Source of the DNA: Mycetohabitans endofungorum
Lineage (GTDB): Bacteria > Pseudomonadota > Gammaproteobacteria > Burkholderiales > Burkholderiaceae
Direction: 5' to 3'
Assembly (NCBI RefSeq): GCF_037477895.1
Contig: NZ_CP132744.1
Coordinates: 2,294,001-2,358,000 of the forward strand
DNA: 64,000 bases
Position numbers and translations under genes: made by a program. Shown here in pieces: positions 1 to 64,000 of the stretch (position 1 is its first letter; each line of letters opens with the position of its first letter). The notes beneath the pieces were generated by a model. It was not told the DNA's origin. It was given only the letters and a program-made list of their open reading frames with translations, and made no database searches.

Positions 1-2696
1 GTCTCGGACATCAACCCGATGCGGGCCGCCTCACGCAGCAACGCGATGTTACCGGTGTTGCGCCGCAGTACGGGATGCGCGCCGGCATGCAGCAGCACCC
101 AGTACTGGACGATGAACTCGATGTCCACCATGCCGCCGCGATCGTGCTTCAGATCGAACAGCGCTGTGGGATTGGGATGGCCTTCGGCCACCTTTTGCCG
201 CATCGCGGCAATCTCCGTGGCCAGCACCCGCGCATCGCGCGGCTGAGCGAGCACCTGGGCACGGATCGCATCGAACTGCGCGCCGATGCGCACATCCCCG
301 GCACAGAAGCGCGCGCGCGACAACGCCTGATGCTCCCATACCCACGCGGTGTTGGCGGCATCCCCCTCGCGCAATTGGTACCGTCGGAAGGCGGCGAGGC
401 TCGTGACCAGCAGCCCGGCCTCGCCGTTCGGCCTAAGCCTCAGATCCACATCGAACAGCGTGCCGGCGCCAGTGGACATGGTCAGCCACGTGATCAGCCG
501 CCGCGCGAACAGCGCGTAGATCTCTGCGGCACACTCATCGGGATCGTCGTACAGAAAGATGAGGTCCAGGTCTGACGCATAACCGAGCTCCTTACCGCCG
601 AGCTTGCCGTACGCAATGATTGAGAAGCGCGGCACGTCGCAATGACGGCGAGCCAACTGCGGCCATACGGTCTGCAGCGTCACATCCAGGACCGCGTCGG
701 CCAGTTCCGACAACCGGTCGCTGATGTGCTCGACCGATAGATGACCCCTGAGATCCAGCAGCAGGATCCGGAACACCTCAGCCTGGTGCGCGTGACGCAG
801 CAAATCCATCTGATGCTCAGTGCCGTCTGCATCAGCAAGCCGGGCGAGCAGCATCCGCTTGAACTCGGTCCAGTCGAACGGGCTCACCAGCGCCTCGTCG
901 TCGAGCAACTCGTCGAGCACCTGCGGATGGCGAATCAGATAGCCGGCAGCCCAACGCGACTCGCCGAGCACGGCGAACACGCGTGCCAGCGCAGCCGGAT
1001 ACTCAACCAGCAACGCCAGGTACGAGCCACGCCGCGCGACCGCTTCGAGCAGATCGAGAAAACGCAGCAACGTCGCATCGGCCCTTTCATTGCAATGCGT
1101 CGGCGTCGCCTCCAATGCACGCAGCACGAGCTTGTCGAAACGCGTCCGATGCCGTTCCGGCAGGCCGGCGTAGCGCGCAGACTGCCAGACCGCATGCAAT
1201 CGCGACAGGATGGCTGGCGGGTCGTTGAACCCCAGCGATGCAAGCCGAGTGCGCAACTCATCGTCGGCTGCCTCATCGGCGAGTGCACTGCTCCAAATCC
1301 ATGTGGCGGTCTCCTCCCACGCTGTGCTGCCAATCTTGCCGAGCGCCTGATCGCCTGCGCCGGCCGGCGCCGCCGCGTCGCCACGCTTGTCCGCGAAGAT
1401 CTGGTCAAACTGCTGCCCGACGAACGCGCGGTGGCGCTCCAGCACAGCCAGTAGTGCCCGATAGTCAGCAAAACCGAGTGATGCTGCCAGTTGCGTGCGC
1501 TCGCCTTCATCGACAGGCATCGCATGGGTTTGCGCGTCGTTCACGTATTGCAACCGGTGCTCGATGCAGCGCAGCATTTGATACGCCTGTGCGAGTCGCT
1601 GAACCGCGCCACGCGCTATCAAGCCGCGCGCCGCGGCATGATCGAGTACCGCCAGCGTCGGCCGGATACGGAACCCGGCGTCTTGACCGCCCCGGATCAA
1701 TTGGAAGACCTGCGCGGTAAACTCGATCTCGCGGATGCCGCCGCGACCTAGCTTGATGTCATCGGCCTTGTCGCGGCGCGACGACGCGCGGCGGGTGGCC
1801 TCCTGACGGATCTGCACATGCAGCGCCCGGATCGCCGCAATCACGCCGAAATCGAGATAACGGCGATAGACGAACGGCCTGACCTGTGCATCAAGTTGCG
1901 CCGCCAGTCGCGCGCCGGCGTCGCTACCCACGTCCGACACCAGCCGTGCCTTGATCCACGCATAGCGTTCCCATTCGCGCCCCTGCACATAGAAGTACTC
2001 CTCCAGCATGCCGATGCTGCAGACAAGCGGACCTGAATCGCCGTTTGGACGCAGCCGCATGTCCACGCGGAACACGTGTCCGTGCGCGGTATGCTCGGCC
2101 AGCGCACCGATCAACCGGCGCCCGACTCGGGTGAAGAAGTCTTGGTTTGAGATCGGCGCGCGGGAGCCGCCCTCGGTTTCGCCGTCGTCCTCGTAGACGA
2201 AAATCAAGTCGATGTCCGAAGACACGTTCAACTCGCGTCCGCCGAGCTTGCCCATGCCGACCACTCCGAGCGTCTGCGGCTGTCGCTGCGCGTTCAGCGG
2301 CATGCCATACAGCGCGTGCAACTCGGCACTGATCGAGGCAAGGGCGCGGCGGATCGCCACCTCGGCCAAATCCGTCATCGCGCCGGTCACCTCCGACACA
2401 TCGGCCAACCCGGCCAGGTCGCGCTCCATCACCGCGCAGAATAGCTCGGTGCGCACCAGGCGCAGTGCGCGCTTGAGCACGTTGTCGTCTACGGGCTCGT
2501 CCTGCGGCGCACCCAGTTGCGCGAGCCGCTGCTCGATCCATTGCCGCGTCAGCGGCGCGCGCGCAAGTTCACGCACCCGCGCAGCCAGTTCAGGCCGTGC
2601 CGCGTACTGCCGGACGGCATAGCGAGAATAGACGGCGCTCAACAGCGGTTCGGCGTCGGAAGCAAGCGGGGAACTTGGCGGCGGCATGTCAGTCAT
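1..2696 (-). CDS. glnE: Bifunctional glutamine synthetase adenylyltransferase/deadenylase (3'-truncated by window edge)
   Basis: GlnE attaches AMP to, and removes it from, glutamine synthetase (GlnA) in response to PII, tuning ammonia assimilation in the cytoplasm. Reading the minus strand from the ATG at 2696 gives about 898 codons without a stop, running off the window start; full GlnE proteins are about 920-950 residues, so only the extreme C-terminus is missing. Two nucleotidyltransferase repeats are visible: GMGKLGGRELNVSSDIDLIF in the N-terminal half and AYGKLGGKELGYASDLDLIF in the C-terminal half, each with the G-x-S/A-D-x-D metal-binding signature. RGGIREIEF and DRGGMVDIEF, the usual GlnE helical-domain motifs, follow each. 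It is divergent from yhdP. A second ATG three codons in (2687) is an alternative start. Confidence 0.95.
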   Translation of the reverse strand, partial: MTDMPPPSSPLASDAEPLLSAVYSRYAVRQYAARPELAARVRELARAPLTRQWIEQRLAQLGAPQDEPVDDNVLKRALRLVRTELFCAVMERDLAGLADVSEVTGAMTDLAEVAIRRALASISAELHALYGMPLNAQRQPQTLGVVGMGKLGGRELNVSSDIDLIFVYEDDGETEGGSRAPISNQDFFTRVGRRLIGALAEHTAHGHVFRVDMRLRPNGDSGPLVCSIGMLEEYFYVQGREWERYAWIKARLVSDVGSDAGARLAAQLDAQVRPFVYRRYLDFGVIAAIRALHVQIRQEATRRASSRRDKADDIKLGRGGIREIEFTAQVFQLIRGGQDAGFRIRPTLAVLDHAAARGLIARGAVQRLAQAYQMLRCIEHRLQYVNDAQTHAMPVDEGERTQLAASLGFADYRALLAVLERHRAFVGQQFDQIFADKRGDAAAPAGAGDQALGKIGSTAWEETATWIWSSALADEAADDELRTRLASLGFNDPPAILSRLHAVWQSARYAGLPERHRTRFDKLVLRALEATPTHCNERADATLLRFLDLLEAVARRGSYLALLVEYPAALARVFAVLGESRWAAGYLIRHPQVLDELLDDEALVSPFDWTEFKRMLLARLADADGTEHQMDLLRHAHQAEVFRILLLDLRGHLSVEHISDRLSELADAVLDVTLQTVWPQLARRHCDVPRFSIIAYGKLGGKELGYASDLDLIFLYDDPDECAAEIYALFARRLITWLTMSTGAGTLFDVDLRLRPNGEAGLLVTSLAAFRRYQLREGDAANTAWVWEHQALSRARFCAGDVRIGAQFDAIRAQVLAQPRDARVLATEIAAMRQKVAEGHPNPTALFDLKHDRGGMVDIEFIVQYWVLLHAGAHPVLRRNTGNIALLREAARIGLMSE

Positions 2697-2813
2697 CGTG
2701 TCATTGGTACGGCATATGCAATGAAACCCTTGGCGGCGGTAGGTTTGACTCGCATGCCGTATGTTACATTTGGTTTTTCCGCCGCTCCTTATCATACGTT
2801 CCGCGCTCCTCGC

Positions 2814-7366
<4,553 letters not shown>

Positions 7367-7376
<10 letters not shown>

Positions 7377-8215
7377 ACAACTCCGTTTTCCGCTCAAGCG
7401 GTGCCGCGCCCAGCACGTTCGCGCTGGCGGCGCTGCAAATGGTCAGCACGCCGGACGTGTCGCGGAATCTACAGGCCGCCGGCGAGTTAATCGCTGAAGC
7501 CGCCGCCGGCGGCGCGCAACTCGTGCTGCTGCCCGAGTATTTCTGCTTCATGGGGCACCGCGACGCCGACAAGCTGGCCGTGCGGGAAACGCCGGGCGAC
7601 GGCCCGATTCAGCAATTTCTCGCCGATGCCGCGGCGCGCCACCGCGTGTGGGTCATCGGCGGCACGCTGCCACTCGTGGCACCAGAATCCGGGCGGGTGA
7701 TGAACACCACGCTGGTGTTTGACCCGCAAGGCCGGGCCGTGGCCCGCTACGACAAGATCCATCTGTTTAACTTCGAAAAAGATGATGAGTCGTTTGACGA
7801 GACGCGCACCATCCGGCCCGGCACCGACGTCGTCGCGTTCGATGCACCGTTTGGCCGCGTGGGCTTGTCGGTATGCTATGACTTGCGCTTTCCGGAGTTG
7901 TATCGCAAGCTTGGCGACTGCGCGCTCATCGTCGTGCCATCGGCCTTCACATACACGACTGGCCACGCACACTGGGAGATGCTGCTGCGTGCGCGCGCGG
8001 TCGAGAACCAATGCTACGTGCTGGCCGCGGCCCAGGGCGGCAAGCACGAGAACGGGCGCCGTACATGGGGCCACAGCATGCTGGTGGACCCATGGGGCGA
8101 AGTCGTCGCAGTGCGCGCGGACGGTGCCGGCGTGGTAGCGGGCACGATCGATGTCCGACGTATCACGCAGGTACGGCAGAGCTTGCCAGCGTATCGGCAT
8201 CGGGTGCTGGCATGA
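7367..8215 (+). CDS. Carbon-nitrogen hydrolase (nitrilase superfamily, Nit1-like)
   Basis: Nitrilase-superfamily amidase of 282 residues, the usual size. The catalytic triad is visible: Glu57 in LLPEY, Lys130 in RYDKIHLFNF and Cys170 in LSVCYDLRFPELYR. The Nit1/Nit2-like branch acts as deaminated-glutathione or omega-amidase in characterised members, so a metabolite-repair role is likely, but substrate cannot be read from sequence. It lies between yhdP and tldD, a conserved order in proteobacteria. The ATG at 7373 overlaps the yhdP TGA in an ATGA arrangement, suggesting translational coupling; ATG 7367 is two codons upstream and equally possible. Confidence 0.9.
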
Positions 8216-8345
8216 GCGCACCGCAGCGTCGTTGCCCGCAAAGCGGCGGCGGCCCACACCGCTTCCAGCAGGGTCGCCCGCGGCTTGAATCGTGCCGTCG
8301 CAACGCCAATTTCTGTCCATTTACCAGTCAAACGGGCGAGCCCGC

Positions 8346-9812
8346 ATGAACATCATCGAACCAAACCTCTGCCACCTCGCCACCGCCAAGGACCTGCTGC
8401 TCACGCGCTACGGGCTCGATGAGGCCATTCTGGTGCGCACGCTGGGCGAGATTTTCTCCCATCGCGTTGACTACGCGGACCTGTACTTCCAAACAACCCG
8501 CAGCGAAGCGTGGAGCCTGGAGGAAGGCATCGTCAAATCGGGCAGCTTCAGCATCGACCAGGGCGTGGGCGTGCGCGCGGTGGCCGGCGAGCGCACCGCG
8601 TTCGCGTACTCGGATGACTTGTCGCCGCAAGCGCTGGCACAAGCCGCCCAGGCCACCCGCGCGATCGCCCGTGCGGGTGGCGGAAAGGTTCGCGTGCGGG
8701 CGGCCGGTGCGTTGCACGGCGTCGCGGGCCGCGACCTGTACCGGCCGGCCGATCCGCTGCACTCGCTGGATGCGAATGCAAAAGTGGCACTGCTGGAGCG
8801 CGTCGAAAAAATGGCTCGCGCGAAAGATCCACGCATCACCCAGGTCATGGCGGGCCTGGCGGGCGAATACGACGTCGTACTGGTGGCACGCAGCGACGGA
8901 GCACTGGCCGCCGACGTGCGTCCGCTCGTGCGCATGTCGGTCACCGTAATCGCCGAGCAGAACGGGCGCCGCGAAATCGGCACCGGCGGTGGCGGAGGCC
9001 GCTACGACTATGGCTACTTCACCGACGAAGTGCTGACGCGATACGTCGACGACGCGGTGCATGCCGCGCTGGTGAACCTGGAGGCACGCCCCGCGCCCGC
9101 CGGCACGATGACCGTCGTGCTCGGGCCGGGCTGGCCGGGCGTGCTGCTGCACGAGGCGATCGGCCACGGGTTGGAAGGCGACTTCAACCGCAAGGGCTCG
9201 TCGGCGTTCGCCGGACGCATCGGCGAGCGGGTCGCGGCCAACGGTGTCACGGTGGTTGACGACGGCACGCTGGCGAACCGGCGCGGCTCGCTGAACATCG
9301 ATGACGAGGGCAACCCCACGCAATGCACGACGCTGATCGAGGACGGCATCCTGACCGGCTACATACAGGACACGCTAAACGCGCGGCTGATGAAGATGAA
9401 GGTGACCGGTAACGCGCGGCGCGAATCGTATGCCGCGTTGCCGATGCCGCGCATGACCAACACCTACATGTTGGGCGGCGACAAAGATCCCGCCGAGATC
9501 ATTGCGTCGGTCGAGCATGGCCTGTACGCGGTCAATTTCGGCGGCGGACAGGTCGATATCACGAACGGCAAGTTTGTGTTTTCAGCCTCCGAGGCCTACA
9601 TGATCGAGAACGGCAAGATTGCCTATCCGGTCAAGGGCGCGACGCTGGTGGGCAGCGGACCGGAGTCGCTCAAGTACGTGTCGATGATTGGCAACGATAT
9701 GTCGTTGGACACAGGCGTGGGCGTGTGCGGCAAGGAAGGCCAGAGCGTGCCGGTCGGCGTCGGGCAGCCAACGCTGCGCATCGACCGCATGACGGTGGGT
9801 GGCACGGTATGA
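8346..9812 (+). CDS. tldD: Metalloprotease TldD
   Basis: TldD is the zinc-protease subunit of the TldD/TldE pair, which in E. coli processes microcin B17 and antitoxin CcdA. From ATG 8346 ([18 protein letters not shown]) the product is 488 residues, matching the family. The catalytic HExxxH-type motif is [12 protein letters not shown] at about residue 269, followed by the conserved KGSSAF and [20 protein letters not shown] regions. It is downstream of nit with a 130-bp gap. TldE/PmbA is not in this window. The track-type upstream extension to 8292 is less likely because the conserved N-terminus starts at 8346. Confidence 0.95.
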
Positions 9813-9893
9813 CGCCAATCACGCAGAAGCCGCAAGGGGGTTGCGGTTCTTATTGAAATGACGCAATCATGCGTCGTCGTTGACGGCCCTCTG

Positions 9894-9923
9894 TTGCCAA
9901 CGGGGGCTCGTCCAGAGTATAAA
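9894..9923 (+). promoter_or_regulatory. Probable sigma70 promoter for the aroG leader
   Basis: TTGCCA (9894-9899) and TATAAA (9918-9923) are separated by 18 bp, a good sigma70 match. Transcription would begin near 9930, about 45 bases before the leader peptide and 230 bases before aroG. It is a sequence match only. Confidence 0.55.
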
Positions 9924-9973
9924 GTCGATATAGTCGGAACCGACACCACCTTTCAATTCGTTTGCATTTCGCG

Positions 9974-10042
9974 ATGTCCGCCAAGTTTTACTTTTATTTC
10001 TTTTGGCATCTCAGGCCGCTGGCGGACCGAGAGGGTGGGTGA
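9974..10042 (+). CDS. Aromatic-amino-acid leader peptide (aroG attenuator)
   Basis: A 22-codon reading frame, ATG 9974 to TGA 10040-10042, encoding MSAKFYFYFFWHLRPLADREGG. Codons 5-11 are TTT TAC TTT TAT TTC TTT TGG: four Phe, two Tyr, one Trp with no interruption, exactly the three end products of the pathway begun by AroG. Chance occurrence in a GC-rich intergenic region is very unlikely. By analogy with pheL/trpL it would sense charged tRNA by ribosome stalling. No strong Shine-Dalgarno is visible; an in-frame TTG at 9962 is an alternative start. It is too short for ordinary gene callers. Confidence 0.85.
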   Translation: MSAKFYFYFFWHLRPLADREGG

Positions 10043-10103
10043 CGGATAAGCGAATTACCCCACATTCCCGAAAAACCGCCGGCTTCGCCTGGCGGTTTTT
10101 TTT
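9978..10103 (+). promoter_or_regulatory. Transcription attenuator of aroG (alternative hairpins 1:2, 2:3, 3:4)
   Basis: Segment 1 CCGCCA (9978-9983) can pair with segment 2 TGGCGG (10020-10025). Segment 2 extended, CTGGCGG (10019-10025), can pair with segment 3 CCGCCGG (10076-10082) as antiterminator. Segment 3 pairs instead with segment 4 CTGGCGG (10089-10095) in the terminator. Segments 2 and 4 are the identical 7-mer, so they compete for segment 3. Ribosomes stalled on the aromatic codons (9986-10006) would mask segment 1 and free segment 2, allowing read-through into aroG; completed translation would favour termination. The segments are read from the sequence; the mechanism is inferred by analogy. 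Confidence 0.8.
10071..10103 (+). terminator. Rho-independent terminator (attenuator) upstream of aroG
   Basis: Stem AAAAACCGCCGG (10071-10082) with CTGGCGGTTTTT (10089-10100), 12 pairs with one G-U, loop CTTCGC, then a run of eight T to 10103. It sits between the leader peptide and aroG on the same strand. Confidence 0.9.
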
Positions 10104-10162
10104 CGCCAGGCGCCAGGCCCCGAACACCGCGCGCGAGGCGCGTACCGTTGAACCGGAGAACA

Positions 10163-11239
10163 ATGATGGCCCTGCACAACACCGATGATGTTCGAATCCG
10201 CGAGCTTAAGGAATTGACGCCGCCCGCGCACCTGCTGCGGGAGTTTCCCTGCGAGGAGCGCGTCGCTGGCCTGATCTTCAACGCTCGCCAATCGCTGCAT
10301 CGGATTCTGCACGGCATGGACGACCGGCTCATCGTCGTGATTGGCCCGTGCTCGATCCACGACACGCGTGCGGCACTAGAGTACGCACAGCGCCTGGCGG
10401 AGCAACGCAAGCGCTTTGCCGGCGAATTGGAAATCGTGATGCGCGTGTACTTCGAGAAGCCGCGCACGACCGTGGGCTGGAAGGGGTTGATCAACGACCC
10501 CTACATGGACAACAGTTTCAAGATCAACGACGGATTACGTACCGCGCGCGAACTGCTAGTGCGAATCAACGCGCTCGGACTGCCCGCCGGCACGGAGTAC
10601 CTCGACATGATCAGCCCGCAATACATCGCCGATTTGATCTCGTGGGGTGCAATCGGCGCACGCACCACCGAATCGCAGGTGCATCGGGAACTGGCCTCTG
10701 GATTGTCGTGCCCGGTCGGCTTCAAGAACGGCACCGACGGCAACGTGAAAATCGCGGTTGACGCGATCAAGGCCGCTTCGCAGCCGCACCATTTTCTGTC
10801 GGTGACCAAGGGCGGTCATTCGGCGATCGTATCGACCGCTGGCAACGAGGACTGCCACCTCATCCTGCGCGGCGGCAAGACACCGAACTATGATGCAGCA
10901 AGCGTCGATGCCGCGTGCTCCGCGATCGGCAAGTCGGGGCTGGCGGCGCGATTGATGATCGATGCAAGCCATGCGAACAGCGAGAAGAAGCACGAAAACC
11001 AAATTCCGGTCTGCGCAGACATCGCTCGGCAAGTCGCCGCCGGCGACGAGCGCATTGTCGGCGTGATGGTGGAGTCCCATCTGGTCGCGGGACGCCAGGA
11101 TTTGAAAGACGGCTGCAAGTTGACCTATGGTCAGAGTGTCACCGACGCCTGCATCGGCTGGGATGATAGCGTGACGGTGCTCGAAGGACTAGCCAAAGCG
11201 GTCCGGCAACGGCGCATCGCACGCGGCAGCGGCAATTGA
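10163..11239 (+). CDS. aroG: 3-deoxy-7-phosphoheptulonate synthase (class I DAHP synthase)
   Basis: Catalyses condensation of phosphoenolpyruvate and erythrose 4-phosphate to DAHP, the first step of the shikimate pathway. From ATG 10163 it has 358 residues, like E. coli AroG (350). Class I landmarks: VVIGPCSIHD, RVYFEKPRTTVGWKG, NDPYMDNSFKIN, GARTTESQVHRE, FKNGTDGNVKIAVDA, KGGHSAIVSTAGN and DASHANSEKK. GGAGA at 10155-10159 is the ribosome site; the tandem ATG at 10166 is an alternative start. Which aromatic amino acid inhibits the enzyme cannot be told, but the attenuator in front contains Phe, Tyr and Trp codons, so expression probably answers to all three. Confidence 0.96.
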   Translation: MMALHNTDDVRIRELKELTPPAHLLREFPCEERVAGLIFNARQSLHRILHGMDDRLIVVIGPCSIHDTRAALEYAQRLAEQRKRFAGELEIVMRVYFEKPRTTVGWKGLINDPYMDNSFKINDGLRTARELLVRINALGLPAGTEYLDMISPQYIADLISWGAIGARTTESQVHRELASGLSCPVGFKNGTDGNVKIAVDAIKAASQPHHFLSVTKGGHSAIVSTAGNEDCHLILRGGKTPNYDAASVDAACSAIGKSGLAARLMIDASHANSEKKHENQIPVCADIARQVAAGDERIVGVMVESHLVAGRQDLKDGCKLTYGQSVTDACIGWDDSVTVLEGLAKAVRQRRIARGSGN

Positions 11240-11410
11240 AGCGGGCGGCAACGCTGCGACAACGGCGATTGACCGGAGATAACCACTGACCGGCGACGGC
11301 GATTCATCGCAATGCAATCGACGGCGGTGACCACTGACGGACAGCGGAACATAGCCATGCGCCGCAATGGGCTGGCGGCACCATGCCGTGACACCGGCAT
11401 GAGCGGCCCC

Positions 11411-11959
11411 TTACGCCCGCTCATGCCGCCACAGCACCTCCGGCTGGCCCGTCTCGCCATTCAGCACGCGAGCCAGGACGAACAGCAGGTCCGACAGGCG
11501 GTTCACGTACTGCCGCAGCGCCGCATCAACGGCTTGTTCATGGCCGAGCGCGACGATCGTGCGCTCGGCTCGCCGGCAAACGGTACGGCACAGGTGCGAC
11601 AATGCAGCCGGCCGCGAGCCGCCGGGCAGAACGAACTCGCGCAGCGGTGGCAGTTGCGCATTGAAGTACTCGAGCCAGTCGTCGAGCCGCGCGACATGCT
11701 CGTCCACGATCATCACCTCGCCCGGCATGCATAGCTGCGCACCGACGTCAAACAAATCGTGCTGCACCGCGACGAGCATCTCCCGTACGCGGGCCGGCAA
11801 GGTTTCGGCCAGCAGCACGCCCAGCGACGAGTTCAGCTCGTCTACGTCGCCGATCGCCGCGATGCGCGTATCGTCCTTGGCCACGCGGCTCGTGTTCCCC
11901 AGGCCGGTGGTGCCGTCGTCACCTGTGCGCGTGACGATCTTGCTCAAGCGGTTTCCCAT
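11411..11959 (-). CDS. PduO-type ATP:cob(I)alamin adenosyltransferase
   Basis: Transfers the adenosyl group of ATP to cob(I)alamin to make coenzyme B12. The N-terminal signature TRTGDDGTTGLGNTSRV and the helical-core motif CRTVCRRAERTIVAL are those of the PduO/MMAB family; length 182 residues is typical. Start at 11959 (MGNRLSKIVTRTGDDG) is preferred over the adjacent ATG at 11962 because GGAG lies six bases upstream. It is convergent with aroG, across a 171-bp gap that shows only imperfect short repeats around CGACGGCGATT. No B12 biosynthesis genes are in the window. Confidence 0.93.
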   Translation of the reverse strand: MGNRLSKIVTRTGDDGTTGLGNTSRVAKDDTRIAAIGDVDELNSSLGVLLAETLPARVREMLVAVQHDLFDVGAQLCMPGEVMIVDEHVARLDDWLEYFNAQLPPLREFVLPGGSRPAALSHLCRTVCRRAERTIVALGHEQAVDAALRQYVNRLSDLLFVLARVLNGETGQPEVLWRHERA

Positions 11960-12153
11960 CATGGCTCCTGTGATTGACAATCGGCTCGAGGGCAATTTGC
12001 CGCGTCCGACGCACATTATAGTGACGTGCATGCTGCCACGCGGTCTCGTCCAGCGCCTCACCTCGCGATGCAAGCGGCTTGGGCAATGCGCATTGGCTTA
12101 AAATAGCCACTCAGTTGACCCGCTTGCATGCCATGCGTTCAGGAGACCGCCCC

Positions 12154-13575
12154 GTGACTCATTCGATTGCGCGTGCCGCCGTGCGCAAGCCCTTCCCCCC
12201 ATCGCTGCTCGAGGCACTCAAGGCCGCATTCGACGAACGCGTCTCGGTCGCCGAAGCCGTACGCGCGCACCATGGGCGCGACGAGTCGATGTTCGATCCG
12301 CAATGGCCGGATGCAGTCGTCTACGCCCGCACAACGCAGGAGGTCGCGGCCATTGTCGCACTGTGCGCGCAGTACGAGGTGCCGGTGATTCCGTATGGCA
12401 ACGGCTCGTCGCTCGAAGGCCATCTGCTCGCGGTGCAGGGCGGTGTGACGATTGATCTGTCCGAGATGAACCGCGTGTTATCGATCGACGCGCACGACCT
12501 GACAGCCACCGTGCAAGCCGGCGTGTCGCGCAAGGCGCTCAATGACGCGTTGCGCGACACCGGCTTGTTCTTCCCAATCGACCCCGGCGCCGACGCGAGC
12601 ATCGGCGGCATGGCCGCCACACGCGCCTCGGGCACGAACGCGGTCCGCTACGGCACGATGTGCGAGAATGTACTAGGCTTGACGGTGGTGCGGGCCGATG
12701 CACGCATCATCCACACGGGCTCGCGCGCGCGCAAGTCGTCGGCGGGCTACGATCTGACACGCCTCTTTGTTGGCTCTGAAGGCACGCTTGGCGTGATCAC
12801 CGACCTCACCGTACGCCTGTACCCATTGCCTGAAGCAATTTCCGCGGCCGTGTGCGCATTCCCAAGCATGGGCGACGCTGTGCGCACCGTGATCGAGACG
12901 ATCCAGTTTGGCGTGCCGGTGGCGCGCGTGGAATTCGTCGACGCGCTCGCGATCCGTGCGATCAACCGCCACTCGAACCTGACATTGCCGCAGACGCAAA
13001 CACTGTTCTTCGAGTTCCACGGCAGCGAGACCGGCGTGCGTGAGCAGGCGCAGACGGTACAGGACATTGCCGCGCAACATGGAGGGCAAGGCTTTGAATG
13101 GGCCACTCGTCCGGAAGAGCGCAGTCGGTTGTGGAACGCGCGACACAGCGCATACTTTGCGATGTTGCAGCTGCGCCCCGGTTGCCGTGCGCTGACCACT
13201 GACGTGTGCGTGCCGATTTCGCAGCTGGCTGAATGCATCGAACAGACAGAGGCAGACCTGAAGCAATCGTCACTGCTGTGTCCGATCGTAGGCCATGTCG
13301 GCGACGGCAACTTCCACGTCGCGATGCTGATTGACCCCGCTAGCCCGGCCGAGATTCAGGAGGCGGAGCAGTTGAACCAGCGGCTCGTGTCACGCGCGCT
13401 GCGCTTTGGCGGCACGTGCACCGGCGAGCACGGCGTCGGCCTGCACAAGATGGGTTTCCTCGTCGACGAGCATGGCGCGGATGCCGTTGACACGATGCGC
13501 GCGATCAAGCATGCACTCGATCCGCGCAATCTGATGAATCCTGGCAAGATCTTTGCCTTTCATGGACCGCACTAG
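12154..13575 (+). CDS. FAD-linked 2-hydroxyacid dehydrogenase (D-lactate dehydrogenase family)
   Basis: FAD-binding oxidoreductase of the GlcD/DLD family, 473 residues from GTG 12154. FAD (PCMH) domain: PYGNGSSLEGH, ADASIGGMAATRASGTNAVRYG and LFVGSEGTLGVITDLTVRLYP. C-terminal cap: VGHVGDGNFHVAMLIDP and CTGEHGVGLHKMGFL. AGGAGA at 12141-12146 sits seven bases before the GTG, which decides the start over ATG 12133 or 12079. Substrate is most likely D-lactate, with other D-2-hydroxyacids possible. It directly precedes glcD (21-bp gap) and is probably cotranscribed with the glycolate oxidase genes. Confidence 0.9.
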   Translation: MTHSIARAAVRKPFPPSLLEALKAAFDERVSVAEAVRAHHGRDESMFDPQWPDAVVYARTTQEVAAIVALCAQYEVPVIPYGNGSSLEGHLLAVQGGVTIDLSEMNRVLSIDAHDLTATVQAGVSRKALNDALRDTGLFFPIDPGADASIGGMAATRASGTNAVRYGTMCENVLGLTVVRADARIIHTGSRARKSSAGYDLTRLFVGSEGTLGVITDLTVRLYPLPEAISAAVCAFPSMGDAVRTVIETIQFGVPVARVEFVDALAIRAINRHSNLTLPQTQTLFFEFHGSETGVREQAQTVQDIAAQHGGQGFEWATRPEERSRLWNARHSAYFAMLQLRPGCRALTTDVCVPISQLAECIEQTEADLKQSSLLCPIVGHVGDGNFHVAMLIDPASPAEIQEAEQLNQRLVSRALRFGGTCTGEHGVGLHKMGFLVDEHGADAVDTMRAIKHALDPRNLMNPGKIFAFHGPH

Positions 13576-13596
13576 ACACGTCGCGCGGAGCATGCC

Positions 13597-15090
13597 ATGA
13601 ACGCTTCAGTCGAACCGTCCCCAGAAGCTATCGCGGCACGACAACGCGAAGTGGTTCAGGCGCTGATGACGGTTGTGCCCACGCATTGCCTGCTGTATCG
13701 CGCCGAGGATACGGCGCCGTACGAATGCGACGGGCTTGCCGCGTATCGACGGCTGCCGCTCGCGGTGGTGCTGCCCGAGACAGAATCGCAAGTGCAGCAC
13801 GTGCTGCAGACATGCTACCGGCTCGACGTGCCGGTGGTGCCGCGCGGCGCCGGCACAGGTCTGTCCGGTGGCGCAATGCCGCTGCGCGATGGCATCGTGC
13901 TGTCGCTCGCGCGCCTCAAAAAGATCGTCAACATTGATCCCTACGCGCGTACCGCGACGGTCCAGCCGGGTGTACGCAATCTGGCGATCTCGGAGGCGGC
14001 CGCGCCATACGGGCTGTACTACGCGCCTGATCCATCATCGCAGATCGCCTGCACGATTGGAGGCAATGTCGCCGAGAATGCGGGTGGCGTGCATGGCTTG
14101 AAATACGGCTTGACCGTACATAACGTGTTGCGCGTGCGCGCGGTCACGATGGAGGGCGAGCTGGTCGAGTTCGGCTCACTGGGGCCGGATTGTGCAGGGC
14201 TGGACCTGCTGGCGGTGCTGATTGGCAGCGAGGGCATGTTTGCCGTCGTCACGGAAGTGACGGTCCGACTGCTCCCGAAGCCGCAAGCGGCGCAGGTCAT
14301 CATGGCTAGCTTTGATGACGTAGTCAAGGGCGGCGACGCGGTCGCGGCGATCATCGCGGCCGGCATCGTGCCTGCGGGCCTCGACATGATGGACAAGCTG
14401 GCCACGCACGCGGTGGAGGAATTCGTGCAGGCCGGCTACGACCTGGAGGCGCAGGCCATCCTGCTGTGCGAGTCCGACGGCACACCCGAGGAGGTCGCCG
14501 ATGAAATCGTGCGCATGACTGCGGTGCTGCGTGCGCACGGCGCGACGCGGATCCAGATCTCGCGCTCGGAGACGGAGCGGCTCAAGTTCTGGTCCGGGCG
14601 CAAGAATGCATTTCCGGCCGCGGGGCGCATCTCGCCGGACTACTATTGCATGGACGGTACCGTGCCGCGGCGAGCAATCGGGCCACTGCTCTCGCGCATC
14701 GCCGAAATGGAAAAGCAATACGGGCTACGCTGCATGAACGTCTTCCATGCGGGCGACGGCAACATGCATCCGCTGATCCTGTTCAACGGCAACGATCCCG
14801 ATGAGTGGCGGCGCGCCGAGGCCTTCGGCACACAAATTCTGGAGGCCTGCGTGGCGTTCGGCGGCACGATCACCGGCGAGCATGGCGTGGGCATCGCAAA
14901 GATCGATTCGATGTGCGTGCAGTTCTGTGCGCAGGAGCGCGACGCGTTCCTCGCGGTCAAGCGCGCGTTCGACCCGTCAGGGCTGCTCAATCCGGGCAAG
15001 GGCATCCCGACGCGGGCGCGCTGTGCCGAATACGGCAGGATGCGGGTCCATCGAGGTCTGCTGCCGCATCCCGAGTTGCCCAGGTTCTGA
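13597..15090 (+). CDS. glcD: Glycolate oxidase, FAD-linked subunit GlcD
   Basis: Catalytic flavoprotein subunit of glycolate dehydrogenase, which oxidises glycolate to glyoxylate with GlcE and GlcF. The 497-residue product has the FAD domain motifs PRGAGTGLSGGAMPL, IGGNVAENAGGVHGLKYGLT and LIGSEGMFAVVTEVTVRLLP, and the C-terminal NVFHAGDGNMHPLILFN and ITGEHGVGIAKI. It is followed after 4 bases by glcE. The first-gene paralogue upstream shares the same fold but lacks the GlcD-specific N-terminus. Confidence 0.95.
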   Translation: MNASVEPSPEAIAARQREVVQALMTVVPTHCLLYRAEDTAPYECDGLAAYRRLPLAVVLPETESQVQHVLQTCYRLDVPVVPRGAGTGLSGGAMPLRDGIVLSLARLKKIVNIDPYARTATVQPGVRNLAISEAAAPYGLYYAPDPSSQIACTIGGNVAENAGGVHGLKYGLTVHNVLRVRAVTMEGELVEFGSLGPDCAGLDLLAVLIGSEGMFAVVTEVTVRLLPKPQAAQVIMASFDDVVKGGDAVAAIIAAGIVPAGLDMMDKLATHAVEEFVQAGYDLEAQAILLCESDGTPEEVADEIVRMTAVLRAHGATRIQISRSETERLKFWSGRKNAFPAAGRISPDYYCMDGTVPRRAIGPLLSRIAEMEKQYGLRCMNVFHAGDGNMHPLILFNGNDPDEWRRAEAFGTQILEACVAFGGTITGEHGVGIAKIDSMCVQFCAQERDAFLAVKRAFDPSGLLNPGKGIPTRARCAEYGRMRVHRGLLPHPELPRF

Positions 15091-15094
15091 CACG

Positions 15095-16186
15095 ATGACG
15101 CAGATGACGCATCCCTACGCGAGCCTGCGCTCGCAGGTCATGCAAACCAGCGAGCGCGGCGTGCCGCTGCAGATCCGCGGCGGCGGCACCAAGTCGTGGT
15201 ATGGCCAGCACATCGAGGGGGAAGTGCTCGATACGCGCGCGGCAAGCGGCATCATCGCCTACGATCCGGCCGAACTGGTGATCACCGCGTACTGCGGCAC
15301 GCCGTTGGCCGACATCGAGGCGGCACTGGCCGAGCATCGTCAAATGCTCGCGTTCGAGCCGCCGCACTTCGGTCGTGGCGCGACAATCGGCGGCTGCATC
15401 GCCGCCGGCCTGGCTGGCCCACGCCGGGCCAGCGCGGGCGCGGCGCGCGACTTCGTGCTGGGTACGACCGTGATGAACGGACGCGGCGACGTGCTGCGCT
15501 TTGGCGGTCGCGTGATGAAGAATGTCGCCGGCTACGATATCGCGCGGCTGATGGCCGGCTCACTCGGCACGCTCGGCCTGCTGCTGGACGTGTCGTTGAA
15601 AGTGCTGCCACGCCCCAATGCGGAGTTGACGCTGAAGTTCGACATGAACGGCACCGACGCGGTACGCAAGCTCAACGACTGGGCTGGCCGGCCGCTGCCG
15701 CTGACCGCCAGTGCATGGCGCAACGGCACGCTGGCGTTGCGCCTAGGCGGTGCGGACAGCGCGCTCAAGAGCGCGCGCAACAGGCTCGGCGGCGAGGTGG
15801 TCGACGCGGTGGAGGCCGAGCGCTTCTGGATGGGACTGCGCGAGCAGACCGATGCGTTCTTTCAGATGATTCCAGCCGACGCGGCGCTATGGCGCCTGTC
15901 GCTGCCATCGATCACCGAACCGCTACAGTTACCCGGTGCCCAGTTGATGGAATGGGGCGGCGCGCAGCGCTGGTGGGTCACCGATACCGATGCGCAAACG
16001 GTGCGCATGGCGGCGCGGCAGGCCGGCGGCCATGCGACGCTGTTCCGCTGCGGTTCGCGCTACAATCGTAACGTCGGTGTGTTCACCCCGCTGCCCTCAC
16101 CGCTGATGAACATTCATCGCCGCCTGAAAGCGGTATTCGACCCGGCACGCATCTTCAATCGTGGCCGGCTCTACCCGGACTTCTGA
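15095..16186 (+). CDS. glcE: Glycolate oxidase FAD-binding subunit GlcE
   Basis: 363-residue GlcE, the shorter FAD-binding partner of GlcD. Motifs: LQIRGGGTKSWYG near the N-terminus, FGRGATIGGCIAAGLAGPRR, GGRVMKNVAGYDIARLMAGS, and the C-terminal FDPARIFNRGRLYPDF typical of the family. Start at ATG 15095 lies 4 bases after the glcD stop; ATG 15104 is three codons later. The longer open frame into glcD is a shadow. Confidence 0.93.
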   Translation: MTQMTHPYASLRSQVMQTSERGVPLQIRGGGTKSWYGQHIEGEVLDTRAASGIIAYDPAELVITAYCGTPLADIEAALAEHRQMLAFEPPHFGRGATIGGCIAAGLAGPRRASAGAARDFVLGTTVMNGRGDVLRFGGRVMKNVAGYDIARLMAGSLGTLGLLLDVSLKVLPRPNAELTLKFDMNGTDAVRKLNDWAGRPLPLTASAWRNGTLALRLGGADSALKSARNRLGGEVVDAVEAERFWMGLREQTDAFFQMIPADAALWRLSLPSITEPLQLPGAQLMEWGGAQRWWVTDTDAQTVRMAARQAGGHATLFRCGSRYNRNVGVFTPLPSPLMNIHRRLKAVFDPARIFNRGRLYPDF

Positions 16187-16194
16187 CTGCTGCG

Positions 16195-17421
16195 ATGCAG
16201 ACCAATCTCGCGGACTTCATTCGCAATACACCGGACGGCAACGAGGCCAATGCCATCCTGCGCAAATGCGTGCACTGCGGTTTCTGCACGGCAACCTGCC
16301 CCACCTATCAAATCCTCGGCGACGAGTTGGACGGCCCGCGCGGGCGCATCTATTTGATCAAGCAAATGCTTGAGGGCGCACCGGTCACGCGTAGCACGCA
16401 GTTGCACCTGGACCGCTGTCTGACGTGCCGCAATTGCGAGACGACTTGTCCGTCCGGCGTGCAGTACGGGCGACTGGCGCAAATCGGGCGCAAGCTTATT
16501 GAGCAGAAGGTGCCGCGCCGCTGGCGCTCGCGGCTCGTACGGCGCCTGCTGGCAAGCTTGCTGCCGAATGCGACACTGTTCACGCTGGCGATGCGGCTCG
16601 GACAGCATTTGCGTGCGCTGCTACCCAAGCGGCTGCGCGACAAAGTGCCACCACGGCAACGTCCGCGCGCGTGGCCAACAGCGCGGCACCCAACCAAGAT
16701 GCTAATGCTGACCGGCTGCGTGCAGCCCGGCATGATGCCCAACATCAACGTAGCGACTGCGCGCGTGCTCGACGCGCTCGGCATCGAACCGGTCGTGGCC
16801 GGCGACGCCGGCTGCTGCGGTGCCATCCGGCTGCACCTGGGGTACCACGCACAGGCGCTCGATGACGCACGCCGCAACATCGACGCCTGGTGGCCCTACA
16901 TCGAGCAGGGCGCAGCGGCCATCGTCATCAATGCCTCCGGATGCGGCGTGACGGTCAAGGAATACGCACACCTGCTGCGCGACGATCCAGCATACGCCCA
17001 CAAGGCGGCGCACGTGGCCAGCCTGGCACAGGACCTGGCCGAGCTGCTGCCCCGCTATGAAGCCGAACTCGCGTCCCGCCTACGCCGGCGCGGCGTCCAT
17101 ACGGTCGCTTACCACCCGCCATGCACGCTGCAGCATGGGCAGAAAATCACCGGTCGCGTCGAGCGGCTGCTCCAGGCGCTTGGACTGGAAGTGTGTGTGC
17201 CATCCGACGCACACGTTTGCTGCGGCTCGGCCGGCACGTACTCAGTGCTGCAGCCAGCGCTCTCCTACACGCTGCGCAACCAGAAGCTCGAACGCTTGTC
17301 GGCACTCGAGCCGCAGATGATCGTCTCGGCAAACGTGGGCTGCATTGCGCATCTGCAAAGCGGCACGTCGACGCCGGTCGCGCATTGGATCGAACTCGTC
17401 GATCGCCTGCTGTCCGATTAA
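16195..17421 (+). CDS. glcF: Glycolate oxidase iron-sulfur subunit GlcF
   Basis: 408-residue electron-transfer subunit of glycolate oxidase. Two ferredoxin-type 4Fe-4S motifs are near the N-terminus: CVHCGFCTATCP and CLTCRNCETTCP. Two CCG (DUF224) domains follow, with GDAGCCGAIRLHLG and the C-terminal DAHVCCGSAGTYSVLQP. Electrons from GlcD/GlcE pass through it to the quinone pool. It starts 8 bases after glcE, completing glcDEF. Confidence 0.95.
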   Translation: MQTNLADFIRNTPDGNEANAILRKCVHCGFCTATCPTYQILGDELDGPRGRIYLIKQMLEGAPVTRSTQLHLDRCLTCRNCETTCPSGVQYGRLAQIGRKLIEQKVPRRWRSRLVRRLLASLLPNATLFTLAMRLGQHLRALLPKRLRDKVPPRQRPRAWPTARHPTKMLMLTGCVQPGMMPNINVATARVLDALGIEPVVAGDAGCCGAIRLHLGYHAQALDDARRNIDAWWPYIEQGAAAIVINASGCGVTVKEYAHLLRDDPAYAHKAAHVASLAQDLAELLPRYEAELASRLRRRGVHTVAYHPPCTLQHGQKITGRVERLLQALGLEVCVPSDAHVCCGSAGTYSVLQPALSYTLRNQKLERLSALEPQMIVSANVGCIAHLQSGTSTPVAHWIELVDRLLSD

Positions 17422-17440
17422 ACCCTTCCCGTTCCATGTC

Positions 17441-18145
17441 ATGCCCTCCCTCATTGCGCAACATCTGGACGAAGTCCGCCGACGTATTGCCGCGGTGGCT
17501 GCAGCCGCCGGCCGCGATCCGGCGAGCGTGCAATTGCTCGCCGTGTCCAAGACCTTTCCAACCGACACTCTACGCGCTGCCCACGCGGCGGGCCAGCAGG
17601 CGTTCGGTGAAAACTATGTGCAGGAGGCATTGGACAAGATCGCCGCCCTGCAGCCATTGCGTGCGTCGCTCGAATGGCATTTCATCGGGCCACTGCAGTC
17701 GAACAAGACGCGGCCGGTCGCTGAACAGTTCGACTGGGTGCATTCGGTCGACCGACTCAAGATCGCGCATCGGCTGTCCGAGCAACGGCCCGCCCACCTG
17801 CCGCCGCTCAATGTCTGCGTGCAAGTCAACGTCAGCGGCGAGGCGTCCAAGAGCGGCGTCGCGCCCGATGAGGTTGCCACGCTGGCACGCGACGTGGCGG
17901 CGCTGCCTCGGCTGCGGCTGCGCGGACTGATGTCGATCCCTGAGCCCGTGTCCGGACTGCACGCGCAGCGCGCGCCCCATCGGCGATTGCGCGAACTATT
18001 CGATGCTGTCAATGCACAAGGCCTCGGCCTCGATACGCTGTCGATGGGCATGTCGGCCGATCTGGACGCGGCCATTCTCGAAGGCGCGACGATCGTGCGG
18101 GTCGGCACCGCGATTTTCGGCGCACGAACCTATCCCACTCACTAA
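17441..18145 (+). CDS. YggS-family pyridoxal 5'-phosphate homeostasis protein
   Basis: PLP-binding TIM-barrel protein of the YggS/PROSC family, 234 residues from ATG 17441 (MPSLIAQHLDEVRRRI). PLP lysine lies in LLAVSKTFP; the family motifs FGENYVQEALDKI, EWHFIGPLQSNKTR, RGLMSIPEP and LSMGMSADLDAAI are all present. It has no enzymatic activity in characterised members and buffers free PLP. It is 11 bases upstream of proC, a classical yggS-proC pairing. Confidence 0.94.
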   Translation: MPSLIAQHLDEVRRRIAAVAAAAGRDPASVQLLAVSKTFPTDTLRAAHAAGQQAFGENYVQEALDKIAALQPLRASLEWHFIGPLQSNKTRPVAEQFDWVHSVDRLKIAHRLSEQRPAHLPPLNVCVQVNVSGEASKSGVAPDEVATLARDVAALPRLRLRGLMSIPEPVSGLHAQRAPHRRLRELFDAVNAQGLGLDTLSMGMSADLDAAILEGATIVRVGTAIFGARTYPTH

Positions 18146-18156
18146 ACGGAATCCCC

Positions 18157-18969
18157 ATGAAAATCGCATTCATCGGCGCAGGCAACATGGCCGCCGCCCT
18201 GATCGGCGGGCTGCTCAAGCGTGGCATCCCAAGCGCCAACCTGTACGCCATCGACCCATCAGCCGACGCGCGCGCGCGCTTGACGCAGCAACAGCCGATA
18301 CAGACCGGCGAGGCTGCCGACGCCTCGCTCGGCGACTACGATGCGATCGTCATCGCGGTCAAGCCCCAGCTAATGAAAACCGTGGTCGAATCGCTCGCGC
18401 CGTGGCTGCGTGCGCAGCTGATCATCAGCATTGCCGCCGGGATCCGCGCGGCGGACATCTCGCATTGGCTCAACGGCTACCCGCGCGTAGTGCGCTCGAT
18501 GCCCAATACCCCAGCGCTGATTGGCATGGGCGTAACCGGTCTGGCAGCACTACACGGTGTCGATGATGCCGACCGGGCGCTCGCCGAGCGGGTGCTGCGC
18601 GCGGTCGGCGAGATCGTGTGGTGCGACGATGAATCGAAAATCGATGCGGTGACGGCCATTTCCGGCAGCGGCCCGGCCTACGTGTTCTACTTCATCGAGG
18701 CCCTGCAGCGCGCCGCGCGCCAGTTGGGACTCGACGATGAACAGGCGCGCGCCCTGGCGCTCGCCACGTTCACCGGTGCCACCCAACTGGCCGCACAGTC
18801 AGGCGAGTCCGCCAGCGTGCTGCGCGAGCGCGTGACCTCAAAAGGTGGCACAACGGCCGCCGCGCTCGAGTCCTTCGAGGCCGACGGCATCGGCGCAGCA
18901 ATCGTACGCGGCGCGTTGGCAGCCCACACTCGAGCGATCCAGATGGGCGACGCGTTCGGCAAACAATGA
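18157..18969 (+). CDS. proC: Pyrroline-5-carboxylate reductase
   Basis: Last step of proline synthesis, reducing 1-pyrroline-5-carboxylate with NAD(P)H. 270 residues. N-terminal Rossmann motif FIGAGNMAAALIGGL, then the ProC signatures RSMPNTPALIGMGVTGL, ISGSGPAYVFYFIEAL and VTSKGGTTAAALESFEADG. It is downstream of yggS and convergent with ubiA. The companion proA is at 46.6-47.9 kb; proB is not in the window. Confidence 0.96.
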   Translation: MKIAFIGAGNMAAALIGGLLKRGIPSANLYAIDPSADARARLTQQQPIQTGEAADASLGDYDAIVIAVKPQLMKTVVESLAPWLRAQLIISIAAGIRAADISHWLNGYPRVVRSMPNTPALIGMGVTGLAALHGVDDADRALAERVLRAVGEIVWCDDESKIDAVTAISGSGPAYVFYFIEALQRAARQLGLDDEQARALALATFTGATQLAAQSGESASVLRERVTSKGGTTAAALESFEADGIGAAIVRGALAAHTRAIQMGDAFGKQ

Positions 18970-18984
18970 GCCGGCGCCGCGCGC

Positions 18985-19860
18985 TCAGAGCCCCGTGCTT
19001 GCATAGTGCGCGGCGATACCGGCGAACAGGATACCGCCAAGCCAGTTGTTGTGCATGAACGCCGCAAAGCACCGCATCCGGTCGCGGTCACGGATCAACG
19101 TGTAGTGGTACGCCGCACAGCCGAGTGCGCCCGCCCATCCAGCCCAGTACGCGACGGACCAGTGCCGCGCATAGCCGATCCACGCATAAATGCCCAGCAT
19201 CGCTGCGTAGCACAGCATCACGGCCAGTACGTCAAAACGGCCGAACGTCAATGCAGACGTGCGAATGCCAATTTTGATGTCATCATCCCGGTCCACCATC
19301 GCGTAGGCGGTGTCGTAGGCGAGCGACCAGAACACGTTCGCCAGCAGCATCAGCCACGCGAGCGGCGGCACATGGCCCTGGATCGCGGCGAACCCCATCG
19401 GGATCCCGAAGCCGAACGCAACGCCCAAGTAGGCCTGCGGAATCGCGAAAAAGCGCTTCATAAACGGATACGTGCCCGCCACGAACAGCGCCGCGACAGA
19501 GAGCCACTTGGTCAGAGAGTTCAGCGGCAGGATCAGCAGGAACGACACCAGCGCAAGCACGGCCGCTACCGTAAGTGCTTCCCACGGGGCAATCTGGCCC
19601 GACGTGAGAGGTCGATCCTGCGTGCGCTTCACATGCTTGTCGAAATCGCGGTCTGCGTAATCGTTGACCGCGCATCCGGCCGAGCGCATCAGAACCGTGC
19701 CAATCGCGAAGATCGCAACGATATAGGCAGGGGGATGGCCGTCTGCCGCTACCCATAACGCGTTGAGCGTCGGCCACAGCAACAGCACGCTACCGATCGG
19801 CCTGTGCAGCCGCAGCAGACGGAAATACAACGGCAGACGCAAGGTTAGCGTGGACATCAT
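18985..19860 (-). CDS. ubiA: 4-hydroxybenzoate polyprenyltransferase
   Basis: Integral membrane prenyltransferase of ubiquinone synthesis that attaches the polyprenyl chain to 4-hydroxybenzoate. 291 residues with about eight hydrophobic segments. Both Asp-rich motifs are visible: [20 protein letters not shown] and [32 protein letters not shown] near the N-terminus is typical. ATG 19860 and 19857 are both possible starts. It is convergent with proC with a 15-bp gap. Confidence 0.95.
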
Positions 19861-20045
19861 GCAGCACTCGGATCGAAACGTCGTGATCCGTTATTTTAGG
19901 TGAAAATGCGCGTAGGCCGCCGCTTGCCGCCTGCTGGTCGCGCTGCGCCGCTTTGCGTGGGCCCCGCCAGGTGGCTTCGCGGGAGCGGCGCCACGCGGCT
20001 TCGCGTGGGCCGGGCCGCCCGGACAGCGGACCGGCGTACAGGCCA

Positions 20046-20528
20046 TCACCCGTAGTGATGCGCCTCGACCTTCCACAGATGTTCGTCCACGCCGCGGGAA
20101 ATTTCGGTGAACAGATCGGACGATGTCGGATCGCCGACGTCGGCCGTTGCGATGATCGCCTGGTGGACCTGCTGGCCGTACTTGGCCAACGCATCGGCAA
20201 GTTGCCGGACGTGGTCCTTGCCGTCCCTGAGTTCGAGCGGATACGGCGGCAGTGGCGACTGGCCGGCGACCTGCTGAATGCGGCCATCCGCTGTGCCGCC
20301 AAGCGCGACCAGTCGTTCGGCGCTCAAGTCCGCCCATGCGACCGCTGCCGAGTGGACTTCGTCGAACAACAAGTGCAATGTGATGAATTGCGGCCCCTGG
20401 ACATTCCAATGCGCCTGCTTCGCCTGCCGCTGAAGATCGATTGCCGTGATCAATGACTGTCCAAGCAAGCCGATCGATTGGCGGCGGATGTCCTCGGGCA
20501 GCGTGTTACGAGTGGGGTGAAGTGACAT
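20046..20528 (-). CDS. dps: Dps-family ferritin-like DNA-protection protein
   Basis: Dodecameric miniferritin that oxidises and stores iron and protects DNA during oxidative stress. 160 residues. The ferroxidase-site signature is present: AKQAHWNVQGPQF, LHLLFDEVHS and WADLSAERLVALGG. Start at 20528 is preferred over 20531 because GGAGG lies five bases upstream. It sits 23 bp downstream of oxyR on the same strand, fitting control by OxyR in the peroxide response (inference). The 185-bp gap downstream to ubiA contains three loose copies of a GGCTTCGCG-type motif. Confidence 0.93.
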   Translation of the reverse strand: MSLHPTRNTLPEDIRRQSIGLLGQSLITAIDLQRQAKQAHWNVQGPQFITLHLLFDEVHSAAVAWADLSAERLVALGGTADGRIQQVAGQSPLPPYPLELRDGKDHVRQLADALAKYGQQVHQAIIATADVGDPTSSDLFTEISRGVDEHLWKVEAHHYG

Positions 20529-20551
20529 CATGGCCTCCGTGGAAAAAACAG

Positions 20552-21511
20552 TCAGTTGACCGAGGCGGGCAATTCGAGTTTGCGCGTACCGGGTAGCTCG
20601 CACGCGCGGATTGCATCGCAGATCGCATCGATCGCCGGCATCCGCGTGAAGCTCTTGCGCCATGCCAGCACCACGCGCCGGTCCGGCTGCGGCTCGGTGA
20701 ACGGCACGTAGCTAAGCAGGCCATTGTCCACGCCGCTCGCATGCGCGCGTACTTCCTGCACCGAGGTGCGCGGCAGCACGGTGATGCCCACGCCGCTGGC
20801 CACCATGTGACGGATCGTCTCCAGCGAGCTGCCCTCGAACGTCTTCTGAATCCCGTCCGCGTTCTGCGAAAAGCGCATTAGCTCCGGGCACACGCCCAGC
20901 ACATGGTCCCGGAAACAGTGGCCGCTGCCCAGCAGCAACATCGTTTCCTGCTTCAGGTCCTCGGCATTGATCGCGTTACGCCGCTCCCACGGGTGCCCCG
21001 CAGGAAGCGCGACCACGAACGGTTCATCATACAGCGCACGGACCATCAAGCCGGTTTCCGAGAACGGCAGCGCCATGATCGCGACGTCAATCTCGCCTTG
21101 CTTGAGCAGTTCAATCAGCTTCAGCGTGAAGTTTTCCTGCAGCATCAGCGGCATCTGCGGCACCGCCTCGATCATCTGCTTGACCAGCGCCGGCAGCAAA
21201 TACGGGCCGATCGTATAGATCACGCCGAGCCGCAGCGGCCCGACCAGCGGATCCTTGCCCTGCTTGGCGATTTCCTTGATTGCAAGCGTCTGCTCGAGCA
21301 CACGTTGCGCCTGGGTGACAATCTGCTCGCCGATCGGCGTGACGCTGACCTCGCTGGTACCGCGCTCGAAGATCTGAACGTTCAGTTCGTCCTCGAGCTT
21401 CTTAATCGCAACCGACAACGTCGGCTGGCTGACGAAACACGCCTCCGCCGCCCGGCCAAAATGGCGTTCCCGGGCAACGGCAACGATGTACTTGAGTTCG
21501 GTGAGCGTCAT
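20552..21511 (-). CDS. oxyR: Hydrogen-peroxide-sensing LysR regulator OxyR
   Basis: 319-residue LysR-family activator. N-terminal winged helix: RHFGRAAEACFVSQPTLSVAIKKLE. The redox cysteines are Cys199 (GSGHC) and Cys208 (LGVC), the same numbering as in E. coli OxyR, which supports OxyR rather than another LysR protein. It lies between recG and dps on the same strand, as in other Burkholderiaceae. Regulon members here probably include dps. Confidence 0.96.
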   Translation of the reverse strand: MTLTELKYIVAVARERHFGRAAEACFVSQPTLSVAIKKLEDELNVQIFERGTSEVSVTPIGEQIVTQAQRVLEQTLAIKEIAKQGKDPLVGPLRLGVIYTIGPYLLPALVKQMIEAVPQMPLMLQENFTLKLIELLKQGEIDVAIMALPFSETGLMVRALYDEPFVVALPAGHPWERRNAINAEDLKQETMLLLGSGHCFRDHVLGVCPELMRFSQNADGIQKTFEGSSLETIRHMVASGVGITVLPRTSVQEVRAHASGVDNGLLSYVPFTEPQPDRRVVLAWRKSFTRMPAIDAICDAIRACELPGTRKLELPASVN

Positions 21512-21625
21512 TGTCGATTAATCGAGACGATACTTTCGATAGTTTTCTCTTATACGCGTTGCCGGCCCATTTGCCAAGGGCCTTTATCCCCTCGCCGGCA
21601 TGGTCGCAAACCTGCCTTCTCACCC

Positions 21626-24133
21626 TCACGCCTTCAAGTACTGCTCGCGGCTGCCGAGCCAACGTGCCAAGTGTGCCGCGGCGGCCTGCGGATACTCGCC
21701 CAGCAGCCGCTCGGCCGCGCGCCGTGCCGGCTCGATTAGCCAAGCATCCTGTTCGATGTCTGCAAAGCGCAACATCGCTGCGCCGGATTGCCGCGCGCCA
21801 AGGAATTCGCCGGGGCCACGGATTTCCAGATCCCGGCGCGCGATCTCGAAACCGTCCGTGGTCTCACGCATCGTGCGCAGTCGTTCGCGCGCCGCCAAAG
21901 ACAGCGGGCTGGCGTACATTAGCAGGCACACCGACGACTGGCTGCCCCGGCCGACCCGGCCGCGTAATTGGTGCAATTGCGCGAGGCCGAAGCGCTCCGC
22001 GTGCTCGATCACCATCAACGACGCATTAGGCACGTCAACGCCGACCTCGATCACTGTGGTCGCTACCAGCAAATGGATCTCATTGCGGGTAAAGCGCGCC
22101 ATCACATCGGCCTTATCGGCTGCCGCCAGGCGACCGTGCACCAGCCCCACCTGCAGCTGCGGCAGCGCGGCGACGAGTGTCTCATAGGTGTCCACGGCAG
22201 TCTGCAGTTGCAGCGCCTCGCTCTCCTCGATCAACGGGCACACCCAGTACACCTGGCGTCCAGCCAGTGCGGCCTCGCGCACGCGGGCAATCACTTCATC
22301 GCGACGCGCGTCCGATACCAGCTTGGTCAGCACCGGCGTGCGCCCCGGTGGTAACTCATCGATCGTGGACACATCCAGGTCTGCGTAGTACGTCATCGCG
22401 AGCGTGCGCGGAATCGGCGTCGCGGACATCATCAATTGATGCGGCTGAAACCCCGACACCGCGGCTTCGGCCTGCGCCTTCGCGCGCAATGCAAGCCGCT
22501 GCTCGACGCCAAAGCGGTGCTGCTCGTCCACGATCACCAAACCAAGCCGGGCGAATTTCACCGCCTCCTGGATCATCGCATGCGTGCCGACCACCAGCTG
22601 CGCGTCGCCGCTGGACGCCGCCTCCAGTGCGGCGCGCTTGTCGCGCGCCTTCAAGCTGCCGGCCAGCCACGCAGTGCGCACACCCAGCGGCTCGAGCCAG
22701 CCGCGCAGTTTGCGCGCATGTTGTTCAGCCAGCAACTCGGTGGGAGCCATCAGCGCCGCCTGGTAGCCGGCATCAATCGCCTGCGCCGCCGCCAGCGCGG
22801 CGACCACCGTCTTGCCGCTGCCCACGTCCCCCTGCAGCAACCGCTGCATCGGATGCGCCGCGGCCAGATCCACCGCAATTTGTTCGCTGGCCCGCTGCTG
22901 CGCGCCGGTCAGTTGGAACGGCAGTGCGGCATGCAACCGCGTGACGAGCGCGTCGCGATCGGCAGCGGGACGACGCGCCATCGCTGGAGCGGCGCGCAAG
23001 CGCCGCTCATCATGCGCGCGTTTGAGCGACAATTGCTGCGCGAGTAACTCCTCGAATTTGATTCGCAACCAAGCCGGATGGGTTCGGTCCATTAGTGCGG
23101 CCTCATCCGCATCCGCACGCGGGTGATGCAGCGTGCGAACCGCATCAGCCAGCGGCGGCACCCCAAGCGGGGCCAGAAACGCGTCGGCGATCCGCGGCGG
23201 CAGCAACTCCGGCAAGGGTGTGCGTTGCAGCGCGCTGTCGATCGCACGGCGCAAATACGCCTGCGACACGCCGGCCGTACTCGGGTACACAGGCGTCAAC
23301 GCGTCAGGCAACGGCGCGTCGTCTTCGACCACGCGGTATGCCGGGTGCACCATCTCCATCCCGAAGAAGCCCCCTCGCACGTCGCCACGCACGCGCAAGC
23401 GCGCGCCAGGCGCGAGTTGCCGGGTCTGAGAGCCCCAGAAGTTCAGAAACCGCAGCATCAGCACATCGCCATGTTCGTCGCGCAGCCGTACCAGCATCTG
23501 GCGGCGTGGTCGGTAGGCGATTTCATTGTCCACCACTTCACCCTGGACCTGCGCAGTCATGCCCGGCAGCAGTTTGCCGATCGGCGTCAGCGTCGTCTCG
23601 TCCTCGTAGCGCATCGGCAAATGCAGCACCAGGTCGATGTCACGCGCCAGCCCCAGCCGAGCCAATTTATCGCTCGGCCTACCACCCGACTTGCCGGCGG
23701 GCTTGGCCGCCGCGTTGGCGGCGGGTTTGACTGCAGTCTCAGTAGCGGGCTTAGCTGGAGCATCGGTAGCAGGCTTGGCTGGAGCATCGGCAGCGGGTTT
23801 GGCTGAAGCTTCGGTAGCAGGCTTGGCCGAAGCGTCGGTAGCGGGTTCAGCCAGGGCCTGGGTGGTAGGCTCCATCGTAGCCTTGTCGGTGGGCTTAGCC
23901 AAATCGTTGCCAGCGGGCCGAATGGCGGGACGGCCGACAGCTTGGGCAGCCGTGTCAGCGGTGGCTTGGACCGCGGCCTTGTCGCCGCCCGTGGCCGCCG
24001 GGGAGCGCTTGCGTGCTGACGGCCCGGCGGCGCACCCGGGCACGGTGGCACCGCCTGCGGCGGCATCGCCAGGCACGGCATCGGGTTCACCTGATCGCGG
24101 TAACACCGGCTGCGGATAACGGGACAAAGGCAT
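21626..24133 (-). CDS. recG: ATP-dependent DNA helicase RecG with repeat-rich N-terminal extension
   Basis: Branched-DNA helicase for replication-fork rescue and recombination. 835 residues, against 693 in E. coli; the extra length is at the N-terminus. The first about 155 residues are Ala/Pro/Lys-rich, including seven 8-residue units of the KPATDAPA type. The wedge domain starts at LGLARDIDLVLHLPMRY. Helicase motifs: GDVGSGKTVVAALAA (Walker A), VDEQHRFGVEQR (DEQH box), MSATPIPRTLA, TTVIEVGVDVPNA and QLRGRVGRG. Start is the first ATG (24133); conserved sequence would also allow an internal start, so the extension's expression is unproven. Confidence 0.93.
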   Translation of the reverse strand: MPLSRYPQPVLPRSGEPDAVPGDAAAGGATVPGCAAGPSARKRSPAATGGDKAAVQATADTAAQAVGRPAIRPAGNDLAKPTDKATMEPTTQALAEPATDASAKPATEASAKPAADAPAKPATDAPAKPATETAVKPAANAAAKPAGKSGGRPSDKLARLGLARDIDLVLHLPMRYEDETTLTPIGKLLPGMTAQVQGEVVDNEIAYRPRRQMLVRLRDEHGDVLMLRFLNFWGSQTRQLAPGARLRVRGDVRGGFFGMEMVHPAYRVVEDDAPLPDALTPVYPSTAGVSQAYLRRAIDSALQRTPLPELLPPRIADAFLAPLGVPPLADAVRTLHHPRADADEAALMDRTHPAWLRIKFEELLAQQLSLKRAHDERRLRAAPAMARRPAADRDALVTRLHAALPFQLTGAQQRASEQIAVDLAAAHPMQRLLQGDVGSGKTVVAALAAAQAIDAGYQAALMAPTELLAEQHARKLRGWLEPLGVRTAWLAGSLKARDKRAALEAASSGDAQLVVGTHAMIQEAVKFARLGLVIVDEQHRFGVEQRLALRAKAQAEAAVSGFQPHQLMMSATPIPRTLAMTYYADLDVSTIDELPPGRTPVLTKLVSDARRDEVIARVREAALAGRQVYWVCPLIEESEALQLQTAVDTYETLVAALPQLQVGLVHGRLAAADKADVMARFTRNEIHLLVATTVIEVGVDVPNASLMVIEHAERFGLAQLHQLRGRVGRGSQSSVCLLMYASPLSLAARERLRTMRETTDGFEIARRDLEIRGPGEFLGARQSGAAMLRFADIEQDAWLIEPARRAAERLLGEYPQAAAAHLARWLGSREQYLKA
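23700..23867 (-). repeat. 24-bp coding repeat in the recG N-terminus
   Basis: Seven degenerate copies with exact 24-bp period (phase points 23700, 23724, 23748, 23772, 23796, 23820, 23844). They encode 8-residue units such as KPATDAPA and KPATEASA on the minus strand. The unit is a multiple of three, so copy-number change keeps frame. Confidence 0.9.
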
Positions 24134-24237
24134 TGGGCTATCGCAAGTACAATATCGATTTTATTGGCACGGCCCTGCATTGTGCATCAGGGTAGCGCGG
24201 TTGCGCGAGCGTGCCGCTGCGCTGCCCGTCCTATTTC

Positions 24238-26485
<2,248 letters not shown>

Positions 26486-26497
26486 CGGCTCGCACAC

Positions 26498-27322
26498 TTA
26501 AGCAGGAGCCGGATATCGCAGCGCTGAATCTGGCGCTGCCCCTGTTGGCGAGATGCCGGTGCGCCCGCCTGGCGCCGCGGCTGATGTCGATGTCGGTGTC
26601 GGTGTCGGTGTCGATGTCGGTGTCGGTGTCGGTGTCGATGTCGATGTCGGTGTCGATGTCGGTGCCGATGCCGATGTCGGTGCCGAAGCCGCGGGCACGG
26701 GCGCGGAGCGATCTTGTTCAAGCCTGCGCACTACGCCGACGATGTCAGCCGACAAGCGTTGCAGCGCACGCCGATGACCAGCCACAAGCGCCTCATAGCC
26801 GGCCGTAACGGGCTCCTCGATCGTGCTGTGGCATATCACGGGCACCCCGTCGGGCAACGCGCGCACGCTCCACGTCGCCTCCACGCCGACGTGCACGCCG
26901 GGCGCCGATTCGAAACGCTGCACGTTGACGTGAATCCGGAACACCGGCGCAGTAGCCAGATGCGGCGTGCGATAGACATCGATCGCGCCGAGCGCGCGGC
27001 TCAGTTCGTCAGACAACGCGCGGCCCACCTCATCAGACAACGGCGCACTCCACCGCTCGTGCTCAAGCAGATCCACCTGGCCTGGGCCGGTCGTGACGAC
27101 AAACTGGGAGCGAGCCACTTGCTGCGGCACATCGATCGGCATCAACTCGATATAGAATCCCGCTGGCGCCGCACGCGGCGCCCCGCGTGCCGGCTCCGCC
27201 AGCGTATAAAAACGATCGGGCACCACACTGCCACACGCGCTCGCGAGCCATGCCGCCGCGCACAGGGCGGCAAGCAGCGCAATGTGTGCGGGACAGCGCC
27301 GCGAAGATCGGCACAACTTCAT
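26498..27322 (-). CDS. pqiC: PqiC-type lipoprotein (ABC transport auxiliary) with Thr-Pro/Ser repeat tail
   Basis: Outer-membrane lipoprotein partner of the Pqi intermembrane lipid transport system. 274 residues. Lipoprotein signal: basic start, hydrophobic core, LASAC lipobox at about residue 30; the mature protein begins with the conserved DRFYTLAEP. The C-terminal about 60 residues are low complexity, alternating Thr/Ala with Pro/Ser, built on a 6-bp microsatellite. The ATG overlaps the pqiB TGA (ATGA), showing translational coupling. E. coli PqiC is about 187 residues, so the tail is extra. Confidence 0.88.
   Translation of the reverse strand: MKLCRSSRRCPAHIALLAALCAAAWLASACGSVVPDRFYTLAEPARGAPRAAPAGFYIELMPIDVPQQVARSQFVVTTGPGQVDLLEHERWSAPLSDEVGRALSDELSRALGAIDVYRTPHLATAPVFRIHVNVQRFESAPGVHVGVEATWSVRALPDGVPVICHSTIEEPVTAGYEALVAGHRRALQRLSADIVGVVRRLEQDRSAPVPAASAPTSASAPTSTPTSTSTPTPTPTSTPTPTPTSTSAAAPGGRTGISPTGAAPDSALRYPAPA
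26583..26690 (-). repeat. Hexanucleotide microsatellite in the pqiC 3' region
   Basis: About 18 units of a 6-bp repeat (plus-strand GRTGTC with a few GATGCC/GGTGCC variants), read on the minus strand as ACA-CCG and ACA-TCG pairs, i.e. Thr-Pro and Thr-Ser. It lies within 100 bp of the tgt/pqiC junction. Confidence 0.92.
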
Positions 27323-28992
27323 AGTTGATCTCTCCCCTTGCCGCGCAGCAGCGATTCAGGATGACGTTCGAGATAGTCCGACAGCGCATTGAGCGACTGC
27401 AGCGTACGAGTCAGCTGTTGCAGCGCCTGCCGCACGTCGGTCTGCAGCGGCGAATCCTGTTGCAATGACGACTGTGCGGCATGGAACGTTTGCTGCGCCG
27501 CGTTCAACGTGTCTTTAGCCTGCGGTGCAAGCTGTGTATCGAGTTGCTTGAACAAGCTGTCCGCGTTCTTCAACGTGCTGTTCAAGCGCGCGCCAATCTC
27601 GTCGAACGGCACCTTGTCAAGCTTCTTCGCAATGTCGGCCACCTGCAGCTGCAGTTCGTCCAGCGTATTGGGCACGGTCGGCAACTCGATCGGCGAGCGG
27701 CTCATGTCCACCTTGGCCGGCGGCGCATTCGGGAACAGGTCCAGCGCGACGTATAACTGGCTGGTGATCAGGTTGCCGGTGCGCAACTGAGCCCGCAGCC
27801 CCGATTTCACCAGACTTTCGATCATCGTCGCGCGCGCTCGCGCGCCGCCGGGGCGCGCCGCTTCGCGCACGCGCGGCCCTAGCCGGTCCGGGTACAGCTC
27901 GACGGTCACCGGCATCCGGAACGCCTGCTTCACCGGATCGTAATCGATACCGATCGAGCGTACCTGGCCCAGCACAATGCCGCGAAAATCGACCGGCGCG
28001 CCGACCGACAGGCCGCGCAGCGACTGATTGAAGTTCAGCACGAACGGCACCGCCTCGCCGTCCGGCGCTCGCATCGCATCGGCCTCATCGCTCGCCAGGC
28101 GGAAATGGGCGTCGTTGCGCGCTTGTTCGCCCCTCGGCTCGCTCGGCGGCGATTGGAATGCGATGCCACCAATCACCACGGCTGCCAGCGATTGCGTATT
28201 GAGCTTGAAGCCGCCCGAATCGAGCCGCAGGTCGACGCCGCTCGCATGCCACCAGCGCGTGTTCTTACCGACGTACTGATCATAGGGCGCGTTGACGAAT
28301 ACTTGCATCGTCACGCCGGTGCCGTTCGGGTCGAGACTGTAGCCCACCACCTGCCCGACCTGCACGCGCCGATAGAACACCGGCGAGCCGATGTCGATCG
28401 ATCCCAGGCTGTCGCCGTGCAGTACGAATTGGCGCCCGCTCTGATCGCGCGTGACCGGCGGCGGCTGTTCGAGTCCGACAAACTGCTTGCGCGTTTCCCG
28501 CGACCGGCCGGCGTCCACACCAATATAGGCGCCCGAGAGCAGCGTGTTTAGCCCCGATACGCCGCTGGCCGCCACGCGCGGCCGTACGACCCAAAAGCGC
28601 GTGTCGGCGACGGCGAAGTCCTCGGCTTGCTTAGTCAACTCGACGGTCACGAGCACGGTGGTCAGATCCTTGGACAACGTGATGGTCTTCACGGCGCCGA
28701 TCACCACGTCCTTGTATTTGACCTGCGTTTTGCCCGGCTCAAGCCCTTCGGCCGTCTTGAACGTAATGGTAATTGTCGGCCCGCGCTCCAGCACCGTCCT
28801 CACGAACAGCGACACGCCGACCAGCGCGGCGATCAGCGGAATCACCCAGACCAGCGACGGCAACCAGCGGCTCCTGCGCTGCACGACCGGCTCGGGCAGC
28901 CGCGGCGGCACGCCACCGCCAGCCGCCCCAGCGGGGCCGCCCGGCCCCGCTCCCGACGAGCCGGTCCCGGTGGCGTTGTTTTTGTTATTCAT
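27319..28992 (-). CDS. pqiB: PqiB-type MCE (MlaD-family) intermembrane lipid transport protein
   Basis: 557-residue MCE protein that forms a periplasm-spanning tunnel for lipids. A glycine/proline-rich N-terminus precedes one membrane helix (LVWVIPLIAALVGVSLFV, about residues 47-65). Three MCE repeats follow, starting near GPTITITFKTAEGLEPGKTQ, DSLGSIDIGSPVFYRRVQVG and LNFNQSLRGLSVGAPVDFRG. A C-terminal helical region (QLQVADIAKKLDKVPFDEIG) ends the protein. It overlaps pqiA2 by 8 bp and pqiC by 4 bp, so the four genes form one operon. Confidence 0.93.
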   Translation of the reverse strand: MNNKNNATGTGSSGAGPGGPAGAAGGGVPPRLPEPVVQRRSRWLPSLVWVIPLIAALVGVSLFVRTVLERGPTITITFKTAEGLEPGKTQVKYKDVVIGAVKTITLSKDLTTVLVTVELTKQAEDFAVADTRFWVVRPRVAASGVSGLNTLLSGAYIGVDAGRSRETRKQFVGLEQPPPVTRDQSGRQFVLHGDSLGSIDIGSPVFYRRVQVGQVVGYSLDPNGTGVTMQVFVNAPYDQYVGKNTRWWHASGVDLRLDSGGFKLNTQSLAAVVIGGIAFQSPPSEPRGEQARNDAHFRLASDEADAMRAPDGEAVPFVLNFNQSLRGLSVGAPVDFRGIVLGQVRSIGIDYDPVKQAFRMPVTVELYPDRLGPRVREAARPGGARARATMIESLVKSGLRAQLRTGNLITSQLYVALDLFPNAPPAKVDMSRSPIELPTVPNTLDELQLQVADIAKKLDKVPFDEIGARLNSTLKNADSLFKQLDTQLAPQAKDTLNAAQQTFHAAQSSLQQDSPLQTDVRQALQQLTRTLQSLNALSDYLERHPESLLRGKGRDQL

Positions 28993-29635
28993 GTTCCTTT
29001 CCTGACGATTCGATGTTGTCCCAGATCAGGCGGGGATCGAACTGCATCGAGGCGATCATCGTGAGTACGACGACCGCGCCGAACGCAACCGCACCGGGTC
29101 CGGCGGTAATTTCCGCGAGCGAGCGGAAGCGCACCAGCGCGACAGTCAGCGTGATGACAAAGATATCCAGCATCGACCAGCGGCCGATCGCCTCGACGCC
29201 GCGATACAACCGTGTGCGCTGCAACGGCCGCCATCTCGAACCGGTTTGGGCCGTGATGGCCAGCAGCGTCAGTACAGCAAGCTTGAGCATCGGCACGAGG
29301 ATGCTCGCCACGAATACGATCACGGCCAGCGGCCAGTCGCCAGAGGTCCAGAAATAGACGACGCCGGACATGATCGTATCGTCCTGCGAGCCGAGCAACG
29401 ACGACGTATGCATCACCGGCAGCAAGTTCGCCGGCACGTACATCATCGCCGCGGCAATTAAGAACGCGTACGTGCGCGCAATCGAATCCGGCTTGCGCCC
29501 ATGCAGCGTCGCACCGCAACGCGCACAGCACTGCCGTTCGCCGGTGCGCACCAACGGCGACACCAGCCCGCACGCATGGCACGCTACCAGGCCGGCGCGC
29601 TGCGCGCTCGGATAGCTCGTGCGCGGCGCGCTCAT
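28985..29635 (-). CDS. PqiA-domain membrane protein (second half)
   Basis: 216-residue PqiA domain with two CxxC zinc-ribbon motifs (CHACG, CCARCG) at the N-terminus and about four transmembrane segments (e.g. YAFLIAAAMMYVPANLLPV). It starts at 29635, overlapping the stop of the preceding gene as ATGA, which fixes the start. In E. coli PqiA the two homologous halves are one protein; here they are separate genes. The inner-membrane PqiA protein works with PqiB and PqiC in envelope integrity. The function beyond that is not established. Confidence 0.9.
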   Translation of the reverse strand: MSAPRTSYPSAQRAGLVACHACGLVSPLVRTGERQCCARCGATLHGRKPDSIARTYAFLIAAAMMYVPANLLPVMHTSSLLGSQDDTIMSGVVYFWTSGDWPLAVIVFVASILVPMLKLAVLTLLAITAQTGSRWRPLQRTRLYRGVEAIGRWSMLDIFVITLTVALVRFRSLAEITAGPGAVAFGAVVVLTMIASMQFDPRLIWDNIESSGKEHE

Positions 29636-30276
29636 GAATGCCTCGTCGCGCGGCTGCACGTGGTCACGCCTTCGTCGAGTCGGTCCGCGACGTCCCATAG
29701 CACGCGGGGATCGAACGTCACCACCGAGGCGGTCATCAGCGTCAGCGCGCCGAACGCGAACAACGCCGCTTCCGGGCGCATCTCCGCCAGGCTCGACAGC
29801 TTGACCAGCGCAACGAGAATGCCGAGCATGAATACCTCGATCATGCCCCACGGCCGAATCCACTGGATCATCCGCAACAACTCGTCGAACGCATACGGGC
29901 GAATGCCGGCGCGCAACGAGAACAGCAAGTAGAGTAGCGCACACAATTCGGCGAGTGGAAATAGCGTCGTAGAGCACAACACGAGCATCGCAATCAACTG
30001 GCTATTTTCAGCCCACAGCGCGGCAATCGCGGCGGCCAGCGTCGTCTGGGTGGCGATCCCGCTAGTCTCCAACTGCACGATCGGCGCGGCCTGCGCGATC
30101 ACGAACGTAATCAGCGCGGCAAGCGTCATCGCGGTCACCCGGTCCAGCCGCTCGGACAGGCCACGATACAGCACTGCGCCACAACGAGCGCAGCGCGCCA
30201 CTGTGCCCGGATGCAGCGCGCGCTTGTAATGCAGCGCGTCGCACTGGTGACACGCAATCAGCTCGGTAGGGTCCAT
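29632..30276 (-). CDS. PqiA-domain membrane protein (first half)
   Basis: First gene of the Pqi operon, 214 residues from ATG 30276. CHQCD and CARCG motifs near the N-terminus form the zinc ribbon; four hydrophobic segments follow (LAALITFVIAQAAPIVQLE, LIAMLVLCSTTLFPLAELC and others). It is homologous to the next gene downstream. The start is chosen because PqiA proteins begin just before the first CxxC; in-frame ATGs at 30318 and 30357 would add residues that resemble no PqiA. Its stop overlaps the next ATG. Confidence 0.85.
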   Translation of the reverse strand: MDPTELIACHQCDALHYKRALHPGTVARCARCGAVLYRGLSERLDRVTAMTLAALITFVIAQAAPIVQLETSGIATQTTLAAAIAALWAENSQLIAMLVLCSTTLFPLAELCALLYLLFSLRAGIRPYAFDELLRMIQWIRPWGMIEVFMLGILVALVKLSSLAEMRPEAALFAFGALTLMTASVVTFDPRVLWDVADRLDEGVTTCSRATRHS

Positions 30277-30513
30277 ACAGGTTCGACGTTCCGGTAAGCG
30301 CCATGCGGCGATCCCCATCTTAGCAAAGCATGACGCCGGCGTTGCCTCCTTTAACATGAGGAGGGATTCGAGCGAAATACTACTGCATTGTTTCCTGTCA
30401 GGAGAGACTGACTTTTGTGCCGTCCGCTGACGTCGCATTGGCAGTTGCGATACGATGACGGCCAGGCAACGCGGCTTTTCGCCGCACCACGACCTTACCC
30501 AACATCACACCTC

Positions 30514-31071
30514 ATGAGCCGCCCGACTCCCTGCCGCGCCGAAAAATACACCGGCCCTGCTATCGCGTTGCACTGGATCACCGCTGCGCTGATCGTCGGC
30601 GGCTTCGCGCTCGGCTGGGTCATGACCGACATCCCGGGCATCACGCCGACCAAACTTAAATACTTCTCGTGGCACAAGTGGATCGGTTGCACAGTGTTCC
30701 TGCTCGCCGTGCTGCGCCTGATCTGGCGCTCGGTGAACCGCCCGCCGGCACTGCTCGCGCCGATGCCCCGCTGGCAGCAGCAGGCGGCCACGATCACGCA
30801 CTGGCTACTGTACGCGCTGCTGCTCGTGATCCCGGTCAGCGGCTATCTGTATAGCTGTGCGTCGAATGTGCCCGTCGTCTATCTCGGCCTGGTCCCGTTG
30901 CCCTCGCTCATCGCACCGAATCCGGCGCTCAAGCCGGTGCTCCAATCTATCCATGTGTACCTGAACGATATGCTGCTCGTGCTGGTGGCACTGCACGTCG
31001 CCGCAGTACTAAAGCACCAATTCGTGGACCACGACGGCTTGCTGTTGCGCATGTTTCCATTTGTCAAATAG
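30514..31071 (+). CDS. Cytochrome b561 (YceJ-type)
   Basis: Four-helix, b-type cytochrome of the inner membrane, 185 residues from ATG 30514. Likely haem ligands are the histidines in ALHWIT, SWHKWIG, ITHWLL and VALHVAAVLKHQF. It is followed by two yceI genes, the same yceJ-yceI association as in E. coli. Likely role: quinol-dependent electron transfer at the membrane, substrate unknown. The 237-bp gap to the divergent pqiA1 must hold both promoters; no clear box was identified. Confidence 0.9.
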   Translation: MSRPTPCRAEKYTGPAIALHWITAALIVGGFALGWVMTDIPGITPTKLKYFSWHKWIGCTVFLLAVLRLIWRSVNRPPALLAPMPRWQQQAATITHWLLYALLLVIPVSGYLYSCASNVPVVYLGLVPLPSLIAPNPALKPVLQSIHVYLNDMLLVLVALHVAAVLKHQFVDHDGLLLRMFPFVK

Positions 31072-31108
31072 CGCGTCCATACATTCGCGCATCGCAAAAG
31101 GTGAAAAG

Positions 31109-31690
31109 ATGATGTTCAATCTCCCGCTAAACCGGTCCATCCATCAATGGCTGCTGAGCGGCGTCAGCGCGATGCTGCTGACTGTCGCACCCGTGGCGTA
31201 CGCGCAGGTGGACGTCGCGAAAAGCAGTGTCACCGCCACACTCAAGCAGATGAACGTGCCGGTGGAAGGCAAATTTAAGCAATTCGACGCACAAGTCCAT
31301 TTCGATCCCGCCAAGCCAGCGTCCGCCAGCGCACAGGTCAGCGTCGACGTGGCCAGCTACGATCTTGGCGACGAGAGCTTCAATTCAGAAGCGCGTAGCA
31401 AGACCTGGTTCGACGCGCTCGCCTACCCGAAGGCGACCTTCCGCTCGAGCAGCGTGAAGCCGGCCGGCGACAACAAGTACAGCGTCGCGGGCAAGCTGAC
31501 GATCAAGGGCAAGACGCTGGATGTGATCGTTCCGGTCTCGGTCAGCCAGCAGGCAGGACAGCAGGTCTTCGACGGCACGTTGCCGATCCGCCGCTCGCAA
31601 TTCGCCGTCGGCACCGGCGAATGGAAAGACACGTCCGTCGTAGCCGACGAAATCACGATTCAGTTCCACCTTGTTGGCGCCAAGCATTGA
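31109..31690 (+). CDS. YceI-family periplasmic protein
   Basis: 193-residue YceI-like lipocalin-fold protein. An N-terminal signal peptide ([20 protein letters not shown], cleavage after AYA) points to the periplasm. The family core is visible: [33 protein letters not shown] and [18 protein letters not shown]. YceI proteins bind polyisoprenoids in known structures. AAGGTGA lies upstream of the tandem ATGs; 31109 is taken. It precedes a second, diverged yceI. Confidence 0.9.
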
Positions 31691-31751
31691 TCCGCGGCTG
31701 GCGCCCGTTCGACGGCCTACGGGCCGCCTCGTCATCTTGAAGGAGAAACGC

Positions 31752-32336
31752 TTGAAAACACGCACGCTGCGCGGCATGGCGCTCGCCGCCGCCACGCTGT
31801 TCGCCTCCTGCGCATTGGCCTCGATGGAGACATTCCAGCTAGATCCGAACCATACGTATCCGAGCTTTGAAGCAGACCACTTTGGCGGTATGTCAATTTG
31901 GCGAGGCAAGTTCAACAAGTCGAGCGGTACGGTGACGCTCGATACGCAAGCCAAGCGTGGCGCGGTCAACGTGACGATCGATATGGCGTCGGTCGATACC
32001 GGAAACGCGAAACTAGACGAGCACCTGCGGGGGCCGCAAGTGTTCGACGTGGCCAAGTACCCGAGCGCCGTCTACAAGGGTACGTCGATCCGGTTCGACG
32101 GCGACAAGCCGGTCGAGGTCGACGGCACACTGACGTTGCACGGCGTCACCAAGCCGATAAAGCTGACGCTAGACTCGTTCCAATGCAAGCAGCATCCGAT
32201 GCTCAAGCGCTGGTGGTGCGGCGCCGATGCCAAAGCCAGCTTCAACCGCGCTGACTTCGGACTGGACTATGGCAAGTCCTACGGCTTCAACATGCAGACC
32301 ACGCTCCAGATCCAGGTCGAAGGCATCAAACAATAG
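31752..32336 (+). CDS. Second YceI-family periplasmic protein (TTG start)
   Basis: 194-residue YceI paralogue. A TTG at 31752 with AGGAGA at 31741-31746 is the best start and gives a clean signal peptide ([19 protein letters not shown], cleavage after ALA). ATG 31776 would cut the basic N-region. Core motifs: [53 protein letters not shown] and [16 protein letters not shown], closer to the E. coli YceI type than the gene before it. Probable polyisoprenoid carrier. Confidence 0.88.
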
Positions 32337-32474
32337 TGAACGCGACCGGTTGAAATCCGACGGCGTTACCGCTAAGGTGGCGTGCACGCAGGCACCGGCG
32401 CCAGGTAATTCATTGTGCGTGCAACGATCAGGCGACGGCATTCGTCAACGCAGTTCATAGGATAAGGAACTCGC

Positions 32475-33770
32475 ATGGGTGCATCTGTCTCGTCGTCCTC
32501 CGTCGCTCCGGCCGTGCGGCTGAAGGTCTGGCGCGCAGTGGCCGCCGCCTCGATCGGCAACGCGCTCGAATGGTTCGATCTGGTCGCCTACGGCTTCTTT
32601 GCGGTCGTCATCTCCCAGCAATTCTTCCCGGCCGGCAACGACACGATATCGTTGCTGCTCACTTTGGTCACGTTCGGCGTATCGTTCTTCATGCGACCGC
32701 TGGGCGCCATCGTGCTCGGCGCTTATGCGGACCGCGCCGGCCGCCGGGCCGCGCTGTCGCTGTCGATCTCGCTGATGATGGTCGGCACGCTGATCATCGC
32801 CGTGCTGCCCAATTACGCGACCATCGGCCTGGCCGCGCCGCTCATCCTAGTCATCGCGCGATTGCTGCAAGGCTTTTCCGCCGGCGGCGAGTTCGGCAGC
32901 GCCACCGCGTTCCTGGCTGAGCACATGCCGCAGCGCCGCGGCTTTCTCTCCAGTTGGCAAGTCGCCAGCCAGGGGCTCACGATGCTGCTCGCAGCCATCT
33001 TCGGCGTCGTGCTCAATGGCAACCTGTCACCCGCGCAAATGGATGCATGGGGCTGGCGGATCCCGTTTTTCTTCGGACTGTTGATTGGGCCGGTCGCATG
33101 GTATATCCGCAAGCGCGTCGATGAGACGCCCGAGTTCGTCGCAGCCGAGATGTCGAGCAAGACCACGTTGACACCCGTGCGCGATACGCTCGCGACGCAG
33201 AAGGAGCGTTTGCTGATCGCCATCGGTGTGGTAATTCTGGCCACCGTGTCCACGTATGTCGTGCTGTTCATGCCGACCTTTGCGGTGAAGCAGCTCGGCC
33301 TGCCGGCGTCGGCGTCGTTCGCCGCGATCCTGTTGACCGGTATGATCCAGCTGGTCGTGTCGCCATTGGTGGGCCACTGGTCCGACCGGCACGGCCGCAC
33401 CGGCATCATGCTCGCGTCGGCGATCACGATCCTCGTGCTGATCTACCCTGCGTTTGCGATGCTGGTTTCGCATCCGACCTTGGCGACGTTGCTGGTCGTG
33501 CAGATCATCTTCGGCTTTCTGATAAGCGGCTATTTCGCCACGCTGCCCGGGTTGCTATCGGAGATTTTCCCGGTCAGCACCCGCACGACCGGGCTATCGT
33601 TGTCGTACAACATTGCCGTGACGATCTTCGGCGGCTTTGCACCGTTCATCATCTCTTGGTTGATCGCATCGACCGGCACTAAGGTAGCGCCCGGCTTCTA
33701 CATGATCTTCGCGGCGGCGATTAGCATCGTTGCGCTGTTCGCGGTACGCTTGCGGCTCGCGGTGCGCTAA
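32475..33770 (+). CDS. MFS transporter, metabolite:H+ symporter (MHS) family
   Basis: 431-residue permease with about twelve transmembrane segments. The MHS-family opening SIGNALEWFDLVAYGFFAVVI and the loop motif GAYADRAGRRAALSLSI are diagnostic; GHWSDRHGRTGIMLA is the second-half counterpart. Relatives carry alpha-ketoglutarate, citrate, proline/betaine or shikimate; the substrate here cannot be decided. It stands alone downstream of the yceI genes and is convergent with secF. Confidence 0.9.
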   Translation: MGASVSSSSVAPAVRLKVWRAVAAASIGNALEWFDLVAYGFFAVVISQQFFPAGNDTISLLLTLVTFGVSFFMRPLGAIVLGAYADRAGRRAALSLSISLMMVGTLIIAVLPNYATIGLAAPLILVIARLLQGFSAGGEFGSATAFLAEHMPQRRGFLSSWQVASQGLTMLLAAIFGVVLNGNLSPAQMDAWGWRIPFFFGLLIGPVAWYIRKRVDETPEFVAAEMSSKTTLTPVRDTLATQKERLLIAIGVVILATVSTYVVLFMPTFAVKQLGLPASASFAAILLTGMIQLVVSPLVGHWSDRHGRTGIMLASAITILVLIYPAFAMLVSHPTLATLLVVQIIFGFLISGYFATLPGLLSEIFPVSTRTTGLSLSYNIAVTIFGGFAPFIISWLIASTGTKVAPGFYMIFAAAISIVALFAVRLRLAVR

Positions 33771-33783
33771 ACGCGCGAGCCGG

Positions 33784-33868
33784 TTGTAGCGGCCGTAGTG
33801 GTTGTAGCGGCCGTAGCAGTTGTCGTGCCGTAGCAATTGGCCGGTCCGAGTCATCACGGACCGGCCAA
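33784..33868. terminator. Short direct repeats and a perfect 12-bp inverted repeat between MFS gene and secF
   Basis: Two and a partial copy of GTTGTAGCGGCCGTAGYR (33784-33835) are followed by TTGGCCGGTCCG (33837-33848), loop AGTCATCA, and its perfect complement (33857-33868). With convergent genes on both sides it is probably a bidirectional transcription stop, although no T-tract follows. Confidence 0.55.
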
Positions 33869-33892
33869 CACGCCACAGCGCGGCGAGCGTGG

Positions 33893-34843
33893 CTACACCT
33901 GCGCGCCGGCGTTCGGATCGTTCGGATCGTACCCCGACTTCTTTTCCTTGATCAGGTCTTCGCGCTTGACCCCGAGCCACATCGCCAGCGCCGCTGCGAC
34001 GAACACCGACGAATAGATGCCGAACAAGATACCGATGGTCAGCGCCAGCGCAAAATAGTGCAGCGTTAGACCGCCGAACAAGAGCATCGACAACACCACC
34101 ATCTGCGTCGAGCCGTGCGTGATGATCGTGCGCGACATTGTGCTCGTAATCGCATGATTGATGACCTCGGTGACCGTCATCTTGCGCTCGCGCCGGAACG
34201 TCTCGCGAATCCGATCGAAAATGACCACGGATTCGTTGACTGAATAGCCGAGCACCGCGAGCACCGCGGCCAGCACCGACAGCGAGAATTCCCACTGGAA
34301 GAACGCAAAGAAACCCAGGATGATCACGACGTCGTGCAGATTCGCGATGATCCCGGCAATCGCATATTTCCATTCGAAGCGGAACGACAGGTAGATCACG
34401 ATGCCCACGACCACGCACGCGAGCGCAAGCAACCCGTCGGTCGCCAGCTCCTTGCCCACCTGCGGCCCGACGAACTCCACGCGCTGCAGCTTGATCTGCG
34501 CATCAAGCCCGTTCAGCGCGGCCATCACCTGGTCGCTTTGCTGCGCCGACGACAGCCCCCCCTTCAAGGGCAGCCGGATCAGCACATCACGCGACGTGCC
34601 AAAGGTCTGTACCTGCGCATCAGCATAGCCGATCTTGTCCAGCGCGCCGCGAATCGGGTCGACTTGCGCGGCTTGCGGCGTGTGGATTTCTAGCACGGTG
34701 CCGCCAGTAAATTCGACGGACAAATGCAGACCGCGATGCAGCAGAAAGAACACCGCGAGAAGGAACGTCACGAGCGAGATCACGTTGAAGATCAACGCCC
34801 GCTGCATAAACGGAATGTCTTTGCGAATCCGGAAAAATTCCAT
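33893..34843 (-). CDS. secF: Protein translocase subunit SecF
   Basis: 316-residue inner-membrane SecF, partner of SecD in proton-driven protein export. Landmarks: HLSVEFTGGTVLEI near the N-terminus, then the RND-type membrane block beginning FEWKYAIAGIIANLHDVVIILG and the conserved LGYSVNESVVIFDRIRE and TSMSRTIITHGST-like region. It follows secD after 18 bp. Orientation is minus, opposite to queA-tgt. Confidence 0.96.
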   Translation of the reverse strand: MEFFRIRKDIPFMQRALIFNVISLVTFLLAVFFLLHRGLHLSVEFTGGTVLEIHTPQAAQVDPIRGALDKIGYADAQVQTFGTSRDVLIRLPLKGGLSSAQQSDQVMAALNGLDAQIKLQRVEFVGPQVGKELATDGLLALACVVVGIVIYLSFRFEWKYAIAGIIANLHDVVIILGFFAFFQWEFSLSVLAAVLAVLGYSVNESVVIFDRIRETFRRERKMTVTEVINHAITSTMSRTIITHGSTQMVVLSMLLFGGLTLHYFALALTIGILFGIYSSVFVAAALAMWLGVKREDLIKEKKSGYDPNDPNAGAQV

Positions 34844-34861
34844 GAGGATCTCCGAGCGTGG

Positions 34862-36919
34862 TCAGCGGGACTGGCCCGGCTTAATCGGCGCATCACGTTG
34901 CGGTGTGCGTTCCGACGGGGGCACATCGCCGGGCCGCGGCACCGCTGGCGCATTGCGCCGCGCCGCGCGCTTCGGTCCCGTGCGCTTGGCGCCCGGGGTG
35001 CGTGGCAGCGCCTGCGCCGCACCGGCCGCCCCCTGCTGAGCAGATTCGGCGTACGCGACCGGTGCGCCTTCCGGACGCCATACCTGGCCAATGGACAGCG
35101 ACTTGAGCTTCTTCTTGCCGCCATACCACAGGTTCACCAGTCCACGGGCGAAGAATACTGCGGAAAACATCGATGTCAGGATGCCGATGCAGTGCACGAC
35201 CGCAAAGCCGCGCACCGGCCCGGAGCCGAATGCGAGCAGCGCCAGCCCAGCGATCAGCGTCGTGACGTTCGAATCCAGAATTGTCGCCCATGCATGCGAG
35301 AAGCCATTTTGGATCGCCAGTTGCGCGGGCGCGCCGCGGCGCAATTCTTCGCGGATGCGCTCGTTGATCAGCACGTTCGCGTCAATCGCCATGCCCAGTG
35401 CCAGTGCGATTGCCGCAATGCCGGGCAATGTCAACGTCGCCTGCATCACCGACAGCACCGCAACGAGCAGCAGCAGGTTCACCGACAACGCAATCACCGA
35501 GATCAGTCCGAACAACATGTAGTACGCGATCATGAACACCGCGATCGCGACAAACCCGTACTGCACCGAGTCGAAACCTTTTCTAATGTTGTCCGCGCCC
35601 AGGCTCGGTCCAATCGTGCGTTCCTCGATGATCTCCATTGGCGCGGCCAGTGAACCGGCGCGCAACAACAGCGCGAGATCGGTCGCCGCCTGAGGCGTCG
35701 GCTGGCCGGTGATCTGGAAGTTTTCGCCAAGCTCGGACTGGATCGTCGCCACCGTCAGCACCTCGCCCTTGTTCTTCTCGAACAACACGATCGCCATTGG
35801 CTTGCCGATGTTGTCGCGCGACACGTCGCGCAGCACCCGTCCGCCGCGCGCATCGAGGCGGATCTTCACTGCCGGACGCTGGTGCTCGTCGAAACCGGCC
35901 GATGCGTCGGTGATCCGGTCGCCGGTAAAGATCACTTGTTTCTTCAGGTACACCGGCGCGCCGTTGCCCTGCGTGAACAGATCATCACCAGCCGGCACCG
36001 GATCGTTGATGTTGCGCACCAAATTCTGGTAATCGGCCATGCGGGCCTCGAGCGTCGCGGTCCGCCCGATGATGTCCTTGGCCTTTGCGGTGTCCTGCAC
36101 GCCGGGCAGTTCGACGACGATCCGGTCCACGCCCTGTTGCTGCACGATCGGTTCCGCGACGCCGAGTTCGTTGACTCGGTTGTGCAGCGTTGTGATGTTT
36201 TGCTTTAGCGCGCTGTCCAGCACCGTTTTTTGCGCGGCCGGTGTGAACGCGCCCACGACCTGGTAGCCGCCGGCAGCCGGCTGCACCTGCCAGGTCAACT
36301 CGGTGACGTTGTCCGACAGCAGCTGGCCCGCGCGGTTCGCGACGTCCTGATCGACGAAGTTGACTACCACCGTCTGGCCGACGCGGTTCACGCCGCCATC
36401 GCGGATCGACTTGTCGCGCAGCAGCGTACGCGCATCAGCTGCATCCGAATCGAGCTTCTTGTTCAGCGCGCCGGCCAGGTCCACCTGCAACAGGAAGTGC
36501 ACGCCGCCGCGCAAGTCCAGGCCCAGGTACATCGGCAGCGCGTGCAGCGACGCTAACCAGCGCGGCGAGGCCGATTGCAGGTTCAGCGCGACGATATAGG
36601 TCGGATCCGCCGGATCGGCATTGAGCGCCTTTTGCAGCAGGTCCTTCACGCGCAGTTGCGTGTCGGTGTCCTTCAGCCGCACGCGGATAGTCGCGTTCTG
36701 ACTCGTGTTGTCAAACGTCACGTCGTCCGCCTGCACGCCGTTCGCGGCGAGCGTCGACTCAACAGTATTGAGCACCGACGAGTCCAGCTTGACCGTCGCC
36801 TTGCCGCTGGACACCTGCACCGCCGGCGCCTCGCCGAAGAAGTTGGGCAGCGTGTACAGCAAGCCGATGGCAAGCGCCATCAGCATCACGACGTATTTCC
36901 AGAGGGGATAGCGATTCAT
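34862..36919 (-). CDS. secD: Protein translocase subunit SecD
   Basis: 685-residue SecD. N-terminal membrane helix (KYVVMLMALAIGLLYTLPNF), P1 region motif LGLDLRGGVHFLLQVD, and the RND membrane block with ERTIGPSLGADNIRKGFDS, LPGIAAIALALGMAIDANVLI and ERIREELRRG. The final about 70 residues are a basic, Pro/Ala-rich cytoplasmic tail not found in E. coli SecD (615 residues). It lies between yajC and secF in one operon. Confidence 0.96.
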   Translation of the reverse strand: MNRYPLWKYVVMLMALAIGLLYTLPNFFGEAPAVQVSSGKATVKLDSSVLNTVESTLAANGVQADDVTFDNTSQNATIRVRLKDTDTQLRVKDLLQKALNADPADPTYIVALNLQSASPRWLASLHALPMYLGLDLRGGVHFLLQVDLAGALNKKLDSDAADARTLLRDKSIRDGGVNRVGQTVVVNFVDQDVANRAGQLLSDNVTELTWQVQPAAGGYQVVGAFTPAAQKTVLDSALKQNITTLHNRVNELGVAEPIVQQQGVDRIVVELPGVQDTAKAKDIIGRTATLEARMADYQNLVRNINDPVPAGDDLFTQGNGAPVYLKKQVIFTGDRITDASAGFDEHQRPAVKIRLDARGGRVLRDVSRDNIGKPMAIVLFEKNKGEVLTVATIQSELGENFQITGQPTPQAATDLALLLRAGSLAAPMEIIEERTIGPSLGADNIRKGFDSVQYGFVAIAVFMIAYYMLFGLISVIALSVNLLLLVAVLSVMQATLTLPGIAAIALALGMAIDANVLINERIREELRRGAPAQLAIQNGFSHAWATILDSNVTTLIAGLALLAFGSGPVRGFAVVHCIGILTSMFSAVFFARGLVNLWYGGKKKLKSLSIGQVWRPEGAPVAYAESAQQGAAGAAQALPRTPGAKRTGPKRAARRNAPAVPRPGDVPPSERTPQRDAPIKPGQSR

Positions 36920-37030
36920 GGAATGACCGGACAGAGGAATTCTGGCGCGACGCTCGCCGGGCTGTATCCGCTTCGGCGCGCGGTCGGTGCACCAGGCGCC
37001 GTGCCGCGCGGACCGGACACACGCCGGCGA

Positions 37031-37360
37031 TCAGAGCGACTTGATCGTGCCCTTGGGCAGGATCGCCGAGACCGCGCTCTTTTGCACGGTGACCTCGACG
37101 CCGTCGGACAACTCGACGCCAACATAGGCCTCGCCGACCTTCGTGACCTTGCCCACGATGCCCCCGGACGTGAGCACTTCGTCGCCCTTGGTCATCGCGG
37201 CGAGCATGTTCCGGTGCTCCTTCTGCCGCTTCATCTGAGGACGGATCATGAAGAAATACAGCACCACGATCATCAGGATGAAGAAGCCGTACGTCTGGAT
37301 AAAGCCGGCGGCACCGCCTGCGGCGGGTGCCGCCTGGGCGTACGCATTAGAAATGAACAC
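37031..37360 (-). CDS. yajC: Preprotein translocase auxiliary subunit YajC (GTG start)
   Basis: 109-residue YajC, the small membrane protein associated with SecDF. One transmembrane helix (YGFFILMIVVLYFFMIRPQ) and the conserved MKRQKEHRNMLAAMTKGDEV and VLTSGGIVGKV follow. A GTG at 37360 with GGAGAG upstream is the start; no ATG is suitably placed. It precedes secD by 111 bp. Confidence 0.93.
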   Translation of the reverse strand: MFISNAYAQAAPAAGGAAGFIQTYGFFILMIVVLYFFMIRPQMKRQKEHRNMLAAMTKGDEVLTSGGIVGKVTKVGEAYVGVELSDGVEVTVQKSAVSAILPKGTIKSL

Positions 37361-37565
37361 GTTGGTCTCTCCGTGGTGGAAGGTCAAAATAGCCGAACAT
37401 TCTACCATCTGCCCAGGACGGCAAAGTACCGTCTGGCGGCTGTACGGGCCGATGCGGCGGACGCGGCAGCGCCCACGGCCAGGACATCGGGACTCAGAGC
37501 CGGCCCATCGGTCGCGTGGCCACGTACAATACACACTGGTCCGTTTTGCGCCCGGCGCGTCCCCC

Positions 37566-38858
37566 ATGTCCTTCGCCACCTGCCTCGAATTCTTCGCCCC
37601 CTGCCCCCGCGGCCTGGAGGGCGCGCTCGCCGTCGAACTCGGCGAGCTGTCCGCGTTTGCCGCCGATCCGACGTTCGCCGTGCAAGCGCCGGCGGCCGGC
37701 GGCGTGCCGTTCAGCGGTGCATGGGCTGCCGCCATCGCAGCCAACCTACATTCACGGATCGCCAGCCGGATCCTGCTGAAGATCGCCGCGCGGCCCTATC
37801 GCGACGAGCACGATATCTACGCGCTGGCACGCGAGCAGCCGTGGGAGCAATGGTTCAACGCTAGTCGCACGTTGCGGGTGGACGTGACCGCGATCAAGTC
37901 GCCGCTGCGCAGTCTGGAATTTACGACGCTGCGCATCAAGGACGCGATCTGCGACCGGCTGCGCGAGCAAACCGGTGCGCGGCCCAGCATCGACACCGCC
38001 GAACCCGACGTGCGGGTGCAGGCGTTCGTCACCGCCACAAACTGCACGCTGTACCTGGACACCTCCGGCGAGCCGTTGTTCAAGCGCGGGTGGCGCCTAG
38101 ACAAAGGCGCCGCGCCATTGCGCGAGAATCTGGCCGCCGGAATCCTGCGGCTGACCGGCTGGACACCAGGCACGCCGCTGTTCGATCCGATGTGCGGCAG
38201 CGGCACGTTCATCGCCGAGGCCGCGCAGATCGCGCTAGGCATCGCGCCAGGCGTGGAGCGGCGTTTCGGATTCGAAAAGCTCAAGCACTATGATGTCGGC
38301 GCGTGGCAGCGCCTGAAGGCGCAAGCGCTGGACGCTAAACGCGAGGCCGGCGCGCGCGCCACGCCGGGCGATGCCCTGTCGATCTACGGCAGCGACGTAT
38401 CCGGCGACATGCTGGCTAAGGCCGCCGCGAACCTGCAGCGCGCAGGTGCGCCCATGGTGCCGCTCAAGCAACTCGATGCGCGCGACATCGTGGCGCCATG
38501 CGACACGCCGGGCGTGCTGGTAGCCAATCCGCCCTACGGCGAGCGAATCACCATGCGCGGCCGCAGCGCCCGCACAGACGACGGCGATGGCACGAGATTT
38601 CAGCGCGCCCGTCCGGACGACGCGGACAGCGCGTTCTTCCGCTCGTTCGGCGACGTGCTCAAGCAGCGGTTCCCCGGCTGGCACGCGTTCGTGCTCAGCG
38701 CCGATCGTACCCTGCCCGGCCAGATGCGGCTGCGCGAATCGACGAAGACGCCGTTGTACAACGGCGCGCTCGAATGCCGGCTGTTCCGCTTCGATCTGGT
38801 CGCCGGCGCGATGCGGCAACGCTCGGCGACGCGCGCGCAGACGGACTCATCCGATTGA
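37566..38858 (+). CDS. THUMP-domain class I SAM-dependent RNA methyltransferase (RlmL N-terminal-like)
   Basis: 430 residues from ATG 37566. An N-terminal ferredoxin-like and THUMP RNA-binding region (about residues 1-165) is followed by a Rossmann methyltransferase: [21 protein letters not shown] is the SAM-binding motif and [10 protein letters not shown] the catalytic NPPY motif of N2-guanine methyltransferases. It corresponds to the N-terminal half of E. coli RlmL (m2G2445 of 23S rRNA). The RlmK-type second half is absent, as is common in betaproteobacteria. The exact target nucleotide is inferred. Confidence 0.88.
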
Positions 38859-39172
38859 ACGGCCCGGCGCTGGCAACGCGCATACGCCCCGCCCCAGCTT
38901 CTTTCTTGGCCGTCTCCGGCGTCGCCGCAACGCGCGTTTCGCCTTCCCGCGTGTCGGCAGGCATACCGATCTGCCTCGTTGACCTCCTTGAGCGCCTATC
39001 GGTGCCGGTGACGCCGCGTCCGACATCATTATCTACAAGCGGGCAATGCAATAGGGACCTGGATCGCGCCACACGGTCGCGGGTCGGTGTCCGCCACCGG
39101 ATGGGCCGCCGTGACGGCGCGCGGATGGGAAGGCCGCTCGCTGCACCCGACAGCGGTACAATATTGGCTCTT
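38859..39172. other. Intergenic stretch, no gene recognised
   Basis: 314 bp between the rRNA methyltransferase and the Nudix gene. Reading all six frames gives only short, non-homologous frames of biased composition. The promoter for the Nudix-mnmA genes probably lies near its right end, but no convincing -35/-10 pair was found. Confidence 0.5.
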
Positions 39173-39653
39173 ATGGATACGCAACTGTGGGCGCCGCACG
39201 TGACCGTGGCCGCCATCGTCGAGCATGGGCAGCGGTTCCTGCTGGTCGAGGAGCACACGCCGCACGGGCTGCGGCTGAACCAGCCGGCTGGTCACCTGGA
39301 GCCGGGCGAAACGCTGCTCGAGGCGGTCGTGCGCGAAACGCTCGAGGAGACCGACCGGGCAGGTGTTCACGCCGCAGGCGTTGGTTGGCGTGTACGTCGC
39401 GCAGTTCGAGCGGGGGCACGGTGTGCCGGCCACCTATGTCCGCTTTACGTACTGCGGCACCGCCAGTCACGCTCCAGTCCCGCGCAAGCTCGACCCCGAT
39501 ATCCTGCGCACGCTCTGGCTGAGCGCCGACGCGGTGCGCGCACAAGCGTCGCGCCACCGTACGCCGCTCGTGTTGCACTGTATCGAGGACTACCTGGCGG
39601 GACGCCGCTATCCGCTCGAGTTCGTGCAATCCTACCCGGCCGCACCGCGCTAA
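39173..39653 (+). pseudogene. Nudix hydrolase (NudJ-like), frameshifted
   Basis: Two frames together encode a complete Nudix hydrolase of about 160 residues. The first (from ATG 39173) gives [18 protein letters not shown] and the intact Nudix box [20 protein letters not shown]. It then leaves frame, and the continuation [20 protein letters not shown] to [12 protein letters not shown] is read one base shifted up to 39653. Removing one G from GGG at 39357-39359 restores a continuous [16 protein letters not shown]. It precedes mnmA, as nudJ does in E. coli. It is a decayed gene, a sequencing error, or a programmed shift; the first two are more likely. Confidence 0.85.
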
Positions 39654-39742
39654 ATAGCGTACCGCGACCGGCTTTGAGCAACCCAACCGGCGCTCGCGCC
39701 GCGTGGCGCCCGCGGCGCCCAAACTGGCAACGGTAACGCATC

Positions 39743-40885
39743 ATGGCAAAGCAACGCGTGGTCGTCGGCATGTCCGGCGGCGTGGATTCGTCGGTCGCCG
39801 CGTGGCTGCTCAAGCAGCAGGGCTACGACGTGGTCGGCCTGTTCATGAAGAACTGGGAAGACGACGACGACAGCGAATATTGCGCGAGCCGGCAGGACTG
39901 GATCGACGTCGTATCGGTCGCGGACCTCGTCGGCATCGACGTCGAAGCGGTAAACTTCGCCGCGCAGTACAAGGACAGGGTCTTTGCCGAGTTCCTGCGC
40001 GAGTATTCGGCGGGCCGCACGCCCAATCCGGATGTGCTGTGCAATGCAGAGATCAAATTCAAGGCATTCCTAGACCACGCGATGGCGCTGGGTGCGCAAA
40101 CCATCGCGACCGGCCACTACGCCCGCGTGCGCCGGGTCGGCGAGCGGTTTGAACTGCTCAAGGCACTGGACTCGTCCAAGGACCAATCCTACTTCCTGCA
40201 TCGCCTGAACCAATCGCAGTTGAGCCGCACACTGTTTCCGCTCGGCGAAATGCCCAAGGCGCGGGTTCGCGAGATTGCTGCGCAAATCGGGTTGCCCAAC
40301 GCGGCAAAAAAGGACTCGACTGGCATCTGCTTCATCGGCGAACGGCCATTCCGCACGTTCCTGAACCGCTATCTGCCGACCCGCCCCGGCCCGATGAAAA
40401 CCCCGGAGGGCAAGGTCGTCGGCGAACACATCGGGCTCGCATTTTACACGTTGGGTCAGCGCAAGGGGATCGGCTTGGGCGGCAGCCGCGATGGCAGCGG
40501 CGAGCCGTGGTTCGTCGCCGGCAAGGACATAGCGGGCAACACACTGTATGTCGTGCAGGGGCACGATCACCCGTGGTTGCTCAGCTCGACGCTGCAGGCG
40601 GGGAACGCCAGTTGGATTTCAGGCGCAGCACCGCAGGAAGGACACCCGTGTGCGGCCAAGACACGCTATCGCCAGCAGGACGCGACCTGCATATTCCAGC
40701 ATGCACCAGACGGGCACTTTGCGTTGCGCTTCGCGCAGCCGCAATGGGCGGTGACGCCGGGACAATCCGCCGTGCTGTACGACGGCGACGTGTGCTTGGG
40801 CGGCGGCATCATCGGCGCCACGTCGGCGCCGTTCACGCCTGCGGCAACGTATCGACAAACGCCTGCCGCTGCGACAGCTTCGTAA
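39743..40885 (+). CDS. mnmA: tRNA-specific 2-thiouridylase MnmA
   Basis: Thiolates U34 of Lys, Glu and Gln tRNAs. 380 residues. PP-loop ATPase motif [15 protein letters not shown] at the N-terminus; catalytic cysteines in [12 protein letters not shown] and [24 protein letters not shown] and the C-terminal beta-barrel [13 protein letters not shown]. Most MnmA proteins end soon after GGGII; here about 20 extra residues run into the 3' end of the convergent GST gene (53-bp overlap). It lies between the Nudix gene and purB, the same neighbourhood as in E. coli. Confidence 0.95.
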
Positions 40886-41444
40886 AGTGCTTGTCCAGAT
40901 TCGGGTGCGCATCGCGCCACGCAAGCTCCGACATGCGAAAGTCTAGGTAGCCGAGCGTACAGCCGAGCGCAATGTCGGCCAGCGTGTAGTGATTGCCGTG
41001 GCACCACGGCCGCTCGCCGAGTCCGCGCGCCATCGCAGCAAGGCCGGCGTGGATCTTGCGTTGTTGCCGCTCCACCCACGCTTGACTACGCTGCCCCTCG
41101 TCGCGCTGCGTAGCTTCGACCCGCACCAGCACCGCAGCCTCGAGCACTCCATCGGTCAGCGCCTCCCAGCCACGCACCGCGGCGCGCTCGCGGCCAAGCT
41201 GCGGCAACAGTTTGCCCACCGGCGTCAGCGTGTCGACGTACTCGCAAATGACCCGCGAATCGAACATCGCCTCGCCGTCCTCCATGACCAGGCATGGCAC
41301 CTTGCCCAGCGGATTGAAGTCGTGAATGACCGTATCGACCGCCCAGGGATTCTCGAGCACCAGCTTGTAGTCGATTTTCTTTTCAGCCATCACGATCCGT
41401 ACCTTGCGAACGAACGGGCTGCTGAGCGAACCGATTAATTTCAT
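40833..41444 (-). CDS. Glutathione S-transferase family protein
   Basis: 203-residue GST. N-terminal thioredoxin-like domain begins [22 protein letters not shown], with the glutathione-binding [14 protein letters not shown] (cis-Pro) and [11 protein letters not shown]; an alpha-helical C-terminal domain follows ([16 protein letters not shown]). Ser in SSPFVRK may be the catalytic residue. E. coli YibF is a comparable protein. The 3' end overlaps mnmA tail to tail. Confidence 0.9.
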
Positions 41445-41575
41445 CTTTCCCCTTCAGAGAGTCTTGGGCGATATAGCGCCCCCGGACATCATCTTATCCG
41501 TCGCATTCGCGCGACAGGCACTCTAACGCGTGACCATTGTGTTTGGATTACAACAGCCTGAAACGGTGCATGAAC

Positions 41576-41736
41576 CGCCGCCGCATCTCAGTGCGGCGGC
41601 GCTCTGGTAGTACGGTGCCCTGGCAGTACGGCGCCCTGGCAGTACGGCGCCCTGGCAGTACGGCGCCCTGACAGTACGGCGCCCTGGCAGTACGGTGCTC
41701 TGGCAGCACGACATACCGGCAGTACGGCGCACCGGC
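41576..41736. repeat. 16-bp minisatellite and adjoining perfect hairpin
   Basis: Eight units of exactly 16 bp (consensus AGTACGGCGCCCTGGC) start at 41609, 41625, 41641, 41657, 41673, 41689, 41705 and 41721; the last two are degenerate. Just before them lies a perfect 10-bp inverted repeat, CGCCGCCGCA (41576-41585) and TGCGGCGGCG (41592-41601), loop TCTCAG. The remainder of the 385-bp gap between the GST gene and purB shows nothing recognisable apart from the purB promoter region, presumably within 41740-41829. Confidence 0.93.
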
Positions 41737-41748
41737 GACGTGGCGTAA

Positions 41749-43218
<1,470 letters not shown>

Positions 43219-43277
43219 CATCGATGCGCCGGCCGTGACGGGCGCGCATGCCGAGGTAGCCGCTCGGGCCGTGTGGA

Positions 43278-43437
43278 TCAACGGGTGCGCGCGGCCAACC
43301 GCTCGAGTACCCGGCCGACGATGCGCTCCGGCGGCTCATCGATGCTCACCGTAATCGCCTCGTCAGGCCCGGCTCCTCGAGCGTGTCCCATTGACGTTGC
43401 AGCAACGACGGGCCAAAGAAGTGGCCGGTGCGGTGGT
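43278..43437 (-). pseudogene. Gluconokinase (gntK) C-terminal remnant
   Basis: Minus-strand reading directly downstream of eda gives HRTGHFFGPSLLQRQWDTLE followed, after a one-base shift near 43366, by DEAITVSIDEPPERIVGRVL and the end ERLAARTR. This matches the final third of gluconokinase (compare GHFF and LQEPGADE in E. coli GntK). The ATP-binding N-terminal two-thirds are absent; the remnant abuts the eda stop. The gene is therefore deleted and frameshifted. Phosphorylation of free gluconate would be lost unless a paralogue exists elsewhere. Confidence 0.82.
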
Positions 43438-43442
43438 TAAGC

Positions 43443-44078
43443 TTAGGTATTGGGCCGCGCCAGTTGACTCGCCGCGCGCGCCAGGCGTGTCACCTCGGCC
43501 CAGTTTTGTGCGGCCAGCACCGCCCGGGGCGTGAGCCATGAGCCGCCGACGCAAACCACGTTGGGCAGCGCGAGAAAGCTCGTCGCCAACTCCTGCGTGA
43601 TGCCGCCGGTCGGGCAGAACCGCAACGCCGGGAATGGTCCGCTAAACGCTTGCAGCATATCCAAGCCGCCGGCCTGCTGCGCCGGGAAGAACTTCACGAT
43701 GTCGTAGCCAAGCTCGAGCGCGAACAGGATGTCGGACGGCGTCATCACACCGGGCAGCAACGGCAAGCCGACGTCCTGCGCCGCCCGATGGATCTCGCGT
43801 GTGAGCCCCGGCGACACGCCGAATGTCGCGCCGGCGCGCTTAGCCTCCTCGACCTGAGCGGCGGTGGTCAGCGTACCAACGCCGACGACGATATCCGCGG
43901 CAAGCTGCGATGCGCGCCCGATCGCCTGCAGTCCGGCCGTGGTTCGCAGCGTGATCTCGAGCACCTTTACCCCGCCCTCGTACAGCGCGTGCGCGACGTG
44001 CTCGCCCTGCTCCACCGACTCAAATGTCAGGACCGGGATAACCGGGCCGATCCGCACGATTTCGCTCACGGGTCTCAT
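43443..44078 (-). CDS. eda: 2-keto-3-deoxy-6-phosphogluconate aldolase
   Basis: Splits KDPG into pyruvate and glyceraldehyde 3-phosphate, the second Entner-Doudoroff step. 211 residues. Schiff-base Lys129 lies in DIVKFFPAQQAGG and the general base Glu41 in VLEITLRT; ATFGVSPGL and CPTGGI complete the phosphate site. It follows edd by 49 bp on the same strand and probably forms a two-gene operon with it. Confidence 0.96.
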   Translation of the reverse strand: MRPVSEIVRIGPVIPVLTFESVEQGEHVAHALYEGGVKVLEITLRTTAGLQAIGRASQLAADIVVGVGTLTTAAQVEEAKRAGATFGVSPGLTREIHRAAQDVGLPLLPGVMTPSDILFALELGYDIVKFFPAQQAGGLDMLQAFSGPFPALRFCPTGGITQELATSFLALPNVVCVGGSWLTPRAVLAAQNWAEVTRLARAASQLARPNT

Positions 44079-44127
44079 TGCAGCTCTCCTGTAGTTCAGA
44101 ATGGAACGATGCCCTCATTCGATTCTC

Positions 44128-45963
44128 TCATTCGGTCATCGCGCCGAACACCGACGCCCCTTGCTCGGCCGGCAGCGCAGCGGCACGAAAAACGCCGAAC
44201 AGCTCACGGCCAAAACCCAGTTCATGCTCGTGGCGATGCACGGGCTTTTCGTTCGCGCGGCGCGCCCATTCGGCTTCGTCCACGTCCACGTCCAATCGCC
44301 CGGCTTCTGCATCGAGCGTAATCACATCGCCGCTGCGCACCTTGCCGAGCGGGCCGTCGAGCAGCGCCTCAGGCGACAGATGGATCACTGCCGGCACCTT
44401 GCCCGAGGCGCCCGACATCCGGCCGTCGGTCACTAGCGCCACGCGCAAGCCCTTGTCCTGCAAGACGCCCAGCAGCGGCGTGAGCCGGTGCAGCTCGGGC
44501 ATGCCATTGGCTCTTGCCCCCTGGAATCGCACCACGACGACGCAATCGCGCTCCAGCTCACCGCGATCGAAGGCGGCCTGCACGCCTTCCTGCGAATCGA
44601 AGACGATCGCCGGCGCGGTGACACTGCGATGTTGCGGCGCGACCGCGGAAATCTTGATCACACCTCGACCCAACCGGCCCTGCACCAATCGCAACCCGCC
44701 ATCCGGCTGGAACGATTCCGCGGTGCTGCGCAGCACGGCCTTGTCGTGGCTCTCGCGCGGGCCGTCGATCCAGGCCAGCTTACCGTTGACCAGTCTGGGC
44801 TCGCGCGTGTAATGGGCCGACAAGCCGGCGCCGGCAACGGTCGTCACATCGTCGTGCAGCAAGCCTGCCTCGAGCAGCGTGCGCGTCAGGAACGCCATGC
44901 CGCCCGCCGCGTGATAGTGGTTAATGTCCGCCTTGCCATTTGGATAGATCTTCGCGAGCAGCGGCACTGCACGCGACAGGTCATCGAAGTCGTTCCAGTC
45001 GATCACGATGCCAGCCGCGCGGGCAATCGCCACCAGGTGCAGCGTATGATTGGTGGAGCCGCCGGTGGCCAGCAGCGCGACGATGCCATTGACAATCGCT
45101 TTCTCGTCAATCACTCGGCCGATCGGCGTGTAGTGCGCGCCTTGCGCGGTCAGTTGCAGCACGCGGCGTGCCGCCTCGGCGGTGAGCGCATCGCGCAGCG
45201 GCGTATGCGGATGGACGAACGCGGCACCGGGCAAATGCAGGCCCATGATTTCCATCAGCAGCTGGTTCGAGTTCGCCGTGCCATAGAACGTGCAGGTGCC
45301 GTGACCATGGTACGCGCGCGCCTCGCTGTCGAGCAGCACGTCGCGCCCCACAGCGCCGGTGGCGAACTGCTGGCGGATCTTGGCTTTCTCATCATTGGAC
45401 AGGCCACTGGTCATCGGCCCGGCGGGCACGAAGATCGTCGGCAAGTGGCCGAATTGCAACGCGCCGATCAATAGGCCCGGCACGATCTTGTCGCAAATGC
45501 CCAAGCACAGCGCCGCGTCGAACATGTTGTGCGTCAACGCGATCGCCGTTGACATCGCGATTGTCTCGCGGGAAAACAGCGACAGTTCCATGCCGGCGTT
45601 GCCCTGCGTAATGCCGTCGCACATCGCAGGCACGCCACCGGAAAATTGCGCGATGCCCCCCGCTTCGCGCGCCGCCTGTTTGATGATGTCGGGAAAGTCG
45701 CGGTACGGCGCATGCGCGGACAACATCTCATTGTAGGCCGACACAATGCCGATGTTCGGCTGCCGCATCGCACGGATCGCGATCTTGTCCTGCCCTTCGA
45801 GCCCGGCAAAACCGTGAGCCAGGTTCGCGCAAGACAGCACGCCGCGCGCAGGAAACTGTCCTTGCGCATGCTCGATCCGGGCAAGATAGGCGTGCCGCGT
45901 TGCGTTGCTGCGTTCGATGATGCGATCGGTCACGGCCGTCAGCCGGGGGTGCAACGAAGCCAT
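44128..45963 (-). CDS. edd: Phosphogluconate dehydratase
   Basis: Converts 6-phosphogluconate to KDPG. 611 residues, the usual length. Iron-sulfur dehydratase (IlvD/Edd) signatures: [63 protein letters not shown] and [16 protein letters not shown]. Cysteines for the cluster are in PAMCD, GICDK and GTCTFYG. It is followed by eda; the divergently placed neighbour is a regulator remnant. Confidence 0.97.
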
Positions 45964-46004
45964 AGGAATCGCTCCTGGAAACGGGCGGCACGCGCAAGTG
46001 CGCC

Positions 46005-46175
46005 GGAAGGTTTGAATCGCCGGAGGGTCGCAAGTTCAGCAACTCGCCGCTGGCGCGGCTGGCCCCAATCAGCCTGTTGGCCAACATCGCCGAGGAAACC
46101 GACGTATTCTCGCCGATGACCTCGCGCATGTCACAAGTCGTCGCACAACGCCGTGTGGCCGTGCGCGACTGGTAA
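46005..46175 (+). pseudogene. Remnant resembling the SIS-domain C-terminus of a HexR/RpiR-type regulator
   Basis: Plus-strand frame through 46035 reads [20 protein letters not shown], then IAEETDVFSPMTSRMSQVVA and a stop at 46173. The SPLARLA and EETDVFSPMTSR stretch resembles the end of RpiR-family SIS domains, which typically read SP-LA-LAD, EDTDVFTPM-SRLAHL. No start, DNA-binding domain or sugar-binding core is left. HexR regulates edd/zwf in other proteobacteria, so a position beside edd makes sense. The match is short; call is tentative. Confidence 0.5.
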
Positions 46176-46203
46176 CAAGCTGCTCGGAAGGGATGAAGGC
46201 CGC

Positions 46204-46620
46204 TCAAAAGGGCTTGAAGACCACCAGCGCGACTGCGCCGAGCAAGCCGAGCACCGGCAATTCGTTGAACATCCGATACCACCGGTCGGAGCGGCGGTTC
46301 GCGCCCCGCTCGAACGTGGCGAGCAACCTGCCACACATCGCGTGATAGACGATCAGCAGCACGACGATCGCCAGTTTCGCATGCATCCACCCCTGCCCGC
46401 GACCGATGCCCACCACGAGCCATAGCCAGAGCCCGCACACGAGCGCTGGCACGGCGATCAGGCTCATGAAGCGATACAACTTGCGCGCCATCACCAGCAA
46501 GCGCCGCGACACGGCAGGTTCGATCTCCAGCGCCAGGTTCACGAAGATGCGGGGCAGATAGAACAGCCCCGCGAACCAGGAGGCAATCAACACGATATGA
46601 AAGGTTTTGACCCACAACAT
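46204..46620 (-). CDS. hemJ: HemJ-like membrane protein (CopD/UPF0093), probable protoporphyrinogen oxidase
   Basis: 138 residues, four transmembrane segments. Opening MLWVKTFHIVLIASWFAGLF, then LPRIFVNLAL, MHAKLAIVVLLIVYHAMCG, NELPV and a final VVFKPF match the HemJ family, which oxidises protoporphyrinogen IX to protoporphyrin in haem synthesis; conserved His in FHIV and Lys in HAKL are present. It starts 12 bp after proA on the same strand. The catalytic assignment rests on family knowledge. Confidence 0.85.
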   Translation of the reverse strand: MLWVKTFHIVLIASWFAGLFYLPRIFVNLALEIEPAVSRRLLVMARKLYRFMSLIAVPALVCGLWLWLVVGIGRGQGWMHAKLAIVVLLIVYHAMCGRLLATFERGANRRSDRWYRMFNELPVLGLLGAVALVVFKPF

Positions 46621-46632
46621 GCACGAACTCCT

Positions 46633-47904
46633 TTATTGCCGCACTTCGCCGTGGCCCAGCACGACGTATTTCAATGACGTCAGCCCCTCGAGGCCCACCG
46701 GCCCGCGCGCATGCAGCTTGTCGTTCGAGATGCCGATTTCGGCGCCCAGCCCGTATTCGAAGCCGTCCGCGAAGCGCGTTGACGCATTGACCATCACGCT
46801 GGCTGAATCGACCTCACGTAGGAACTGCATCGCGCGATCGTAGTGCTCGGTCACGATCGCATCGGTATGCGCGGAGCCATACGTATTGATGTGCTCGATC
46901 GCCGCGTCGATGCCGTCCACCACCCTGATCGCCAGCACTGGCGCCAGGTATTCGGTACGCCAATCGGCCTCGGTTGCGTCCACGAGCGGCGCGACACCGG
47001 CATCGGCAAGGATCGCGCGTGCAGCCGGGTCCACTCGCAACTCAACAGCCTTGTCCCGGTACAGCTTGCCCAGCAACGGCAGCACGGTCGGCGCGATGCC
47101 CCGTGCGACGAGCAGCGTCTCCATCGTGTTACAAGTGCCGTACCGATGCGTCTTCGCGTTATCGCATACCGCCAGCGTTTTGCCGACATCGGCGCCATCA
47201 TCCACGTAGACATGGCACACGCCGTCCAGGTGCTTGATCATCGGCACCCGCGCTTCATCGACCAACCGTTGAATCAAGCGCTTGCCACCGCGCGGCACGA
47301 TCACGTCGACGTAGTCGGTCATTGTGATCAGCTTGCCAACCGCCGCCCGATCCGGCGTACCGACCACTTGCACCCCCGCCTCGGGCAGGCCGCTCATGCG
47401 CAGTGCCTCGGCGATCAGCGCGGCAAGTGCGGTATTGGATTCGATCGCCTCCGAGCCGCCGCGCAAGATCGTCGCGTTGCCCGATTTCAGGCACAGCGCG
47501 GCAGCGTCGATCGTGACATTCGGCCGCGACTCATAAATGATGCCAATCACACCGAGCGGCACCCGCATTTGGCCCACCTGAATGCCGGTCGGACGCGTCC
47601 TCATGCCGGTGATCTCGCCAATCGGGTCAGGCAGCGCCGCAACTTGCCGCAGACCTTCGACCATCGTCGTCAGCGCCTTGTCCGACAGCGTCAGTCGGTC
47701 GATGAAGGCCGCATCGTGTCCGTTGGCCTGTGCCCGCTCGACATCGCGCGCGTTCGCGCGCTGGAGCGCGTCGGCCTGTCCCTGGATCGCCAGCGCGATC
47801 TGTTCGAGCGCCGCGTTCTTCGCGGCCACCGGCGCCCGGGCGATCGCCCTTGACGCCGCACGCGCGCGGCGACCCAGATCGGTCATGTAGCGGTCAATGT
47901 CCAT
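46633..47904 (-). CDS. proA: Gamma-glutamyl phosphate reductase
   Basis: Second step of proline synthesis, reducing gamma-glutamyl phosphate to the semialdehyde. 423 residues from ATG 47904 ([15 protein letters not shown]); an internal ATG at 47886 is possible. Motifs: [51 protein letters not shown], catalytic Cys in [15 protein letters not shown], and [19 protein letters not shown]. It is downstream of holA. The longer frame to 47994 overlaps nothing useful. Confidence 0.95.
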
Positions 47905-48023
47905 CTTCGTGTTCCCGTAGTGCGTCAATGCGGTTGGTTTGTGGACGCCAGATCCGCACAGATTGAAGCCGTTGCACGCGACCCGCCGCGCCACGCGGCA
48001 GTACGATGGCCTCTATTGTAAGG

Positions 48024-49175
48024 CTACGGTCGTATCGCCCGCACGGCAGTGGCGGTGGCGCCGTGCGGCGCACTGCCACCCGCCCGGCACCCACCATCGC
48101 TGCCGCCGGGCCGCGCAATCGTCATCGCCAGATCGAACAAGCCATCCCACGGATCGGCCGGCGGCAGCGACGCGCGAGCGGGCGCGACGCCTACACGCGC
48201 CGGCACCCCGCCAGAGAGCCCCTTGACCTGCCGGTCCAGTCGCGCCGCGAGCGCCAGCGCCCGTTCAAGCGAACGTTCGTCGACGCGCTGCAGCGCGGGG
48301 CCCATCAGCCGTTCACGCGGTCCCCACACGCGATTCTCGCGCATCAGAATCGCCAACGGCTTGCCGGCAGCCAGCCCCCGCTTGATTCGCGCCAGCGCAC
48401 GGATTTCCTCTACGACAGCCCACAGCACCAGCACCGTCGCCTCGCCTTCGCCGCGCAATCCATCGAGCATCCGCGCCAAGCGCGCAACATCGCCGGCAAG
48501 CATTGCCTCGTTGAGCTTGAACACGTCGTAGCGGGCGACGTTGAGTACCGCGTCCTGCACCTGCTCGAGCGTCAATTCGCCGGCAGGATACAACAGGCCG
48601 AGCTTTTGGATTTCCTGATGCGCGGCGAGCAGGTTGCCCTCGACCCGCTCGGCGATGAACTGCAGCGCGCGCCGCCCTCCGTCGCCGGCGACGATGCGCT
48701 GCTGCTGCGCCGCGAGCCGTTGCGCAATCCAGTTCGACAACTGCGCACGCTCGACCGTGTCGATGCGTATCGCCACACCAGCCTGGACCAATGCGGTGAA
48801 CCATGCCGTCTTTTGCGTCGCCGCGTCCAGCCGCGGCAATGCAATCAACGTCAGCACGTCGGGATTGTCCGATGCCGCCAGCGCCTTCAATGCATCACCG
48901 CCATCCTTGCCCGGTTTGCCGGTCGGGATGCGCAATTCGATCAGCTGCCGCTCGCCGAACAACGACATCGATTGCGTGGCGCCGAGCAGCAGGCTCCAAT
49001 CAAAACCGCGCTCGACAGAGAATACGTTGCGCTCGGTGAAACCGGCCGCGCGCGCCGCGGTGCGGATGCGCGCCACGGCTTCCTGCGCGAGCAGTGGCTC
49101 GTCGCCGTACACGACGTACAAGCGACCCAACGTCTTGGCCAGGTGCGACTCCAGGGCGTCTGCGCGCAGTTGCAT
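48024..49175 (-). CDS. holA: DNA polymerase III delta subunit
   Basis: Clamp-loader delta subunit, which opens the beta clamp. 383 residues from ATG 49175 (MQLRADALESHLAKTLGRLY), compared with 343 in E. coli; the last about 35 residues are a Gly/Ala-rich tail. Recognised by YVVYGDEPLLAQEAVARIR, FGERQLIELRIPTGKPGKDG and ALPRLDAATQKTAWF (domain I), and the helical C-terminal ILMRENRVWGPRERL. It lies 13 bp after lptE, in the conserved leuS-lptE-holA order. Confidence 0.93.
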   Translation of the reverse strand: MQLRADALESHLAKTLGRLYVVYGDEPLLAQEAVARIRTAARAAGFTERNVFSVERGFDWSLLLGATQSMSLFGERQLIELRIPTGKPGKDGGDALKALAASDNPDVLTLIALPRLDAATQKTAWFTALVQAGVAIRIDTVERAQLSNWIAQRLAAQQQRIVAGDGGRRALQFIAERVEGNLLAAHQEIQKLGLLYPAGELTLEQVQDAVLNVARYDVFKLNEAMLAGDVARLARMLDGLRGEGEATVLVLWAVVEEIRALARIKRGLAAGKPLAILMRENRVWGPRERLMGPALQRVDERSLERALALAARLDRQVKGLSGGVPARVGVAPARASLPPADPWDGLFDLAMTIARPGGSDGGCRAGGSAPHGATATAVRAIRP

Positions 49176-49188
49176 CGTGTCGTGTCCG

Positions 49189-49752
49189 TTACAGCGGCGG
49201 CGTGGGCAGCGGCGCGCGCGGCGCCACCGCGCGAACCCCGCCATGGGCCGGGTGCAGCTCGCGCACTGCGCTCATGCGTCGCAACAGCTGGTCGAGCGCG
49301 TCGTTGCGCATATCGCGATACAGCAGTTCGAACTCCTGCGACTTCGCCAGCGCGTACTGGTCGGAATAGGTCATCGCCCGGTTGATACGGATCACGCTGG
49401 GCGGCAACAGCACTGTGCCATCGGCGCCGACCAATTGGTACGACATCGTGTAATCGAGTTCGTACTCGTTGACCTGTCCGGCCGCATTGAGCGTCAGCGC
49501 CCCGGTGCCGCGCCCCTCCGAAATCGACAAGATCACGTCCGCGCCGTCGGTGCTCTTGACGATCCGCGTCTGGCTGCCGCCTTCGACCAGCCGCTGAATC
49601 CGTGCGCCAAGCTCCGGACCCGGGCCGACCAGCGCAAGCCGCTTAAACGGGAAGCCATAGTTACCGCGCAGCTGGAAGCCGCATCCGGCCAGCAACAATG
49701 CCGCCGCGGCAAGCACAATGCAGGATCGGCGCGTCAGTTTCGATTCAGTCAT
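49189..49752 (-). CDS. lptE: LPS-assembly lipoprotein LptE
   Basis: Outer-membrane lipoprotein that plugs and assembles LptD for lipopolysaccharide export. 187 residues from ATG 49752. The lipobox is LLAGCGFQLRG at about residue 24, followed by the typical Cys-Gly-Phe-Gln-Leu-Arg-Gly start of mature LptE. A further signature is ALAKSQEFELLYRDMRNDAL near the C-terminus. It starts 9 bp after the leuS stop; an upstream TTG at 49764 would overlap leuS and is less likely. Confidence 0.94.
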   Translation of the reverse strand: MTESKLTRRSCIVLAAAALLLAGCGFQLRGNYGFPFKRLALVGPGPELGARIQRLVEGGSQTRIVKSTDGADVILSISEGRGTGALTLNAAGQVNEYELDYTMSYQLVGADGTVLLPPSVIRINRAMTYSDQYALAKSQEFELLYRDMRNDALDQLLRRMSAVRELHPAHGGVRAVAPRAPLPTPPL

Positions 49753-49760
49753 GCAGGCCC

Positions 49761-52445
<2,685 letters not shown>

Positions 52446-52488
52446 TTATAGCGTCTGCGCGCCCGCGGACGGCACGCGCTTGCTTACG

Positions 52489-52720
52489 TCAGTGTGCGTC
52501 GTCGCCGACCGGCAGCGTCACGAACGCAATGCGCGTGAGCCCGGCCCGCTGCACGGCGCTCATCACACGCCGGCAATGGACTCGTAGCGGGTCGGCATGG
52601 TCTCGGCCCGCCGTTCCAGTTGCGCCGGCACCGGCTCACGGGCAGCTTGCACAAACCGCGTGAACAATTGCGCGGTATCGACCAACTGCCCGTCGCAGGA
52701 CAAACGCCCGTCGGCGCCGA
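52489..52720 (-). pseudogene. ExbD/TolR-family remnant
   Basis: Between dapB and leuS the minus strand ends with MSAVQRAGLTRIAFVTLPVG then DDAH and a stop at 52489-52491. Upstream, two bases out of frame (indel near 52564-52567), it reads GRLSCDGQLVDTAQLFTRFV and RYESIAGV. Together these match the periplasmic C-terminal domain of ExbD (TolR-like). The N-terminal membrane anchor is not recognisable in the remaining 52720-52857 sequence, and no ExbB/TolQ gene lies between it and dapB, although exbB-exbD is common at this position in relatives. Confidence 0.75.
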
Positions 52721-52857
52721 TCGGCGCGAGCAGCACCTGGCCAAATCCGAGCCTGCGTCGCGATACGCCCATCGCATCGCGCAACACGCGCCCGCGCGCG
52801 ACCCACTGCGCGGAACGCACCGGCGCTGCGATCGATGTGCCGCGGCGCGTACGACGA

Positions 52858-53658
52858 CTAGCGCAGGCCCAGCACGTCCCACATATCGTACAGCCCCGCC
52901 GATCGGCCGGCCAGGAAACGAGCGGCCCGTACCGCGCCCTGCGCGTACGCGAGCCGGTTCGCCGATTTATGCGTGATCTCGATCCGCTCGCCGGTACCGG
53001 CGAACATCACCGTGTGGTCGCCGACGATGTCGCCGCCGCGGATGGCTGAGAACCCAATCGTCGACGGATCGCGCTCACCGGTCACGCCATGGCGTCCGTA
53101 CACGGCACAGGATGCCAGATCACGACCCAACGCCGTTGCGATCACTTCGCCCATCTGCAACGCTGTGCCGGACGGCGCATCAACTTTGTGCCGGTGATGC
53201 GCCTCGATGATCTCGATATCGTAGCCGGTGGCGAAATGCGCAGCGGCCACTTGCAGCAGTTTCAACGTCACGTTCACGCCCACGCTCATGTTCGGTGCGA
53301 ACACAATCCCGAGCGTCTGCGCGGCGGCGGCCAACTCGGCCTTCTGTGATTCGGCAAAACCCGTCGTGCCGATTACCATGCGAGTGCCGTGCCGGCGCGC
53401 CGCCTTTAGGTACTCAAGCGTGCCCTCGGGCCGCGTGAAATCGATCAGCACATCTGCATGCGCAAGCACGCGCTCCACGTCATCGGTGATCGCAATACCG
53501 GTCTGCCGCCCGGCGAACGCGCCAGCGTCCTGCCCCAGCGCGGCAGCGCCCGCGCGCTCCAGCGCGCCCGACAACGTGACTTCCGACGTATTCAGCACCG
53601 TTTCGACCAGCATTTGCCCCATGCGGCCCGATGCCCCTGCGATGGCAATCTTCATCAT
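52858..53658 (-). CDS. dapB: 4-hydroxy-tetrahydrodipicolinate reductase
   Basis: Lysine/diaminopimelate pathway reductase, 266 residues. N-terminal Rossmann motif [36 protein letters not shown] and the signature [20 protein letters not shown] with the catalytic His and Lys. It starts as ATGA overlapping the bamE stop (53658; alternative 53655), indicating coupling. Downstream is the exbD remnant. Confidence 0.97.
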
Positions 53659-54470
53659 TGACGCGTCCCTTGTGCGCCGCTGCGCTCGAGCACCGGCTGG
53701 TTCTGCAGGCCCGCGGCACTGGGCGACGCCAGGCCGGTTGACGGATCCGGCGACGGTGCGACGCCAGTCGGCGGCAACGCGATGTGCTGCGGCGCGACCT
53801 GAGCAGTCGCGCGGTTCGCCGCGGCCGCGGCTTCCTCGTTGGCGGCTTGCGACGACGGCAACACACTGACATCGCTGACGCCGCTCGCCGCGGCCGTGCC
53901 AGCCGTGCCGGGCACTGGCGCAACCGGCTCGCTCGCCGCCGCTGCTGCCGACGCGTCAGCCGCAGCGGCCTTTGCCGCCTTGGCCGCGACGGCCTCGGCT
54001 TGCGCTTTCTTCAAACCCTTGCGGTCACCATCGATTTCGGCAATCAACTCGTACTCGGATGGCAGGTCGTCAGCCCCCGTCCAGCTTGCCACGTGATCGC
54101 CGACGAAATTCACGACCAAGTCTCGCTGCTGCACAACAGAAGTCGAGCCGCGCTTGAAATAGAACACATAGTCCCAGCGATCGGCATGGAACAGGTCGGT
54201 GAGCAGTGGTGTACCGAGGACGCTGCGCACTTCGTCGCGGGACATGCCAACGCGTAGCCTCGATGCAGCCTCCGCTGATACGAAGTTGCCTTGCACGACC
54301 GTGATCCGGTATGGGGTGATCGAACGCGCGATGCGTTGCGTCAGGCTGTCGTATGTCTTGCATGCACCGAGCGAAACCACGGCGGCCAGCACGACGACGC
54401 GGGCCGTTACCGCAAAGGCGGTGGCGCGCCTGCGCGACCCGGAAAAGAACGTTGAACTCATTTCACCCAT
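53655..54470 (-). CDS. bamE: Outer membrane assembly lipoprotein BamE (SmpA/OmlA) with Ala-rich C-terminus
   Basis: BAM-complex lipoprotein. 271 residues; lipobox [13 protein letters not shown] at about residue 36. Core domain: [55 protein letters not shown] and a second strand pair through DDLPSEYEL. From about residue 155 the protein continues as an Ala/Pro-rich low-complexity tail, about twice the E. coli length (113). ATG 54461 is an alternative start. It is divergent from fur, as is common in Burkholderiaceae. Confidence 0.93.
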
Positions 54471-54584
54471 AAAACGCGTCTGACGCTTTGATCGATTTGG
54501 GCCCGAGACACGTCTGCGCCGCCCGGAATACCCAAAAACCCATTACTATTAGAACCTTGCATTGTACTCTAGGGATGCCTAGCG

Positions 54585-55013
54585 ATGACCAATCCCGCTG
54601 ACCTCAAGAACATGGGGCTCAAGGCAACCTTGCCGCGCCTGAAGATTCTGGAGATTTTCCAACACAGTTCCGTGCGCCACTTGACCGCGGAAGACGTCTA
54701 CCGCAACTTGCTCAATGAGGAGCTGGATATTGGCCTGGCGACTGTTTATCGCGTGCTAACGCAGTTCGAACAGGCCGGCCTGCTCACACGCAGCAACTTC
54801 GAGTCTGGCAAAGCGGTGTTCGAACTCAATGAGGGTACGCACCACGACCATCTGGTCTGTCTGGACTGCGGCCGGGTTGAGGAATTCTACGACCCCGAGA
54901 TCGAGCACCGCCAGCAGTTGATCGCCCAAGAACGGGGCTTCAAGCTACAGGAGCACGCGCTCGCGATGTACGGCTCCTGCACGAAGGAAAACTGCCCGCA
55001 CCGCAAGCCCTGA
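54585..55013 (+). CDS. fur: Ferric uptake regulator
   Basis: 142-residue Fur repressor. Winged helix with [12 protein letters not shown] and [20 protein letters not shown]; the metal-site region [20 protein letters not shown] appears as [20 protein letters not shown], followed by [13 protein letters not shown] and the C-terminal CTKENCPH zinc Cys pair. It is divergent from bamE with a 114-bp gap that must hold both promoters; no Fur box was assigned. A strong terminator follows. Confidence 0.97.
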
Positions 55014-55030
55014 TCGCGCTGCGCGCCGAA

Positions 55031-55058
55031 AAAAAGCCGCCCGGCCAGGCGGCTTTTT
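55031..55058. terminator. Bidirectional rho-independent terminator between fur and gapA
   Basis: AAAAAGCCGCC (55031-55041), loop CGGCCA, GGCGGCTTTTT (55048-55058). The stem is 11 bp with T runs on both strands, between the convergent fur and gapA genes. Confidence 0.93.
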
Positions 55059-55090
55059 GTCACACACGCTGCTGCTTGTGTGTTCGAGCG

Positions 55091-56101
55091 TTACTTCGCG
55101 TTGGCCAGCGCCACCGTCGTATCGAGCATCCGGTTCGAGAAGCCCCACTCATTGTCGTACCAGCTCGACACCTTCACGAGACGGCCCGACACCTTCGTGA
55201 GCGTTGCATCGAATGTCGAGGACGCTGGGTTGTGATTAAAGTCAACCGATACCAGCGGCGCGTCGCTGTAGGCGAGGATGCCCTTGAGCGCACCTTCCGA
55301 CGCTTCCTTCAAGATCTTGTTCACTTCGTCCACGCTCGTATCGCGCGACGCGATGAACGATAGGTCGACGATCGACACGTTGATCGTCGGCACGCGCACC
55401 GCGTAGCCATCCAGCTTACCGTTCAGCTCCGGCAGCACCAGCCCGACGGCTGCTGCCGCGCCGGTCTTGGTCGGGATCATGCTGTGCGTGGCCGAGCGGG
55501 CGCGGCGCAGGTCCTCATGGTACACGTCGGTCAGCACCTGGTCGTTCGTGTACGCATGAATCGTCGTCATCAGGCCGTTCTCGACGCCGATCTTGTCGTG
55601 CAGCGGCTTGACCAGCGGCGCAAGGCAGTTCGTCGTGCACGAGGCGTTCGAGATGACCGTATCCGACGCCTTCAGCACCTGGTGGTTCACACCATAGACG
55701 ATCGTCGCATCGACATCCTTGCCGCCCGGCGCTGAAATCACGACCTTCTTCGCACCACCCTTCAGGTGCGCGCTCGCCTTCTCCTTCGACGTGAAGAAAC
55801 CGGTGCACTCAAGTACGATATCCACACCGAGATCGCCCCACGGCAGCTCCACCGGGTTGCGGTTCGCGAGCACGCGGACCTTGTCGCCGTTGACGATCAT
55901 GTAGTCGCCGTCAACCGAGACGGTGCCCGGGAACTTGCCATGCGCGGTGTCATACTGGGTCAGATGCGCGTTGGTCTGGGCATTGCCGAGGTCGTTGATC
56001 GCCACGATCTCGATGTCGTGCTTCTTGCCACCCTCATAATGGGCCCGCAGCGTATTGCGGCCAATACGGCCATAACCGTTGATTGCGACGCGAATCGTCA
56101 T
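55091..56101 (-). CDS. gapA: Glyceraldehyde-3-phosphate dehydrogenase (type I)
   Basis: 336-residue glycolytic/gluconeogenic dehydrogenase. NAD domain [16 protein letters not shown], catalytic Cys155 in [13 protein letters not shown], His in the HAYTNDQ region, and [15 protein letters not shown] at the end. Transcribed from 56101 with the ribosome site in TAGGAGATAGAC upstream. It follows tkt by 79 bp on the same strand; the two probably share an operon. Confidence 0.97.
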
Positions 56102-56180
56102 GTCTATCTCCTAATGGGTAAATGGCAACGCTCCGAGCAAGAGTGTGCGACGCACAGTCGGCACGTCACACACCCTCGGC

Positions 56181-58214
56181 TTAACCCAGTATCGACTTCA
56201 CGGTGTCGACAACGTTATCGATCGTGAAGCCAAAATGCTTGAACAACACGCCGGCGGGCGCCGATTCGCCGAATGTGTCGATCCCAACCACGCCGCCGTC
56301 GATTCCCACATATTTATGCCAGAACGCCGTGACGCCGGCCTCGATCGCCACCCGCGCCACGCCGCGTGGCAGGACGCGCTCGCGCCATTCGGCATCCTGC
56401 CGATCGAACACCGTGGTCGAGGGCATCGATACGACACGGGCGCCGATGCCCACACGCGCAAGCGGCTCGACAGCGTTCAGCGCAAGCTCGACCTCGGAAC
56501 CCGTCGCGACCAGGATCACCTTGCGAGCCGGGATATCGTCATTCCAGTCGCGCAGCACGTACCCGCCCCGGGCGACCGCCGCAATCTGCGCGTCGGTCCG
56601 CGCACAGAACGCCAGATTTTGCCGGCTAAAGATCAACGACGATGGACCATGGCGCTCGACCGCCTGCGTCCAGGCCACCGCGGTCTCGACCGTGTCGGCC
56701 GGGCGCCACACGTCCATGTTCGGAATCAGGCGCAGGCTCGACACGTGCTCGATCGACTGGTGCGTCGGGCCATCCTCGCCGAGCCCGATCGAGTCGTGCG
56801 TGAACACGAAGATCGAGCGGGTCTTCATCAGTGCGGCCATCCGCAATGCGTTGCGGCTGTAATCCGAGAAGGTCAGGAACGTGCCGCCGAACGGCAAGTA
56901 GCCACCGTGCAGCGCAATGCCGTTGAGCGCCGCGCTCATGCCGAATTCACGCACACCGTAGTTGACGTGATTGCCCCATTGCAACACCTGCGTGCCGCTT
57001 TCACGGCCAGCGCGTACCGGCTTGCTGGCCTTCCAGTTGGTCAAGTTCGAGCCGGTGAGATCGGCCGAACCGCCCAGCAGTTCCGGCAACGCCGCAGCCA
57101 GCGCCTCGATCGCCTGCTGCGACGCTTTACGGGTCGCGACCGTCTCAGCACGCTCGTTGGCGGCGGCGATCAGCCGCCGCGCGGCATCGGCCCAATGCGC
57201 CGGCAGCCGGCCGGCGACGCGGCGCTCGAACTCGGCCGCCTGCTGCGGATACTTCGCGCGATAGGCGGCAAAGGCCTCATTCCACTCGCACTCGGCCTGG
57301 GCGCCCGTCTCCTTCGCGTCCCACAGCGTATAGACGTGCTGCGGGATCACGAAAGGTTCGGCGCCCCAGCCAATCGCCGCGCGCGTCGCGGCAATCTCCG
57401 TCGCGCCCAGCGGTGCGCCGTGCACGTCGTGGCCGCCGGCCTTGTTCGGCGCCCCCTTGCCGATGACGGTACGGCAGCAAATTAGCGTCGGCTTGTCCGA
57501 CTGCTTTGCGGCGCAAATGGCCGCGTCCACTGCATCCACATCGTGACCATCGACCGCGCGGATCACGTTCCAGCCATAAGCCTCAAAACGCTTCGGCGTA
57601 TCGTCGGCGAACCAGTGCCCGACATCCCCGTCAATCGAAATGCCGTTGTCGTCATACAGTACGATCAGCTTCGACAATCCCAGCGTGCCCGCCAGCGAAC
57701 AAGCCTCGTGCGACACGCCTTCCATCAGGCAGCCATCGCCGACGAACACGTACGTGTAATGATCGACGATCTTCGCGTCAGGCTGGTTAAATTCGGCCGC
57801 CAGCAGCGCTTCGGCCAGCGCCATGCCCACCGCGTTGGCTAATCCCTGACCCAACGGCCCAGTGGTCGTCTCGACACCCGGTGTGATTCCGACCTCTGGA
57901 TGGCCAGGTGTCCTCGAATGCAATTGGCGGAAACGCTTCAACTCGTCCATTGGCAAGTCATAGCCGCTCAGGTGCAGCAGCGCGTACAGCAGCATCGACC
58001 CATGCCCATTGGACAGTACGAAGCGATCCCGGTCCGCCCAATGTGGATTAGCCGGATTGTGCCGCAGATGACGTTGCCACAGCGCCACGGCGATTTCCGC
58101 CATGCCCATCGGCATCCCCGGATGGCCGGAATTGGCTTGCTGAACGGCGTCCATGGCCAACGCACGGATTGCGTTGGCCATCATGGTGGTCTGGGTGTCG
58201 GGCGGGGTTGTCAT
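56181..58214 (-). CDS. tkt: Transketolase
   Basis: 677 residues from ATG 58214 ([20 protein letters not shown]). Thiamine-diphosphate motif [20 protein letters not shown] with [18 protein letters not shown]; substrate motifs [16 protein letters not shown] and [18 protein letters not shown]-terminal [19 protein letters not shown]. It links the pentose-phosphate pathway with glycolysis next to gapA. The upstream frame from 58298 is unconserved. Confidence 0.97.
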
Positions 58215-58534
58215 GTCGGGTCCGGACTCAGGAAAAGCAGGGCCGCGCGCGTCGCGAGTCGCGGCCGCGCCGGCGCAATGGGAATCGCATGCGGGCACAC
58301 CCGCGCGCGAAGCGTCGCAAAGATTATTATTCTAACAGACAGGCCTGCCGCTGCTTGGCGATGTTGCGCCGTGCCACGGGCGATCGCACAGGGATCGCAA
58401 ACTGCCTGGCCACACCGCCACAGCGATGCCATGCCACCGTTGAGGGACTTTGCCAATTGGAACCGGAACCGCCATCATCGCGCACGCCGCCGCCCGCCGT
58501 GCAACCCGCCGACCCCCTTCACAACGCCGACCCC

Positions 58535-59452
58535 ATGCACAACGCCGCCCCCACGCACGACATCGACCGCCCGGACAACGCCGACCGCCCGGACGCGCAC
58601 GGCAACTCACTGACGTTGCGCCCGTGCGCGCATTATGCGTACACGTTCACCGGCGCGCGGCGGCTACAAACGATCGATTCGGCGTACCAGCATATCGAGG
58701 TCTGGGAGACGCCGCTGCTCGGCAAGCTATTCGTGCTCGACAACCGCCCGATGACGTCCGAGCGCGACGAATATCTCTATCACGAAAGCATGGTGCACCC
58801 TGGCGCGCTAGCGCGGGAGCGGCCTGCGCGGCGCGTGCTGGTTCTCGGCGGCGGCGATGGCGGCGCGGCGCGGCAGTGGCTCAAGTACAAGGCACTGGAG
58901 CACATCGTCATCGCGGAGCTTGATCCTGCGGTCGTGGCGATGGCGCGACGCCACCTACAGCGCGTGCACCGTGGCGCGCTCGACGATCCGCGCGTGCAGA
59001 TTGTCACGGGTGACGCGTTGCACTTCGTGCAGCACACGCAGGAGCGCTTCGACGCAGTCGTGTTCGACTTGACGCCGCCCGATTCGCCGGCTTCGACGCT
59101 GTACACGCCCAGTTTTTACGCATTGCTGCGCACACGCATGGTGGACGATGCGGTGCTGTCGATCCATCTCGGCTCGCCGCTGTTCCAGCCCGACCAGGTC
59201 GCGGCACTACTCGGCACTCTGCGCGCCGCATTTGGCCATGTCGCGCTCATGCAGACGTATGTGCCACTATACGGCTCGCTGTGGCAAATGGCCGTGGTCA
59301 GCGACACGTTCGATGCCGGACAACTGCCCGCGCAACGGGCGGCCGAGCGCGCGGCGCAATGGGGATTGTCCGGCCTCGAACACTACGACCCGTCCCGCCA
59401 CGATGCTTTTTTCATCGAACGGATACCGGATCGCGGTACGGTGCTGAAGTGA
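58535..59452 (+). CDS. Spermidine synthase-like aminopropyltransferase (short soluble type)
   Basis: At least 305 residues from ATG 58535. Conserved region starts around LTLRPCAHYAYTFTGARRLQ; RVLVLGGGDGGAARQWLKY is the SAM-family nucleotide motif, followed by AELDPAVVAMARRHL and the acidic VVFDLTPPDSPASTLYTPSF, as in aminopropyltransferases of the SpeE family. It transfers an aminopropyl group from decarboxylated SAM to a diamine; polyamine specificity is unproven. The N-terminus up to LTLRP is variable and rich in repeated HNADP/DNADRPD. An ATG at 58361 would add 58 more residues. It is divergent from tkt. Confidence 0.75.
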   Translation: MHNAAPTHDIDRPDNADRPDAHGNSLTLRPCAHYAYTFTGARRLQTIDSAYQHIEVWETPLLGKLFVLDNRPMTSERDEYLYHESMVHPGALARERPARRVLVLGGGDGGAARQWLKYKALEHIVIAELDPAVVAMARRHLQRVHRGALDDPRVQIVTGDALHFVQHTQERFDAVVFDLTPPDSPASTLYTPSFYALLRTRMVDDAVLSIHLGSPLFQPDQVAALLGTLRAAFGHVALMQTYVPLYGSLWQMAVVSDTFDAGQLPAQRAAERAAQWGLSGLEHYDPSRHDAFFIERIPDRGTVLK

Positions 59453-59581
59453 TGCCGCGCCGCAACGCACCGCCGGACGGCGGCTCGCTTGCGCCACTGT
59501 GGTTCTTACGCCACTGTGGTTATGACACAATCCGGCCGATGCGCACGCTCGCGTCACACGCCACACCCTGCCCTCTCGACA

Positions 59582-60337
59582 ATGACCACGCTATCGTCAC
59601 CTCGCTTTTTTGTCCCCATGCCGCTGCACAGCGGCCACAGCACGCTGCTGCCGGACGATGTCGTGCGTCATATGCACGTGCTGCGGCTGCAGGCCGGTGA
59701 CAAGGCGATCCTGTTCAACGGCGAAGGCGGCCAGTTCGAGGCCGAATTGCTACAGTTGGATAAGCGTTCAGCGACGGTGCAAGTCGGCCGCTTCGACGCG
59801 CGGGAGGTCGAGCCGCCTTATCGCGTCGTGTTAGCGCAAGGCATCGCCGGGGGTGACAAAATGGACTGGCTGCTGGAGAAAGCCGTCGAACTGGGCGTGG
59901 CTGGCGTAATACCACTGATGACCGGGCGCAGCGTCGTACGGCTGACCGGCGAGCGCGCCGCTCGACGCCACGCGCACTGGCAGGCGCTGGTGCGAGCCGC
60001 ATGCGAGCAATGCGGGCGTAATCGGCTGCCCGACGTTGCGCCGCTCACCGACGTCATGACATGGCTCGAGTCCTGCGCGGCCCCGCCTCGCGACAATGCA
60101 CTGCGTCTGTTACTGTCACCGCGCGCCGAGCGGCCGTTCGCGACACTGCCCAGCACCGCGCCTGCTGCGCCGGTCATCGTGATGATCGGGCCGGAAGGCG
60201 GGTTGTCGGCCACCGAGGAGGCAGCCGTGATATCTCACGGCTTCATGCCGCTTGGCCTAGGCCCACGTGTGCTGCGCACCGAGACGGCCGGCATCGCGGT
60301 GCTCGCCGCGCTGGCGGCGCGCTGGGGCGGGTGGTGA
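59582..60337 (+). CDS. rsmE: 16S rRNA (uracil1498-N3)-methyltransferase
   Basis: 251 residues from ATG 59582. SPOUT-class motifs: GGDKMDWLLEKAVELGVAGV, the conserved GPEGGLSATEEAAV and LGPRVLRTETAGIAVLAAL. The N-terminal PUA-like domain (RHMHVLRLQAGDKAILFNGE) precedes. It methylates U1498 of 16S rRNA in the 30S subunit. It follows the aminopropyltransferase gene by 129 bp and is convergent with the barstar gene. Confidence 0.96.
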   Translation: MTTLSSPRFFVPMPLHSGHSTLLPDDVVRHMHVLRLQAGDKAILFNGEGGQFEAELLQLDKRSATVQVGRFDAREVEPPYRVVLAQGIAGGDKMDWLLEKAVELGVAGVIPLMTGRSVVRLTGERAARRHAHWQALVRAACEQCGRNRLPDVAPLTDVMTWLESCAAPPRDNALRLLLSPRAERPFATLPSTAPAAPVIVMIGPEGGLSATEEAAVISHGFMPLGLGPRVLRTETAGIAVLAALAARWGGW

Positions 60338-60385
60338 GAAGCCGGCATGGGCTGCCCACGTCACACGCGGGCGAGCCGAACTACG

Positions 60386-60946
60386 TCAAGCAAACGAATA
60401 GAACACGCGGAAGTTCACCTTCCGCTCGGCCCAGAATTCGGCCGCCTCGCGGAACACATCGAGCAGTGTCTCCCGCGCCTCCTTGTCGAACTTTTGCGTC
60501 GCGGGCAACCCCTCGAGCACGATCACGAAGCCAGGTTGCGCTCCCGCCTTGTGCACAGCGTCGGTCAAGCAGTCGTACAGCGCATCGTAGTTCTTACCAA
60601 AGTGCTTCGGGAAAAGAAATGACGTCGAGATCGTCTCGAGCACTTCCGCCTTCGTCTGCGCGGCTGCGCAATATGCATACAGGAAATGGTGGCCCAGCCG
60701 GGCCGCCTCGTCGGCCAACTCCGGCACGCGGAACGCACGGATCGATTGCACGATGTTCGAGCGCACCGTCTTGAAAAGGCTCATGTTTCCCTCATTGAAC
60801 AGCAGCGCGTCGATACGGCGCTGCTCGCGTTCGGCGTCCTGCTGGCGCAGCACGCGCTGAAATAACCTGCTGTCGTTCAGCGCGAAGATATCGCTCGCGA
60901 CCCCGGTGCCTTGCGAATAAGTGTTGTCGCTCATAACCGTCGTCAT
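60386..60946 (-). CDS. Barstar-family ribonuclease inhibitor
   Basis: 186 residues. The C-terminal about 90 residues are a barstar domain: TKAEVLETISTSFLFPKHFG, KNYDALYDCLTDAVHKAGAQ, GFVIVLEGL, with the acidic face (D and E residues of the KNYDALYDCL helix) that plugs a barnase active site. The N-terminal 90 residues, DSRLFQRVLRQQDAER and RVPELADEAARLGHHFLYAY, are not part of canonical barstar and I do not recognise them. Its ATGA start overlaps the stop of the upstream RNase pseudogene, so it was translationally coupled to a toxin that is now broken. Start 60946 is fixed by that overlap; ATG 60934 is a second option. Confidence 0.88.
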   Translation of the reverse strand: MTTVMSDNTYSQGTGVASDIFALNDSRLFQRVLRQQDAEREQRRIDALLFNEGNMSLFKTVRSNIVQSIRAFRVPELADEAARLGHHFLYAYCAAAQTKAEVLETISTSFLFPKHFGKNYDALYDCLTDAVHKAGAQPGFVIVLEGLPATQKFDKEARETLLDVFREAAEFWAERKVNFRVFYSFA

Positions 60947-61396
60947 CCCACAATTCGTTTGAAAAACGCGTAATGGTCGCCGATGTCATAGCATTCACCG
61001 GTATAACGCGGCACTCCCCTGCAGACGATTCTGCGTACTCCGCGATAGCGCGCGCGGCGTCTTCACCGTGTACTCATGCTAATAGTCACGGGACCGCACC
61101 GACAGGTGTCGCTCGAAATTACCGAACACCTCGCCATCCTTCGGATAAGGGAACGGGCCACCGGCCTAGATCGATTTGAACGTGAACTGCGCTTCACCGG
61201 GTAGACCGGTAATTAACACCTCGCCGAGCGCGGCGCCAAGGGGCGCGTCCAACGGCAGCGAGTATCGCGCCCACGCGGTGGAAACCAACCCAGGCACGCT
61301 GGTGGCGGACACGTTCACCGCAAGCACGCCGTAACGGAGCCACTTGCCGATCAGGTATCTCGTTTCGCGAAGAGGACGCGTATACGACCATTAAAA
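60943..61396 (-). pseudogene. Secreted barnase-type (N1/T1) ribonuclease, inactivated
   Basis: Minus strand, immediately upstream of the barstar gene. A signal-peptide-like KWLRYGVLAVNVSATSVPGL leads to LPGEAQFTFKSI, a TAG stop, then AGGPFPYPKDGEVFGNFERH, LSVRSRDY, a second TAG, HEYTVKTPRA, a frameshift near 61050, and RGVRRIVC, GDHYAFFKRIVG, stop TGA at 60943-60945 overlapping the barstar ATG. The pattern GGPFPY, FGNFE, Y-HEYTV, RGxRRIVC, DHYAxFxRI is that of barnase-family RNases; catalytic Glu (HEYTV), Arg (RRIVC) and His (DHY) are identifiable. Two nonsense codons plus a frameshift make it a pseudogene. The 5' limit is approximate. Confidence 0.85.
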
Positions 61397-61593
61397 ACAT
61401 AAGGTTATCCCGAATCGCCTTAATAATCAATGGTGTTAGACGATTACAAGGTTAATTTTCATGACCGGCACACAGGGTTGGAGTCTAAACTTGCCAAAGT
61501 GTCTAAGAAGCAATCCAGGTTTGGATGGTCGCTGCGGTCATCGAAAATTCGCTTGCGTCCGGAACATCTCCTTCATACCATCCGAATACGGGA

Positions 61594-61609
61594 GCGCAAA
61601 CGTTTGCGC
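61594..61609. promoter_or_regulatory. Perfect 16-bp palindrome of LacI/PurR operator type
   Basis: GCGCAAACGTTTGCGC is a perfect palindrome centred on CG. It matches the shape of LacI/GalR-family operators (compare the PurR box CGCAAACGTTTTCG). No intact gene stands beside it in the expected place, so it may be a relic, or it may serve a transcript on either strand. Confidence 0.45.
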
Positions 61610-61683
61610 CAACGCGTAACGGCGCGCTCCGGCCCTCGATGTCGCGGCCGGCAGGTCGAGTTGGAACGGTGGAGAGTTTTGGT

Positions 61684-61775
61684 GCTGCGCGCAAATGTCG
61701 CGCAGCATTGTCGAGCAGTCCGGCGGTTGCCCCCAGCCGCCGCTTGTGTGCCTCACTCGTGAGGCACGCTTTTTT
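61684..61775 (+). ncRNA. Candidate structured RNA ending in an orphan terminator
   Basis: Three hairpins in a row on the plus strand: GCTGCGCG/CGCGCAGC (61684-61691, 61699-61706), CGGCGG/CCGCCG (61721-61726, 61737-61742) and GTGCCTCA/TGAGGCAC (61748-61755, 61760-61767), the last followed by TTTTTT (61770-61775). No plus-strand protein gene precedes this terminator; the nearest is rsmE, 1.3 kb upstream. It could be a small RNA, or the leftover 3' end of a lost gene. The rest of 61397-61856 shows no recognisable coding sequence. Confidence 0.35.
61748..61775 (+). terminator. Rho-independent terminator without an upstream gene
   Basis: GTGCCTCA, loop CTCG, TGAGGCAC, then GC and six T. The T-run is on the plus strand only, so it serves a plus-strand transcript, although maeB lies on the minus strand. 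Confidence 0.75.
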
Positions 61776-61856
61776 GTGCATCCAGATTCGAGGCGTGCGC
61801 CTCATGCGGCACACACCGTGCCGTGGTGGCAGAGCTGTTGCCTGCCACCCGGGGGC

Positions 61857-64000
61857 TCATCGCCCGCCCGACTCCTTGGTACCCGCGGCCACATCGGCCA
61901 CCAGCAGCGCAGTCATGTTCACGATGCGTCGCACGGTCGCGGACTCGGTCAGCACATGCACGGGCTTTGCCGCGCCCAGCAGAATCGGCCCGATCGCGAT
62001 GTTGTTGCCCGCCGCGGTCTTGAGCAGGTTGTATGAAATATTGGCTGCATCGACGTTGGGCAGGACCAACAGGTTTGCGTCACCCTCGAGCGTCGCCTCC
62101 GGCAGCACGAACTTGCGCAGGTTCGCGTCGAGCGCGACATCGCCATGCATTTCACCGTCGATCTGCAGTTGCGGGGCGCGCTGCTGCAGCAACGCGAGCG
62201 TGTCGCGCATCTTCTTGGCGCTGGGCGCGTTACTCGAACCGAAATTGGAGTGGGACAGCAGGGCAATCTTCGGTTCGATGCCGAAACGACGCACCTCGTC
62301 CGCGGCCATCAACGTGATCTCGACCAGTTCCTCCGGTGTCGGGTCGACGTTCACATGCGTGTCGACTAGGAAGATCTGCCGGTTCGGCAACACCAGGCAG
62401 TTCATCGCCGCGTAAACCGAGCAGCCGGCGCGCTTGCCGATGACCTGGTCGATGAAGTGCAAGTGCCGGTGCGTGGTCGAAATCGTACCGCAGATCATCC
62501 CGTCGGCTTCGCCCTTGAGCACCAGCATTGAGCCGATCAGCGTGGTGCGCCGCCGCATTTCGACTTTCGCCAGCTGCTGCGTAATGCCTTTACGCGCCAT
62601 CATCTTGAAGTACGTCTGCCAGAAATCGCGGTAGCGCTCGTCGTAGTCGGTATTGACGATCGTAAAATCCTGTCCTGCCACAAGGCGCAGCCCGTAGCGC
62701 GCGATGCGCTGCTCGATCACCGCCGGTCGTCCGATCAGGATGGGCTTGGCCAGTCGCTCGTCGACCACAATCTGTACCGCGCGCAGAATGCGCTCCTCCT
62801 CGCCCTCGGCGAACACGATGCGCTTCTTGTCCGCGTCAATGCTGCGCGCGATTTGGAAGACCGGCTTCATCGTCGTGCCGCTGTGATACACGAATTGCTG
62901 CAGATGCTGCCTGTAAGCGTCCATATCCTCGATCGGCCGCGTTGCGACGCCACAATCCATTGCAGCCTGCGCGACCGCCGGCGCGACTTTCACGATCAAC
63001 CGCGGATCGAACGGTTTCGGAATCAGGTACTCGGGACCGAACGTCAAATCTTGGATCCCGTACGCCGTCGCCACGATGTCGCTTTGTTCCTGGCGCGCCA
63101 GTTCGGCGATTGCGTTGACCGCGGCGATTTCCATCTCCTTGGTGATCGTCGTCGCGCCGGCATCGAGCGCGCCGCGAAAAATGAACGGGAAACACAGGAC
63201 GTTATTGACCTGGTTCGGATAATCGGTGCGGCCAGTCGCCAGGATTGCGTCGGGACGCACCTCGAGCGCGACCTCCGGCAGGATTTCGGGCGTCGGGTTG
63301 GCCAGCGCCAGGATCAGCGGCCGGGCCGCCATCTGTTTGACCATGTCCGGCTTGAGCACGCCGCCGGCGGACAAACCGAGGAACACGTCCGCGCCACCGA
63401 TCACATCGGACAGCGTGCGCGCGTCGGTGACCTGCGCGAACAGCGCCTTGTCCGGATCCATCAGCTCCGTGCGGCCCTCGTAGACGACGCCGGCCAGGTC
63501 TGTGACAAATACGTTCTTGCGCTTCAGCCCCATGTCGAGCAGCAGGTTCAGGCATGCCAGTGCCGCGGCACCCGCGCCGCTGGCTACCACCTTCACCTCG
63601 CCGAGCGACTTGCCGACGACCTTCAGCCCGTTGGTCACCGCCGCGGCCACCACGATCGCCGTGCCATGCTGGTCGTCGTGGAATACTGGGATCTTCATCC
63701 GCTTGCGGCACTCACGCTCGACCGTGAAGCAATCCGGCGCCTTAATGTCCTCCAGGTTAATCCCCCCGAAGGTCGGCTCCAGCGCGGCGATCACCTCGAT
63801 CAGCTTTTGCGGGTCCTTTTCATTTAGTTCGATGTCGAACACGTCGATGCCGGCAAACTTCTTAAACAGCACGGCCTTGCCTTCCATGACCGGCTTGGCC
63901 GCAAGCGGGCCGATATCGCCCAAGCCCAGCACGGCCGTGCCGTTCGACACCACGCCCACCAAATTGCTGCGTGCGGTGAAGCGCGCTGCGTTGAGCGGAT
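61857..64000 (-). CDS. maeB: NADP-dependent malic enzyme with phosphotransacetylase-like domain (5'-truncated)
   Basis: Oxidative decarboxylation of malate to pyruvate; the C-terminal PTA-like domain is thought to bind acetyl-CoA as a regulator. The minus strand is open from the window edge (PLNAARFTARSNLVGVVSNG) to the stop at 61857, over 710 codons; about the first 50 residues with YTPGV are outside. NAD domain motifs: GLGDIGPLAAKPVMEGKAVL, FHDDQHGTAIVVAAAV and VVASGAGAAALACLNLL. The PTA half begins near FQIARSIDADKKRIVFAEGE and ends with the NNIAIGPILLGAAKPVHVLT region. The barnase/barstar pair lies downstream. Confidence 0.96.
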   Translation of the reverse strand, partial: PLNAARFTARSNLVGVVSNGTAVLGLGDIGPLAAKPVMEGKAVLFKKFAGIDVFDIELNEKDPQKLIEVIAALEPTFGGINLEDIKAPDCFTVERECRKRMKIPVFHDDQHGTAIVVAAAVTNGLKVVGKSLGEVKVVASGAGAAALACLNLLLDMGLKRKNVFVTDLAGVVYEGRTELMDPDKALFAQVTDARTLSDVIGGADVFLGLSAGGVLKPDMVKQMAARPLILALANPTPEILPEVALEVRPDAILATGRTDYPNQVNNVLCFPFIFRGALDAGATTITKEMEIAAVNAIAELARQEQSDIVATAYGIQDLTFGPEYLIPKPFDPRLIVKVAPAVAQAAMDCGVATRPIEDMDAYRQHLQQFVYHSGTTMKPVFQIARSIDADKKRIVFAEGEEERILRAVQIVVDERLAKPILIGRPAVIEQRIARYGLRLVAGQDFTIVNTDYDERYRDFWQTYFKMMARKGITQQLAKVEMRRRTTLIGSMLVLKGEADGMICGTISTTHRHLHFIDQVIGKRAGCSVYAAMNCLVLPNRQIFLVDTHVNVDPTPEELVEITLMAADEVRRFGIEPKIALLSHSNFGSSNAPSAKKMRDTLALLQQRAPQLQIDGEMHGDVALDANLRKFVLPEATLEGDANLLVLPNVDAANISYNLLKTAAGNNIAIGPILLGAAKPVHVLTESATVRRIVNMTALLVADVAAGTKESGGR

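Follow-up and report, generated by a model that had tools for sequence, protein, structure and literature searches.

A probable ribosome-mediated attenuator precedes the DAHP synthase gene aroG in Mycetohabitans endofungorum and many of its Burkholderiales relatives

DAHP synthase is the entry point of carbon into aromatic synthesis, and in E. coli its genes are repressed by TyrR and TrpR. How might the corresponding gene, aroG, be controlled in Mycetohabitans endofungorum, a genome in which we found neither a TrpR match nor a TyrR-type HTH match? In one comparative study, the TrpR and TyrR regulon reconstructions described cover gammaproteobacterial lineages (PMC5343134). The window analysed here, a stretch of 64,000 nucleotides, contains aroG behind an intergenic stretch in which the original prediction placed an attenuator of the trp/phe type. 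The features of the locus are as follows.

8292-9812, + strand: tldD ORF, upstream neighbour of aroG
Between tldD and aroG, 350 nt: intergenic stretch holding promoter-like boxes, leader ORF and terminator
9894..9923, + strand: putative sigma-70 promoter, TTGCCA-18 nt-TATAAA, as read from the sequence
9974..10042, + strand: leader-peptide ORF of 22 codons, MSAKFYFYFFWHLRPLADREGG, with ATG at 9974, stop TGA at 10040-10042 and no Shine-Dalgarno sequence
9976..9983, + strand: segment 1, able to pair with 10020-10027 if the ribosome is absent; mainly a Burkholderia-clade trait
9986..10006, + strand: control codons TTT TAC TTT TAT TTC TTT TGG (F Y F Y F F W)
10018..10025, + strand: segment 2, the 5' strand of the antiterminator, within the leader ORF; its CTGGCGG (10019-10025) is identical to segment 4
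10076..10083, + strand: segment 3, with CCGCCGG at 10076-10082, common to antiterminator (2:3) and terminator (3:4)
10070..10103, + strand: intrinsic terminator, comprising the 3:4 hairpin (10070-10101) and a T-tract of eight T (10096-10103)
10089-10095, + strand: segment 4, the 3' arm of the terminator, CTGGCGG
10163..11239, + strand: aroG, class I DAHP synthase, the gene presumably under control, with Shine-Dalgarno CCGGAGA at 10153-10159
Opposite strand to aroG: corrinoid adenosyltransferase gene, neighbour of aroG

The product of 10163-11239 matches the NF006723 'AroG' model with 597.8 bits, the cut-off being 568. The 22-codon leader with seven aromatic codons in a row was borne out to the base, its coordinates exact, and every position originally given for segments 2, 3 and 4 and for the eight-T tract is correct. 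The run of seven is not a product of chance, since the single example in the window (any frame, either strand) compares with a mean of 0.00 in 100 first-order Markov versions; windows of five aromatic codons number three, as one run of seven yields, against 0.01 expected. Across the genome, shorter runs are less exceptional: a pattern of five Phe/Tyr codons, Trp excluded, was found at nine places, two of them the aroG leader, and the reversed pattern at 13. At many Burkholderia-clade loci a TATAAA box sits some 35-54 nt ahead of the leader ATG, and in most cases a TTGNCA-like box lies another 17-18 nt upstream; in the window, transcription would start near 9930, about 44 nt before the ATG. A stricter consensus scan of 9700-10300 listed no promoter and no terminator: the promoter went unlisted because the scan rule demands a -10 box ending in T, and the terminator was missed perhaps through pairing of the A-tract into the U-tract, which may leave few T after the stem. 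Elsewhere in the window, the ORF at 2517-7376, presumably a large AsmA-type protein, has long simple repeats at 6430-6700 that encode dipeptide runs of low complexity (NANANA, STSTST and NSNSNS).

Might the element be a ligand-binding riboswitch or a T-box, working otherwise than by ribosome stalling? Aromatic pathway genes of Firmicutes often use T-boxes, so that the idea has some precedent, but none of the 4227 families of Rfam release 15 matched the window at gathering score, the region 9850-10180 giving only E-values of 1.5-2.3 (sroD 15.1, cut-off 50; Leu_leader 14.9, cut-off 50; NsiR1 14.5, cut-off 39), and the conserved feature is a set of codons. We regard this explanation as exceedingly unlikely.

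The predicted RNA structures of the window differ in their stability relative to shuffled sequences. The terminator (10070-10101) reaches -19.5 kcal/mol with a z score of -3.9, none of 200 shuffles being equally stable. For the antiterminator (10018-10025 with 10076-10083) the z score, calculated on the whole 77-nt piece, is -1.3 and 23 of 200 shuffles are equally stable: as a single sequence, the window's own 2:3 hairpin is weak evidence. Pairing of segment 1 with segment 2, also predicted originally, is present in the window (9976-9983 with 10020-10027; z -2.5, matched by 1/200 shuffles) but does not appear to be a conserved part of the attenuator, since complementarity of at least 6 nt occurs in only 53 of 121 loci, mostly of the Burkholderia clade.

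The loci used for such comparisons comprised 80 named ones chosen by AroG similarity (the best 80 of at least 593), 31 from the source genome and 60 relatives, and 24 plus 80 from an order-wide search and its stretches, one of these last 80 (L212) belonging to the set of 60 relatives. In the comparison of sequences upstream of aroG that the original prediction called for, an aromatic ORF, a terminator and an antiterminator recur, at 122 loci in all (90 from the initial set of 111, 32 from the 104 added later), and a flanking base covaries; the sampling leans to Burkholderia. The 122 loci hold 118 different leader-to-terminator sequences, the identical pairs being L015/L018, L017/L019, L023/L096 and L026/L102, of which L026 and L102 are the same record. 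Entry required at least four aromatic residues in eight codons, and 102 of the 122 score 6-8. Loci lacking an ORF that scored 4/8 were left out, as were a paralogue (L002), a locus with its leader out of frame and an ORF running into the terminator (L016), a decayed locus (L091), two without terminator (L057, L066), one with only 54 nt of upstream sequence (L063), a duplicate of L022 (L094) and four weak chance matches (L156, L161, L162, L207). The leader of L028 and the terminators of L072, L164 and L166 were assigned by eye from the DNA. Leader start codons, ATG in 117 and GTG in five of the 122, were picked by script and some are doubtful; at L069, for instance, an upstream ATG is likelier than the chosen GTG.

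Named carriers include Burkholderia, Paraburkholderia, Caballeronia, Trinickia, Cupriavidus, Pandoraea, Collimonas, Janthinobacterium, Massilia, Duganella, Undibacterium (L055, not L057), Oxalobacter, Bordetella, Achromobacter, Advenella, Pelistega, Limnobacter and Lautropia; Oxalobacteraceae and Alcaligenaceae are among the groups represented. The order-wide draw took in 160 genomes, 126 of them with an AroG relative, and provided 106 AroG-type loci plus L213 (58% identity, sole match); 19 genomes having only distant AroG matches, at about 50% identity or less, were set aside. The element is present at 37 of these 106 loci and in 13 of 32 families (f1 3/5, f3 3/3, f4 3/4, f8 3/4, f10 3/3, f11 2/4, f12 1/1, f13 4/4, f20 3/3, f23 4/4, f39 1/1, f43 3/4, f49 4/4). 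It is absent from seven of the 44 AroG-type loci of the positive families (L113, L120, L131, L134, L186, L187, L189) and from all 62 loci of the other 19 families. It is also missing at L057, L103 and L109 and from the sampled Rhodocyclaceae, the loci of Thauera, Azoarcus, Sulfuritalea, Rhodocyclus and Dechloromonas that were checked all being negative. A crude search found a TldD-like motif upstream at 55 of the 122 loci, so the element seems untied to its tldD neighbour.

The best conserved part is the terminator pairing: among 88 loci, 87-88 show pairing of the core as well as of each flank. This is what would be expected of a fixed terminator next to an incidental ORF, with amino acids exerting no control; against that, an aromatic block is found at 122 loci (a score of at least 4/8 was itself the entry rule; 102 score 6-8), an equivalent run does not arise by chance, and the spacing from the block to segment 2 is kept. 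We consider a fixed terminator very improbable.

Conservation of the antiterminator is likewise evident. Its 2:3 helix beats 300 shuffles of the corresponding stretch at p<=0.05 in 96 of 122 loci, where 6 would be expected, and at p<=0.01 in 49, kinship being uncorrected; 26 loci miss p<=0.05. Segment 2 was taken as the strongest contiguous helix, an alternative GTGG register at 14 of 88 loci having been dropped as poorer. Variation within the CCGCC/GGCGG core is slight, and the covariation therefore comes from the bases beside it, again with kinship uncorrected. Among the 113 loci with an intact core, the position following CCGCC in segment 3 forms with segment 4 an A-T pair in 84, G-C in 19, T-A in 3 and G-T in 3, and is unpaired in 4, so that A, G or T in segment 3 is matched by T, C or A in segment 4 at 106. 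The flanking base of segment 2 forms a Watson-Crick pair with segment 3 at 72 of the 113, a G-T pair at 9 and no pair at 32: C stands opposite G in 11 of 22 loci and A opposite T in 3 of 4, while, of the 86 loci where A follows CCGCC, 28 show a base other than T (A, C or G) in segment 2. These last are mostly Oxalobacteraceae, which mostly pair the other flank instead (GGCGGT with ACCGCC). The flanking base thus changes concertedly between segments 3 and 4, and segment 2 follows in part.

The reading frame of segment 2 also differs between loci. Its GCGG lies in reading frame 0, 1 or 2 at 102, 12 and 8 loci, respectively, so GGCGG is read as ..G GCG G.. (PLAD, PKAVE), GGC GG. (TGG, AGG) or.GG CGG (RR, WRW). 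Since GGCGG persists while the peptide changes and all three frames are used, selection in the second half of the leader acts on the RNA. The same observation bears on a further explanation, that the terminated leader RNA or the peptide also acts in trans, like the Sinorhizobium rnTrpL/peTrpL pair. Termination would set free a small RNA, which in several lineages perhaps begins at or near the start codon as described for rnTrpL (PMC7298713), and the Burkholderia-clade peptide is very similar between species; the tail of the peptide nevertheless varies widely between families, GGCGG being kept, and we judge an additional action in trans improbable. As a separate observation, a Shine-Dalgarno-like GGAGAGG stands downstream of segment 2, either within the leader ORF or where it ends, at 10 of 122 loci (L021, L022, L024, L093, L095, L097, L098, L105, L195, L205), and a GAGAGG-related stretch is well conserved in the Burkholderia clade; GGAGAGG might perhaps belong to a longer antiterminator stem or be a pause site.

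Recurrence at 122 loci together with the covariation of the flanks favours the reading originally proposed, and we believe that the element is very probably a ribosome-mediated transcription attenuator of aroG. From the parts, their conservation and their geometry we infer a sequence of transcription start, leader translation, stalling and termination of the following kind. With charged Phe, Tyr and, for this lineage, Trp tRNAs in good supply, the ribosome would cross the aromatic block and segment 2 to reach the stop codon; with segment 2 covered, segment 3 would be left free, the 3:4 hairpin would form and the polymerase would halt at 10096-10103. If one of the aromatic tRNAs lacks its amino acid, the ribosome would stall within the block, its front edge not quite reaching segment 2, which would then grab segment 3 once this is made, delaying the terminator and allowing readthrough into aroG. 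Were there no translation at all, 1:2 (where present) and 3:4 would both form and transcription would end. As the arrangement recurs in many relatives, the element very probably turns the pathway on in aromatic shortage.

The front edge of a ribosome lies some 12-13 nt ahead of the A-site codon. Counted from the first nucleotide of the last aromatic codon, segment 2 lies 8-23 nt away, at least 11 in 113 of 122 loci and 11-20 in 110, where the search began directly after that codon and the minimum possible distance was 3. Given that reach, a ribosome with the last aromatic codon in its A site would leave segment 2 just free and, since segment 2 is inside the leader ORF, one that reads on must melt it. 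The consequences were modelled by folding the RNA after removal of everything up to the ribosome's front edge, with or without segment 4. With the ribosome at the last aromatic codon and segment 4 unmade, the minimum-energy fold is 2:3 at 114 of 122 loci (111 with the ribosome at the first). Once segment 4 is present, the terminator is preferred in 106 of 122 and 2:3 in only 16 even with the ribosome stalled; a ribosome at the stop codon gives the terminator in 122/122, an outcome built into the model wherever the footprint has already passed segment 2, and ribosome-free RNA does so in 121 of 122. Since 3:4, once complete, is in most cases the more stable of the two hairpins, antitermination must be kinetic: provided that the element is an attenuator, the folding model implies that readthrough would be won by timing.

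Which amino acids, then, are sensed? The original proposal that all three aromatics are sensed at once agrees with what this genome and its near relatives show, but it does not extend to the family, where F+Y is the rule. Ten-codon blocks at the 122 loci contain F+Y+W in 62, F+Y in 54, F+W in 3 and F alone in 3. This clade could sense all three, as could some others such as f49, which has FYFWF-like blocks, but not the family as a whole. As Trp codons occur in only 65 of the 122 leaders, Phe and Tyr would constitute the general signal. It may even be that the attenuator effectively senses Phe and Tyr, with the Trp codon of this lineage adding little, a narrower form of the main reading and compatible with it. 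F and Y occur together in 116 of 122 blocks, and W makes up just 8% of block aromatics (F/Y/W 63/28/8%) against 19% in the downstream AroG proteins (41/41/19%). At the position of the window's W some close relatives have another residue: S in Cupriavidus (L023, L024), A in Pandoraea (L026) and G in L087 and L100. Moreover, the C. glutamicum aroR leader contains Phe-Tyr-Phe and yet, according to PMC11802643, Phe is the sole amino acid whose limitation has an effect on it. On the other side, FYFYFFW, with its W nearest segment 2, is unchanged in Burkholderia, Paraburkholderia and Caballeronia at all but one of the 17 named loci, L016, which is out of frame. We find this narrower form plausible, though on balance not quite probable.

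Codon choice within the attenuator leader is also distinctive. TTT makes up 72% of leader Phe codons (391/542, 122 loci) against 19% in aroG (126/656, the 100 loci with enough sequence), the leader share being the higher in 95 of 100 loci; aroG genes prefer TTC. Low structure or slow wobble reading could be the cause.

The start of leader translation is less certain because a Shine-Dalgarno sequence is mostly absent. At 88 loci the median anti-Shine-Dalgarno pairing is -0.05 kcal/mol before the leader and -6.4 kcal/mol before aroG, and pairing of -4 kcal/mol or better is found for nine leaders compared with 78 aroG genes. Distances from the end of a TANNNT/TATAAA box to the leader start, taken over the 122 loci and compared with shuffles, show an excess at several positions: 26 boxes at 6-9 nt (about 7.5 expected), 10 at 25-26 nt (about 4), 34 at 35-37 nt (about 5) and seven each at 48 and 50 nt (about 2 each). 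A box ending 5-10 nt before the ATG is found at 27 of 122 loci, about 11 boxes being expected by chance, so some are accidental. This short-distance group includes Bordetella and Achromobacter, with TGTGCTAGAGT, and f49, with TGTGCTACATT. Such spacing suggests that transcription would start at or near the ATG, giving leaderless leader mRNAs, a state that may be ancestral; the window's own -10 box ends 50 nt before the ATG and does not suggest a leaderless start there. Only tentatively, and as something rather doubtful when taken as a whole, do we put forward the joint reading that the attenuator was ancestrally leaderless and is still mostly without Shine-Dalgarno sequence, pools the supply of charged Phe, Tyr and in some lineages Trp, favours TTT for sensing and replaces TyrR/TrpR repression in much of the Burkholderiales. 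If this were true, leaderless or Shine-Dalgarno-less initiation would tie aroG to the state of the ribosome as well as to amino acid supply.

Paralogues and reduced genomes provide contrasting cases. Several relatives carry a second DAHP synthase copy near 60% identity. The element is absent from the second DAHP synthase of the source genome (L002, G000:C2:8882-9925, on the smaller contig and 59% identical) and from the other distant copies L213, L214 and L215. In Candidatus Burkholderia humilis (L016) the leader is out of frame; in a 1.2-Mb genome of the same genus (L091) a TAG in place of the Trp codon truncates the leader and the terminator is weaker (-10.7 kcal/mol); and in a 1.9-Mb genome (L103) the leader is gone, aroG following within about 35 nt of tldD. 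Three more genomes of the genus, of 1.1-1.2 Mb, have no AroG match whatever. Decay in small or host-bound genomes is as expected if the control matters in free life, although the cases are few and larger genomes lack the element too.

A conserved attenuator would explain how the aromatic pathway is adjusted in a large group that includes plant symbionts and pathogens. The aroG leader is also a ready target for asking how one leader sums two or three amino acids and how translation of a Shine-Dalgarno-less or leaderless ORF keeps pace with the polymerase. We found no description of a leader before Burkholderiales aroG in the open-access literature, which was the scope of the search. The main text of a broad survey of premature terminators mentions neither aromatic nor DAHP nor phenylalanine (PMC2965389).

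Attenuators are described for E. coli pheA, pheST and trp (PMC11802643). The likeness to these lies in the run of control codons and the mutually exclusive terminator and antiterminator; those systems serve terminal branches or a tRNA synthetase, with one amino acid each. The element differs from the E. coli attenuators also in its layout, segment 2 being enclosed in the leader ORF and segment 1 preceding the control codons. Closer in target is the aroR leader of C. glutamicum aroF, a DAHP synthase gene, which has Phe-Tyr-Phe and responds to Phe, not Tyr, according to PMC11802643, reporting Neshat et al. 2014. It shares with the present element ribosome-mediated attenuation of DAHP synthase through a leader having Phe and Tyr codons but belongs to another phylum, whereas here we see 4-8 aromatics per eight codons, a W that only some lineages have, and an antiterminator with a conserved GGCGG. 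The uORFC-13-1 motif before Acholeplasma aroF (24 sequences from one genus and environmental samples) is similarly a predicted uORF attenuator with a terminator before a DAHP synthase gene, yet its further base-paired substructure sets it apart by description (PMC8632094). For tyrA operons, some of which include DAHP synthase genes, a 2005 paper lists putative upstream attenuators, Vibrio being among the cases (PMC1173090). Leaderless leader mRNAs with reported starts are those of trpL in S. meliloti (PMC7298713) and of ilvB in C. diphtheriae (PMC5784534); the likeness is in the leaderless attenuator leader, here predicted from -10 boxes only, while the amino acids and genes concerned are others. 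The mechanism would be classical, and what appears new is a leader that is mostly Shine-Dalgarno-less and preceded at 27 of 122 loci by the closely placed -10-like box. The aroG element therefore looks like a separate, widespread case standing next to the DAHP-synthase attenuators of Corynebacterium and Acholeplasma.
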